A stretch of 43,543 nucleotides of DNA, from the NCBI GenBank assembly GCA_026195255.1, contig JAPHSS010000003.1, forward strand, positions 1 through 43,543, written 5' to 3'. The notes below the pieces were generated by a model, which was not told the DNA's origin, ran no database searches, and was given only the letters and a program-made list of their open reading frames with translations. The position numbers were made by a program, and so were the translations under genes. Of the stretch, positions 1 to 43,543 are shown piece after piece (position 1 is the stretch's first letter; each line of letters begins with the position of its first letter). The stretch is from Gammaproteobacteria bacterium. Lineage in GTDB: Bacteria; Pseudomonadota; Gammaproteobacteria; SZUA-229.

Positions 1-68
1 CAGCCAGGGCCAATAAACTCGCCGTAACAGGTTAAAACCGTAAATCAGTTTTAGCCTGTGGTGATTAT

Positions 69-97
69 CCGGTGCTCTTTGAGCACCGGGTTTCCTT
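69..97 (+). terminator. Rho-independent terminator-like hairpin
   Basis: A perfect 9-bp stem (CCGGTGCTC at 69-77, GAGCACCGG at 81-89) with a TTT loop is followed by a short T-rich run. Just upstream, 27-38 and 48-59 form another hairpin with one mismatch (ACAGGTTAAAAC against GTTTTAGCCTGT). The first ~60 bases probably hold the 3' end of a gene that begins outside the window, but too little is present to say which. Confidence 0.6.
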
Positions 98-208
98 AAC
101 ACTTTGTTTAATAGCTATAAATTATCAAACACAAAACACAACCGGCTTAACAGACGATTTACATGACTTATAGAGAGATTAACAAAATCACTTAATGGAG
201 ACGTGAGC

Positions 209-565
209 ATGTATACGAAACAAGTTAAATTAAAAATAATTAATACCGAAACTAAATCCAAACCCAAACCCAAACCCTTAAATAATGAAACAGCAGGGCA
301 GAGTGAATTACCGCTGAAAGATCGGTTTCTATTAGCCGTGGTTAATGGTGACATAGGCCGAGTTGAAAACAGCGGTGTAATCGTTTCACTAAAAGAATTT
401 AAAGCACACTTTAACGATATTACATCAGATTATATTAATTCGTTTTTACCCGCGGCGACTATAGAGCCAGGGCAACGAAGTGTGACTAATACTAAATATG
501 TGTTTCGGGTTAAAAAAGGGGTTTATCTGGTGCATCCTGAGGTGTTGGATGATTACAGATTGTAG
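209..565 (+). CDS. Hypothetical protein, Lys/Pro-rich N terminus
   Basis: This encodes a ~118-residue cytoplasmic-looking protein that I do not recognise. The N terminus is basic and has a short KPKPKP run, which looks like a flexible linker or nucleic-acid-binding tail. The rest is a compact domain ending in hydrophobic and basic segments (FRVKKGVYLVHPEV). A GTG at 203 extends the frame by two codons, but GGAG at 197-200 is too close to it. The ATG at 209 has about 8 bases of spacing, so I chose it. No signal peptide or membrane segment is visible. The gene is monocistronic and ends just before a long palindromic repeat that separates it from a convergent gene. Confidence 0.6.
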   Translation: MYTKQVKLKIINTETKSKPKPKPLNNETAGQSELPLKDRFLLAVVNGDIGRVENSGVIVSLKEFKAHFNDITSDYINSFLPAATIEPGQRSVTNTKYVFRVKKGVYLVHPEVLDDYRL

Positions 566-578
566 GTTCTTAATTATA

Positions 579-626
579 GGGACACGATACTTAATTTTAA
601 AATAAATAATTAAGTATCGTGTCCCC
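579..626. repeat. Palindromic repeat (BIME-like), first copy
   Basis: Two perfect 18-base arms (GGGACACGATACTTAATT at 579-596 and its complement at 608-625) flank an 11-base spacer. The same palindrome with the same 3' flank (CCCAGAACTC) recurs at 3809-3853. Single arms occur at 2877, 2915 and 3530 beside decayed RAYT transposase genes. It lies between convergent genes and could also stop transcription, but there is no clear T-run. Confidence 0.75.
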
Positions 627-645
627 AGAACTCTTTATAGCTTTG

Positions 646-1326
646 TTAAATTGATTCAGTTTTTAGTGAACGGGGTATAGAAAAATTATGCCTATAACCT
701 TGTTTATTAATAATCCATTCAGCCACTACTATGTTAATCACCCATGCAGCTGTCATTAGAATATCTCGTGTAAACCCACCAGGTTCTCCAACAGTTAACA
801 TCCATGGCGTCATTATCAGTACTTGCGTTCCTGCTCCCTGACCTAAAGCATAAGCACGAATCATCCAGGCTTGATGCTGTGCAATTCTCTTTTTGAGAAC
901 TGATGATAATCCTAACAAAATGCACATTGTCATAGAAAACCCAACGATAATGCGTACTAAATAAAGGAGATTTCCCTGAAGGCTACCCGGAAAAGAGTAA
1001 TAGTGTGTCATCCATAGTCCAGATAATGCGGAAACAAGACCTGCGCAAACTAAAAACCGACCTGCAAGCCGATGCCATTTCGGGTAATTCTTCCTAATAC
1101 TAAGGAGAAATTGAAAGGCTCCAAGAATACAAAATGTGATAGAGCTACTTATGTGAAATTCAACAGGAATTGGGGCTGACTGAATTCTTGGGTTTTCAGG
1201 CAAAAATTCTAAAGTAGCGCCCAGTTCTAGTTCTGCCAGACGAAACATGCCTCCAATAACTGGAACGAAGCTTAGTACAAGCAATCCAATCAATATGATC
1301 CATTCTGATTTTTTTAGGTTTATCAT
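646..1326 (-). CDS. DUF2306-like membrane protein
   Basis: This is a 226-residue integral membrane protein with about six hydrophobic segments. One starts near residue 10, and a family-like block follows (SITFCILGAFQFLLS, then KWHRLAGRFLVCAGLVSAL near residues 60-100). A conserved His lies in HQAWMIRAY near residue 150. The pattern matches DUF2306 proteins, a predicted transmembrane family with no established function. It lies 71 bases downstream of the DUF6326-like gene on the same strand, so the two may be cotranscribed. The divergent LysR gene beyond that is a candidate regulator, by position only. Confidence 0.75.
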   Translation of the reverse strand: MINLKKSEWIILIGLLVLSFVPVIGGMFRLAELELGATLEFLPENPRIQSAPIPVEFHISSSITFCILGAFQFLLSIRKNYPKWHRLAGRFLVCAGLVSALSGLWMTHYYSFPGSLQGNLLYLVRIIVGFSMTMCILLGLSSVLKKRIAQHQAWMIRAYALGQGAGTQVLIMTPWMLTVGEPGGFTRDILMTAAWVINIVVAEWIINKQGYRHNFSIPRSLKTESI

Positions 1327-1397
1327 GATTGTATCTCTTTACTATCTAACATCAAGCTAAGGGAACATGCGAGTTGTTAACCAACAAGAAGTCGTAC

Positions 1398-1787
1398 TTA
1401 GTGCGTTTCGATCTTCCATTTCCATGCGATGCCGATGATTGCCACTAGAGCGATGATCTCGATAATCATAAAGAAAATGTTGTCCAGATCAGGAGAAAGA
1501 TTGGTCATCACAACAATCGCGATTGCGATCAAGCCCATGACCATGTTTACACACCGGTTGATTTTGTACTTCAGCACCTGGGATAGAACGACCATGATAA
1601 TAAAAACCTCGAACATGATGCCGCCAAGCAACATGAGCTCCTCCGTTATGATCACCCCATCAACCACCCCGGACATTACCTGCTCCAGCATACCCGGCCT
1701 ACCAAGCTCGTGAAAGTCTCGTGCGAACATGTTGAGGATAACGAATATCCAGAGGGTTGAAAGTAGTGTTTGTGTGCGAGTGCTCAT
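1398..1787 (-). CDS. DUF6326-like small membrane protein
   Basis: This encodes 129 residues with four hydrophobic segments and very little soluble sequence. The order of features resembles the DUF6326 family: an N-terminal LSTLWIFVILN helix, a central LGGIMFEVFIIMVVLS helix followed by KINRCVNMVMG, and a C-terminal IGIAWKW. The function of that family is unknown. The start overlaps no neighbour. The gene is divergent from the LysR regulator at 1876 with an 88-base gap, the classic layout of a LysR regulator and its target. Its local GC looks higher than that of the flanking genes, which hints at a different origin. I assign the family from memory of its pattern, not from a search. Confidence 0.6.
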   Translation of the reverse strand: MSTRTQTLLSTLWIFVILNMFARDFHELGRPGMLEQVMSGVVDGVIITEELMLLGGIMFEVFIIMVVLSQVLKYKINRCVNMVMGLIAIAIVVMTNLSPDLDNIFFMIIEIIALVAIIGIAWKWKIETH

Positions 1788-1840
1788 TGTTTATTCTCCA
1801 AGTATTGGGGCAGTTTACATATAGAATAATTAAAGATACA

Positions 1841-1868
1841 TTGCCTAATTTTCAATATGTGGTATACA
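1841..1868 (+). promoter_or_regulatory. Possible sigma-70 promoter for the LysR gene
   Basis: TTGCCT (1841-1846) and TATACA (1863-1868) are separated by 16 bases. The predicted transcription start would lie almost at the ATG at 1876, implying a very short leader or a leaderless mRNA. This is motif matching only. Confidence 0.3.
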
Positions 1869-1875
1869 TAAATGC

Positions 1876-2763
1876 ATGAATTGGAGTGCCGTATCTTTCG
1901 ACTGGAATCAAACTCGAGCCTTCCTCGCGACGGTAGAGGAAGGCTCGCTATCAGCCGCAGCAAGAGCTTTAGGCTTGACTCAACCTACACTGAGCAGGCA
2001 AGTAGCCTGTTTGGAAGAGGAGCTTGGGGTTATTCTTTTCGAGCGTAATCGAAGAAATATGACATTAACCCAGTCTGGACTGGAGCTGGTTGAATATGCC
2101 CGAGAGATGGGCGAATCAGCAATGCGTATTTCCCTTGCTGCTGCAGGTCAATCACAAGCGATTGAAGGTGACGTCAGCATCACCGCACCAGATCTATTCT
2201 CAACTTACACATTACCCAAAGTAGTAGAGAAAATTAGAGCAAAAGCGCCAGGAATAAATATCGAAGTAATATCGTCTAACGCAGTCCATGATTTAACAAA
2301 GCGAGAAGCAGATATCGCCATTCGACATGAACGACCAGAACAACCCGAATTAATAGCAAAACTGGTTTGCAATACAACTGGTCACTTTTATGCATCCAAA
2401 GACTACCTTACACAACTCAAACATCCAATTACGCTTGACGTTCTAAATAAAGCCAACTTCATAGGACACAATAGTGTTGAATGGTTCTTGCCAATATTGA
2501 ATTCATTTGGCTTGCGGCTAACAGCTGAAAATTTTAAAATTATAACAAGCAGTGGTGTAACCTTATTGGAGCTAGTGAAACAAGGGTTAGGAATAAGCCT
2601 GCTTTATCGGCATGTGGCTGACTTGAACCCTAACCTTCAGCAAGTCTATCCAGAATGTTCCATCCCTGTACCAATCTGGCTGATAACTCACAAAGAACTT
2701 AGAACTAATCTACGCATTCGCATGGTATACGATATTTTGGCTGAAGAATTAGCTGAAATATAA
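1876..2763 (+). CDS. LysR-family transcriptional regulator
   Basis: A 295-residue LysR-type regulator of normal length. The N-terminal winged helix-turn-helix spans roughly residues 8-67 and contains the signature AAARALGLTQPTLSRQVACL, followed by LGVILFERNRR. The C-terminal LysR substrate-binding domain spans roughly residues 95-290. The QVSI-like strand, DIAIRHERPEQPELIAK and a hydrophobic effector-pocket region (SSGVTLLELVKQGLGISLL) are recognisable. LysR proteins usually autorepress and activate a divergent operon when bound to an effector. Here the divergent genes encode the DUF6326- and DUF2306-like membrane proteins. The effector cannot be read from the sequence. Confidence 0.9.
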   Translation: MNWSAVSFDWNQTRAFLATVEEGSLSAAARALGLTQPTLSRQVACLEEELGVILFERNRRNMTLTQSGLELVEYAREMGESAMRISLAAAGQSQAIEGDVSITAPDLFSTYTLPKVVEKIRAKAPGINIEVISSNAVHDLTKREADIAIRHERPEQPELIAKLVCNTTGHFYASKDYLTQLKHPITLDVLNKANFIGHNSVEWFLPILNSFGLRLTAENFKIITSSGVTLLELVKQGLGISLLYRHVADLNPNLQQVYPECSIPVPIWLITHKELRTNLRIRMVYDILAEELAEI

Positions 2764-2806
2764 AGTTAAGAATGGTTTTGTAAAGTTAAATGCTAGGTGA
2801 CTAAGG

Positions 2807-2847
2807 ATAACCCTAATAATTCTCAATTGACATCACCCCCTTTTAAG
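2807..2847. repeat. Relic repeat related to 5158-5196
   Basis: About 40 bases (starting ATAACCCTAATAATTCTCA) match 5158-5196 (ATAACACTAATGATTCTCA) with scattered differences and end in a run resembling CACCCCCTTTTAA. At the second site it forms one half of a perfect inverted repeat. It is probably debris of a small mobile repeat. Confidence 0.5.
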
Positions 2848-2876
2848 TAAACTAGAATCAAATTTTCGGTAATTAT

Positions 2877-2933
2877 GGGGACACGATACTTAATTAGGTA
2901 ATTATGGTAATTATGGGGACACGATACTTAATT
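2877..2933. repeat. Two direct copies of the GGGGACACGATACTTAATT repeat
   Basis: Copies start at 2877 and 2915, separated by about 20 bases that include repeated GGTAATTATGG motifs. They lie immediately 3' of RAYT relic A, as expected for the terminal repeat of a RAYT-linked element. Confidence 0.7.
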
Positions 2934-3150
2934 AGACATGTCAGCACTTTCTGGTTCTGGTTTTTCTTTATTAACTGCCGTTGTAAAATCAACACAGCTC
3001 TTTCTACAAACTGTTCAGGCCCCATCTGCCGTACACATCCCAGATAATAGATAGAATAGCTTTCTTTGAAAAACTGGGGTGTTAACCATTGTCGCAGTGG
3101 ATTATATGATGCAGATAATCGGGTGGTAGTGCTCTGGCATGTCTTGCCAT
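2933..3150 (-). pseudogene. Decayed RAYT (REP-associated tyrosine transposase), copy A
   Basis: Read from the ATG at 3150, the frame gives MARHARALPPDYLHHI, then loses the expected HVTQRGNRRQ block and stops. Another frame later gives a typical RAYT C terminus (GPEQFVERAVLILQRQL) that runs into the flanking repeat. The family is normally about 200-240 residues. Here only the N-terminal signature and the extreme C terminus remain, joined by a large deletion and frameshifts. The catalytic Tyr and HxH regions are missing, so it cannot be active. The upstream leader (CATTAACATGGAAGG) is identical to that of copy B at 3549-3776. Confidence 0.75.
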
Positions 3151-3180
3151 AATATTTAACCTTCCATGTTAATGAGCTCA

Positions 3181-3525
3181 CTAGAATAGTCTTTTTACAA
3201 TCTCGTATTTTCCATCATTGCCAGAGAGCTCTCTATTATTTACAAAAATTTTAGATTTTGCTTTAACAGCATATTTTGCACCTATTTTAGATGCATATCG
3301 TAGGATGTATATTTTCTCTTTAACCATGCCAGTCTCACGGTGTTTTTTGCCTTTATATGTTCTTTCTAAAAGAAGATACTCATCTGTGATATTTTTTAAA
3401 GAGAATTTTGTATTAATTTTTTTACTAGTTGAATCGTTAAATATTTCAGGATGAATTAACTTTCTAGACTTTGTATTAAATATAAATGGGTCTAGGTCTG
3501 TGCCAGGGACTTTACAAGTGAAGAA
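3181..3525 (-). pseudogene. 5'-truncated unknown gene between the two RAYT relics
   Basis: An open frame of about 115 codons runs from a stop next to the repeat at 3530 down to TAG at 3181-3183. It has no plausible start near its 5' end. The encoded protein is lysine-rich and soluble, with phrases such as DEYLLLERTYKGKKH, KEKIYILRYASKIG and SGNDGKYEIVKRLF. This looks like genuine coding sequence whose beginning was removed when the repeat and RAYT copy B arrived. I do not recognise the family. Confidence 0.5.
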
Positions 3526-3529
3526 TTAT

Positions 3530-3548
3530 GGGGACACGATACTTAATT
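3530..3548. repeat. Single GGGGACACGATACTTAATT repeat
   Basis: This is the same 19-base arm as at 579, 2877 and 2915, located immediately 3' of RAYT relic B (minus-strand sense). It marks the breakpoint that removed the 5' end of the gene at 3181-3525. Confidence 0.7.
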
Positions 3549-3776
3549 AGTACTGTCAGCACTTTTTGGTCCTGGTTTTTTCTTTTTTAACTGCCGTTGT
3601 AAAATCAACTCAGCTCTTTCTATAAGCTGTCAGAACCCACCTGCCGCACACCATCCCTTAACAGCTCAAGGTAATAGATATAATCGCTTTCTTTGAAAAC
3701 AGGGTTGTCGACGATTACCGCGCTGAGTTATATGATGCAGATAATCAGGTGGTAACGCTCTGGCTAGTCTTGCCAT
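3549..3776 (-). pseudogene. Decayed RAYT transposase, copy B
   Basis: From the ATG at 3776 the frame reads MARLARALPPDYLHHITQRG, then NRRQPCFQRKRLYLLP and a stop. That is the hallmark start of REP-associated tyrosine (Y1/IS200-like) transposases, including the HHITQRGNRRQ block. The remainder matches copy A at DNA level (a segment near 3590-3610 encodes the ERAELILQRQL-like end) but is shifted and deleted. It is inactive. Copy A and copy B share upstream and downstream sequence, so they arose by duplication or by independent insertion of the same element. Confidence 0.75.
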
Positions 3777-3808
3777 AATATTTAACCTTCCATGTTAATG
3801 AGCTTTGA

Positions 3809-3853
3809 ACACGATACTTAATTTCAAAATAAATAATTAAGTATCGTGTCCCC
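3809..3853. repeat. Palindromic repeat (BIME-like), second copy
   Basis: The arms ACACGATACTTAATT (3809-3823) and AATTAAGTATCGTGTCCCC (3835-3853) surround TCAAAATAAAT. This nearly matches 579-626, including the CCCAGAACTC flank. The left arm has lost its GGG. Confidence 0.75.
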
Positions 3854-3970
3854 AGAACTCCATAGCTCTCGACTCCAAAATAGGTTAATAACAGTATAAA
3901 CTGTCTACCTAAGTCGAGATTTTTATAACCTGACCCCCATTAATTTTTTTTTGACGGCTTGATGTGATTG

Positions 3971-4720
3971 TTAGTTTTGCTGTTCATCTGGCTTAGTAAA
4001 TTGAACCTTAATGAATTTTTCATTTGGGAATATTTCATTAAGATAGGCTTGTAATTTTTCATAGACATTAATTAATGATTCAATATTTTCGTCAATAATA
4101 GTTATTATAGCTGGTGTCATCTTTTGCAGTCTATTAGTTAGATCAGGGCCTAGGCCTTCTTCTATTTTAACTTGCTCTGTTTTTTCACCTTTCTTAAAGC
4201 CTAGTTCTTCCATTTTAGGGAATACTTTATCGAAAACTAGCTTTGATCTTTCTTCGATAACGGAAATGGCTATTCTATATCTTTTTTCTTCGAGCATTAA
4301 TTCGGCGTATATTTCAGGTTCACCTGAGGATAGCAAAAATTCAAGGTTTTCTACATTGAATTTAATACTGGTATGTATTCCAGGGATTATTGGAGACATA
4401 TTTAGCCAAGCATCGTCTCTTTCTCGAAATGGTTTTATATGTTCTTCTTGGAATTGCTTTTGAACATTCCAGATGTCATACAGTGTATGAATAGCTCGAT
4501 TAGATGATGCTATTTGTTTAGCTATTTTCTCGCGCTCTTCTTTATCGTGTTGCAGTTTAAAAGCAAAACTAGCACCTGCATATGCTGAAATTAGGGCAAT
4601 AAGACCTGTAATTATATCTTTTATAGGTAGTTGATCACCCTCAGTAAGACCTCTTAGAATGAAGCCAATAAAGAAGATAATTATAGCTATGATTACTTGA
4701 TGGTCTCCTTTTATTCGCAT
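3971..4720 (-). CDS. Membrane-anchored helical protein, unknown function
   Basis: This 249-residue protein starts with two hydrophobic helices (residues ~8-25, VIIAIIIFFIGFIL, and ~36-56, ITGLIALISAYAGASFAF). A long, charged, mostly helical cytoplasmic region with coiled-coil character follows (KLQHDKEEREKIAKQIA). I recognise no catalytic motif. The ribosome site AAAGGAAA sits about 7 bases before the ATG. The stop codon lies within AACTAAC, which resembles the left core of an attC site, and the next bases (AATCACATCAAGCCGTC) run into repeat debris. By position it is the last gene of a minus-strand cassette array. Similar 'TM plus helical domain' proteins are common in cassettes and in some phage-defence loci, but nothing here proves a role. 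Confidence 0.7.
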   Translation of the reverse strand: MRIKGDHQVIIAIIIFFIGFILRGLTEGDQLPIKDIITGLIALISAYAGASFAFKLQHDKEEREKIAKQIASSNRAIHTLYDIWNVQKQFQEEHIKPFRERDDAWLNMSPIIPGIHTSIKFNVENLEFLLSSGEPEIYAELMLEEKRYRIAISVIEERSKLVFDKVFPKMEELGFKKGEKTEQVKIEEGLGPDLTNRLQKMTPAIITIIDENIESLINVYEKLQAYLNEIFPNEKFIKVQFTKPDEQQN

Positions 4721-4777
4721 TTAAATTTTCCTTTAATTAACCGTAATTAATCGGGGTCAGAGATGAATGGCACTAAG

Positions 4778-5140
4778 TTAAGCCTGTTTATCACGGTGCT
4801 TTCTCCTCTGAGAAATCACCTTCATTTCATGTCTTGGAGCGGTCAATAATTGAAATGGTTTTGGCCTTCGTTTCACCGCTCTTGGCTCGCTTCTACCAGG
4901 GCGTATAATGATTAAATTGTTAGCAATAGATTCATAAAGTAAATCGATTAGCCGCACTCTATCTGTGCTCTTTATTGATGATTGATTTAAATGAGGCTCC
5001 CATTGGCGTAGTGCTTGTAAACTGGCTTTAAAACTTACTTTATTATAGTCTACGGACTTCGTCTTTGCTGCGTCTATCATCAAGCAACGAAGGCTATTAT
5101 ATACAATAAAATATATCAGTATTTCTTTCTTAATAGAAAA
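4778..5140 (-). pseudogene. IS4-family transposase, C-terminal remnant
   Basis: The open frame (from ATG 5164) matches the C-terminal ~110 residues of IS4-family DDE transposases. KKEILIYFIVYNSLRCLMI resembles their YLLVYNLIR segment. The end carries the very typical GRSEPRAVKRRPKP followed by LLTAPRHEM. The N-terminal two-thirds, with the DDE catalytic residues, are absent. Beyond the stop, GGCACTAAGTTAAG and GGGGTCAGAGATGAATGGC (4754-4787) look like the IS right end. On its other side, 5140-5192 is an inverted repeat that cuts the element off. It has landed inside an attC site (see 5218-5224). Confidence 0.75.
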
Positions 5141-5192
5141 GGGGTCGGTGACAAACGATAACACTAATGATTCTCAGTTGTCACCGACCCCT
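5140..5192. repeat. Perfect 14-bp inverted repeat with an extra half-copy
   Basis: AGGGGTCGGTGACA (5140-5153) and its exact complement (5179-5192) flank 25 bases. A third partial arm, CCGACCCCTTTAAT, follows at 5200-5213. The inner part is related to 2807-2847. It resembles a REP/MITE-like unit inserted between the IS4 relic and the attC core. Confidence 0.65.
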
Positions 5193-5217
5193 TTAATCGC
5201 CGACCCCTTTAATCCTA

Positions 5218-5224
5218 GTTAGGC
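5218..5224 (-). other. Left core of an interrupted attC site
   Basis: On the minus strand the stop codon of the gene at 5219 lies inside GCCTAAC, exactly as in the intact attC at 5882-5953. The expected rest of the site and its GTTAGGC partner are missing. Repeat and IS4-relic sequence begin a few bases later, so the site was truncated by insertion. Confidence 0.45.
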
Positions 5225-5857
5225 ATTGCTGTATTCATTTTCATAAGCATTTTTCACAAATTTCATAAACTCTTTTTGGTTCTCATTTAAATAATCTCCA
5301 ATGCTTTCAGGATTTATTTCTAATAGAGTTTTTATTTGTTTTATGACTTTAGGGTGCTCCCAGTTTCTGTTTCTGTTTCCTAGTATTATAGATACAACTT
5401 GCAGACGATCAAATTGCCAGATTATTTTGTTACATGAATTTTGGCAGTCGTTATAATTTTTAATACCATACACTTGCCCTTTGACTAATAAGGAACGCAA
5501 CTTATGCACTGTTTTTTCACAGCTCTCTAATGTTTCATTTAAACGTTCAGAATATTCTTTACCTTCTTTTTCTATAAAGCTAACAGCTTCTGGGTATGCA
5601 AGCTCTTTATTTAAGTCAGTATTATATTTATAACTTTCTAAACCTATATGTATCATCATAAGGTGCTGAGTTGGTACGTTGATGCATTGGACTAATTCAT
5701 GAATTGAATCCGTTAATTCATCGAGAAATTTAGTAACTCTTTGTGACTTATGCTGTTTTTTCCAAGATGTTAAGGCCAAGTAGGCAATATAAACGGTTAT
5801 CATACCTGTAATGCTCGGTATTATTCCTGACCAATTCCAGCTAAAGACTTCACACAT
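5219..5857 (-). CDS. Cassette-borne membrane-anchored protein, unknown
   Basis: The product is about 212 residues. It has one N-terminal membrane segment (WSGIIPSITGMITVYIAYLAL) followed by a helical cytoplasmic domain of unknown fold with several Cys residues and no recognised motif. An ATG four codons upstream (5869) is possible. However, GGAAAG stands about 5 bases before the ATG at 5857, so I prefer that start. The gene begins only 25 bases after the right core of the attC at 5882 and its own TAA is embedded in GCCTAAC. This is the canonical anatomy of an integron gene cassette. In domain layout it resembles the neighbour at 3971-4720 (TM plus helices), but I see no sequence identity. Confidence 0.7.
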   Translation of the reverse strand: MCEVFSWNWSGIIPSITGMITVYIAYLALTSWKKQHKSQRVTKFLDELTDSIHELVQCINVPTQHLMMIHIGLESYKYNTDLNKELAYPEAVSFIEKEGKEYSERLNETLESCEKTVHKLRSLLVKGQVYGIKNYNDCQNSCNKIIWQFDRLQVVSIILGNRNRNWEHPKVIKQIKTLLEINPESIGDYLNENQKEFMKFVKNAYENEYSNA

Positions 5858-5881
5858 TAAACTTTCCATTTAATTTATTTT

Positions 5882-5953
5882 GCCTAACGTTTAAGCTGTG
5901 CGGTGCAAACGAAGCGCAGCGTAGTTTGCGTCCGAACGAGCGCATTGTTAGGC
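5882..5953 (-). other. attC recombination site (integron cassette)
   Basis: On the minus strand GCCTAAC (5953-5947) and GTTAGGC (5888-5882) are perfect RYYYAAC and GTTRRRY cores 72 bp apart. Between them are imperfectly paired arms (GGACGCAAAC against GTTTGCACC) around a central TACGCTGCGCTTC. The stop codon of the PLD-like gene is the TAA of the first core. This matches established attC architecture for IntI-type recombinases, with the cleavage point between G and TTAGGC. Confidence 0.85.
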
Positions 5954-6721
5954 GATTTCTTGTGATGCATCCCAAATGTCTTCATATATTTCTAGTTTGT
6001 CTTTAGCTATTTCAGAACCGACGGGGATAAGATATGCAGGGCTTTTATTACCGGCATGATTTACAGAGCCTCCAGTAATCCAGCAATCTGCACGATCAAT
6101 GATAATGAGTCTATCGTGTAGTTTCTTGCTCTTTTTTACTTCTATATTTGAATTATATTGGGCTTGATGCTTATCAATATACGTTTTGACTTCTTGCGTA
6201 TGTTTGTTGGCAAATACTCGAGCTTTTATATCACTACCAACCTCAGCTAAATAGTTATTAAACGCTTCTCCATCAAAGTATGGATCAATTAAAAATATTT
6301 CTGTTTGAGCTCCACTCACAATAGACTTTAGATCAGCGAAAAATCTATATATTTCACCAGGTGCATAAGCGCTACCAACATCAGCTCTACCTGAAAGTTC
6401 GAGCTCCAATTTAATTTCTTCAATTACATCAAGTGCTAAGCCTTGAATTTGTTCTATTGAAAAATTCCAATATTGACCAAGTATTGACTTGGATCTCTCA
6501 AAGCTGATTTTCCTCGAAGAGCCTGCCTTGCTTATGAGAGCTCCAATTTCTGCAATCCATTGTCTTTGAGGTGATGCACCCGCATTGGGTTTATAAGAAA
6601 GGTCTGGCGCATTGTCCATAAGCTCAGAGAGCTTCAATAATATAATATGTTGCTCAACTGGGCTCGGGCCAGCGAGTTCCCTTGATTGTTTTTCTAATGC
6701 TCTTTTTAAATGTTCACTCAT
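5948..6721 (-). CDS. Phospholipase D-like domain protein (cassette gene)
   Basis: A 257-residue soluble protein. The N-terminal ~110 residues are helical and unassigned. The C-terminal half resembles a single PLD-like catalytic domain. It has a strand ending LIDPYFDG near residue 145, then LHDRLIIIDR near 205, an H-x-R-x4-D variant of the HxKx4D motif, and WITGGSVNHAG, the usual Gly/Ser turn. A single-motif PLD protein would be expected to act as a homodimer on phosphodiester bonds. Similar proteins occur as effectors in defence loci and as nucleases, but the substrate cannot be read here. GGAAA lies about 5 bases before the ATG. The gene is flanked by attC sites on both sides, so it is a complete cassette. 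Confidence 0.75.
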   Translation of the reverse strand: MSEHLKRALEKQSRELAGPSPVEQHIILLKLSELMDNAPDLSYKPNAGASPQRQWIAEIGALISKAGSSRKISFERSKSILGQYWNFSIEQIQGLALDVIEEIKLELELSGRADVGSAYAPGEIYRFFADLKSIVSGAQTEIFLIDPYFDGEAFNNYLAEVGSDIKARVFANKHTQEVKTYIDKHQAQYNSNIEVKKSKKLHDRLIIIDRADCWITGGSVNHAGNKSPAYLIPVGSEIAKDKLEIYEDIWDASQEIA

Positions 6722-6740
6722 TCTATTTCCATATTATTTC

Positions 6741-6830
6741 GCCTAGACGCCCAGTTAAGGGGCCAAGCGAGCTGTTTGCTTGGACCCAGTGTGTGCACGC
6801 TTTTTGCACGCACGGCTTAAACGCCTTGTA
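6741..6830 (-). other. attC site with degenerate cores
   Basis: On the minus strand this reads ACAAGGCGTTTAAGCCGTGC at the left and CTTGGCCCCTTAACTGGGCG at the right, phrases typical of Vibrio/Shewanella-type attC sites. Internal arms pair (CCAAGC 6763-6768 with GCTTGG 6778-6783; GTGCACGC around TTTTT). The outer cores are eroded: CATACAAGG instead of TAACAAGG and GTCTAGGC instead of GTTAGGC. It is probably ancient and may not recombine. Confidence 0.6.
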
Positions 6831-6835
6831 TGTGT

Positions 6836-7333
6836 TTATTTTTTTTCATCTTTAATTCCATGTTTTTGTCGTATGTTTTTATAAATAAATTTTGCATTGT
6901 ATACAAAAACATTACTAGGCTTTTCTTTAAACAAAACTATAGTATTTGATGAGCTTGGTTTTGATATGTTGTAAGTTTGGCCGCCATATGTGTTTGTAGT
7001 TGCACTACCATAAGCTTGATTTCCATTACTATAAACATTACCCGTTGTATATGATGTAGTAGGCGTAGTATATATGCTATTTGATGTATAACTATTTGCA
7101 TCAATTACGGCAAAATATTTATATCCGTTTTTCAATGTTAATTCAGAACTTCGAAGCAATGTAAAATCAGCAACTCTCTCACGCCCAGTATAGCCATTAC
7201 CCCTAAATGAAACTTTAAATACATTTTCGTCTAATTGTGTTTCAGAGTAGCCACCACTAAATCCTGTTTTCTGGTAAGAAGTTGCGCAGCCTTGGAGAAG
7301 AACGGCAATTATTATAAAAACTATCTTATTCAT
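6836..7333 (-). CDS. Putative lipoprotein (cassette gene)
   Basis: A 165-residue secreted protein whose N terminus (MNKIVFIIIAVLLQGCATSY) is a lipoprotein signal with lipobox LLQGC. I start at the ATG at 7333 because AGAGGT lies about 7 bases upstream; six upstream codons are also open. The mature part has a beta-rich start and a low-complexity Ser/Thr/Tyr/Asn stretch (SNSIYTTPTTSYTTGNVY) before a basic C terminus. The N-terminal section resembles the GxSGGYSE-containing lipoproteins often called 'CC0125/CC1285 family'; that similarity is from memory. It is the first gene of the minus-strand array. Confidence 0.7.
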   Translation of the reverse strand: MNKIVFIIIAVLLQGCATSYQKTGFSGGYSETQLDENVFKVSFRGNGYTGRERVADFTLLRSSELTLKNGYKYFAVIDANSYTSNSIYTTPTTSYTTGNVYSNGNQAYGSATTNTYGGQTYNISKPSSSNTIVLFKEKPSNVFVYNAKFIYKNIRQKHGIKDEKK

Positions 7334-7444
7334 TTTAGTACCTCTTTTCACATAACAGTGAATCAGACAGAACTCCTAATAATAGGAATAATCCCCAATA
7401 TTCTCTATAAAATGCCATATATAGCCATAAATTGCTATATCCAG

Positions 7445-7451
7445 ACATAAC
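7445..7451 (-). other. attC right-half core at the entry of array 1
   Basis: On the minus strand ACGTTATGT occurs here, the same right-core form as at 21583-21589 (GCGTTATGT). It lies about 110 bases upstream of the first cassette gene and 75 bases from the rsmJ 3' fragment, so it may mark the junction between backbone and array. The interval 7334-7525 contains no gene. Confidence 0.35.
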
Positions 7452-7525
7452 GTATTATCCATTTTATTAAGTTAGATATAAGCAGCTACATTTAATCAAT
7501 TTGAATAATCCTTTAAAAGCGATAC

Positions 7526-7706
7526 TTACACAACATAAACATCATACCGAGTACCTTTACTCTCATTGTTTAATGTTGGTGATTGCTCCACCTGTAATTC
7601 AGGTGCGCCTTTAGGGCGTTTAACAACAACACGTTTATCAGCTTTTTCTAATGCTGCTTTTAATACCTCATCTGTATCCAGGTCGTGGCCGAGTAACTTC
7701 TGGAAA
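7526..7706 (-). pseudogene. Duplicated 3' end of rsmJ
   Basis: The minus strand encodes the last ~59 residues of RsmJ in frame to its own TAA (7526-7528): QKLLGHDLDTDEVLKAAL, KRVVVKRPKGAPELQ and SKGTRYDVYVV. Intact rsmJ at 10306-11085 has the same segment with scattered substitutions. Homology stops abruptly near 7706, where the sensor-kinase terminus begins. The rsmJ 3' end is thus present twice, on either side of the kinase gene. The copy has no start and should not be expressed as a methyltransferase. Confidence 0.85.
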
Positions 7707-7713
7707 ACCAGAG

Positions 7714-7757
7714 TCAGATCTCAGTTTTATCTAATATTAGTAACAACTGAGATCTGA
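7714..7757. terminator. Inverted repeat overlapping the kinase 3' end
   Basis: TCAGATCTCAGTT (7714-7726) and its perfect complement (7745-7757) flank 18 bases. The right arm and loop lie within the last codons of the kinase gene and the left arm just after its stop. It could act as a terminator, though there is no strong T-run. It also sits exactly at the breakpoint with the duplicated rsmJ end. Confidence 0.45.
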
Positions 7758-10210
7758 TCCTGATTTTTTGTCTCTAGCAAATTTCTCACGTTTGTCAGTA
7801 ATTTGATAGAACTGTATGGTTTATATAGAATGTTTTTTCTTAGATCACCAGGCTCATTGTTGATATGGTGATTATCTTCAAAGCCGCTGACTACTTGAAT
7901 TTTTATTTTAGGGTGTTTACTCATAATACGAGATGCTAACTCATAACCATCCATATTTGGCATTATGACATCCGTGATAACAAGATCGATTGGCTCTTTT
8001 TCTAAAATTTTGAGAGCCTGTTCAGCATTATTGGCAATTATTACTTTATAACCATTAATCTTTAACATTTCTTTTGCTACATTGGCCATCTGTATTTCGT
8101 CATCTACTACCAGTATGTATTCATTTCCTTTTAAGTTTCTGTTGTTAGATTCAATTTTTTCAGGTGTTTGGACGTCATCTTTGCTCTTCGGAAAATATAT
8201 AACAATGCGGGTGCCATGTTTTAGTTTAGAAAAAACTTTAATGGCTCCACCGGAGCGGTTCACAAAACCAAATACCTGGCTCAGGCCAAGTCCAGTTCCT
8301 AACTCACCTTTCGTGGTGTAGAAAGGGTCGAAAATATGATCAAGTGTGTTTTGGTTCATGCCATGACCGACATCAGATATGCTTAGTACAACATATTGCC
8401 CTGCTTTAATGTCTAAGTTACCTGCATCTGTAGTATTTAGAACTTCATTGCTAGTATGAATGGATAATTGACCGCCTGACGCCATTGCATGTAAGGAGTT
8501 TATGCTTATATTAATAATACAATCACCAAGGTCGTTAGTATCAAGTTCAATCGGCCATATGTCTTCTTGCAGGTTATATTTAAGGGTTATTTTAGGTGTT
8601 AATGTTTTCTCAATCATAAGCTGTTGATCAGTTAACAGATTATTAATGTTGCAAACAATTGCTTTGGTTGCTTTTTGTTTTGTGAAGGAAAGTAATTTAT
8701 TAGTTAAATTAACGCCACGTGAGGCTGCTTTCTGAATATCATTTACATATTTAATTAACTTAGGGTCATCAACAAGTCGTTCAGCTAATAGTTCAGAGTA
8801 GCCGCTTATAATGCCTAATAAGTTATTATAGTCGTGTGAAATTCCACCTGTTAATTTACCCAGTGCATCCATTTTTTGACTGCGACGAAGCATTTCTTCC
8901 TGTTGTTTGCGAACGGTTATGTCTCTCCAGACAACATGTAACAGTTGTGTGTCACCTGACGGGATAGCAGTTAAGAGAACTTCTACGGGAAATACTTCGC
9001 CGTTTTTTCGTTTATGATCCCATTCAAAACGATGACTACCATTTTTAAAAGCGGTTTGAATCATAGTGTTTGCTTTTGATTCAGAGAGTTCGCCATCAGG
9101 CTGAAACTCAGGTGATAACTCTGAGGGGCGAGTATTATAAAGCTCTTCCTTAGAATCATAACCAAGCATATTTAAAGTTGCCTGGTTACAATCGACAAAT
9201 TTATCACCCTCTATTATTAGAAGGGCATCGGTGGTTTTATCAAAAAGAGACTGGTAACGTCGTGTACTATCATTAAGTTTTTTTTCGGTCTGGATTCTTA
9301 GTTTAATTTCACTAGACAAGCGGTAAATCCAGTAAGCGAAAATTGCCAGCAATATGGCTGAAGCGACAGTAATATAATAGACAAGTGTATAATCAATTTT
9401 TTCTACGAACTTATCTTTTATCCACCTATCTAATATTTCCTGTTGCTCTTCGTGGCTTATTGTTGCAATGGCTTTATTTAGTATGGAGAGTAATTCAGGT
9501 TTATGTTTCTGAACGCCTAAAGCCAGTTTTGTTTCAAACTCTGTTTTACCTGAAATTTTTACATTATTAAGCCCCATTTCAGAAACAGTGTAACTGCATA
9601 ATGCCAGGGTGCATAAAAGGGCATCTATTTCACCTGTTGAGACTGAAAGTAGACCATCGTGAATGTTTTCAACGGTGTAAAAAGATATATTTGAATAAGT
9701 TCTGCGAATTTTTGGGGTATAACCATATTCACGGATTAATGCGATTTTTTTATCTTTAATACTGCTAATGTTTTCAACGTAATTTTCCGTATGCCTTGTA
9801 GCAATAACGATCGGATTGGAAATATAGGGGGAGGTAAAGTTAAGGTGTGTTTTTAAATCGGAATCATCGGTTTCAGATAAGATATCGACTAAACCCTGTT
9901 TGGCTTTTTGAGTTGATTCGGACCAGGTTTTGCTCAGGCTCATTTCAAAATTGATGCCCGTTTTTTCACTAATTATTTTTAAGTGCTCTGCGACGATACC
10001 AATATAATTTCCATCTTTATCAAATGCCTCATAAGGTAACCAGTTAGGATCACCTGTGAAGCTTATTTTTGGGTTTTCACTTAGCCATTTTTTTTCAGAT
10101 TGAGTTAATTCTAAGACGTTAGGCTCAATATTAGCGAAGGCTGTAATACTTATAAGGGGAGCAACAAATATTAAAGTTAGCAGGTAAGATTTGATGTTTA
10201 GCAGCACCAT
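7727..10210 (-). CDS. Hybrid sensor histidine kinase (SBP_bac_3-PAS-HisKA-HATPase-REC)
   Basis: An 827-residue membrane-bound hybrid kinase. In order: signal peptide (residues ~1-26); periplasmic SBP_bac_3-type sensor (~35-265, with WLPYEAFDKDGNYIGIVAEH); one membrane helix (~275-295); PAS/PAC domain (~320-440, ending VWRDITVRKQQ); HisKA with the phospho-acceptor in GGISHDYNNLLGIISGYSE; HATPase with GTGLGLSQVFGFV; and a C-terminal receiver with DD and phospho-Asp context DLVITDVIMPNMDGYE. The sensor resembles polar amino-acid binding domains, as in BvgS-like kinases, so a small-molecule ligand is likely. No separate response regulator is adjacent. The gene sits between intact rsmJ and a duplicate of the rsmJ 3' end, which marks it as an insertion. 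Confidence 0.92.
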   Translation of the reverse strand: MVLLNIKSYLLTLIFVAPLISITAFANIEPNVLELTQSEKKWLSENPKISFTGDPNWLPYEAFDKDGNYIGIVAEHLKIISEKTGINFEMSLSKTWSESTQKAKQGLVDILSETDDSDLKTHLNFTSPYISNPIVIATRHTENYVENISSIKDKKIALIREYGYTPKIRRTYSNISFYTVENIHDGLLSVSTGEIDALLCTLALCSYTVSEMGLNNVKISGKTEFETKLALGVQKHKPELLSILNKAIATISHEEQQEILDRWIKDKFVEKIDYTLVYYITVASAILLAIFAYWIYRLSSEIKLRIQTEKKLNDSTRRYQSLFDKTTDALLIIEGDKFVDCNQATLNMLGYDSKEELYNTRPSELSPEFQPDGELSESKANTMIQTAFKNGSHRFEWDHKRKNGEVFPVEVLLTAIPSGDTQLLHVVWRDITVRKQQEEMLRRSQKMDALGKLTGGISHDYNNLLGIISGYSELLAERLVDDPKLIKYVNDIQKAASRGVNLTNKLLSFTKQKATKAIVCNINNLLTDQQLMIEKTLTPKITLKYNLQEDIWPIELDTNDLGDCIINISINSLHAMASGGQLSIHTSNEVLNTTDAGNLDIKAGQYVVLSISDVGHGMNQNTLDHIFDPFYTTKGELGTGLGLSQVFGFVNRSGGAIKVFSKLKHGTRIVIYFPKSKDDVQTPEKIESNNRNLKGNEYILVVDDEIQMANVAKEMLKINGYKVIIANNAEQALKILEKEPIDLVITDVIMPNMDGYELASRIMSKHPKIKIQVVSGFEDNHHINNEPGDLRKNILYKPYSSIKLLTNVRNLLETKNQDQISVVTNIR

Positions 10211-10305
10211 CGCAGCCTTGTTTTAAATATTATATGAAATATTATAGCTAACTTTTTTTATAAATTGTATTGAAGTGCTAATTTCTATATCTTTAAAAAC
10301 GAACC

Positions 10306-11085
10306 TTATATGACATACACATCATACCGGGTACCCTTACTCTCATACTTCAATGTCGGCGATCGCCCGATCTGTAATTCAGGTGCGCCTTTAGGGCGTT
10401 TAACAACAACACGTTTATCAGCTTTTTCTAATGCTACTTTTAATACCTCTTCTGTATCCAGATCGTGGCCAAGTAACTTCTGTAAAATTTGCATATTCTT
10501 TTTAACCGATGCAGATTTCTTTTTTTCGGGGTACATGGGGTCTAAATAAATGACATCTGGTTTATTGTCTTCGGTTATCGCATGTATATATTCCAGTGCA
10601 TCACAGTTATGTAATTTGAAACCTTGTTTAGTGGTGTCTGAAAATTCAATATTTAGACTGGCTCGCTCAATGCCGTCTTTAACTAATGCGGCAACAATCG
10701 GTGAGCGTTCAACCAGTGTCACGGGGCAGCCAAGGCAGGCAAATACGTAACTGTCTTTGCCTAAACCTGCGGTAGCGTCTAATACAGATGGAATCGGTTT
10801 TCCCTGTTTTATACCGATGGCTTTGGCTATGGTCTGGCCTTTGCCACCGCCAAACTTCTTTCGGTGGCCTAAACTGCCACCCACAAAGTCGACTGACAGG
10901 GTCATGTTGTTTTGCAGGTCAATTATCTCAAGCTGCATCTCGGTAAAGTTAAGTGTGAGCTCTGATTGGGCCTTGTGTAAGGGCTGGCAGGCCAGGTCGT
11001 GCTCGCTGGCAAAGGCTTCTGCGGCTTTTTTCTGTGCCGGATGCGCATAACTCACGCTTAATAACTGAGGTGTTGGTGTTTTCAT
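10306..11085 (-). CDS. rsmJ: 16S rRNA m2G1516 methyltransferase RsmJ
   Basis: A 259-residue protein matching RsmJ (YhiQ) in length and sequence. This family is a SAM-dependent enzyme that methylates G1516 of 16S rRNA in the 30S subunit. Diagnostic blocks are GGSLGHRKKFGGGKGQ, the SAM motif LDATAGLGKDSYVFACLG (motif I, near residue 120), the ERSPIVAALVKDGI acidic loop, the catalytic-type motif YLDPMYPEKKKSA, and KRPKGAPEL near the end. It is divergent from ycaO with 171 bases between the starts, a spacer that contains the 12-bp tandem repeats. Its last ~60 codons are duplicated at 7526-7706. Confidence 0.93.
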   Translation of the reverse strand: MKTPTPQLLSVSYAHPAQKKAAEAFASEHDLACQPLHKAQSELTLNFTEMQLEIIDLQNNMTLSVDFVGGSLGHRKKFGGGKGQTIAKAIGIKQGKPIPSVLDATAGLGKDSYVFACLGCPVTLVERSPIVAALVKDGIERASLNIEFSDTTKQGFKLHNCDALEYIHAITEDNKPDVIYLDPMYPEKKKSASVKKNMQILQKLLGHDLDTEEVLKVALEKADKRVVVKRPKGAPELQIGRSPTLKYESKGTRYDVYVI

Positions 11086-11149
11086 TAGTCAAATTGTAAT
11101 AAGATTCGCCACTTAGCGCCAATATATAAATTGCAGGGCTCTTCCCGGA

Positions 11150-11245
11150 ATTATACACAGAGCTATTCATACGGTTATTCCCAAAATTATATACAGGGTT
11201 ATACACAGGGTTAAACCCAGAGTTATTTCCAGAACTATCCATAGG
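11150..11245. repeat. Eight degenerate 12-bp tandem repeats between rsmJ and ycaO
   Basis: Written in blocks of 12 from 11150, the sequence gives ATTATACACAGA, GCTATTCATACG, GTTATTCCCAAA, ATTATATACAGG, GTTATACACAGG, GTTAAACCCAGA, GTTATTTCCAGA and ACTATCCATAGG. The consensus is about GTTATACACAGG. Units 1 and 5 contain TTATACACA, which fits the relaxed DnaA-box consensus TTWTNCACA. The array fills the divergent promoter region and ends 11 bases before the ycaO ATG. The minus strand is open across it (repeated VYN and GNN) but I regard that as a by-product of the period being a multiple of three. Confidence 0.8.
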
Positions 11246-11256
11246 ATATTTAAAAA

Positions 11257-13002
11257 ATGAGCGAACAGACTTTTATCATAGGTAAAGACCAGGCTTTAGA
11301 AACATCTATAGAGAGCATGCAGAAGAAATTGAAAGATTTGAATTTCGATATAGAAGAAGCCTCATGGTTAAACCCGGTGCCTAATGTGTACTCCGTGCAT
11401 ATTCGAGATAAAGATTGTGGTTTGATGTTTACCAATGGCAAGGGCGCATCTGCCAAGGCGTGTCTGGCTAGCGCATTGGGTGAGTATTTTGAACGTTTGA
11501 GTTGTAACTATTTTTTTGCTGACTTTTACCTGGGTGAAGATTTTGCAAAAGCCGAGTTTGTTCATTATCCGAATGAAAAGTGGTTTTCTGCCGAGGGCGA
11601 CACTATGCCTGAAGGTTTAATGGATGATTCATTATGGAAATATTATGATCCAGAGCAGGTATTAAAACCCCAAAGAATAGTAGAAACCAATTCTGGTTCA
11701 GGTGAGAGGGGTATTTGTGCGTTACCTTATGAGCGCCAGTCTGATAAAAAAACGATTTATATACCGGTGAATATTATCGGTAACGTTTATGTCAGTAATG
11801 GCATGTCTGCGGGTAACACACAAAACGAAGCCCGTGTGCAAAGTTTGTCTGAAGTGTTTGAGCGATATGTTAAAAATAAAATAATTGCAGAAGGCATCTG
11901 TTTACCCGAGATACCGGACGATGTGATAGCGCGCTTTCCGGGTATAAAAAAATCAATGGATGAATTAGAGTCTCATGGTTATCACCTGCGAGTTGCGGAT
12001 GCCTCTCTTGGGGGTAAATACCCGGTAATCAGTGTCACCTTAATTAACCCGAAAGATGGCGCGGTGTTTGCCTCATTTGGTGCGCATCCCTGTTTTGAAG
12101 TGGCGTTTGAACGCACTGTAACGGAATTGTTGCAAGGCAGAAGTCTTGATCAACTGGATGAGTTTCTGCCACCTACCTTTGATTTAGATGAGTGCGCTGA
12201 CCCTCATAATTTAGAAAGCCATTTTGTCGATTCAAGTGGTGTCATCTCTTATGATTTCTTTAAGAACAAGCCTGATTATGAGTTTGCTGACTGGAATCAC
12301 AATTCAACTACAGACGATGAGTTCGAATATTGCAGTCGTATTATTCATGAAATGGGTTTTGATATTTATATATCAGATTACAATCACCTGAATGTTTATG
12401 CCTGTCGAATTTTAGTGCCGGGAATGTCAGATATTTATCCGGTAGATGATCTGGAGTGGAGTAATAACAATGAAGGTGCGTTATTTCGAGAAGAAATATT
12501 ATCACTGAAAAATCTTCATAAAGATCAGTGGCAGGATATATTAGAACGCCTGGAAGAGGGTGGTTATAACGAAGTTCAGCGAGTCGCTGAGTTCATTGGT
12601 GTTGCGCCTAATCCCGGCAGCAGTTGGGCTACCTTAAGAATTGGTGAATTAAAAGCCATGTTATGCCTGGCTTTAGAAGACTTTGAGCAGGCAATGGAAT
12701 GGAATGACTGGTGTTTACAGATGGATCAGTTAGGCGAAGAACGTATTCGTTTTTACAGAGGGTTGCAGGCATTACTGGAAATTAAGCTGGATGACGCACG
12801 TCAATATGACGATTATATTCAAAGTCTTAATTTGATGTACGGAGAAGAGACCATTAAAAGTGGCATTGAGCTGATTGAAGGTAAAGATAAATTTTATGGA
12901 TTACATAGCCCGGGTTTAAGTTTAGAGGGTTTTACAGTGCATAAAAAATTACTCGATGGTTATGCCAAATTACACAAGGCAAAACTTGAAAACTGGTCAT
13001 AG
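11257..13002 (+). CDS. ycaO: YcaO-domain protein (E. coli YcaO type)
   Basis: A 581-residue protein close in length to E. coli YcaO (586). The YcaO ATP-binding domain covers roughly residues 50-380. It contains NGKGASAKACLASALGEYFER and NGMSAGNTQNEARVQSLSEVFER, whose Glu residues coordinate Mg-ATP in characterised family members. The C-terminal ~170 residues are helical and TPR-like (LKAMLCLALEDFEQAMEWND). E. coli YcaO is linked to beta-methylthiolation of ribosomal protein S12 together with RimO. That is family knowledge; no rimO is present here. Neighbouring rsmJ also acts on the ribosome. Upstream, AGGA lies about 10 bases before the ATG. No RiPP precursor or cyclodehydratase partner is visible, so a peptide-modification role is unlikely. 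Confidence 0.93.
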   Translation: MSEQTFIIGKDQALETSIESMQKKLKDLNFDIEEASWLNPVPNVYSVHIRDKDCGLMFTNGKGASAKACLASALGEYFERLSCNYFFADFYLGEDFAKAEFVHYPNEKWFSAEGDTMPEGLMDDSLWKYYDPEQVLKPQRIVETNSGSGERGICALPYERQSDKKTIYIPVNIIGNVYVSNGMSAGNTQNEARVQSLSEVFERYVKNKIIAEGICLPEIPDDVIARFPGIKKSMDELESHGYHLRVADASLGGKYPVISVTLINPKDGAVFASFGAHPCFEVAFERTVTELLQGRSLDQLDEFLPPTFDLDECADPHNLESHFVDSSGVISYDFFKNKPDYEFADWNHNSTTDDEFEYCSRIIHEMGFDIYISDYNHLNVYACRILVPGMSDIYPVDDLEWSNNNEGALFREEILSLKNLHKDQWQDILERLEEGGYNEVQRVAEFIGVAPNPGSSWATLRIGELKAMLCLALEDFEQAMEWNDWCLQMDQLGEERIRFYRGLQALLEIKLDDARQYDDYIQSLNLMYGEETIKSGIELIEGKDKFYGLHSPGLSLEGFTVHKKLLDGYAKLHKAKLENWS

Positions 13003-13057
13003 ATAAAACCTTGAATATTTTCATACAAAAAAATAATAATTAATGGAATAACTATTA

Positions 13058-13873
13058 ATGGAAGATTTAATTGATATAGGCGTGAATCTAACCGGAAAGT
13101 CTTTTCAGAAAGATTTAAGCAGCGTTATTGAAAAGGCTAATTTATCAGGCGTTTCTCAAATGATAGTCACGGGAACAAACCTGCAACACAGTGAAACCGC
13201 TATTGAACTGTGTGAGTTATGGCCGAAAACCCTGTTTTCAACAGCAGGTGTTCATCCGCATCATGCAAAAGAGTGGACAGACAGTACAGCTCAGGAAATA
13301 CATATTATGGCGCAGCAAAACTGCGTTAAGTCAATAGGTGAGTGCGGGCTTGATTATAATCGTAATTTCTCTGACCCTAAAGACCAACGCCGCTGCTTTG
13401 AAGCCCAACTAGAACTGGCAGCAGATCTAAACCTGCCGGTTTTTCTTCATCAACGAGATGCCCACGATGACTTTTTAGCTATCTTATCGCGCTGGCGTGA
13501 CAAGTTAGTTGGTGGCGTAACCCATTGTTTTACCGGTACACCTGAAGAAGCACAAAGTTACCTGGAACTGGATTTATATATTGGTGTAACAGGCTGGTTA
13601 TGTGATGAGCGACGAGGAAAAAGTCTGCAACAGGCCGTAAAAGAAATACCCCTCACTCATATAATGATTGAAACAGATGCCCCTTATTTATTACCCAGAG
13701 ATTTACCCGAAGAAACCTTAAAGAAACTCTCTGATCGGCGAAATGAACCGCTAGTGTTACCCCACATTTGTGAAACCCTGGCCAGATATAAAAATGAAGA
13801 CCCGTTAAAGGTAGCAAAACAAACGACTCAGCTAGCAAGGCGTTTTTTTGATATAACAGAAGTGGTTGATTAG
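13058..13873 (+). CDS. tatD: TatD-family metal-dependent hydrolase
   Basis: A 271-residue TIM-barrel hydrolase of the TatD family, which includes Mg-dependent 3'-5' exonucleases active on DNA and RNA. Metal-site blocks are visible: an N-terminal LIDIGVNLTG (replacing the more usual DxHxH, as in E. coli TatD itself), AGVHPHHA, GECGLDYNRNFS, FLHQRDAHDD, VTHCFTGTPEEA and IETDAPYLLPRDLP. The N-terminal variant is normal for the TatD branch as opposed to YcfH. It lies 55 bases downstream of ycaO on the same strand, so cotranscription is possible. It is the last backbone gene before the plus-strand cassette array. Confidence 0.92.
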   Translation: MEDLIDIGVNLTGKSFQKDLSSVIEKANLSGVSQMIVTGTNLQHSETAIELCELWPKTLFSTAGVHPHHAKEWTDSTAQEIHIMAQQNCVKSIGECGLDYNRNFSDPKDQRRCFEAQLELAADLNLPVFLHQRDAHDDFLAILSRWRDKLVGGVTHCFTGTPEEAQSYLELDLYIGVTGWLCDERRGKSLQQAVKEIPLTHIMIETDAPYLLPRDLPEETLKKLSDRRNEPLVLPHICETLARYKNEDPLKVAKQTTQLARRFFDITEVVD

Positions 13874-13935
13874 TTTGAGTGATGCTCTCAAATATATAAA
13901 GGTTTTCGGGTAAGTTATACTTAACACTTAATGTC

Positions 13936-13977
13936 ACTTAATTAGAAACTCATGTTAAGGCGTAAGTAAATGTTATG
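13936..13977 (+). repeat. Fragment of the ~88-bp element seen at 22077 and 22935
   Basis: CACTTAATTAGAAACTCATG followed by TTAAGGCGTAAGTAAA resembles the left part of the elements at 22077-22163 and 22935-23022 (CTTAATGAGACACCCATGGT, then AAGACGTGAGTAAAA). Similarity is partial. If real, pieces of this repeat stand at both ends of the plus-strand array. Confidence 0.4.
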
Positions 13978-13988
13978 GTTTATATTGT

Positions 13989-14026
13989 GATGCCATATAT
14001 GGTAATTTATTACCATATATGGCATC
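13989..14026. repeat. Perfect 18-bp palindrome with 2-base centre
   Basis: GATGCCATATATGGTAAT (13989-14006) and its exact complement (14009-14026) are separated by TT. There is no T-run after it, so it is a weak terminator candidate. Together with 13874-14115, which otherwise holds no gene, it forms the boundary between tatD and the array. The entry to array 1 carries a related string, ATGCCATATATAG near 7410. Confidence 0.75.
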
Positions 14027-14080
14027 TTATCCATAATAATGGCAAGTATTCCTAATGTCAGGGATTCTGTCTAATTAATT

Positions 14081-14087
14081 GTTAGCA
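14081..14087 (+). other. attC right-half core at the entry of array 2
   Basis: GTTAGCA stands 28 bases before the first cassette gene. The same core and spacing context (TGTTAGCA, then a strong ribosome site) occurs at 17411-17417. The preceding GGCAAG to TTAATT interval is also alike at both places. The left half of the site is not clear. Confidence 0.4.
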
Positions 14088-14115
14088 AAACTATAAATTA
14101 ATCAAGGAGAATCTT

Positions 14116-14544
14116 ATGGCTCTATCAAGAGCAGAGGCAAAGATAACAGTTGCAAAATTATTGGAGTTAGCTTATTCCGAGGATAAAGGAATGACAGCTA
14201 AAATAGTTGCAAGTAAAGCTGGCGCAAAACTAACTATAGATCAAAATGGTAAAGCTACCCTAACAGGTAACACAGGTGCATTAACATTTTCTGGGTCGCC
14301 CGTTTTAGATAGAATTGGAGTGAAAATAAAGCGCGTTAACATCTCTTTTAATAATAAAGGCGGCATGAACATAGGGTATCGTGCTACTTTCGATTTGCTG
14401 TATATAAAATTAACCGTAATGGGTGAGTTTGATCTGGAAGAACTGATAACGTCTTGCTCTGGGCTTCTATGCAAAGCAGCTCGCGCCCTAAAAGGCAAAC
14501 ATCATGCTTATGATTTAGAGTTACAGAAAATAATGGGGCATTAG
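14116..14544 (+). CDS. Hypothetical protein, first gene of array 2
   Basis: A 142-residue protein with no signal peptide or membrane segment. A helical start (SRAEAKITVAKLLELA) leads into a beta-rich middle (ATLTGNTGALTFSGSPVLD; VKIKRVNISFNN) and a C-terminal helix with Cys residues (LEELITSCSGLLCKAAR). I do not recognise a family. AAGGAG lies about 7 bases before the ATG. Its stop is followed after only two bases by the next ATG, so the two genes are translationally linked and appear to share one cassette. Confidence 0.65.
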   Translation: MALSRAEAKITVAKLLELAYSEDKGMTAKIVASKAGAKLTIDQNGKATLTGNTGALTFSGSPVLDRIGVKIKRVNISFNNKGGMNIGYRATFDLLYIKLTVMGEFDLEELITSCSGLLCKAARALKGKHHAYDLELQKIMGH

Positions 14545-14546
14545 AA

Positions 14547-15002
14547 ATGAAAAAAACAATACTAGGATTTATTTCAATTCTATTTCTTATAAGTTGTGCC
14601 GTTGGCACTCAGCCACTGCATGCACTTTATCATTCGTATACATTATACAATGAGTCACTAAATGAAAATAACATTAATGACGATGCGAAACTATACTTTA
14701 CCCAATCGCTGCTAGGTGACGATTACGCCACAAACCCTGATGCATCGAGCCAGTTATTGTTTAAAAATTATATGCACTCTGTGGTTAATCACTTTGAAGA
14801 GATAAACAACAACAATGGCTGTCTAACCATTAATGGTTATGGAAAAGATAAGGCGCCTGTAATTTTCAGTCTAAAATATAAAAAAAATATGGGGAACTGG
14901 TTAATTGATAAAATTCATGTTGTGTTTATAGAAAACATAAAAGATTTTAGCAAAAAAGCTAAATGCCCTGAGGCTTTCGAAAATAAAAATGCTAACAAAT
15001 AA
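14547..15002 (+). CDS. Putative lipoprotein, unknown function
   Basis: A 151-residue protein with a clear lipoprotein signal (MKKTILGFISILFLISCAVG, lipobox LISC). The mature part is mixed alpha/beta and includes FSLKYKKNMGNWLIDKIHVV, reminiscent of small NTF2/DUF4878-like periplasmic folds in which a strand pair ends in 'W.I..I'. That comparison is only structural intuition. It begins two bases after the preceding gene. Its stop at 15000-15002 overlaps the left edge of an attC-like site, as expected for the last gene in a cassette. Confidence 0.7.
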   Translation: MKKTILGFISILFLISCAVGTQPLHALYHSYTLYNESLNENNINDDAKLYFTQSLLGDDYATNPDASSQLLFKNYMHSVVNHFEEINNNNGCLTINGYGKDKAPVIFSLKYKKNMGNWLIDKIHVVFIENIKDFSKKAKCPEAFENKNANK

Positions 15003-15079
15003 ATTAACGCAGACAACTTTGAGCTACGGCCTAAAGAGCAGGCCGCACCTCAAAGTCGCTGGTTATTAAGGCGTTGAGA
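15002..15079 (+). other. attC-like site abutting an IS
   Basis: The left core is AATTAAC (15002-15008) and the right core GTTGAGA (15073-15079). Inner arms CAACTTTGAG and CTCAAAGTCG pair around CGGCCT...AGGCCG, and TTAACGC pairs roughly with GCGTTGA. The cores deviate from consensus in one or two positions. The IS1182-family element starts at the very next base. Confidence 0.6.
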
Positions 15080-16904
15080 CTGCAGAAAAACCTCAAACTA
15101 TCACTTTTTCACCTCCAAAATTGTTACAATGACTCAACATAAACGGAGTCATGTAAATGCCAAAATTTATTCCTTATGACTACAACCAAAATGCAATGGT
15201 TGTTATTAATTATCTGGATCAACTTCAACCTGGAACGTTTGAACACGCAATACATTACCTGGTTGAAAATGAAGTTGATATCTCTGTATATTTTCCGGCT
15301 TATAAAAACGAAGACAATGGCCGGCCAGCTTATGATCCAGCAATACTCTTAAAAATAATCCTATTTGCCTATTCAAAAGGCATAACCTCAAGTCGTGAAA
15401 TAGAGTGGAACTGCAAAACAAATATTATTTTTAAAGCCCTCTCCTGCGATACCGTTCCACATAACACCACCATCGCAAGTTTTATTAGTGGACACCCGCA
15501 ATCGGTTGAATCCATCTTTGAACAAATACTTTTAACCTGTGATCAACAGGGGCTACTCGGTCATGAGCTGTTTGCAATAGATGGCTGCAAAATGTCATCG
15601 GATGCCAGTAAAGAATGGTCAGGTACCATTAAAGAGTTAAAAGCAAAACGAAACAAAATTAAAAAGTTAATTAATTACCATATCGAACAGGACAAGCAGC
15701 TCAGTAAAAACACCCCTCATGATCAAGAGCGCATACAACGTGAAAAACAGGCTACTGAAACACTCACAAAAGCCTATAAGAAAGTCGACAAATTCTTAAA
15801 AAAAGCTGAACCAAGGATTGGGTCAGGGAAAAGCAAAGCAGAAGTTAAAAGCAATATTACCGATAATGAAAGCGCCAAAATGAAAACCAGCAAAGGCACC
15901 ATACAAGGGTATAACGGAGTAACCTCGGCTGATAAAAAACACCAGATCATCATAGATGCCCAGGCCTTTGGGCGAGGCCCAGAACAGTCCACACTGCAGC
16001 CCGTGCTTGAAACCATACAGCAGCGTTACTCCCGACTGGCGATTAATGAAGACATTTACAAAACCGAAATAGTCATTACCGCCGACACCGGCTTTGCCGA
16101 TGAACCGAACATGCAATACCTCAATGAAAATATTATAAACGGATACATCCCAGATAACCAATTCAGAAGCCGAGACGATAAATTCTCAAACCAGAAAACT
16201 AAACACGGCAAACGTAACCAGGACAATAAAACAAAATCCAAATGCGTTATCCACGCCTCTGAATTTCAATACGACCCAACAAACAACACCTGTCATTGCC
16301 CGCAAGGGAATTTAATGACCATGAAAAAACAAGGTGAAAACCAACGTGGCATAGAAACAATTTTCTTCCATTGTAAACCCAGCATTTGCAAAGCCTGCCC
16401 GAAAATAAAAGCCTGCATGCGTAACCCGCAATCCGCAACAAAAGTAAATGGAACCGGACGACAAGTTTCATTTGTAGTAGAGTCAAAAAGAAAACCCACC
16501 TACACCGACTGGATGAAAGAACGCGTAGACAGTGACAAAGGAAAAGCAGTATACAGCCACAGAATGTCAGTCATCGAACCGGTGTTTGGAAACTTATCCA
16601 ACAAAAGACTGACAAAATTCAGCCTACGTGGAAAAGAAAAAGTACAATGCCAGTTAAAACTTTTTTGTTTAATTCATAACATAGAGAAGATAAAGAATTA
16701 CGGACAGATAGCTGCTTAAGGGACTGATAGACCGAGATAATAGAAAGAAAAATAAGCCAAAACTAATATTGTTGCAAAAAAACAGCAATACCTTAATAAT
16801 ATAAAAAGATTAAGCATCTTGTTCGCAAAATACTAATAATTTTAAAATAAATAATAAAAACATGGGCTGGATGAATTCGACGGTATTTATGGGTTTTTCT
16901 GCAG
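15080..16904 (+). mobile_element. Complete IS1182-family insertion sequence
   Basis: Terminal inverted repeats CTGCAGAAAAACC (15080-15092) and GGGTTTTTCTGCAG (16891-16904) bound an 1825-bp element with a single intact transposase. I see no target-site duplication (left flank GTTGAGA, right flank CCTCGTT). It is inserted at the edge of, or within, an attC site. The ~170 bases after the transposase stop are AT-rich and non-coding. Confidence 0.88.
15157..16719 (+). CDS. IS1182-family transposase
   Basis: A 520-residue DDE transposase, full length for the IS1182 group. The N-terminal domain (~1-110) has the typical MPKFIPYDYNQNAM start, ISVYFPAYKNEDNGRPAYDP and ILFAYSKGITSSREIE. The catalytic region contains FAIDGCKMSSDASKEWSG (first Asp), VITADTGFADEPNMQYL (second Asp), a zinc-like CHCPQGN...CKACPKIKACMR cysteine cluster, and HRMSVIEPVFGNLSNKR with the final Glu. 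A charged coiled coil lies near residues 160-225. The frame is uninterrupted and the ends are intact, so the element may still be active. Confidence 0.92.
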   Translation: MPKFIPYDYNQNAMVVINYLDQLQPGTFEHAIHYLVENEVDISVYFPAYKNEDNGRPAYDPAILLKIILFAYSKGITSSREIEWNCKTNIIFKALSCDTVPHNTTIASFISGHPQSVESIFEQILLTCDQQGLLGHELFAIDGCKMSSDASKEWSGTIKELKAKRNKIKKLINYHIEQDKQLSKNTPHDQERIQREKQATETLTKAYKKVDKFLKKAEPRIGSGKSKAEVKSNITDNESAKMKTSKGTIQGYNGVTSADKKHQIIIDAQAFGRGPEQSTLQPVLETIQQRYSRLAINEDIYKTEIVITADTGFADEPNMQYLNENIINGYIPDNQFRSRDDKFSNQKTKHGKRNQDNKTKSKCVIHASEFQYDPTNNTCHCPQGNLMTMKKQGENQRGIETIFFHCKPSICKACPKIKACMRNPQSATKVNGTGRQVSFVVESKRKPTYTDWMKERVDSDKGKAVYSHRMSVIEPVFGNLSNKRLTKFSLRGKEKVQCQLKLFCLIHNIEKIKNYGQIAA

Positions 16905-16940
16905 CCTCGTTATAAAAAATGAATAAAGAGGAAGTAGGCA

Positions 16941-17273
16941 ATGCCACATATTATAATTGAATATCCGGAACAGGCGATGAAAGATGTTGATATCCCTACG
17001 GTCTTAAAAGCTGCACGTGATGCTGTTGTCGACAGTGGATTGTACAAGTTAAGTCAAATCAAAACCCGGGCGTATGGGTTTGGTGTGCATACCTATGCTG
17101 ATGGCACTGATCCTTATATTCATATACAGGCAAGGATTTGTTCGGGGCGCGATGAAGATAACCGAAATCGAATGAGTCAGGTCATTCTTTCAGGAGTAAA
17201 AGCACTGGAGCTCCCTGTTTCGGTGATAACGGTTGAAGTGGTTGATATGGACCGGGTCTCTTATGCACGATAG
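16941..17273 (+). CDS. 5-carboxymethyl-2-hydroxymuconate isomerase family protein
   Basis: A 110-residue protein of the CHMI (HpaF) branch of the tautomerase superfamily. It starts MPHIIIEYPE, so after Met removal Pro-1 would be the catalytic base. Later family features include TRAYGFGVHTYADGTDPYIH and an Arg-containing SGRDEDNRNRMSQVI. In homoprotocatechuate degradation this enzyme isomerises a dienoic intermediate. No other gene of that pathway is present, so the true substrate is uncertain. GAGGAAG precedes the ATG. It lies just after the IS, whose right flank CCTCGTTATAA may be the displaced end of the preceding attC, and before another attC, so it seems to be a cassette gene. Confidence 0.82.
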   Translation: MPHIIIEYPEQAMKDVDIPTVLKAARDAVVDSGLYKLSQIKTRAYGFGVHTYADGTDPYIHIQARICSGRDEDNRNRMSQVILSGVKALELPVSVITVEVVDMDRVSYAR

Positions 17274-17352
17274 GTTTAATCAGTTTGAATATCGATCAGG
17301 GAATAATACACAATGAACATCATACAGGTAAAAACACATAATAATTCATTCA

Positions 17353-17417
17353 ACATTAACCATTTTTACACGTCGCTTTGCTCTATGTAAAAATGGCAAG
17401 TTAATTCGACTGTTAGC
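17353..17417 (+). other. attC-like hairpin
   Basis: Arms CCATTTTTACA (17360-17370) and TGTAAAAATGG (17386-17396) are perfectly paired. The left core is CATTAAC and the right core GTTAGCA at 17411-17417, which matches the entry core at 14081. The next gene starts 25 bases later behind AAAGGAGA. Confidence 0.5.
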
Positions 17418-17441
17418 ATAATGAAACAAAAGGAGAATTGA

Positions 17442-17660
17442 ATGGACATAAATATGTCAGTTCAAGATAATTTCTCATCATATATTGATGAAAAAACAGG
17501 ATTGGCTATCTTTGTTGACTCTTTTGATAATCACGATTTTGAAGTCAGAATTGGAAGTACTGATGAATCTGTATCAATGGGCACGTCAACAGCAGAAAAC
17601 GACGAAGAGTTAAACAGAAGTATTCTTGAATTGGTTGAAAAATACAAGGAAAATTCATAA
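17442..17660 (+). CDS. Small acidic protein, unknown
   Basis: A 72-residue acidic protein (many Asp/Glu, few basic residues), mostly beta-like in the first half (LAIFVDSFDNHDFEVRIG) and helical at the end (LNRSILELVEKYKENS). It has no signal or membrane segment and no recognised family. The ribosome site AAAGGAGA is strong. Acidity and size would suit an antitoxin, inhibitor or phage-mimic protein, but no partner toxin is evident. Confidence 0.55.
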   Translation: MDINMSVQDNFSSYIDEKTGLAIFVDSFDNHDFEVRIGSTDESVSMGTSTAENDEELNRSILELVEKYKENS

Positions 17661-17726
17661 TGGGTATAATGCAAAACGATATTACAGTCTTAGAAGCTAT
17701 TCTAAATTAAAGCTTTCTAAGGAAAC

Positions 17727-17924
17727 ATGTCATTTAAAATGTCAGTTCACTTTGTAAAAGACAGCATGAATGACCCAGGAAATACTCCTTCTATAACAAT
17801 TACTGAGTTACAAAGCATATTTAATCGTTTATTAACTGTGCATATAAGCGCTTTAGCTAAACTACATGCAGTGTCAGGTCACGGTGATCATATGCATATA
17901 TCTGTAAACCAGGGAAGAGTATGA
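17727..17924 (+). CDS. Small ORF with His-rich C terminus
   Basis: A 65-residue frame starting behind AAGGAA. It includes the segment ITITELQSIFNRLLTVHISA and a His-rich tail (LHAVSGHGDHMHISVNQ) that could bind metal. Its stop overlaps the next ATG in an ATGA arrangement, which suggests translational coupling and supports both being real. I do not recognise it. It could still be a decayed remnant of a longer gene. Confidence 0.4.
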   Translation: MSFKMSVHFVKDSMNDPGNTPSITITELQSIFNRLLTVHISALAKLHAVSGHGDHMHISVNQGRV

Positions 17925-18034
17925 ATAAATATTCCAAAGAGGCTTTAAGTTATAACAAGAACTTAGAAAACATAGTAACCAATTATAAAGCCATTATCAC
18001 ACCCACAACATTAACTATTACAAATGGCAATTAA
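17921..18034 (+). CDS. 37-residue ORF coupled to the preceding gene
   Basis: The ATG at 17921 overlaps the previous stop (ATGA), with AGGGAAG 3-4 bases upstream. The product, MNKYSKEALSYNKNLENIVT plus 17 further residues, is polar and helical at first, then Thr-rich (TPTTLTITNGN). It ends four bases before an attC-like site, exactly where a cassette gene should end. It is too short for a family call. Confidence 0.35.
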   Translation: MNKYSKEALSYNKNLENIVTNYKAIITPTTLTITNGN

Positions 18035-18037
18035 AGA

Positions 18038-18116
18038 GGTTAACAAGGCAGCCAGGTTCGCATGTGTAAAAACCGCACATGTTTGGTCGCTGCTTAAAAA
18101 TCAATGGGGTTAGTTC
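18038..18116 (+). other. attC-like site
   Basis: It starts GGTTAACAAGGCAGCC. The arm AAGGCAGCCAGGTTCGCATG pairs imperfectly with CATGTTTGGTCGCTGCTT, and the right core is GTTAGTT (18110-18116). A closely related string, TTCGCATATGTAAAA, is found in the site at 20122-20211, which supports a shared origin. Confidence 0.55.
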
Positions 18117-18141
18117 AGGTATGTCCACAAATGGAGATTCA

Positions 18142-18813
18142 ATGTTTAAATCAGCTTTAATGGATAGCTGGTCTTTTTTTAAGAACCATATCATTATTTT
18201 ATCCTTAATAGTTTTACCTGTAGTCATCCCATTTGAAATAGCTTCAGCACTATATCAGTATCACTTCACAAGCGTAGATAAAGGTTTAGCGAGTGAACTA
18301 CTTCCAATGAGCATATCTATATTGCTCTATCCAATATATTCAGTAGCCGTTGTTGTATACATATCATCAGTAATATCAGGTAATAAATTCACCTTAAAAG
18401 AGCTTTATTCAATTAGTCTAAAATATTGGGGCTCTTATCTAGTTATAACAATCTTTATTGGGTTAATTGTCTTTGGCGGTCTAATGTTATTTATTATTCC
18501 AGGTATTATATTTCTTGTTCGTTATTCGTTTGCAGAGTTTGAGCTAATTCTTAACAACTTGAAACCTCTTGATGCCATGAGCACTAGCTGGCTATCCACG
18601 AAGAACTACTTTATAACCTTAATATCAGGTTATGCTGTCATAGCTATCTGTTTATATGGGCCCTCTATGGCCTTAGCGCTAAACCAGGAAGAATACTCAG
18701 TAAAGACATATACTATTAATACAATAACTAACATCATCTATGCTGTGCTTAATACATTTTTCACGATATATGCTTACAGAATCTATGAGTATTCAAAGCA
18801 AAATAAAACATAA
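18142..18813 (+). CDS. YciC/UPF0259-like membrane protein
   Basis: About 223 residues with five or six membrane segments. The overall plan is a polytopic protein with a central GGLMLFIIPGIIFLVRYSF followed by FAEFELILNN and ...LDAMSTSWLSTK. That plan matches the YciC/UPF0259 inner-membrane family, whose function is not established. The frame is open back to 18079, but that region is attC hairpin. GGAGA before the ATG at 18142 decides the start. The stop is directly followed by AACAAAGTATGT, a sequence repeated after the gene at 20621, possibly an eroded attC. Confidence 0.7.
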   Translation: MFKSALMDSWSFFKNHIIILSLIVLPVVIPFEIASALYQYHFTSVDKGLASELLPMSISILLYPIYSVAVVVYISSVISGNKFTLKELYSISLKYWGSYLVITIFIGLIVFGGLMLFIIPGIIFLVRYSFAEFELILNNLKPLDAMSTSWLSTKNYFITLISGYAVIAICLYGPSMALALNQEEYSVKTYTINTITNIIYAVLNTFFTIYAYRIYEYSKQNKT

Positions 18814-18926
18814 CAAAGTATGTGTTAAATACTTGGAGAGCTTCCTGGCTTGAATTACATATTTAGCTTACAGTACAGTAATAACTACAATTTAAATTAT
18901 CCGTTCCGGTTGCGACGGCTTGGCAA
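18810..18926 (+). other. Possible degenerate attC (ACATAAC ... CTTAGGC)
   Basis: The gene stop lies in ACATAAC, and a right end resembling CTTGGCAATGCCTTAGGC occurs at 18909-18926. Internal pairing is poor. The segment AACAAAGTATGTGTTAAATA has a relative at 20881-20900. No gene is visible from 18814 to 18947. Confidence 0.3.
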
Positions 18927-18947
18927 TGCCTTAGGCTAATATACAAT

Positions 18948-19694
18948 ATGAGATTTTTAACATTTATATTTTTATCTTCTTTCATAATGAGTGTTTCAGC
19001 TACATCTTCGTCAAAAGATGTTTCAGTATATTTGCTACCTAAACACAAGACATATATTGGGATTAACAAGGACGGCTATAACTATGTTGAGTTATTAGAC
19101 AATGATGGAAACTTATATGTCACCTTCTGGGATATTAATGAAGCACTTTTAACTGGTTTTAAAAGCACAGTTTTACAATGCCGAAAACAGTTTAAAGAGA
19201 AAAGTCTATTTAATAAAGCACTACATGTGTCAGATATAAACTCGGATAATGTCAAACCATCACTATTCAAGGAATTTAATCTATGTATACGTGATAAGGG
19301 TTACATCCATAAAAGTAGTGATGCATTTTTTCCAGGCAGCTATCAATTAAGCCTGTCTCGAAGCCATTCATCTACAGACAGGTATATGCCTGTAGGTGGC
19401 TCATATAACATCACAAAGAAAAATTCAGATTTCAAAAGTGTTCTCAATGGTCTGAAATTGTGTGTAAACAAAATAAACCATAAATACAGTAGTGAATCAT
19501 ACGAGGAAAATTCGACTTATTATTCACAGGTCAATATAGAACCTTACGCAAACTCACTAGAAGCCTGTTTAAAAGAGAGCGGTTATGTAGTGAATTATTT
19601 AAAAGCTAAAAAGCCAAACAATAGAGCCAAGTCCGTGAACGATGAAAACAGGCAATTAGACCAGGCAAACAGCCCGTCTCGTCTCATACCTTAG
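18948..19694 (+). CDS. Secreted Cys-containing protein, unknown
   Basis: A 248-residue protein with an N-terminal signal peptide (MRFLTFIFLSSFIMSVSA, cleavage near residue 18). Five Cys in the mature part (VLQCRKQF, FNLCIRDKGY, LKLCVNKI, LEACLKESGY) fall in two similar patterns, 'C..x(5-8)..K' followed by 'C(I/L)(R/K)..GY'. This suggests an internally duplicated domain of about 90 residues stabilised by disulfides. A periplasmic location is likely. No family is recognised, and the start lacks a clear ribosome site. Confidence 0.6.
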   Translation: MRFLTFIFLSSFIMSVSATSSSKDVSVYLLPKHKTYIGINKDGYNYVELLDNDGNLYVTFWDINEALLTGFKSTVLQCRKQFKEKSLFNKALHVSDINSDNVKPSLFKEFNLCIRDKGYIHKSSDAFFPGSYQLSLSRSHSSTDRYMPVGGSYNITKKNSDFKSVLNGLKLCVNKINHKYSSESYEENSTYYSQVNIEPYANSLEACLKESGYVVNYLKAKKPNNRAKSVNDENRQLDQANSPSRLIP

Positions 19695-19718
19695 TGTTAT
19701 CCCAGAAAAAACGATCAT

Positions 19719-20132
19719 ATGAACAGGAATTCCATAGCAACAATAAGTAGTTCAATACTGTTATTTATAGCCATAATATATTGGCAAGAATTATTTATAT
19801 TTCAAAAAACTACTCTCAATTATCCAGCATGGGCAAAAATACTACCATATCCTTTAATGGGCGCGCACATAATAGTAATTATCACTCTAATTCCCTTAGC
19901 TATGTTGTCTAATGCTAATATTTATTTTATAAAAAACATAACAATAACTTCCATAGTTGTGCCTGTTTTTCCTGTTATTATTTTAACTTATCTTAATAAT
20001 AACTCACTTACATTTAATAATATAACTAACGACCTTATGTGGGCCGTAGGTGTTATTTGTATACCGGCAGCACTATTTGTCTTTATAGGGCGTGTTATAT
20101 TTGACGCATATATGAGCAAGAGACTAACATGA
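19719..20132 (+). CDS. Small four-helix membrane protein, unknown
   Basis: 137 residues with four hydrophobic segments (starting IATISSSILLFIAIIYW, and later MGAHIIVIITLIPLAML, ITITSIVVPVFPVIILTYL, MWAVGVICIPAALFVFIG). No signature motif is seen. It starts 24 bases after the previous gene without a clear ribosome site and ends within GACTAAC, which begins an attC-like site. It is a cassette gene by position. Confidence 0.55.
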   Translation: MNRNSIATISSSILLFIAIIYWQELFIFQKTTLNYPAWAKILPYPLMGAHIIVIITLIPLAMLSNANIYFIKNITITSIVVPVFPVIILTYLNNNSLTFNNITNDLMWAVGVICIPAALFVFIGRVIFDAYMSKRLT

Positions 20133-20211
20133 TGGTCAAGTTCGCATATGTAAAAGCTTCACACGCCTGGGCCTTCACTACGCTACTGTCATTAACCAAA
20201 GCCGCTATGTA
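20122..20211 (+). other. attC-like site
   Basis: The left core GACTAAC overlaps the preceding stop codon region. TTCGCATATGTAAAA is shared with the site at 18038, and the right end is GCTATGT (20205-20211). Stem pairing is imperfect (GTCAAGTTCGC against GCCTGGGCC), so it is probably eroded. Confidence 0.45.
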
Positions 20212-20227
20212 TAAAAAGGAATAAATC

Positions 20228-20554
20228 ATGGAAAACATAATGTACATTATATTTTACTCAATGTTTCCACTTGTATTTCTTTGGTTTCATTTAACGAATA
20301 AGCTTTTTTCTCTACTAAAAACATATCATCCTCTAAAATACAGTGAAATGGGTGATCCTACATTATTTAGAAATAACACACCTAAAACTGGTTATGCGTT
20401 TTTATCATTTCTTATCTTTAAAAAGGAGTGGAAAACTATTAATGACAAAAAAATAGAAGCCTTATGCAAAAAGATGGTGATTTTATTTTATGTATATATG
20501 GTTTTGTTTATAACTATGTTGGTTTTAATCCCTGTGTTCAGCGTAAGTGAATAA
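20228..20554 (+). CDS. Small membrane protein, unknown
   Basis: 108 residues with one N-terminal membrane helix (MYIIFYSMFPLVFLWFHL) and one at the C terminus (VILFYVYMVLFITMLVLIPVF), separated by ~50 basic, polar residues. AAGGAA precedes the ATG. The function is unknown. The stop is within GAATAAC, and GGCGTTAGA follows 20 bases later, which looks like a shortened attC. Confidence 0.55.
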   Translation: MENIMYIIFYSMFPLVFLWFHLTNKLFSLLKTYHPLKYSEMGDPTLFRNNTPKTGYAFLSFLIFKKEWKTINDKKIEALCKKMVILFYVYMVLFITMLVLIPVFSVSE

Positions 20555-20620
20555 CAGCAATACATGGCGTTAGATTTACAGCATATATATTAACAGGCAC
20601 TAAAAGCACATGATAAAACA

Positions 20621-20836
20621 ATGAGAAAATCGTTAAAGACTAAAATAATTGAAGTTTGTAATAAAAAAATAGACAGTAAAGGCAATGATGTGGGTTTGTC
20701 GTTCTATGCATTTTTTGCAAATAAGAATGATGACCCCGAGTTATTAATGGAAGCTGCTGTGTGGTGGATAAAAACAAATAAATTAAACCACTTTGAAAAA
20801 GCAGTTAAAATTAAAAACATGGTTGATTCTAATTAA
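20621..20836 (+). CDS. DUF6500-like small protein
   Basis: A 71-residue soluble helical protein. The phrases KIIEVCNKKIDSKG, VGLSFYAFFANKNDDPELLM and AAVWWIKTNKLNHFEKA resemble proteins I remember as DUF6500, which have no known function. Such high motif conservation argues that it is a real, functional gene even though the ribosome site is weak. Its downstream region carries ACAAAGTATGT, as after 18813. Confidence 0.6.
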   Translation: MRKSLKTKIIEVCNKKIDSKGNDVGLSFYAFFANKNDDPELLMEAAVWWIKTNKLNHFEKAVKIKNMVDSN

Positions 20837-20968
20837 ATAAATATGATATTAACAATGAAGTGTGGCGTGAACTTAAATCAAACAAAGTATGTTTTCAAAT
20901 CTGGGGAAAGCTCCGTGCTAGATTATATCGCCTAATTTAAACGATGTGCATATATAAAAGAAACTTAG

Positions 20969-21502
20969 ATGCCTGAAGAACATTTATATTATTTTAAAAA
21001 GACACGCAAACAAAGATCTTCTTTGTTCATCAGAATGGGGCTGGCTTTTTTAGGTTATATAACTGCACTTTATCTGGTTGAGCATTACACTGTTTTTAAT
21101 GTACCTGAAGATGTACATTATATTATGGTAAGCGTATTTTCATTGGCAGCAATTATATTATTTTATATTGCATGGTGGCATATTAAGAATCCTGCAACAT
21201 ACGAGGCATACATTACTAGCAAAGAATTCTCAGTAAGTTATCCCGAATCCATGAAATGGTCATTCAAGGTAAACATTCACGACATCATAAGAGTTGAGCA
21301 CAGACAATCCCTTTCAAGCGGCGGCAAGTCTATTGTTGATACAGGGGTGCTTATGAAGAATGACGACTTCCATGAAATCAGTATGAATTATGGGAACAGT
21401 GTTAATAAGATGTTTAAAGTTCTTAAGACTATTAATCCAGATATCAGCTTTCCTAAAATTATTAAAAAAAGCTATTATTTGTTTGGCAGAAAAATAAAAT
21501 AA
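20969..21502 (+). CDS. Two-TM protein with PH-like C-terminal domain, unknown
   Basis: 177 residues. Two membrane helices (residues ~22-42 and ~50-70) are followed by a ~100-residue cytoplasmic region. The pattern is strand-rich: AYITSKEFSVSYPESMKWSF, then IHDIIRVEHR, GVLMKNDDFHEISMNYG and a C-terminal helix. This arrangement (2 TM plus 'I.. ..I..V') is typical of bacterial PH-domain membrane proteins. I infer the fold from pattern only. It is followed directly by a good attC-like site. Confidence 0.55.
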   Translation: MPEEHLYYFKKTRKQRSSLFIRMGLAFLGYITALYLVEHYTVFNVPEDVHYIMVSVFSLAAIILFYIAWWHIKNPATYEAYITSKEFSVSYPESMKWSFKVNIHDIIRVEHRQSLSSGGKSIVDTGVLMKNDDFHEISMNYGNSVNKMFKVLKTINPDISFPKIIKKSYYLFGRKIK

Positions 21503-21515
21503 TGCATAATAAAAA

Positions 21516-21590
21516 GCTCAACAAGGCCGCTGCACTACTGTACTACTCAGTTAATGTTGACAGTACGTCTGCCTGGCTAAGCGTTATGTA
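21516..21590 (+). other. attC site
   Basis: Left core GCTCAAC followed by AAGGCCGCTGC. The right side TCTGCCTGGCTAAGC leads into GTTATGT (21583-21589). TACTGTA and GACAGTAC pair in the centre. The paired AAGGC/CCTGGCTAAGCG flanks are typical attC features. The following gene starts 35 bases after the right core. Confidence 0.65.
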
Positions 21591-21623
21591 AGTCTCAATC
21601 AATCTCAGAAATAGGTGATATAA

Positions 21624-21977
21624 ATGTCTTATATTGATGGCTTTGTAGCAGCAGTACCAACAGTTAATAAAGAAAAATATATAGAACATGCGAAGTTGGC
21701 TTCAAAAGTTTTTATAGATCATGGAGCGCTTAAGATCACAGAAGCGTGGGGAGATAACGTCCCGGATGGAGAGGTAACTTCATTTCCAATGGCTGTTAAT
21801 TGTGGCAAAGATGAAACAGTAGTTTTTTCATCAGTTGTATGGCCTTCAAAAGAAGTTCGTGATGCCGGGTGGCAAGCGATTATGGAAGACCCTCGAATGC
21901 ACCCGGACCAAAACCCAATGCCCTTTGACGGCAAACGTTTAATATATGGTGGCTTCGAAGTAATTCTTGAAGAATAA
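21624..21977 (+). CDS. DUF1428 (YbaA-like) protein
   Basis: A 117-residue protein matching DUF1428, a ferredoxin-like (dimeric alpha/beta-barrel) family with no assigned reaction. Diagnostic text is YIDGFVAAVPTVNKEKYIEH, the central EAWGDNVPDGEVTSFPMAV, VVFSSVVWPSKEVRDAGW and the end MPFDGKRLIYGGFE. Its length is normal. AGGTGAT stands a few bases before the ATG. It is the last intact gene of the plus-strand array and is followed by a zone of repeats and gene fragments. Confidence 0.85.
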   Translation: MSYIDGFVAAVPTVNKEKYIEHAKLASKVFIDHGALKITEAWGDNVPDGEVTSFPMAVNCGKDETVVFSSVVWPSKEVRDAGWQAIMEDPRMHPDQNPMPFDGKRLIYGGFEVILEE

Positions 21978-22076
21978 TATCCTGTTGCAAACATACCAGG
22001 GATCAGAAACTGATATTGAAATTATTGAAATCAAAGAATCTGCTGAAGAAATTATTTACCTGATATCGCAATAATC

Positions 22077-22163
22077 ACTTACTTAGTGAGACATCCATAC
22101 TAAGACGTAAGTAAAAACAAAGGCTTAGATTGTGTTCGGTCTTTTGTTAGTTTTTGTGTCCGG
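22077..22163. repeat. ~88-bp repeated element, copy 1
   Basis: It begins CTTACTTAGTGAGACATCCA, continues AAGACGTAAGTAAAAACAA and ends TTTTTGTGTCCGG. It matches 22935-23022 along its whole length with moderate divergence. The ends carry an imperfect inverted repeat, GACACCCAT against ATGGGTGTC, best preserved in copy 3. After it, 22174-22190 is a small hairpin (GAGCCT/AGGCTC). No gene lies from 21978 to 22341. Confidence 0.65.
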
Positions 22164-22341
22164 ATTATTTTCTGAGCCTGAAAAAGGCTCTGGCAAATTG
22201 CGATGATGCTGGCTTCATCTAGAAATTAATGGGGTCTGAAGTTAAACTTGAATTGCATTTTCTAGAATTCAGGTTTAATTCATAAATATACAGGTTAGTC
22301 CTCGAATTATTTTTTATGGGTGTCCAAGATTCTTTTCGAGT

Positions 22342-22761
22342 CTAGCCCTTGACGACGGCCAGGGGCTGCAATTCGATTTGCACTTCGACCAGGTCAGTCT
22401 GATTTCTCATCACTTCATCGATATCTTTGTAAGACCCCGGTGCTTCATCCAAATCTTCACGATGACGGATGCCGTGCAATATGCCACGATCCTCGAGGGC
22501 TTTTATCTCTTCCTTCAAGTTCAGTGATTTGCGCGCTTTTGTTCGACTCATGATTCTGCCGGCACCGTGTGAACACGATTCGAAGGACTGTGCCTCGCCT
22601 TTGCCTTTCACTAGAAAAGACCCGGTGCCCTGAGAGCCCGGAATCATGCCCCATTCTCCTTTGCGGGCTCGCGTAGCGCCTTTTCGATGCGCGATGACCG
22701 TCTCTCCGAAGTGTTCCTCCTCGGCGGCGAAGTTATGTGGTTTATTGATAAAATCCCGCAA
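22342..22761 (-). pseudogene. rtcB fragment (C-terminal ~140 residues of RNA ligase RtcB)
   Basis: The frame encodes the C-terminal third of RtcB, the Mn/GTP-dependent RNA 3'-P/5'-OH ligase. It shows HRKGATRARKGEWGMIPGSQ, SFLVKGKGEAQSFESCSHGA, the guanylated-His context SHGAGR, DEAPGSYKDIDEVM and the terminal LQPLAVVKG. Full RtcB has about 400-480 residues; the N-terminal metal and nucleotide-binding parts are absent. Sequence before KPHNFAAEEEH departs from the family, which marks the truncation point. Its GC content is clearly higher than the surrounding AT-rich DNA, so it probably came from elsewhere. Confidence 0.85.
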
Positions 22762-22766
22762 AATAG

Positions 22767-22823
22767 ATACTTAATGAGACACCCATGGTAAGACGTGTGT
22801 TATATGACAAGGTGGCTGCCCGG
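22767..22823. repeat. ~88-bp element, partial copy 2
   Basis: ATACTTAATGAGACACCCAT then GGTAAGACGTG matches the left half of copies 1 and 3 almost exactly. The right half is replaced. It starts six bases from the edge of the rtcB fragment. The interval 22824-22934 holds only short open frames with no recognised content. Confidence 0.6.
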
Positions 22824-22934
22824 ATATCGGAGGGAATTCTTTAGATAACTCATATCAGCGAATTGATCAAAAACTGGCTCGAAGAAAACCAGCTCAGAGA
22901 GTAAAAAAACTGATGATGCGCATTGCTTAATGAC

Positions 22935-23022
22935 GCTTACTTAATGAGACACCCATGGTAAGACGTGAGTAAAAACAATGGTTTAGAACGTGATCGGGTC
23001 TTTTATTAGTATGGGTGTCCGG
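22935..23022. repeat. ~88-bp element, copy 3
   Basis: CTTACTTAATGAGACACCCA at the left end and TATTAGTATGGGTGTCCGG at the right, with GACACCCAT/ATGGGTGTC as inverted ends. It terminates exactly where the glutamate synthase-like pseudogene breaks off, so its insertion probably disrupted that gene. Confidence 0.7.
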
Positions 23023-23025
23023 TTT

Positions 23026-23458
23026 AATTCCCAAAACTCATGGCAGAAATATTAAGCGGTGAAGCTTCATCAGGTTGTTTGCAGTCAGCACCACCAGAGC
23101 GAATTCCTGGATTGGTATCTGTTACCGGTGGGGAGAGTGAATGATTAATTCACTCGGCGCCATTACGGTAAACCAGTGAGCGAAACTCACGGTTTATTGG
23201 CTGATCATTGAGGTCTGATTCAACAAAATATTGCTGAATTTCAGGGCGAATTAATTCAAACACGTAACGTAGATGCCCAATCACAGGTTATAGTCTTAAT
23301 ATCGCGTGTTTACGTTGTAACATGTCATACAGGCCCAGAATAATTAACGCCAGTATGACAATAAATAACCCGTAGGCATTCGGCCAGACCATCGCCAGTA
23401 TAAGCGTGGCGATGGGGATTATTATTGATAACAAAATAAATTGAGTGCGTACAGGCAT
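23026..23458 (-). pseudogene. FMN-binding glutamate synthase-like gene, 5' remnant
   Basis: From ATG 23458 one frame reads MPVRTQFILLSIIIPIATLI, then GLYDMLQRKHAILRL, stop, PVIGHLRYVFELIRPEIQQY, SDLNDQPINREFRSLVY, stop, INHSLSPP and finally DCKQPDEASPLNISAMSFG before running into repeat DNA. These blocks follow the order of the N terminus of the FMN-binding glutamate synthase family (two TM helices, then the FMN barrel start). The stops are TAA at 23288-23290, where the family has Tyr, and TGA at 23150-23152, where it has Trp. About 20 residues are also missing just before the second stop. It begins 36 bases after alsS ends, so it was once the second gene of that operon. Confidence 0.8.
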
Positions 23459-23493
23459 GATAATTATTCAAGATTAGTACTAATCTTTTTGGC

Positions 23494-25134
23494 TTATATA
23501 GGGCAAACAAATTTCCCAAGTTTTTCGGTTAATTTCATATTTTCTGAATAGTCGACGGCAACATCGACAACCACAACCGTGTTGTCGTCAAAGGCGCGTT
23601 GCAGTGTCCCCACTAAATCTTCAGCTTTTTCTACGCGGTAACCTTTGGCACCAAATGATTCAGCATACTTAACAAAGTCCGGATTGTTAAAAGTAGTATT
23701 ATTAGAATGCCCAAAATGTTCTTCCTGATGCCATGTGATTAGCCCATATTCACTGTCGTTCCAGATCATAATGACGATGGCAACGTTATTACGTAAGGCG
23801 GTTTCGATTTCCTGTGAGTTCATCATGAAACCGGCATCACCGGTAATGGTTAATACGTTTTTCTGCGGGTAAGCCATTTTTGCTGCAATTGCACCGGGCA
23901 CGCCTATACCCATGGCGGCAAAGCCATTTGAAATGATGCAGGTGTTGGGGGCTTCAGCGCGGTATAAACGTGCTATCCACATTTTATGTGCGCCAACATC
24001 AGAGATTAGAATATCTTCATCGGCCAGAACTTTGCGCGTATCGAAGAGAATTTTCTGGGGTTTTAACGGGTAAGATTTATCTTCAGTATAATTATCAAGT
24101 TCTTCCATGATAATGCCTTTTAGATTGTCGGTTTTTCCCGCATGTGTTTTTTTGGTTTGTGCAGCGATGCGAGTCAGAGAATCTGTTATATCACCTAATA
24201 CGCCAGACTGCAGAATGTAATGCGCGTCAACTTCTGCGTAATTTAGATCAATATGAATTATTTTTTTATCTTTATCCGGGTGCCATAGGTGCGGATGATA
24301 TTCGACCATATCATAACCAATACAAATGATGACATCAGCGCGGTCGAAACCACAGGCAATGTAATCTCGTGCCTGTAAACCGACAGTACCCAGTGATAGT
24401 GGGTGAGAAAATGGTATAGAACCTTTTGCCATAAAAGTTTCTGCGACGGGTATATTTAAAGATTCGGCGAATGAGAGCAGTGCGTCTGTTGCCCGATTGC
24501 GAATAACGCCATTGCCAGCCATGATTAACGGAAATTTTGCGGCATCAATCAGTTCGGCAGCCTGTTGAATTTTTACCTGAGGTGCATTGGGTGTAAACGG
24601 GCTTTGTACTTTTAGCGGTAGTATGGCATCGTCGAATGTTTCACCCGCAATGTTTTCGGGAAAACTGATAAATGCACCGCCGGGTTTTTCAGCTTGTGCA
24701 TCTTTAAAAGCTTTACGAACTAACTCGGGAATAATTTCAGGCTCTAAAATTTCCACACTGTATTTCGAGATCGGTTTGAACAGGCTGACTAAATCCAGTA
24801 TCTGATGGCTCTCTTTATGCATACGGGTAGTCGCACCCTGGCCGGCGATAGCAACCACGGGTGCACGATCCATATTGGCATCGGCAAAACCGGTAATAAG
24901 ATTTGTTGCACCTGGGCCTAATGTGGCGAGACAGACACCGGCTTTGCCTGTCAGGCGACCATGTACATCTGCCATAAACGCAGCGCCCTGTTCATGTCTG
25001 ACCGTGATAAATTCGATACTGCTGTCTCGAAGTGCATGCATTACATGCAGGTTTTCTTCACCCGGTATACCAAATATTTTATCAACACCTTCGTTTTCCA
25101 GACAACGAATTAATAGTTCTGCTGCTGTGGCCAT
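23494..25134 (-). CDS. alsS: Acetolactate synthase, AlsS type (ThDP enzyme)
   Basis: A 546-residue ThDP-dependent enzyme that condenses two pyruvates to 2-acetolactate. The N-terminal PYR domain has IFGIPGEENL and the catalytic Glu in TVRHEQGAAFMADVHGR. The central domain is at ~190-330. The C-terminal PP domain has the ThDP/Mg motif GDAGFMMNSQEIETALRNN leading to NDSEYGLITWHQ. The lack of a FAD-type signature, the absence of an adjacent ilvN small subunit and the length favour the catabolic AlsS type rather than IlvB. No acetolactate decarboxylase lies beside it, so its role (acetoin production or supply of branched-chain precursors) is open. The next gene of the presumed operon is a pseudogene. 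Confidence 0.88.
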   Translation of the reverse strand: MATAAELLIRCLENEGVDKIFGIPGEENLHVMHALRDSSIEFITVRHEQGAAFMADVHGRLTGKAGVCLATLGPGATNLITGFADANMDRAPVVAIAGQGATTRMHKESHQILDLVSLFKPISKYSVEILEPEIIPELVRKAFKDAQAEKPGGAFISFPENIAGETFDDAILPLKVQSPFTPNAPQVKIQQAAELIDAAKFPLIMAGNGVIRNRATDALLSFAESLNIPVAETFMAKGSIPFSHPLSLGTVGLQARDYIACGFDRADVIICIGYDMVEYHPHLWHPDKDKKIIHIDLNYAEVDAHYILQSGVLGDITDSLTRIAAQTKKTHAGKTDNLKGIIMEELDNYTEDKSYPLKPQKILFDTRKVLADEDILISDVGAHKMWIARLYRAEAPNTCIISNGFAAMGIGVPGAIAAKMAYPQKNVLTITGDAGFMMNSQEIETALRNNVAIVIMIWNDSEYGLITWHQEEHFGHSNNTTFNNPDFVKYAESFGAKGYRVEKAEDLVGTLQRAFDDNTVVVVDVAVDYSENMKLTEKLGKFVCPI

Positions 25135-25403
25135 AGTATTTTCCTTTAGTTTTATATTTTAAATTTTTTGATAGTATCGGGAGTTACTTTTCTGTTAGTT
25201 AAGCGGGTTTTGTGGTCTCCTTTTATTATTGAATTTTTTTCCAATGGATTGTTAATACAGGTTTCATATAAAAATATTTTTCCGATTATTGAAAAGATAG
25301 TTTATTATTCATTAACTTCTTCAGACAGCAGGAACTATTTTCAGTTCCCTCAGTAATTTGGGTTAAACATAAGTTTCTCAATCATTATCTGTAGATTTTC
25401 AGC

Positions 25404-25526
25404 TTATGTCGCAGTTGCCAGTTTTTGTTTATAGTCACGTTCATCGACTACGTCAGCCACGTTGTGTGCCACGTCGAGAAACATTTCGTCACTTATCCGG
25501 CCTGTCTGATATTTTTTCAAAAACAT
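25404..25526 (-). CDS. Putative 40-residue protein downstream of gltA
   Basis: A short frame starts 8 bases after the gltA stop: MFLKKYQTGRISDEMFLDVA plus 20 residues, polar and helical, ending QKLATAT. It has mixed charge, a plausible amphipathic helix and codon use like its neighbours, which fits a real small protein. There is no strong ribosome site, so translation would depend on coupling to gltA. The rest of 25135-25534 has no gene; a small hairpin (GGAACT/AGTTCC, 25331-25348) lies within it. Confidence 0.35.
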   Translation of the reverse strand: MFLKKYQTGRISDEMFLDVAHNVADVVDERDYKQKLATAT

Positions 25527-25534
25527 GAAGTGGC

Positions 25535-26857
25535 TTATCTTTTCTCGGTGGGGACATACTCACGCAACCCATAACCTATATAACGTTGTCGGGGCCTGCC
25601 AATTTTATGCACCGGTTCATTAATCATCTCGTTCCATTGCGACACCCAGCCGGCAGTACGTGCCACAGCAAATAGCACGGTAAACATCGATGTCGGGAAG
25701 CCCATGGCTTTAAGAATAATGCCGGAGTAAAAGTCAACATTGGGGAATAATTTCTTTTCAATAAAATAATCATCTTCCAGTGCTATACGTTCCAGTTCCA
25801 TTGCCAGTTCGAATAAGGGCTGTTCGGTTGAGCCCAGCTCTGTTAACACTTCATGTGCAGACTCTCTCAGCACCTGTGCGCGCGGGTCGTGATTTTTGTA
25901 GACACGATGACCAAAACCCATCAATCTAAAAGGGTCGTTTTTATCTTTGGCGCGGGCGATAAATTCATGAATATTATCTTTATGGCCAATCTCATTCAGC
26001 ATATTCAACACGGCTTCATTTGCACCGCCGTGTGCAGGCCCCCAAAGCGATGCTATACCTGCTGCTATACAGGCGAAAGGATTAGCTTGTGATGAGCCAG
26101 CTAAACGCACCGTTGAGGTCGATGCATTCTGTTCATGGTCTGCGTGTAAAATGAAAATTCGGTCAAGTGCCCGTGACAGTACAGGGTTAGGTACATATTC
26201 CTGAGCAGGTACGGAGAACATCATGCGTAAAAAATTTTCGGAATAGGTAAGTTCGTTATCTGGATAAACAAAAGGCTGCCCCATAGTATATTTATAAGCC
26301 ATGGCTGCAATCGTTGGCATTTTTGAAATTAGTCGCATTGATGCTAAATGACATTGAGCCAGGTCTTTGATGTCCAGGCTGTCATGATAGAAGGCAGATA
26401 ACGCGCCGACCACACCAACCATAATAGCCATTGGATGTGCATCACGGCGAAAGCCATTATAAAAGCTAATTAACTGTTCATCGACCATGGTGTGTAATTG
26501 AATTTCAGCATCAAATTTCTGGCGTTGTTTTTTACTGGGTAATTCACCCTGTATCAGAAGATAAGCGACTTCAAGAAAATCACTGCGTGATGCCAGTTCT
26601 TCAATTGAATAACCACGGTGTAATAAAATACCTTTTTCACCATCAATAAAAGTAATAGCAGAATCGCAGCTTGCGGTGGAAGTGAAACCCGGGTCATAGG
26701 TAAAATAATTCATGTCACGATACAAGTTACGAACGTCAATGACATCTGGGCCTTCATTACTTGGTAATATTGCCAGCTCAATACGCTTTTGACTCTGGTT
26801 GTCAATTAACGTCACTGTTGGCGAAGCATCATCACTGGTATGAGTAGGTGTTGCCAT
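25535..26857 (-). CDS. gltA: Citrate synthase
   Basis: A 440-residue type I-like citrate synthase that condenses oxaloacetate and acetyl-CoA in the TCA cycle. The N-terminal domain includes [20 protein letters not shown] and [12 protein letters not shown]. The catalytic residues are the His of [15 protein letters not shown], the His of [15 protein letters not shown] and the Asp of [25 protein letters not shown] is the conserved oxaloacetate-binding segment. Two ATGs compete (26863 and 26857). AAGGAG is spaced about 9 bases from the second, so I chose 26857. mdh lies two genes upstream on the same strand, which makes this a TCA-cycle neighbourhood. Confidence 0.95.
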
Positions 26858-27028
26858 AATCATTCTCTCCTTAAAAAGTAACAGGTTTTATTAATTTGTA
26901 TTTATATGTTTTACATGACGGGTAACTATGTAGACATGTGTGATTTATTATAATTTGTGTGGACAACTCCTGAATATCTATTAGTTAAAGTTACATGACT
27001 CTGCTAGTTGCGCCACCCGCGCTAAAGT

Positions 27029-28105
27029 TTAATTATTTTGTGTTTGCGGTTCTTGCAGCTCACTGGATAACAACATTAATAAATTTAAAAATGCATCAAT
27101 AGATTCGCAGGATGCAGATTCATCTATTGTGTGATATCCAGTGGTTGGTATTTGTATTGTGGTGCCATCAACTAATCCGTTAGATGCAGCTATTATTCTG
27201 CCCATTTCTGTGCTGCCTAAAGATTGAGGTTTTTCACCTATGCTTAGTAACTGTTTATTTTTTTCTTCTACGTATTTGTCTTTATAAGCATAGTTAATAT
27301 TATTTCTTCGACATAAATCTTCAATGAATTTTATGGCATCTTTATTAAATGAAGCATTAGCGTCTTTTTCCCTTAGTGAAAGCAGTTGCTGATTTGCAGC
27401 TTCAAGGTCAACGAAAGGGCTGGTATCAACTACAAATAGGCGGTTCGTAGATTGACCAAATCGTCGAAACCACTCCAGTAAATAACGCCAGCTTTTTCCT
27501 GCCTCTTCCTGGGCGGTGAAAAAGGCAGTGCCCTCAAAACCAAGACTAAATATATGCACCAGTGCTGCAGCCGTTAATACATTGTCCAGTTGCCCTTCCA
27601 GTCGATCGTTATTAATCTTGAGTTTGTCTTCAAACGCGAGAGGGGTTCCCGCAACTATATCATCAAGCCCGTCAACTTCGAAAATCAGGTTATTTCTAAA
27701 TTGACATACAGAGGCATTTTTAATGCGGCCATTTCCCCTGTATACGCCGGACCATGGTTCATATGCATAAACCTGTTTTGACAGAAAACGTTCTGTTACT
27801 TTTGTCATTAACTGTTCAGAAACTGAATTGTTTAAAAGATCAGATCTATTAGCCGCTATAAACGCCGCATACTGGAATTCTCCCGGACCCGTACAGATAA
27901 GACCATGACGATCAATATGCGCAGACAACATAGTGCTAAAGGGTTTGCGCCCCTGGGCTACCAGAAGCCCCTCATACCAGGTGACCTTTGCACCTCGCTC
28001 TTCGAGCTCACGTTGTAACATCCTGAAGAATGAATGTTCTGCACCTACCACACTGGGTTGCCGTATCAAGGCTTTTAATAAATCAATGTATTCATTATTT
28101 AACAT
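27029..28105 (-). CDS. M42-like zinc aminopeptidase family protein
   Basis: A 358-residue di-metal peptidase-like protein. Metal and catalytic landmarks in order are SAHIDRHG (H and D), EGQLDNVLTAAA (bridging Asp), FTAQEEAGKSW (catalytic and metal Glu), LFVVDTSPFVDL (Asp) and the C-terminal PTTGYHTIDESAS (His). The order and spacing fit the M42/M28 co-catalytic metallopeptidases better than classical M20. The cellular substrate is unknown. It stands between mdh and gltA on the same strand with gaps of about 93 and 171 bases, so it may or may not share a transcript with them. It has no signal peptide and is cytoplasmic. Confidence 0.8.
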   Translation of the reverse strand: MLNNEYIDLLKALIRQPSVVGAEHSFFRMLQRELEERGAKVTWYEGLLVAQGRKPFSTMLSAHIDRHGLICTGPGEFQYAAFIAANRSDLLNNSVSEQLMTKVTERFLSKQVYAYEPWSGVYRGNGRIKNASVCQFRNNLIFEVDGLDDIVAGTPLAFEDKLKINNDRLEGQLDNVLTAAALVHIFSLGFEGTAFFTAQEEAGKSWRYLLEWFRRFGQSTNRLFVVDTSPFVDLEAANQQLLSLREKDANASFNKDAIKFIEDLCRRNNINYAYKDKYVEEKNKQLLSIGEKPQSLGSTEMGRIIAASNGLVDGTTIQIPTTGYHTIDESASCESIDAFLNLLMLLSSELQEPQTQNN

Positions 28106-28198
28106 TGTAGTGGCCTTTGATATTCACTCGTATAACGAGGCTGTAATAAACAATAAAACTAATTAATGTTGCAGATATTTGTCGGCGTACTAAACGAT

Positions 28199-29179
28199 TT
28201 ATAACAACAGGTGTTTAATGGCTTCGCGCTCTTCCAGTAACTCCTGTTCGGAGAGCGTCATTCTTTGCTGACTAAATTCACTGATCTCCAGGCCCTGTAC
28301 TATCTGGTAATCACCGTTTTCACAAGTGACAGGAAAAGAATAGATGATGCCTTCGCTAATGCCATAACTGCCGTCGCTGGGTACGGCCATGCTGCACCAG
28401 TCATTGCTAGAACTACCGCGTACCCAGTCGCGCATGTGATCCAGTGCGGCTGAGGCGGCTGAGGCCGCACTGGATGAGCCGCGTGCTTTAATGATTGCAG
28501 CACCGCGTTGTTGCACTGTCGGGATGAATACGTCGCGAATCCAGTCTTCGCTTACCAGGTCCAGCGCTGACTGACCACGAACGGTTGCGTGGCTAATGTC
28601 AGGGTATTGTGTTGATGAATGATTTCCCCAAACCGCAAGATGACAAATATCGTTGACTAATAAACCGCATTTACGAGCCAGTAAAGAATATGCCCGGTTA
28701 TGATCCAGTCGGGTCATGGCAGTAAATTGTCGTGAATTAATATCCGGCGCATGACTCATGGCGATTAAACAATTTGTGTTGGCTGGATTACCGACCACCA
28801 GTACTTTAATGTCGCGTGATGCATGCTCATTAATCGCTTTGCCCTGTGGCGCAAATATCTGACCGTTCTCCAGTATTAAATCTTTACGCTCCATGCCAGG
28901 TCCACGTGGTTTTGAGCCAACCAGAAAGGCATAATCAACATCGCGAAAAGCAATATCAGCGTCGGCGGTAACAATAATGTCGTGTAATAATGGGAAAGCG
29001 CAATCTTCCAGCTCCATCTGCACACCGCGTACGGCATCCATGGCGGCAGGTACTTCAAGCAGATGTAAGATAACCGGTTGATCGTCGCCCAGAAAATAAC
29101 CTACGGCTATTCTGAACAGCATCGCATAACCAATTTGACCAGCAGCTCCGGTGACAGCTATTCGTACAGGTGGTTTCAT
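28199..29179 (-). CDS. mdh: Malate dehydrogenase
   Basis: A 326-residue NAD-dependent malate dehydrogenase of the 'group 2' type shared by many proteobacteria. The Rossmann motif [16 protein letters not shown] is at the N terminus. The substrate-binding region has [16 protein letters not shown], followed by [18 protein letters not shown] and the Arg of [14 protein letters not shown]. The catalytic His is in [13 protein letters not shown] short Ser/Ala repeat ([11 protein letters not shown]) from near-tandem codons is at residue ~240. It catalyses malate/oxaloacetate interconversion and directly supplies citrate synthase encoded two genes downstream. Confidence 0.95.
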
Positions 29180-29211
29180 AAGTTTGTCCCTTAAAAAAAT
29201 TATTTAAATTA

Positions 29212-29333
29212 TTAACCTTCTAAAATGGCGCTAACGCCCACGCCGCCAGCTGTGAAATCGAAAACAGGCCGCGACCTGAAGCTTTTTCTTCTCGTAATTT
29301 TGCCAGGGTCATCAATAGTTGAGCACCGCTAGC
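29212..29333 (-). pseudogene. Thiolase C-terminal fragment, frameshifted
   Basis: The minus strand reads ASGAQLLMTLAKLREEKASG, then RGLFSIS, and after a frame change AGGVGVSAILEG and a stop at 29212-29214. Both parts match the last ~38 residues of acetyl-CoA acetyltransferase/thiolase proteins, including the Gly-rich end that normally precedes the active-site Cys region in 'C.GGG.G..' form. The Cys is lost. Everything upstream of ASGAQ is missing and is replaced by a sigma-factor-like fragment. Confidence 0.6.
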
Positions 29334-29455
29334 AAGGTTTCCTGCACGAGGTCTTTTGTTCTGTGCGTATCATGTGTATTCCATAATACGAATGAATAAA
29401 GCGCGGCGCCATTTTCATCAAGCCAGTGTTCAGGTTCCGATATAGACATGCTCAT
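29312..29455 (-). pseudogene. Sigma-70 family N-terminal fragment
   Basis: From ATG 29455 (AGGAAA upstream) the frame gives 47 residues. They include EPEHWLDENGAALYSF and RTKDLVQETLLAVL, then a stop at 29312-29314. This is the beginning of region 2 of an ECF-type sigma factor (the 'A.DLVQETFL.A' motif). The remainder of regions 2-4 is absent, and the end of the frame overlaps the start of the thiolase fragment. The junction is GCTAGCGGTGCTCAA. It could in principle be translated but cannot be a working sigma factor. Confidence 0.6.
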
Positions 29456-29710
29456 TTTCCTGTTTATATGCGTAGATTATCATATAGAAAAGTAGTTTTT
29501 ATTAGAAAAAATGAAATTCATATAAAGGTAAAAGTACTCTTATAGTATAGATGTTTATTTTAAAAGCATTCATCAGTTTTCGGTTGTTCATAACTTAATA
29601 ACACATGTAGTAAATTTTCCTGAAAATGGGTATTACCAATCAACGTATCATGCGTCTCGCTAAGCAGGCGGTCTATTGGTGTTTACATGCGTTAGAAAAA
29701 CATATGTGTG

Positions 29711-29848
29711 ATGTTTTATGCCAATGCCTTTCAGTCAGTAAGTGTAGTGTCGCGGATTATTCAGCTTATATTGTTGCCTGCCATTCTTCTGTCAGGGCTG
29801 ATTAATCATATCGACGGACTGCTTATCTGGTTTATTAATAACTACTGA
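29711..29848 (+). CDS. Doubtful 45-residue membrane ORF
   Basis: MFYANAFQSVSVVSRIIQLI followed by LLPAILLSGLINHIDGLLIW and a short tail could form one or two membrane helices. There is no clear ribosome site. The region 29456-29977 is otherwise empty and AT-rich, so this is either a small membrane protein or the end of a decayed gene. Confidence 0.25.
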   Translation: MFYANAFQSVSVVSRIIQLILLPAILLSGLINHIDGLLIWFINNY

Positions 29849-29977
29849 TATTGCTAAAGATCAAGATGGCCGCATATTTAAAAAACATATGCATATAAGT
29901 TATGCTATTTTTGCAATAGACCCCTAAAATCTGCTATAAATATGTTTACTAATTATAACTATAAATAAGCATATATT

Positions 29978-32344
29978 TTGAATCAACACCGCAGACTCTA
30001 TTTCTCTCTTTTTATCCTGATATGCTTTTTGCTGGCTTTATTATCCCCACAAAATAGCACTGTACGCTGGTTAGATGCGCAGATGTTTCGATTTGCAAGT
30101 TATTTACTGCCTGCGCAAACAGAGTCAAAAGATATGCGGGTTATTAAGCTCGATGAAGCCTGGTTGCAAAAACCTCAGGGCATTCAGGAATTCAGGTTTT
30201 TACTGCGCAAATTACGTAAGTCTAAGGCGGCTGAAATTGTATGGCTGACTGATGACTTTCCACAAATGGACTTTGTGCAGGAGGAAACTAACGAGAAGAA
30301 TATAGCCAGAACACAGGATCAGGCTAAACTGGATGAAGAGGATCTCTGGAAACCGACTGAAGGTGAAAGAAATAAACTTGCCTGGATGTTAGAAAATCAA
30401 AATGTGTTTTTAACCCAATATTCTAATATACCGCAGCAGCATAAAAACATCTCGTATAACCAGTCACTTATTTATCAGGATGGCTGGAGACAATATATAC
30501 CTTCATTGTTTTTACCGCAGACAAAGATTTTCAGATTAACTAAAACCGAATTACCTTATCGAGTATTTCCATTCGACTATCAATCGCAAGGTGATAATGC
30601 GCTGATCTGGTATTCGCCTGATCAGAGTTACACATTACCTGATTTGAGTCTGGCGTTATTTGCCGAATTTCAGAAGAGTAATAAAATTGTCTGGAACGAA
30701 GCTGGTAGAATAGATATGGGTATTAGCCAGCTGAATACTGGTATGTCTGGAAAGGTGTTTAACTATTTTTCTGAGTTAACGAATCGTCATACGCATATAA
30801 ATATATTATCGGTGGATGCGGCCGAGGCGAAATCAAGGTCATATTTTAAAAATAAAATTATTTTAATTGGTCAGGATGAGCAGCAATTGCAGGTACTGGC
30901 TGATTCGTTAAGCAGTATTAACGCAGGCGCTGTGTATTATACCCCCGCGCATAGCTGGTGGGTTTTACCTGCGCTTATGTTAGTCATTGTTATATATCTT
31001 TTATGGCTGTTGCCATTAGTCTCAAAAACCAGTGGTGTTTTTCTGGGTGCATTTATTATTTTAGCAACGATTTCAGCACAACCGGTATTGCTAATTTTAA
31101 ACGGAGTATGGTGGCCAACTATAAACCTGCTGTTATTATTAGTTCTGGGGCAAATATCAGTATATGTTTATTTGTCTGGGCAGAAAATTTTAAATGAACT
31201 TTCACAAAAACAAGATGACGCCTGGTTTCAGTTAGGGCATTACCAGTACGAAAAAGGTGATTATGAAACGGCTATAACCAGTTTGTTAAAATGTCGAGGT
31301 AATGAGGAGGTTTTATCTGATTTATATGAAATAGGTTTAAGTTTTGAACGTAAACGTCAGTATGATAGAGCTTTACAAATTTATTCAGAAATTAATGTCC
31401 GTAAAAAGAAATATAAAGATATAGATAAACGACTTAGCTCAATAAGCGGTTTTTCTGCAACAAGAACTGAGGTTTTATCTCCCTCTCAGGCACAGAAAAC
31501 ATTAGTAATGCCAGAAATGGAGCTACCTGAATTTGGTCGCTATAAGATAGAAAGAGAGCTGGGGCGGGGTGCCATGGGCGTTGTTTATTTAGGAAAAGAT
31601 CCGAAAATAAATAGAAAAGTCGCCATAAAAACTCTCGATTACACTCAGTTTAGTGAAGCTGAATTAAAATCAGTGAAATCACGATTTTTTAGAGAAGCTG
31701 AGGCCGCGGGTCGTTTATCTCATAATAATATAGTGACGGTTTATGATGTTGGCGAAGAAGAAGGTTTTGCATTTATTGCAATGGATTATGTAGAGGGGGT
31801 GCCGTTATCTGATTTCACACAGAAAAACAAGTTGCTTCCGGTGCAAGAAGTTTATCGTATCTTACAGGTGGTGGCTGAAGCGCTTGATTATGCACATAGC
31901 CAGAAGATAGTGCACCGTGATATTAAACCCGGCAATATAATGTATAACCCAAAAGATCAACAAATTAAAATTACCGATTTTGGTATAGCGCGAATAACCG
32001 ATTCAGTAAAAACACGTACCGGTAGTTTTATGGGAAGCCCTTCTTATATGGCACCAGAACAAATGACCGGGTCACGTGTTGATGGCCAGGCTGATCTGTA
32101 CTCACTGGGTGCAAGCATGTATCAACTATTAACAGGAAAATTACCTTTTGATGCAGATAGTCTTGGTAACCTGGCGTATAAAATTACCAATGAAAAACAC
32201 AGGTCGATAAGAGAAATAAGACCAGAATTACCAGCTAGTGCAACCAGAATTACAAATAAAGCCCTGCAAAAGAAAACCACTAAACGTTATGCAAGTGGTG
32301 CTGAAATGGCGGAAGCTTTAAACAGGGGTATGCCATCAGCTTAA
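29978..32344 (+). CDS. CHASE2-type membrane Ser/Thr protein kinase
   Basis: A 788-residue protein. After an N-terminal membrane helix (~6-22), residues ~25-310 form a CHASE2-like extracytoplasmic sensor. Three membrane helices follow (~325-405), then a TPR-like pair (DAWFQLGHYQYEKGDYETAI), and finally a Hanks-type kinase domain (~518-780). The kinase domain is complete: GRGAMGVVYLG (P-loop), VAIKTLD (Lys), HRDIKPGNIM (catalytic Asp), TDFGIA (metal Asp) and SPSYMAPEQM (activation loop). The start is TTG at 29978 with no good ribosome site, so an internal start cannot be excluded, although it would remove the first helix. It heads an operon with a PP2C phosphatase that probably reverses its phosphorylation. 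Confidence 0.93.
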   Translation: MNQHRRLYFSLFILICFLLALLSPQNSTVRWLDAQMFRFASYLLPAQTESKDMRVIKLDEAWLQKPQGIQEFRFLLRKLRKSKAAEIVWLTDDFPQMDFVQEETNEKNIARTQDQAKLDEEDLWKPTEGERNKLAWMLENQNVFLTQYSNIPQQHKNISYNQSLIYQDGWRQYIPSLFLPQTKIFRLTKTELPYRVFPFDYQSQGDNALIWYSPDQSYTLPDLSLALFAEFQKSNKIVWNEAGRIDMGISQLNTGMSGKVFNYFSELTNRHTHINILSVDAAEAKSRSYFKNKIILIGQDEQQLQVLADSLSSINAGAVYYTPAHSWWVLPALMLVIVIYLLWLLPLVSKTSGVFLGAFIILATISAQPVLLILNGVWWPTINLLLLLVLGQISVYVYLSGQKILNELSQKQDDAWFQLGHYQYEKGDYETAITSLLKCRGNEEVLSDLYEIGLSFERKRQYDRALQIYSEINVRKKKYKDIDKRLSSISGFSATRTEVLSPSQAQKTLVMPEMELPEFGRYKIERELGRGAMGVVYLGKDPKINRKVAIKTLDYTQFSEAELKSVKSRFFREAEAAGRLSHNNIVTVYDVGEEEGFAFIAMDYVEGVPLSDFTQKNKLLPVQEVYRILQVVAEALDYAHSQKIVHRDIKPGNIMYNPKDQQIKITDFGIARITDSVKTRTGSFMGSPSYMAPEQMTGSRVDGQADLYSLGASMYQLLTGKLPFDADSLGNLAYKITNEKHRSIREIRPELPASATRITNKALQKKTTKRYASGAEMAEALNRGMPSA

Positions 32345-32392
32345 CAGATTGATGTTTTTATTATCTGTTAGAACGGACAAGCAGGAATTATT

Positions 32393-33169
32393 ATGACGGA
32401 TGGAAAGTTAACAATTAATTATGCCGGTGGCACAGACAGGGGAAAGGTGCGCACTCAAAATGAAGACAGTATCCTGATGTCCGGTTTTGAGCGTAGTGAT
32501 GTTGTGTTATTAGTTGTTGCAGATGGTGTCGGTGGCCATAAAGGCGGTGAAGTAGCGAGTAAACTAGCCGTCGATAGTATCCATGAATATGTAGAAAAAT
32601 CAGTATTACAGGCGCACAGTGGTGGTGGATACGGTTCCGACTGGTTGGAGTTAACATTGTCGCATGCTATTTTTGAAACTAATGCGCGTCTCATCAAACA
32701 GCAGCAGGAAAATATAGATTTAAATAATATGGCAACAACAGTAGTCGCCATGTTATTTCATGATAATGAATGTGTTGTTAGTTATCTGGGTGATTCAAGG
32801 TGTTATCAATTTGCTAATAATACACTGCTTCAAATAACTGAAGATCACTCTATGTTACAAAAATTGTTAAATGAAGGAAAAATTAATCAGCAGGAATTTG
32901 AAACCAGTCCTATGCATCATATGATTAGCCAGGCTTTGGGTTTAACCTCTGAACCAGATGTGCAGGTTAGTCGTTTAGATTTTGATGATAAAGCCAGTTA
33001 TTTATTGTGTTCAGATGGATTAACCAACTGTGTTTCTGATGCGCAAATTCAGCATATACTTTCCAAAAATCAACAATTAGAAACTACTGTAGATGAGTTG
33101 ATTACCAAAGCTAATGATAACGGAGGTATAGATAATATTTCTGTGATTTTAGTTAAATCAGTAAGTTGA
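32393..33169 (+). CDS. PP2C-family (Stp1-like) protein phosphatase
   Basis: A 258-residue metal-dependent Ser/Thr phosphatase. Family motifs are all present: GKVRTQNEDS, VVADGVGGHKGGEVAS, NMATTVVAMLF, YLGDSRCYQF, ITEDHSML, LLCSDGLTNCV and GGIDNISVILV, with the metal-binding Asp residues intact. It has no membrane segment. It starts 48 bases after the kinase gene and is transcribed in the same direction, the classic kinase/phosphatase pair found beside type VI secretion or cell-envelope regulators; no such genes are in view. GGAATTATT lies before the ATG. Confidence 0.93.
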   Translation: MTDGKLTINYAGGTDRGKVRTQNEDSILMSGFERSDVVLLVVADGVGGHKGGEVASKLAVDSIHEYVEKSVLQAHSGGGYGSDWLELTLSHAIFETNARLIKQQQENIDLNNMATTVVAMLFHDNECVVSYLGDSRCYQFANNTLLQITEDHSMLQKLLNEGKINQQEFETSPMHHMISQALGLTSEPDVQVSRLDFDDKASYLLCSDGLTNCVSDAQIQHILSKNQQLETTVDELITKANDNGGIDNISVILVKSVS

Positions 33170-33181
33170 CAGGTAAGTAAT

Positions 33182-33361
33182 ATGCACAAACAACAGGAAA
33201 ACATTCAACGTGTGGTCGCAGGTAAAGTACTTAAAGATATTCATAAAATTGTAGAAGAAGACAGCGTAAAAGAAAAACAGGAAAAAAATGGAGCCCTGTT
33301 TGCAGGTAGTTTGATCTTGTTTTTTGTTATTCTTTTATCAGGTTTATTTATACTTGTGTAA
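33182..33361 (+). CDS. 59-residue tail-anchored membrane protein
   Basis: MHKQQENIQRVVAGKVLKDI begins a ~37-residue charged, helical cytoplasmic part. It is followed by one C-terminal membrane helix (ALFAGSLILFFVILLSGLFI) and a two-residue tail. It starts 12 bases after the phosphatase stop, with AGGTAAGTA upstream, so it is the third gene of the kinase/phosphatase operon. Composition, spacing and an uninterrupted frame argue that it is real. It could anchor or modulate the kinase or phosphatase; that is inference from position only. Confidence 0.65.
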   Translation: MHKQQENIQRVVAGKVLKDIHKIVEEDSVKEKQEKNGALFAGSLILFFVILLSGLFILV

Positions 33362-33411
33362 CATATGAATTGATGGGCGAAAAAATAAACTGTTAAGTTA
33401 GTCTGTTTTAT

Positions 33412-34149
33412 TTATGAATGTATAAATTGAGTGATTTTTGTGTAGTCAAAATCAGCAGATAAACAGGCATAGTAATCTTTAAACATTTCCGGCAAAAGTA
33501 TGTCCTGCATTTTATAAAAATTATCATCTTTATTTTTTAAATTTTTAATAAAACTTGCATCCTGTGGTGGCACACTTACTTCAAATTGTGTGGGGGCAAG
33601 AGATAAGCCCTTTCCGGTAACTTTCATATGCGCTTCCTTGCGTGTCCAGATCTGGAAAAATGCCTGTTTTTGTTCTGCTTCAGTTAGTTCGTCGAGCTGT
33701 TGCAGTTCATTAGTTGTAAAAAAACGTTTGCTAATTCCCCGCCAGTCTACCTTTCTCTCAGCGTGTTCAGTATCTATGCCTACAGAATGATGTCTGCACA
33801 CAGCAAGTATGGCTAAATTACCGGAATGACTTAAATTAAACTGTATATTGTTTTTATTTTGAGTATCTATTAATGAGGGTTTTCCTAATTCTGTTTGAGT
33901 AAACTCAATGTCATTAGCTTCAGCGTCAATATAGTTGGCCAGTACAGTATGCATAAAACCATGAGAGGCGATAAAGGCTTTACGGTGTTTGTAAAACTTA
34001 AGGCGTTCACTTCTTTGTTTTTCTTCACTGGAAAGCAGAGGATAGAGGTGTTTTATTCTGGCTTCGTGTACATTTAAGTAGTTTAACCAGATATGAATGT
34101 CATTATCGGCCAGTTCTATGAAGGAGTCCTGGCTATACCAGTTACTCAA
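33412..34149 (-). CDS. 4'-phosphopantetheinyl transferase (Sfp type)
   Basis: A 245-residue Sfp-type PPTase that would transfer the phosphopantetheine arm of CoA to carrier-protein serines. The three signature regions are visible: NNIQFNLSHSGNLAILAV, VGIDTEHAERKVDWRG (metal Asp and Glu) and FFQIWTRKEAHMKVTGKGL (the W-KEA motif). The ATG overlaps the stop of the RND pump gene by four bases, so the two are translationally coupled, although they have no obvious functional link. No polyketide or NRPS gene is in the window; the partner may be fatty-acid ACP or a remote cluster. Confidence 0.9.
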   Translation of the reverse strand: MSNWYSQDSFIELADNDIHIWLNYLNVHEARIKHLYPLLSSEEKQRSERLKFYKHRKAFIASHGFMHTVLANYIDAEANDIEFTQTELGKPSLIDTQNKNNIQFNLSHSGNLAILAVCRHHSVGIDTEHAERKVDWRGISKRFFTTNELQQLDELTEAEQKQAFFQIWTRKEAHMKVTGKGLSLAPTQFEVSVPPQDASFIKNLKNKDDNFYKMQDILLPEMFKDYYACLSADFDYTKITQFIHS

Positions 34150-37100
34150 GTTAGTCTTTCCTTTTTATGTATCAGTAAATACAGAACAGGTATGACTATT
34201 AATGAAACCAGTAATGAAAATGACAAACCAAAAACAACAACAGTTGCCAGTGGTTTTAACATTTCAGAACCCTCATTTAAGCCAAAGGCTAAAGGCAGCA
34301 TACCAAATACACTTGTTAAACTGGTCATTAGTATTGGGCGTAATCGTAAAGTGGCCGCTTCTAAAACAGCGGAAATTTTGTCCAGACCCTGTTGACGACA
34401 AATTTCTATCTGCTCAACCAGTACGATAGCATTATTAACTACGATACCTGCTAACATTATAATGCCTAGTTTTGCGGGCATGCTTAACTGGTTGTTTAGT
34501 GCAATTTCAATTGCAAGATAAACACCAATCAATGTAAAGGGCACACCTAATATTATAATTATTGGGTTGGTAAGTGATTCGTACTGTACGGTCATAACTA
34601 CAAATACAAGAAATACAGCAAGCATTAATAAGATATAACTGGTTGAGCTGCTCTCTTTTATGGCGTCTAGTGTGCCGCCATCGTAAACGATGTAACCATC
34701 TTCTAATGGAATGGTGTTTACAATATCAAAAACTTTTACCATTAGTTTCTGGTAATCTACATCAGAACTTATAGAGGCTGATATTTCATTTATACGTAAT
34801 TGGTTGTCACGTTTTATTGAGCTTGGGGCTGGTTCTATACTAATGCTGGCTACATCAAATAACCTGATTGCTTCATTGTTCTGTAATGAAATTATGATGT
34901 TTTGAATATCCTGAATCTGGTTTATTTCATTACGTTTTAAACGTATGCGAATATCAAACTCTCTGTCACCGTCTAAAAATTCTGTAGCAACCTGGCCATT
35001 TAAAGCAAGCTGAACAGAAAGCCCTATCTCCTCTGCGCTAATATTTAAATCGGCAGCACGTTTGCGATTTATCTTAATAATTAACTCACTGTTCTGTTCT
35101 TCATAACTATGACTTAAATTTTTAAGTTCAGGAATGACGCTTATTTTTTTAATAATTTTTTCAGCCGTCTGACTTAATATGTCAAGATCGTCACCCTGGA
35201 TTCGTAAACTGAAGTCGTCATCGCCATAACTGGTATGAATTCCCCTGACTCCACTTACATACATACGGACACTGTAACCGGCAAGTTGTAATGTTTTAAC
35301 CTGTTTTTTAAATTTTTTAATCCAGTCGCTGCTGCTTATGCCGTTACGTTCAGATAGTGTTTTTAGTTGTACAGAAATCGTTCCGCGGTTACTAAGCTGA
35401 AACTGTGAGCGACCAAAAACAGAACCGCCTGAGCTAACAAATACGGTGCTAACATCTGCTTGTTGTAATGCGAGGTCTTCAATACGTTTTAGCGTTTTAT
35501 CAAATTCGACCAAACGGGTGCCCGGTTCAGTGATAATCCTGATGGATATTTTTCCTTCATCCATTGTTGGGAAAAAGCTATCTTTCGCATTCATCAGCTG
35601 TAAAGAACTAAATATTAAACCGATAGTAAATATGCTCAATATCAATATAGAATACTTAAGGCTTGTCTTTAATATTTTTCTGTAAGTTACCTGCAGAGAG
35701 GTGAATAAACTTTTTTTACTAGACTGCGCAGGTGATCGCGTCATGGCACCTAACGCCGGAATCAATGTCAGCGCAACAACCAGTGATGCTATGATAGCCG
35801 CACTTAATGTAATGATGAGTTCACTAAATAGTAAGCCAATCAGGCCGCCGATAAAAAGGAAGGGCAATACAGCAACCAGATTGGTTATGGTTGATGCGGT
35901 AATGGCACCGGTAACTTCTGCTGCTGCATTGTTCGCGGCGATTTCGGGTGGTTCGCCTAAGGCCTGATGCCGGGAAATATTTTCTAACATGACAATAGTG
36001 TTATCTACTAACAAACCTATGCCTAGTGCCAGGCCACCCAGTGACATAATATTTAAACTAATATCACTCAAACCCATAATTAAAAATGTAATGAATATGG
36101 CCAGAGGTATAGCCGTAGCGACTATAAGGGTGCGACGAATATCTCTTAAAAATATATAAACAATAAACATCGCCAGAATGCCCCCGCTAAAGGCGGCATA
36201 ACTAGCATTGTTTAAAGCGCGTTTTACGTATACTGATTGATCATCAACGGTTTCAACTCGAATATCAGCAGGTAGTAATTTTTGTGATTTAAACCAGTCT
36301 ATTTGCTGGTGTAAACGTTGGGCAACATCAATAGTATTAGCATCAGGCTGTTTCTGTATGGTAAGTTTTACTCCGGGTAGCTGGTTTAATCGAATGCGTA
36401 GTTCTTCATCCTGATGAGTATCAATTATTTGTGCTACATCTTTCAATAATAAGTTTTTACTGGTATTAACGGGAACAAGACTGTTTTGAGTCGAATCAGC
36501 TAGTGTGTTTTTTCTAAGAGGTAAATTTGCAATTGACTCGACAGATTGAAATCGGCCTTCTGTTCTAGCGGTTAACTTTCGTGTGCTCATATACAGGATG
36601 CCACTAGAAATATCCTGGTTTTCCTGTTGTAAAAGGGTTTTTATATCATTGATTTTAAAACCTGCTGCGGCTAGTTTATCCTGGTCGACAATGACCTGTA
36701 TTTCACGTACCAGCCCACCACCTACTTCAGTTGATGCAACACCCTGTACATTTAAAAACCATTTAGAAAACTCATAATCTACCCAGCTACGTAATTCAAT
36801 AGAGTTACGAGTTGATGAGCTAACCACTAACTCCATTACAGGTAACTGTGATGGGTCGCGTTTATAAATTAAGGGTGGCTCGTCTGTTTGCGGTAAAAAA
36901 CGTTTTGCCCTGTCGAGTCGAGTACTTGCATCCTGTAATGCTCTATCAATATCTGTTCCATACGGGAATACCAGATCGACCGCACTACGACCTTCTGTAG
37001 TGGTGGACAGTACACGGGTCGCATCTTCGGTGATGGCGAGTTGTTCTTCGAGCTGGCGGGTGAACTTATCTTCCATTGCTTTTGCAGGTGTGCCGGGCTC

Positions 37101-37271
37101 GAATAAGCGTATATTTACATTTGGATAAATTATATCGGGTAGTAGATTAATATTTAACCGCTCGAAAGCAAAAAGGCCAACAACTAAAACGGTTATAGAT
37201 AACATGACAACGGCAACGGGTCGTTGGATTGACCAGCTCGCAAGACCACCTGTACGTTGTAATTTTTTCAT
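34146..37271 (-). CDS. RND efflux pump, inner-membrane subunit
   Basis: A 1041-residue RND transporter of the usual length with 12 predicted membrane helices and two large periplasmic loops. Recognisable parts are the start SIQRPVAVVMLSITVLVVG, PGTPAKAMEDKFTRQLEEQL, the TM4 region GGLALGIGLLVDNTIVMLEN with its conserved Asp (proton relay), and TASTITNLVAVLPFLFIGG. The second half has LGIIMLAGIVVNNAIVLVEQ and MTSLTSVFGMLPLAFGL. The intact Asp in LVDNTIV fits hydrophobic/amphiphilic efflux (HAE-type) rather than metal export, but substrate cannot be fixed. It lies 10 bases after the membrane-fusion gene and overlaps the PPTase gene. No outer-membrane channel gene is adjacent. Confidence 0.92.
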   Translation of the reverse strand: MKKLQRTGGLASWSIQRPVAVVMLSITVLVVGLFAFERLNINLLPDIIYPNVNIRLFEPGTPAKAMEDKFTRQLEEQLAITEDATRVLSTTTEGRSAVDLVFPYGTDIDRALQDASTRLDRAKRFLPQTDEPPLIYKRDPSQLPVMELVVSSSTRNSIELRSWVDYEFSKWFLNVQGVASTEVGGGLVREIQVIVDQDKLAAAGFKINDIKTLLQQENQDISSGILYMSTRKLTARTEGRFQSVESIANLPLRKNTLADSTQNSLVPVNTSKNLLLKDVAQIIDTHQDEELRIRLNQLPGVKLTIQKQPDANTIDVAQRLHQQIDWFKSQKLLPADIRVETVDDQSVYVKRALNNASYAAFSGGILAMFIVYIFLRDIRRTLIVATAIPLAIFITFLIMGLSDISLNIMSLGGLALGIGLLVDNTIVMLENISRHQALGEPPEIAANNAAAEVTGAITASTITNLVAVLPFLFIGGLIGLLFSELIITLSAAIIASLVVALTLIPALGAMTRSPAQSSKKSLFTSLQVTYRKILKTSLKYSILILSIFTIGLIFSSLQLMNAKDSFFPTMDEGKISIRIITEPGTRLVEFDKTLKRIEDLALQQADVSTVFVSSGGSVFGRSQFQLSNRGTISVQLKTLSERNGISSSDWIKKFKKQVKTLQLAGYSVRMYVSGVRGIHTSYGDDDFSLRIQGDDLDILSQTAEKIIKKISVIPELKNLSHSYEEQNSELIIKINRKRAADLNISAEEIGLSVQLALNGQVATEFLDGDREFDIRIRLKRNEINQIQDIQNIIISLQNNEAIRLFDVASISIEPAPSSIKRDNQLRINEISASISSDVDYQKLMVKVFDIVNTIPLEDGYIVYDGGTLDAIKESSSTSYILLMLAVFLVFVVMTVQYESLTNPIIIILGVPFTLIGVYLAIEIALNNQLSMPAKLGIIMLAGIVVNNAIVLVEQIEICRQQGLDKISAVLEAATLRLRPILMTSLTSVFGMLPLAFGLNEGSEMLKPLATVVVFGLSFSLLVSLIVIPVLYLLIHKKERLT

Positions 37272-37281
37272 GGATAAACAA

Positions 37282-38349
37282 TTAACCTTTAGTTGAGGGT
37301 AAAGATATAAGTTTCACACTCATGCCGTCTTTGAGGCCAAAAAGGCCTTTGCTAATTATCTGTTGCTGATCAGCTAAACCATCTAGAACTTCAATTAAAT
37401 TTTCGTGCTGAAAACCAGTTGATATATTAATTCGTTTTGCCTGATTATTTATGAATGCAAATACATATGCTCCCTGTTTATCATGACGGACTGTATCATA
37501 CGGAATCATCAGCCGGGACTTACTCTGGGCATATATTGTTACACGACAAAACTGACCGGCTAAAGCCCCATCCGGGACAGGATTTAAAGTGACTTCAATC
37601 GTTCCCTGACGTGTGCTCTCATCTATAACAGGGTAGATGCGCTGGATAAGCCCCTTAAATTTTTGCTCGCCTAATGCGTCGATACTGATATCGACCTGAT
37701 TACCTGTTTTTATTAAAGGTAGCAGTAATTCGCTCAAACGAATTTCAGCTTTTAAACTGCTTGTATCAATCAGGGTTAACAAATGGCTATGTAATGGGAT
37801 CACATCGCCTGGCTCGACCAGTCTTTGTGAAATCACACCTGTAAAAGGCGCTTTAATCTGACTATGTGATAATTCTGTTTGTTTTAAATTTAAGTCTGCT
37901 TTGGCGATTTCATTTAAAGTTTGAGCCTGTGCTACTTCACTTTCTGATGCTAAATTTCTAGGAGCAAGATCTTTAAGCCGACGATAATCGACTTTAGCCT
38001 GGTTTAAAGAGGCTTTTGCTTTTTCTACCTCTGATTTTAACAGAGCATCATCAAGCTGAACTAAAGTTTGTCCATGTTTAACCCTGTCACCGGGGTATAC
38101 AGGTAATGCAGTTAATAAACCAGGCACCTGATTTATGATTGTGACGGTGCGAATAGCCTGCAGTGTGCCGGTAATTGTTTGTTTGATAGAAACAGAATGA
38201 TAACTGGCACTCACGGTTTCTACGAGCGGTGTTGTTGGTTTACGTGAGGGTTTTTGTGAAGGTGAATTATCACATGCCGTTAACAACAGGATAAAAACAG
38301 GCCACAGCGATCGAGTAGAAGACATAAGCGATAGAAAATTCAAAAGCAT
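37282..38349 (-). CDS. RND efflux membrane-fusion lipoprotein
   Basis: A 355-residue periplasmic adaptor. The N terminus contains a lipoprotein signal (VFILLLTACDNS; Cys near residue 26), so the protein is probably anchored to the inner membrane. The lipoyl/hairpin/beta-barrel layout is typical: PGLLTALPVYPGDRVKHGQT, a coiled hairpin (VEKAKASLNQAKVDYRRLKD), KAPFTGVISQRLVEPGDVI and the C-terminal barrel with GAYVFAFINNQAKRI. Two starts are possible (MLLNF or the internal MSSTRSL); neither has a strong ribosome site, and the longer is given. It is the first gene of the operon with the RND pump and PPTase. Confidence 0.9.
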   Translation of the reverse strand: MLLNFLSLMSSTRSLWPVFILLLTACDNSPSQKPSRKPTTPLVETVSASYHSVSIKQTITGTLQAIRTVTIINQVPGLLTALPVYPGDRVKHGQTLVQLDDALLKSEVEKAKASLNQAKVDYRRLKDLAPRNLASESEVAQAQTLNEIAKADLNLKQTELSHSQIKAPFTGVISQRLVEPGDVIPLHSHLLTLIDTSSLKAEIRLSELLLPLIKTGNQVDISIDALGEQKFKGLIQRIYPVIDESTRQGTIEVTLNPVPDGALAGQFCRVTIYAQSKSRLMIPYDTVRHDKQGAYVFAFINNQAKRINISTGFQHENLIEVLDGLADQQQIISKGLFGLKDGMSVKLISLPSTKG

Positions 38350-38462
38350 ACCTTTAGTTAGGCCTATAGATATGAGTATAGAGCCATATATATTTTTACC
38401 TGAATTGTATCATTGTTAGGATAAAAATAACCCAAAGCATGCAGGTATATTATAAGGGGATA

Positions 38463-39740
38463 TTATGCCTGATAGTCTTCTAACCACTGGATAAAATCTT
38501 CCTGAGGCATGGGTCTGGCAAGGTAGAACCCCTGTGCAATATCACAGCCCAGGCGTTTAAGTGAAGATAAGGTAGCTTCGTTTTCTATACCCTCGGCAAC
38601 TACTTTGATATCAAAACCGTGGGCCATTTCAATAACGGTTTTTACAATATGCTGATCCATTTCATTATCCAGCATATAACGTATAAATGACTTGTCTATT
38701 TTCAGTTCATTTGCCGGTATATATTTAAAATAGGCCATAGATGAATAACCTGTTCCAAAATCATCTATTGATATGTTCAGCCCAAATGACCTGAGCTCAT
38801 CAAGTGTGATGAAACTGGTGTCCATATCTTCCATAAGCGCGCTCTCGGTAACCTCAAGTGTGAGCTGTTCCGGGTTTGCACCCCAGATACTTAATGCGCT
38901 TCTTACAGAGCTGACTAACTCTGGATCATTTAATACTCTTGCGGATAAGTTTACAGAAACTTTTAAAGGTGGTTGGGTGACGGGCCAGTCTTTAATTAAA
39001 CGTAAAGCGGCATTAATTGTCCACCAGGTGATACTATGAATTTGTCCACTTTGTTCTGATACAGGAATAAATATATCGGGTCTTATATAACCTTTATCTC
39101 GGTTTTTCCAACGAATTAAAGCTTCTGCCCCAAATAACTGGCCTGTTTTTAAATCTACCTGAGGTTGAAAGTAAAGTTCAAATTCGTCACGTTCCTGAGC
39201 GTTACGTAATTCATCTTCTATATCCCAGTTATTGACTTCAATATTTTGAGTTTTGCTTGTGTATATAGAATAGGCATCAGCACTATGTCGAGCAGTCAGT
39301 AAAGCCAGTTCTGCTTTCTGTATCAAACTCTGAATATCTACCGCATGATCAGGAAACAGAGCTATGCCCATGTCGGCACTAATTTTATGCTTGTGACCGT
39401 TAAGCGAAAATGGGGAATCCAGGCTACTTAGTAATTTGTGAGCAGCAAGTGTCACATGTCCTTCATTGAGTATTTCGGGTAAAACCATTATGAATTCCGA
39501 GTTACCCACCCGGGCAATATAATCCTGTTTACGAGAAAGTTTGTGTAGTCGCTGAGAAAACTCATCTAACAGATGGTCGGCTGCCTGATAGCCATAAACA
39601 ACGTTAATTTGTCTGAAATGATTAATGTTGATAAGTAAAATGGCAAGCTTTTTACCTTCAGTAAGGTGATCGGAAATATAGTGTTCCAGGTCACGTAAAA
39701 GTGAGTCTCTGTTGGCAACATAGGTGGGTGATTCATTCAT
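38463..39740 (-). CDS. Degenerate GGDEF plus intact EAL domain protein
   Basis: A 425-residue soluble protein. The GGDEF-like domain (~1-165) keeps the fold (LAILLININHFRQINVVYGY) but the active-site motif reads VGNSEF instead of GGDEF, so diguanylate cyclase activity is unlikely. The EAL domain (~180-425) has every expected catalytic element: GAEALIRW, VSVNLSARVL, EVTESAL, SIDDFGTGYSS, LKIDKSFI, VVAEGIEN and QGFYLARPMP. It should therefore hydrolyse c-di-GMP, with the front domain perhaps binding GTP as a regulator, as in some characterised relatives. No sensory domain precedes it. The HD-GYP-like gene lies 9 bases upstream, so they form an operon. Confidence 0.93.
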   Translation of the reverse strand: MNESPTYVANRDSLLRDLEHYISDHLTEGKKLAILLININHFRQINVVYGYQAADHLLDEFSQRLHKLSRKQDYIARVGNSEFIMVLPEILNEGHVTLAAHKLLSSLDSPFSLNGHKHKISADMGIALFPDHAVDIQSLIQKAELALLTARHSADAYSIYTSKTQNIEVNNWDIEDELRNAQERDEFELYFQPQVDLKTGQLFGAEALIRWKNRDKGYIRPDIFIPVSEQSGQIHSITWWTINAALRLIKDWPVTQPPLKVSVNLSARVLNDPELVSSVRSALSIWGANPEQLTLEVTESALMEDMDTSFITLDELRSFGLNISIDDFGTGYSSMAYFKYIPANELKIDKSFIRYMLDNEMDQHIVKTVIEMAHGFDIKVVAEGIENEATLSSLKRLGCDIAQGFYLARPMPQEDFIQWLEDYQA

Positions 39741-39749
39741 ATGTTGTTC

Positions 39750-40985
39750 CTACAGATAAAACTGTTCAGGGTCTATGCCATACATACCTGGTTCCAGGCT
39801 CTTAACAATCTCCAGGGTATTACCTTCTTCGTTACTTGCTTGAATATAAAGATCTATTATATCGAAATTATTGTAAGAATCTTTATTTTCATCAAGAAGT
39901 AACATTATTTTGGGTCTGAGTCTCCATACCCTGTGTTGGGCAATAATGACACCAACTTTACCATCATTTAATTCTACTATAGTACCCACAGGGTAAATAC
40001 CAACCACCTGTATAAATTGCTCAATTAATTCAGCCTGAAAATCTATATCTCGCCATTCATAGAATTTTTTAACTGCATCGTGTGGAGACATTGCTGAAGC
40101 AAAAGGACGTTCTGATATAATGGCATCATAACAATCCACAATACCTGCTATTTTTCCGAAAATAGGAATATCGTTTTCTTTTAAACCATTCGGGTAACCG
40201 CTGCCATTATGCCTTTCATGGTGGGTTTTAACCATTTCTATAACATCATCACTTATGCCGTTTATGTTGCTTACAATTTCAACGCTGTGCTCAACATGTG
40301 TTTTTACTAACTTGAATTCATATTGGTTAAAACGGTTGGGGTTGTTGATCAACTTATCAGGTAATCTCATTTTTCCAACATCAAATAACAATGCGCCAAT
40401 AGCCAGTGACTGCAGGTCCTTTTTGGGCATGCCTAAGTGACGTCCAAAAGCGACTGCCCAGACTGCAGTGCTTACCGAGTGGTTATAAGTATAATTATCC
40501 TTATGTTTCATTCTTGTTAACCAGGAAAAAGCATCAGGATTACGAATAACACTGTTTACCATCGGCATAATTGCTTTTTTTAATGAGGGTAAATCAAGTT
40601 TTTTATTATTGAATATATCCACCATAATGTTTTCTACAACATTAGATAGTACGCTATGGTGTTCACGTGACGATCTTAATTCGTCATCTAAGTCCGTTTC
40701 ATCTTTATATTCAAGCGGTTTAGTATTGGTCAGATATTGCTTCTTTTCGATATCAGAAGCTTCTGCTTTTCGAGGACTTAGTTTCTGGTTATCAACCTGG
40801 CTACTTAATTCAACATCAACAAATACATACTTGCAATACTTAAATAACTCATCGATATCTTCGCGCGATTCTATTAGAAAGCCCTGTAAAAGATAGGGTG
40901 TCTCTATCCATGGCCGATCTAGTTGTGATACATACATACCCGGTTCTAAATCAGGGATTCTGACTTTTATTTCTTTTAATGACAT
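39750..40985 (-). CDS. HD-GYP-like protein with DUF3391 N terminus
   Basis: A 411-residue protein. A DUF3391-type N-terminal domain (IRIPDLEPGMYV-like; residues ~5-60) is followed by an HD-GYP-like domain (~130-320) and a short C-terminal domain ending GMYGIDPEQFYL. The HD-GYP parts seen are YTYNHSVSTAVWAV, LLFDVGKMRLPDKL, EHSVEIV, VKTHHERHNGSGYPNGLK and IAGIVDCYDAIIS. In active enzymes the second block is HDIGK; here it is FDVGK, so the metal-ligand His is replaced by Phe. The HHE and GYP blocks are intact. The substitution could reduce or abolish phosphodiesterase activity, leaving a c-di-GMP-binding or signalling role. It is the first gene of an operon with the EAL protein. Confidence 0.9.
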   Translation of the reverse strand: MSLKEIKVRIPDLEPGMYVSQLDRPWIETPYLLQGFLIESREDIDELFKYCKYVFVDVELSSQVDNQKLSPRKAEASDIEKKQYLTNTKPLEYKDETDLDDELRSSREHHSVLSNVVENIMVDIFNNKKLDLPSLKKAIMPMVNSVIRNPDAFSWLTRMKHKDNYTYNHSVSTAVWAVAFGRHLGMPKKDLQSLAIGALLFDVGKMRLPDKLINNPNRFNQYEFKLVKTHVEHSVEIVSNINGISDDVIEMVKTHHERHNGSGYPNGLKENDIPIFGKIAGIVDCYDAIISERPFASAMSPHDAVKKFYEWRDIDFQAELIEQFIQVVGIYPVGTIVELNDGKVGVIIAQHRVWRLRPKIMLLLDENKDSYNNFDIIDLYIQASNEEGNTLEIVKSLEPGMYGIDPEQFYL

Positions 40986-41200
40986 TAATTAAAGCCCTGA
41001 AGAATAGTTATAAGGCGCTCAGAGCAGCCCATAAACTGAATGATACAACTTTATACTTAATATATAGCAGTATATAAGCAAAATAACCTGATTTGTAAGG
41101 ATTTATATGGATATCTATAACCGTTAAGCATGATTATTACATCAGTTGATATTTAAGTATAATATGACCAATAATTTACTTCTAAAGTACCTCCCATTTT

Positions 41201-43018
41201 ATGCATATAAAACATCGCGCCACCGAAGCACCTCATTCAGAACGCAAAGATCTAATAAACCTAAAGAGAATGTTGCCTTTTTTATGGAGTTATAAAGGCA
41301 GGGTTCTGGTTGCGCTTGTTTCTCTTATGTTAGCCAAGGTTGCAACAGTTAGTATTCCATTAATTTTAAAAGATATAGTCGATGCGCTGGACACGCCAGT
41401 GAGTAGCTCGGCAGGGCTTACTCAGCAAATAGCTATTGAACTACCTTTGATGTTATTACTTGGATATGGCGCATTACGTTTAATGAATGTGCTGTTTAAC
41501 GAGTTACGTGATGCTATTTTTGCCCGCGTAAGATACCGGGCGATGCGGGATATATCAAAAAAAGTAGTAAAACATTTATATGATTTATCTCTCAGCTTTC
41601 ATTTACAACGTAAAACCGGTGGTATTTCACGTGATTTAGAGAGAGGCGCTAGAAGCCTGTCATCAATTTTAAATTACCTGACTTTTAATATAATACCTAC
41701 ACTGACAGAGTTTGTGCTTGTTGCAATTATCTTATTTAGTCAATATGAGGCTGAGTTTGCACTGATTACATTTGGCACGGTAGCTATATATCTTGCGTAT
41801 ACCATGGCGCTGACTGAATGGAGAATGCATTTTAGACATGAGATGAATGCTCATGATTCTGAGGCAAATTCAAGAGCTGTAGATGGTCTGATAAATTATG
41901 AAACAGTAAAGTATTTTAATAATGAAAGATATGAGGTAAATCGTTATAACGACACATTAGAAAAATGGGAAGAATGTGCGGTAAAAAGCACCAGTTCTAT
42001 GGCGTTATTAAACTTTGGTCAGGGTGCCATTATTGCAGTTGGTGTAACACTGGTGATGATCTCAGCAGCGCAAGGTGTCTCAGAAGGCTCGTTAACTATT
42101 GGTGACCTGGTATTGGTAAATGCAATGATGTTGCAGTTATTCATACCCTTAGGATTTCTGGGTATTATCTATCGATCAATGAAACATTCACTTGCTGATA
42201 TGGATTTGTTGTTTAAGTTACTGGATAACAAGCCACAAATTAACGATATAGAAAACTCAAAAGACCTGACGGTTAAACAGGCTAATATTGAATTTAAAAA
42301 TATCAGTTTTTCTTACAATAAAGAAAGACAGATTTTACATGATGTGAGTTTTCAAATACCCAGTGGCCATAAGGTTGCAGTAGTCGGGCCATCTGGAGCG
42401 GGTAAATCAACATTGGCCAGATTGTTATTTCGTTTTTATGATACAGATCATGGCGAAATACAAATTGATGAACAAAATATTCAACAGGTTAGCCAGGCCA
42501 GTTTACGCAGACATATTGGTATAGTTCCACAGGATACTGTGTTATTTAATGAAAGCGTTTTTCATAATATTCAATATGCGCGAACGGGTGCAACAATAGG
42601 TGAGGTTCGTCATGCGGCAAAAGTTGCCAATATAGATGAGTTTATTAAATCCCTGCCAGACGGGTATGATACGGTTGTTGGTGAGCGGGGTTTAAAACTC
42701 TCAGGTGGTGAAAAACAGCGTATAGCTATTGCCAGGGTTATTCTTAAAAACCCCAGAATATTGATTTTTGATGAAGCAACCTCTTCATTAGACTCTCATT
42801 CTGAACAGATAATTTTGAGGTCTTTAAAAGAAGTAGCCGAGGAGCATACAACATTGGTAATTGCGCATCGATTATCGACTATTGTAGATGCAAACAATAT
42901 TATCGTTTTACAGGAAGGGCGTATTGAGGAGCAGGGCACTCATCAACAATTACTGGATAAAAATGGTTTGTATGCGAGTTTGTGGAATATGCAGCAGGAT
43001 GAAGAGGAATCTCTTTGA
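41201..43018 (+). CDS. Atm1-type ABC exporter
   Basis: A 605-residue half-transporter with an N-terminal six-helix transmembrane domain (~25-325) fused to an ATPase domain (~355-600). The TMD contains LSFHLQRKTGGISRDLERGA and DGLINYETVKYFNNERYEV, both typical of the Atm1/HMT1 group that exports glutathione-linked compounds or metal conjugates. The nucleotide-binding domain is complete: VVGPSGAGKSTLARLLFRFY (Walker A), IVPQDTVLFNESVFHNI (Q-loop), LSGGEKQRIAIARV (signature), ILIFDEATSSLD (Walker B) and VIAHRLSTI (H-loop). It is divergent from the HD-GYP operon, with a 215-base AT-rich spacer (40986-41200) in which I see no sure promoter. A long hairpin follows the stop. Confidence 0.93.
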   Translation: MHIKHRATEAPHSERKDLINLKRMLPFLWSYKGRVLVALVSLMLAKVATVSIPLILKDIVDALDTPVSSSAGLTQQIAIELPLMLLLGYGALRLMNVLFNELRDAIFARVRYRAMRDISKKVVKHLYDLSLSFHLQRKTGGISRDLERGARSLSSILNYLTFNIIPTLTEFVLVAIILFSQYEAEFALITFGTVAIYLAYTMALTEWRMHFRHEMNAHDSEANSRAVDGLINYETVKYFNNERYEVNRYNDTLEKWEECAVKSTSSMALLNFGQGAIIAVGVTLVMISAAQGVSEGSLTIGDLVLVNAMMLQLFIPLGFLGIIYRSMKHSLADMDLLFKLLDNKPQINDIENSKDLTVKQANIEFKNISFSYNKERQILHDVSFQIPSGHKVAVVGPSGAGKSTLARLLFRFYDTDHGEIQIDEQNIQQVSQASLRRHIGIVPQDTVLFNESVFHNIQYARTGATIGEVRHAAKVANIDEFIKSLPDGYDTVVGERGLKLSGGEKQRIAIARVILKNPRILIFDEATSSLDSHSEQIILRSLKEVAEEHTTLVIAHRLSTIVDANNIIVLQEGRIEEQGTHQQLLDKNGLYASLWNMQQDEEESL

Positions 43019-43023
43019 GTTTG

Positions 43024-43083
43024 GGTTTTTATTTTTTTCTCGTTCCCACGCAGGAGCATGGGAACGAGAAAAAAATAAAAACC
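43024..43083. terminator. Perfect 25-bp inverted repeat after the ABC exporter
   Basis: GGTTTTTATTTTTTTCTCGT plus TCCCA (43024-43048) is the exact complement of 43059-43083, with a 10-base loop. The A/T tracts on both sides of a CGTTCCCA core make it a plausible bidirectional Rho-independent terminator. The CTCGTTCCCACGC portion belongs to a REP-like family also seen at 43511. Confidence 0.65.
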
Positions 43084-43510
43084 GATAAGAACTGGTTTTT
43101 TAATTTCACAACAATGGCTTTATGGGAATTTGGTGTCTGTAGTTTCACCTTTTTGGCGACTCACTTTTTTGCCTGCAGCCCATGTTAATAGGTTTGGAAA
43201 AGTAAGCAAAAAATAGCCGCCCTTTATTCGCTAGTTCTCATCAAAAAACGATGAGAATACCCAAAAAATCTAATGATATTAAACTCTATTATTTAATTGC
43301 TGCTTAATTCCTACTCTGTTACCGGGTCGTTCAGATGCGCCATCCAGGCTTACAGAACTTCCAGAGTAATATAAATATGGTACATCCCTGTAATTTTACC
43401 CCTCGATGGAAATATTTTTTGGCTAGCTCCAGAGGGGATATAAATCAAAACCAGTAAGAATTGATATTTCAAAGCAATACCAGAACTTCGTAATCTTCGT
43501 TGGGTTTTCT
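43084..43510. other. Non-coding interval, no supported gene
   Basis: No gene is supported here. The interval contains a GTTCTCATC/GATGAGAAT-type hairpin near 43233-43258. It also holds a stretch (43155-43210, GGCGACTCACTTTTTTGCC onward) that resembles intergenic debris I have seen in other proteobacteria. Confidence 0.4.
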
Positions 43511-43514
43511 CTCG

Positions 43515-43536
43515 TTCCCACGCTCCCGCGTGGGAA
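43515..43536. repeat. REP-like hairpin (CTCGTTCCCACGC family)
   Basis: TTCCCACGC (43515-43523) pairs perfectly with GCGTGGGAA (43528-43536) around TCCC. This is a widespread palindrome in gammaproteobacterial intergenic DNA. A diverged copy forms the core of the hairpin at 43024-43083. Confidence 0.75.
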
Positions 43537-43543
43537 TGCATAG

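What the first reader, a model, noticed from the sequence alone, without database searches (positions are those of the whole stretch)
7526..10490. A sensor kinase gene is wedged between intact rsmJ and a second copy of the rsmJ 3' end
The last ~59 codons of rsmJ occur twice: inside the intact gene and at 7526-7706, still in frame to a stop but with scattered substitutions. The hybrid histidine kinase lies exactly between them and homology ends abruptly at 7706. This is the footprint expected if DNA carrying 'rsmJ plus kinase' from a related genome integrated at the rsmJ 3' end and restored the gene, leaving the original tail behind. A gene 3' end acting as an integration target is also typical of islands, though no integrase is seen.
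Basis: partly seen in the sequence, partly recalled or inferred. Interest (0 to 1): 0.7.

Follow-up and report, generated by a model that had tools for sequence, protein, structure and literature searches.

The report
Sensor kinase between two rsmJ tails
A sensor gene sits just behind a housekeeping gene, with a second, decaying copy of that gene's end on its far side; this is most likely the scar of an ordinary recombination event and not a new mobile element.

Summary
The last 60 codons of rsmJ plus about 15 bp downstream occur twice (7511-7707 and 10291-10487, 174 of 197 identical), flanking one 827-codon hybrid histidine kinase gene. The closest relative held, G002, has the same rsmJ-kinase pair, but its contig ends inside the kinase. 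The other three genus members have no such kinase beside rsmJ. Of 219 class genomes with a detected rsmJ, only this one showed a second tail.

Both tails belong to one shallow clade (own, G002 and fragment 88-94% alike; 70-75% to the rest of the genus), so any donor was very close.

Likeliest history: recombination between close relatives, homologous within rsmJ on one side and illegitimate on the other, at the base of a hairpin at the kinase end. No integrase, attC site or TniQ was found to support an island, cassette or Tn7-like element.

More unusual, and seen in passing: a dispersed palindromic repeat ending in an attI-like core, with cassette-like genes after both window copies.

The parts
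10306..11085 (-). intact rsmJ (16S rRNA methyltransferase, yhiQ), 259 codons
   Evidence: Pfam PF04445 E 1.1e-80; PDB yhiQ chains E 7e-52; orthologues in relatives
10291..10487 (-). rsmJ tail, copy inside the intact gene plus about 15 bp past its stop
   Evidence: direct repeat D1; site by site comparison
7727..10210 (-). hybrid sensor histidine kinase, 827 codons: SBP_bac_3 sensor, PAS, HisKA, HATPase_c, receiver domain
   Evidence: Pfam; 95% aa orthologue over 689 codons beside rsmJ in G002; dN 0.021, dS 0.159 over these 689 codons, so under purifying selection
7704..7767 (.). 64-bp palindrome at the kinase stop codon; on the plus strand a run of T follows it, so terminator-like; its outer base is the junction with the fragment
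   Evidence: inverted repeat I1; fold -30.2 kcal/mol, z -4.9; not reported by the simple terminator scan
7511..7707 (-). displaced second copy of the rsmJ tail (codons 200-259 and about 15 bp downstream), truncated at its 5' end; presumed not to make a protein
   Evidence: differences from G002 at codon positions 1, 2, 3 number 3, 4, 7 over 59 codons
10211..10305 (-). rsmJ-kinase spacer, shared with G002
   Evidence: aligned to G002 with a few substitutions and one gap
7349..7458 (-). dispersed palindromic repeat with an attI-like end, just left of the fragment; cassette-like genes follow

Best explanation
This is the scar of one recombination event, not a working device. DNA carrying 'rsmJ 3' end + kinase' from a very close relative recombined with the resident rsmJ by ordinary homology. 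On its other side it was joined illegitimately, just beyond the hairpin at the kinase end, to codon 200 of the resident rsmJ. The host thereby kept an intact rsmJ, gained a kinase unit (spacer, gene, hairpin) behind it, and kept its old tail as a decaying relic. Shown: the duplication, the kinase between, the shared rsmJ-kinase pair in G002, purifying selection on the kinase, the closeness of both tails. Inferred: the donor, the direction (which tail is the resident one), the one-sided-homology mechanism, and that the fragment is not expressed.
For: The repeat flanks exactly one gene of 90 aa or more. A kinase orthologue is beside rsmJ in G000 and G002 and not in G001, G003 or G004, where the best kinase matches are 51% or less over part of the protein; one gain is simpler than several losses. 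The sensor's nearest relatives among 369 class genomes (67% and 62%) are in other families, while the best other genus match there is 47%. In the best tail tree the fragment lies outside own+G002 (bp-RELL 0.64-0.68). Own and G002 share a valine where the fragment and the other three genus members have alanine; the column varies in the wider family. Kinase dS 0.159 is below each of 40 controls (mean 0.267, sd 0.048, minimum 0.163). Sites where the fragment equals G002 lie more to the 5' side and sites where own equals G002 more to the 3' side (rank test p 0.0099; coding sites alone 0.043; max-chi permutation p 0.065). The junction shares only TTTT.
Against: No tail topology is rejected (AU 0.72-0.76, 0.34-0.38, 0.17-0.18). 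rsmJ tail and body do not differ in synonymous divergence from G002 (5 of 56 against 25 of 186, p 0.49). The best divergence breakpoint is at kinase codon 178, not in rsmJ, so a later exchange inside the kinase could explain its low dS; a 143-codon gene left out of the controls had a still lower dS, 0.062. Kinase GC 35.7% and GC3 30.4% lie within the range of the window's other genes. One site (index 25) supports fragment+G002. The far side of the kinase in G002 was not found.
Confidence: 0.5

Rival explanations
1. Local duplication: in an ancestor of G000, near the time of its split from G002, a segment including the rsmJ tail was duplicated (for example tandem duplication of rsmJ tail + kinase, then deletion). 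No foreign tail is involved, and the fragment decayed in place.
For: Both tails lie in the same shallow clade. The fragment's dS to own and G002 (0.298 and 0.148) brackets the usual G000-G002 distance (mean 0.267), so a duplication near the split suffices. Intact body and tail are equally diverged.
Against: Does not by itself bring in a kinase not found beside rsmJ in three of five genus members. No remnant of a second kinase start is visible after the fragment (sequences printed, compared by eye).
Confidence: 0.22
2. Campbell-type integration: a circle holding one rsmJ tail plus the kinase entered by a single crossover within the tail, giving two hybrid tails around the kinase. RecA could also take it out again.
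For: The structure is what a single crossover leaves. The weak mosaic signal in the tails is what it predicts. Circularised linear DNA integrating by single crossing-over is described in E. coli (PMC3240628, abstract seen).
Against: Only 21 informative sites; max-chi p 0.065. No circular form or donor found.
Confidence: 0.15
3. Integrase-made genomic island at the rsmJ 3' end that has since lost its integrase and other cargo.
For: Restored gene 3' end and displaced tail are the classical footprint (recalled knowledge). The DNA after rsmJ differs among genus members.
Against: Only the kinase lies between the repeats. None of the 9 matches of this genome to the integron-integrase profile, which also picks up related recombinases, is on the window's contig. 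The repeat is longer than common att sites (recalled). No other of 219 class genomes with rsmJ showed a second tail.
Confidence: 0.07
4. Remnant of a Tn7-like CRISPR-associated transposon (type I-F3b), which is known to home to the rsmJ 3' end.
For: I-F3b elements use rsmJ as an att site (PMC11406308, passages); [quoted passage not shown]
Against: No TniQ match in this genome, while the same search matches in 17 of 369 class genomes. Such elements are not known to duplicate 200 bp of the target gene (recalled). Tns and Cas genes were not searched.
Confidence: 0.02
5. Assembly or binning error that joined two strains' rsmJ regions.
For: The kinase-fragment junction is known from one assembly only.
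Against: 43.5-kb contig of a 99.9% complete genome with 1.3% contamination. The rsmJ-kinase side is confirmed in G002.
Confidence: 0.04

Closest known systems
Homology-facilitated illegitimate recombination (definition seen in PMC3240628; de Vries and Wackernagel 2002 and Prudhomme et al. 2002 seen there as citations only)
   Same: Homology on one side of the incoming DNA, a junction with almost no homology on the other, gain of a gene
   Different: Inferred from a relic; donor not found; here the host gene's end is doubled
Genomic islands integrated at gene 3' ends by tyrosine integrases (recalled)
   Same: Gene 3' end restored by the incoming copy, displaced copy at the far boundary
   Different: No integrase between the repeats, one cargo gene, 197-bp repeat at 88% identity, no recurrence detected at rsmJ in 219 genomes
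Type I-F3b CRISPR-associated Tn7-like transposons homing to rsmJ (PMC11406308, PMC12452197; passages)
   Same: rsmJ 3' end as insertion address
   Different: No TniQ match in the genome, and no tail duplication expected (recalled)

Membership tests
homology-facilitated illegitimate recombination product | homology to the recipient at one end of the insert | tested here: met
   rsmJ tail, 174 of 197 identical
homology-facilitated illegitimate recombination product | junction with no more than a few shared bases at the other end | tested here: met
   homology stops at 7707; shared TTTT only
homology-facilitated illegitimate recombination product | intact gene's distal part from a donor lineage, fragment from the resident | tested here: inconclusive
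   AU test rejects no topology; tail and body do not differ
integrase-type genomic island at a gene 3' end | integrase gene next to one boundary | tested here: not met
   only the kinase among ORFs of 90 aa or more lies between the repeats; no integron-integrase profile match on the window's contig
integrase-type genomic island at a gene 3' end | recurrence of the same site in other genomes with displaced tails | tested here: not met
   1 of 219 class genomes with rsmJ (this one) has a second tail at E 0.001 or better; the other 10 with more than one match are explained otherwise. Short or very diverged tails could be missed
type I-F3 CRISPR-associated transposon | TniQ | tested here: not met
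   no TniQ in G000; the same search matches in 17 of 369 class genomes
type I-F3 CRISPR-associated transposon | Tns and Cas genes, Tn7-type ends | not tested
   not searched genome-wide
integron gene cassette | attC site at the end of the cassette gene | tested here: not met
   the hairpin at the kinase end has no attC core sites by eye (sequence); the attC-like sites seen lie outside the repeat pair, e.g. 5876-5960 and 6725-6850

The most novel reading that the evidence does not exclude
The kinase is an integrase-free homing module. It travels as a 2.78-kb circle or linear DNA carrying its own copy of the rsmJ tail, enters any related rsmJ by a single RecA crossover that always restores the gene, and can leave again by recombination between the two tails, giving presence/absence switching of a sensor at a fixed address.
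Probability: 0.06. Interest if true: 0.6.

Novelty: new member of a known kind. Interest (0 to 1): 0.25.

Why it matters
It is a tidy natural example of how a regulatory gene can be added behind a housekeeping gene without damage and, as far as seen, without a dedicated mobile element, with the displaced gene end kept as a record. Its value is as a worked case of gene gain by ordinary recombination between close relatives. It does not change a field.

Tried and rejected
A bootstrap tree was not obtained: one search failed at that step and the repeat stopped on a thread setting.

Donor search in GTDB r220 contigs with the kinase: more than 549 stretches encode a relative, the best 80 were kept, and none exceeds 61% identity in its best segment; records of this genome or very near ones may be left out there. 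The sensor search in 369 class genomes gave relatives at 67% and 62%; by eye these are GGDEF/EAL proteins, in other families, and no rsmJ was seen by eye among the ORFs listed around them. No donor locus was found.

Recurrent hotspot at rsmJ: not supported. Transposon (CAST) remnant: not supported. Kinase as integron cassette: rejected. The idea that tail and kinase moved together after the G000-G002 split was tested by divergence profile and not upheld, as the breakpoint falls in the kinase.

Partial duplications as a habit of this genome: in 560,866 bases (28 stretches, window included) 5 same-strand direct repeats of at least 100 bp lay within 20 kb of each other. Besides the rsmJ pair they were a repeat at 2909/3524 of the window, a short pair in L214 (not examined further), two paralogous PilT-type genes in L221 and remnants of what looks like the start of a REP-associated transposase in L226 (both named from recall). 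None of those examined was a core-gene tail.

Rows left out: pairs below 80% aa identity or 70% coverage were dropped before counting, and of the 48 kept pairs the kinase and seven shorter than 150 codons were left out of the controls (one of 143 codons had dS 0.062, below the kinase). In one search site 4 (the junction base) and sites 137-139 (G002 private or three-way) were left out. A first control set of 27 genes was enlarged to 40.

Full report
What is there. A 197-bp direct repeat (7511-7707 and 10291-10487, 174 of 197 identical) covers the last 60 codons of rsmJ and about 15 bp beyond its stop. The right-hand copy is inside an intact 259-codon rsmJ. Between the copies lies one gene of 827 codons with an SBP_bac_3 sensor, PAS, HisKA, HATPase_c and receiver domains. 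A strong 64-bp palindrome covers the kinase stop (fold -30.2 kcal/mol, z -4.9), and the homology of the left copy begins at its outer base, sharing only TTTT. The simple terminator scan did not report it, so 'terminator-like' is my reading. That the fragment is not translated is inference.

Relatives. Five genomes of the genus are held. G001, G003 and G004 (rsmJ 80-83%) have no kinase there, and each has different DNA after rsmJ. In G001 and G004 yajQ follows within about 3 kb. In G000 yajQ lies 433 bases from the end of another contig, C59, whose end is a sequence repeated elsewhere in the window; the gap after rsmJ has thus grown or been rearranged in G000 (inference). The sensor part of the kinase is 67% and 62% identical to the sensors of proteins in two other families that by eye carry GGDEF and EAL domains, but 47% to the best other genus match. 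It was therefore probably not inherited as such from the genus ancestor. Against a foreign origin, its base composition is not unusual for the window.

Which tail is which. Own and G002 tails differ at 11 of 197 sites, fragment and G002 at 17, own and fragment at 23. In coding positions the three are 88-94% identical to each other and 70-75% to the other genus members, so both tails come from one shallow clade. Six-taxon likelihood over 177 sites prefers ((own,G002),fragment), but the AU test keeps all three shapes. A valine shared by own and G002, where the fragment and the other three genus members have alanine, points the same way; the column varies further out. One site speaks for fragment+G002. 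The two classes of informative sites (8 and 13) are not evenly placed along the tail (rank test p 0.0099; coding sites only 0.043; max-chi permutation 0.065). This is a hint of a crossover inside the tail and no more.

Divergence profile. Between G000 and G002 the kinase has dS 0.159, below all 40 control genes of at least 150 codons (mean 0.267, sd 0.048, minimum 0.163; one shorter gene, 143 codons, is lower at 0.062). That would fit exchange or arrival after the species split. But the best single breakpoint in synonymous divergence along tatD-ycaO-rsmJ-kinase is at kinase codon 178 (167 of 1200 against 32 of 475, permutation p 0.0005), and the rsmJ tail does not differ from its body (5 of 56 against 25 of 186, p 0.49). 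The low value may reflect a later exchange inside the kinase, and I do not use it as proof of the transfer model.

Is it a hotspot or an element? Of 369 class genomes, 219 have an rsmJ match by profile. Eleven have more than one match: this genome; six with successive pieces of one gene; three with a weak hit elsewhere; and one (G088) with a middle piece on another contig. None of those ten is a second tail. In a separate set of 40 nearest relatives, 29 had rsmJ and again only this genome had two matches. Short or very diverged tails could be missed. rsmJ is a known address of type I-F3b CRISPR-associated transposons (PMC11406308 and PMC12452197, passages), but this genome has no TniQ match while the same search matches in 17 of 369. 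No integrase lies between the repeats. In 560,866 bases of this genome no second core-gene tail duplication was recognised.

Mechanism. The simplest account is integration of DNA from a close relative with homology at rsmJ and an illegitimate joint behind the kinase. The reaction type is described for natural transformation (homology-facilitated illegitimate recombination; definition seen in PMC3240628, abstract and passages). Single-crossover entry of a circle, and local duplication, are not excluded. I give the first about 0.5.

Verdict. It is a known kind of event.

Noticed in passing
window 7349-7458 (minus), 13997-14084 (plus); also G000 C60:108114, C12:60421, C21:24644: A dispersed ~100-bp palindromic repeat ends in a core (TTCTGTCTAATTAACTGTTA-like) that matches the presumed attI region beside this genome's integron integrase (22 nt at 95%, E 7e-4; the other window copy 43 nt at 79%, E 0.002, both in small searches). 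After both window copies cassette-like genes follow; G002 has the second copy without them. It may be an attI-like dispersed entry site for cassettes, possibly akin to published attG sites (Loot et al. 2024, seen only as a citation; not tested against them).
   Followed up: partly
window 3971-7351 (minus) and L226 3900-4700: Series of one-gene units with attC-like sites (by eye 5876-5960, 6725-6850; in L226 about 4575-4670). The one at 6725-6850 is 82% identical over 105 nt to the attC-like site after the first gene next to the integrase on contig C70. They look like integron cassettes far from the integrase.
   Followed up: partly
window 14082-18121: Block absent at this place from G002, with small genes, an IS1182-type transposase (name recalled; Pfam DDE_Tnp_1_6) and, by eye, attC-like hairpins near 15003-15080 and 17360-17415; its left end coincides with the end of the attI-like repeat.
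   Followed up: partly
window 5948-6721 (minus): Cassette-like gene with a sub-threshold PLD-like domain and a partial match to PADLOC candidate defence model PDC-S05 (E 1.5e-19).
   Followed up: no
window 2909-3178 and 3524-3804; 582-633: Repeats with the phrase GGGGACACGATACTTAATT, also found on other contigs; perhaps remnants of small mobile repeats.
   Followed up: no
L226 3476-3630 and 6554-6708: Another nearby pair of ~156-bp direct repeats (90%) in this genome, made of the start of what looks like a REP-associated transposase gene (name recalled), flanking cassette-like genes.
   Followed up: partly
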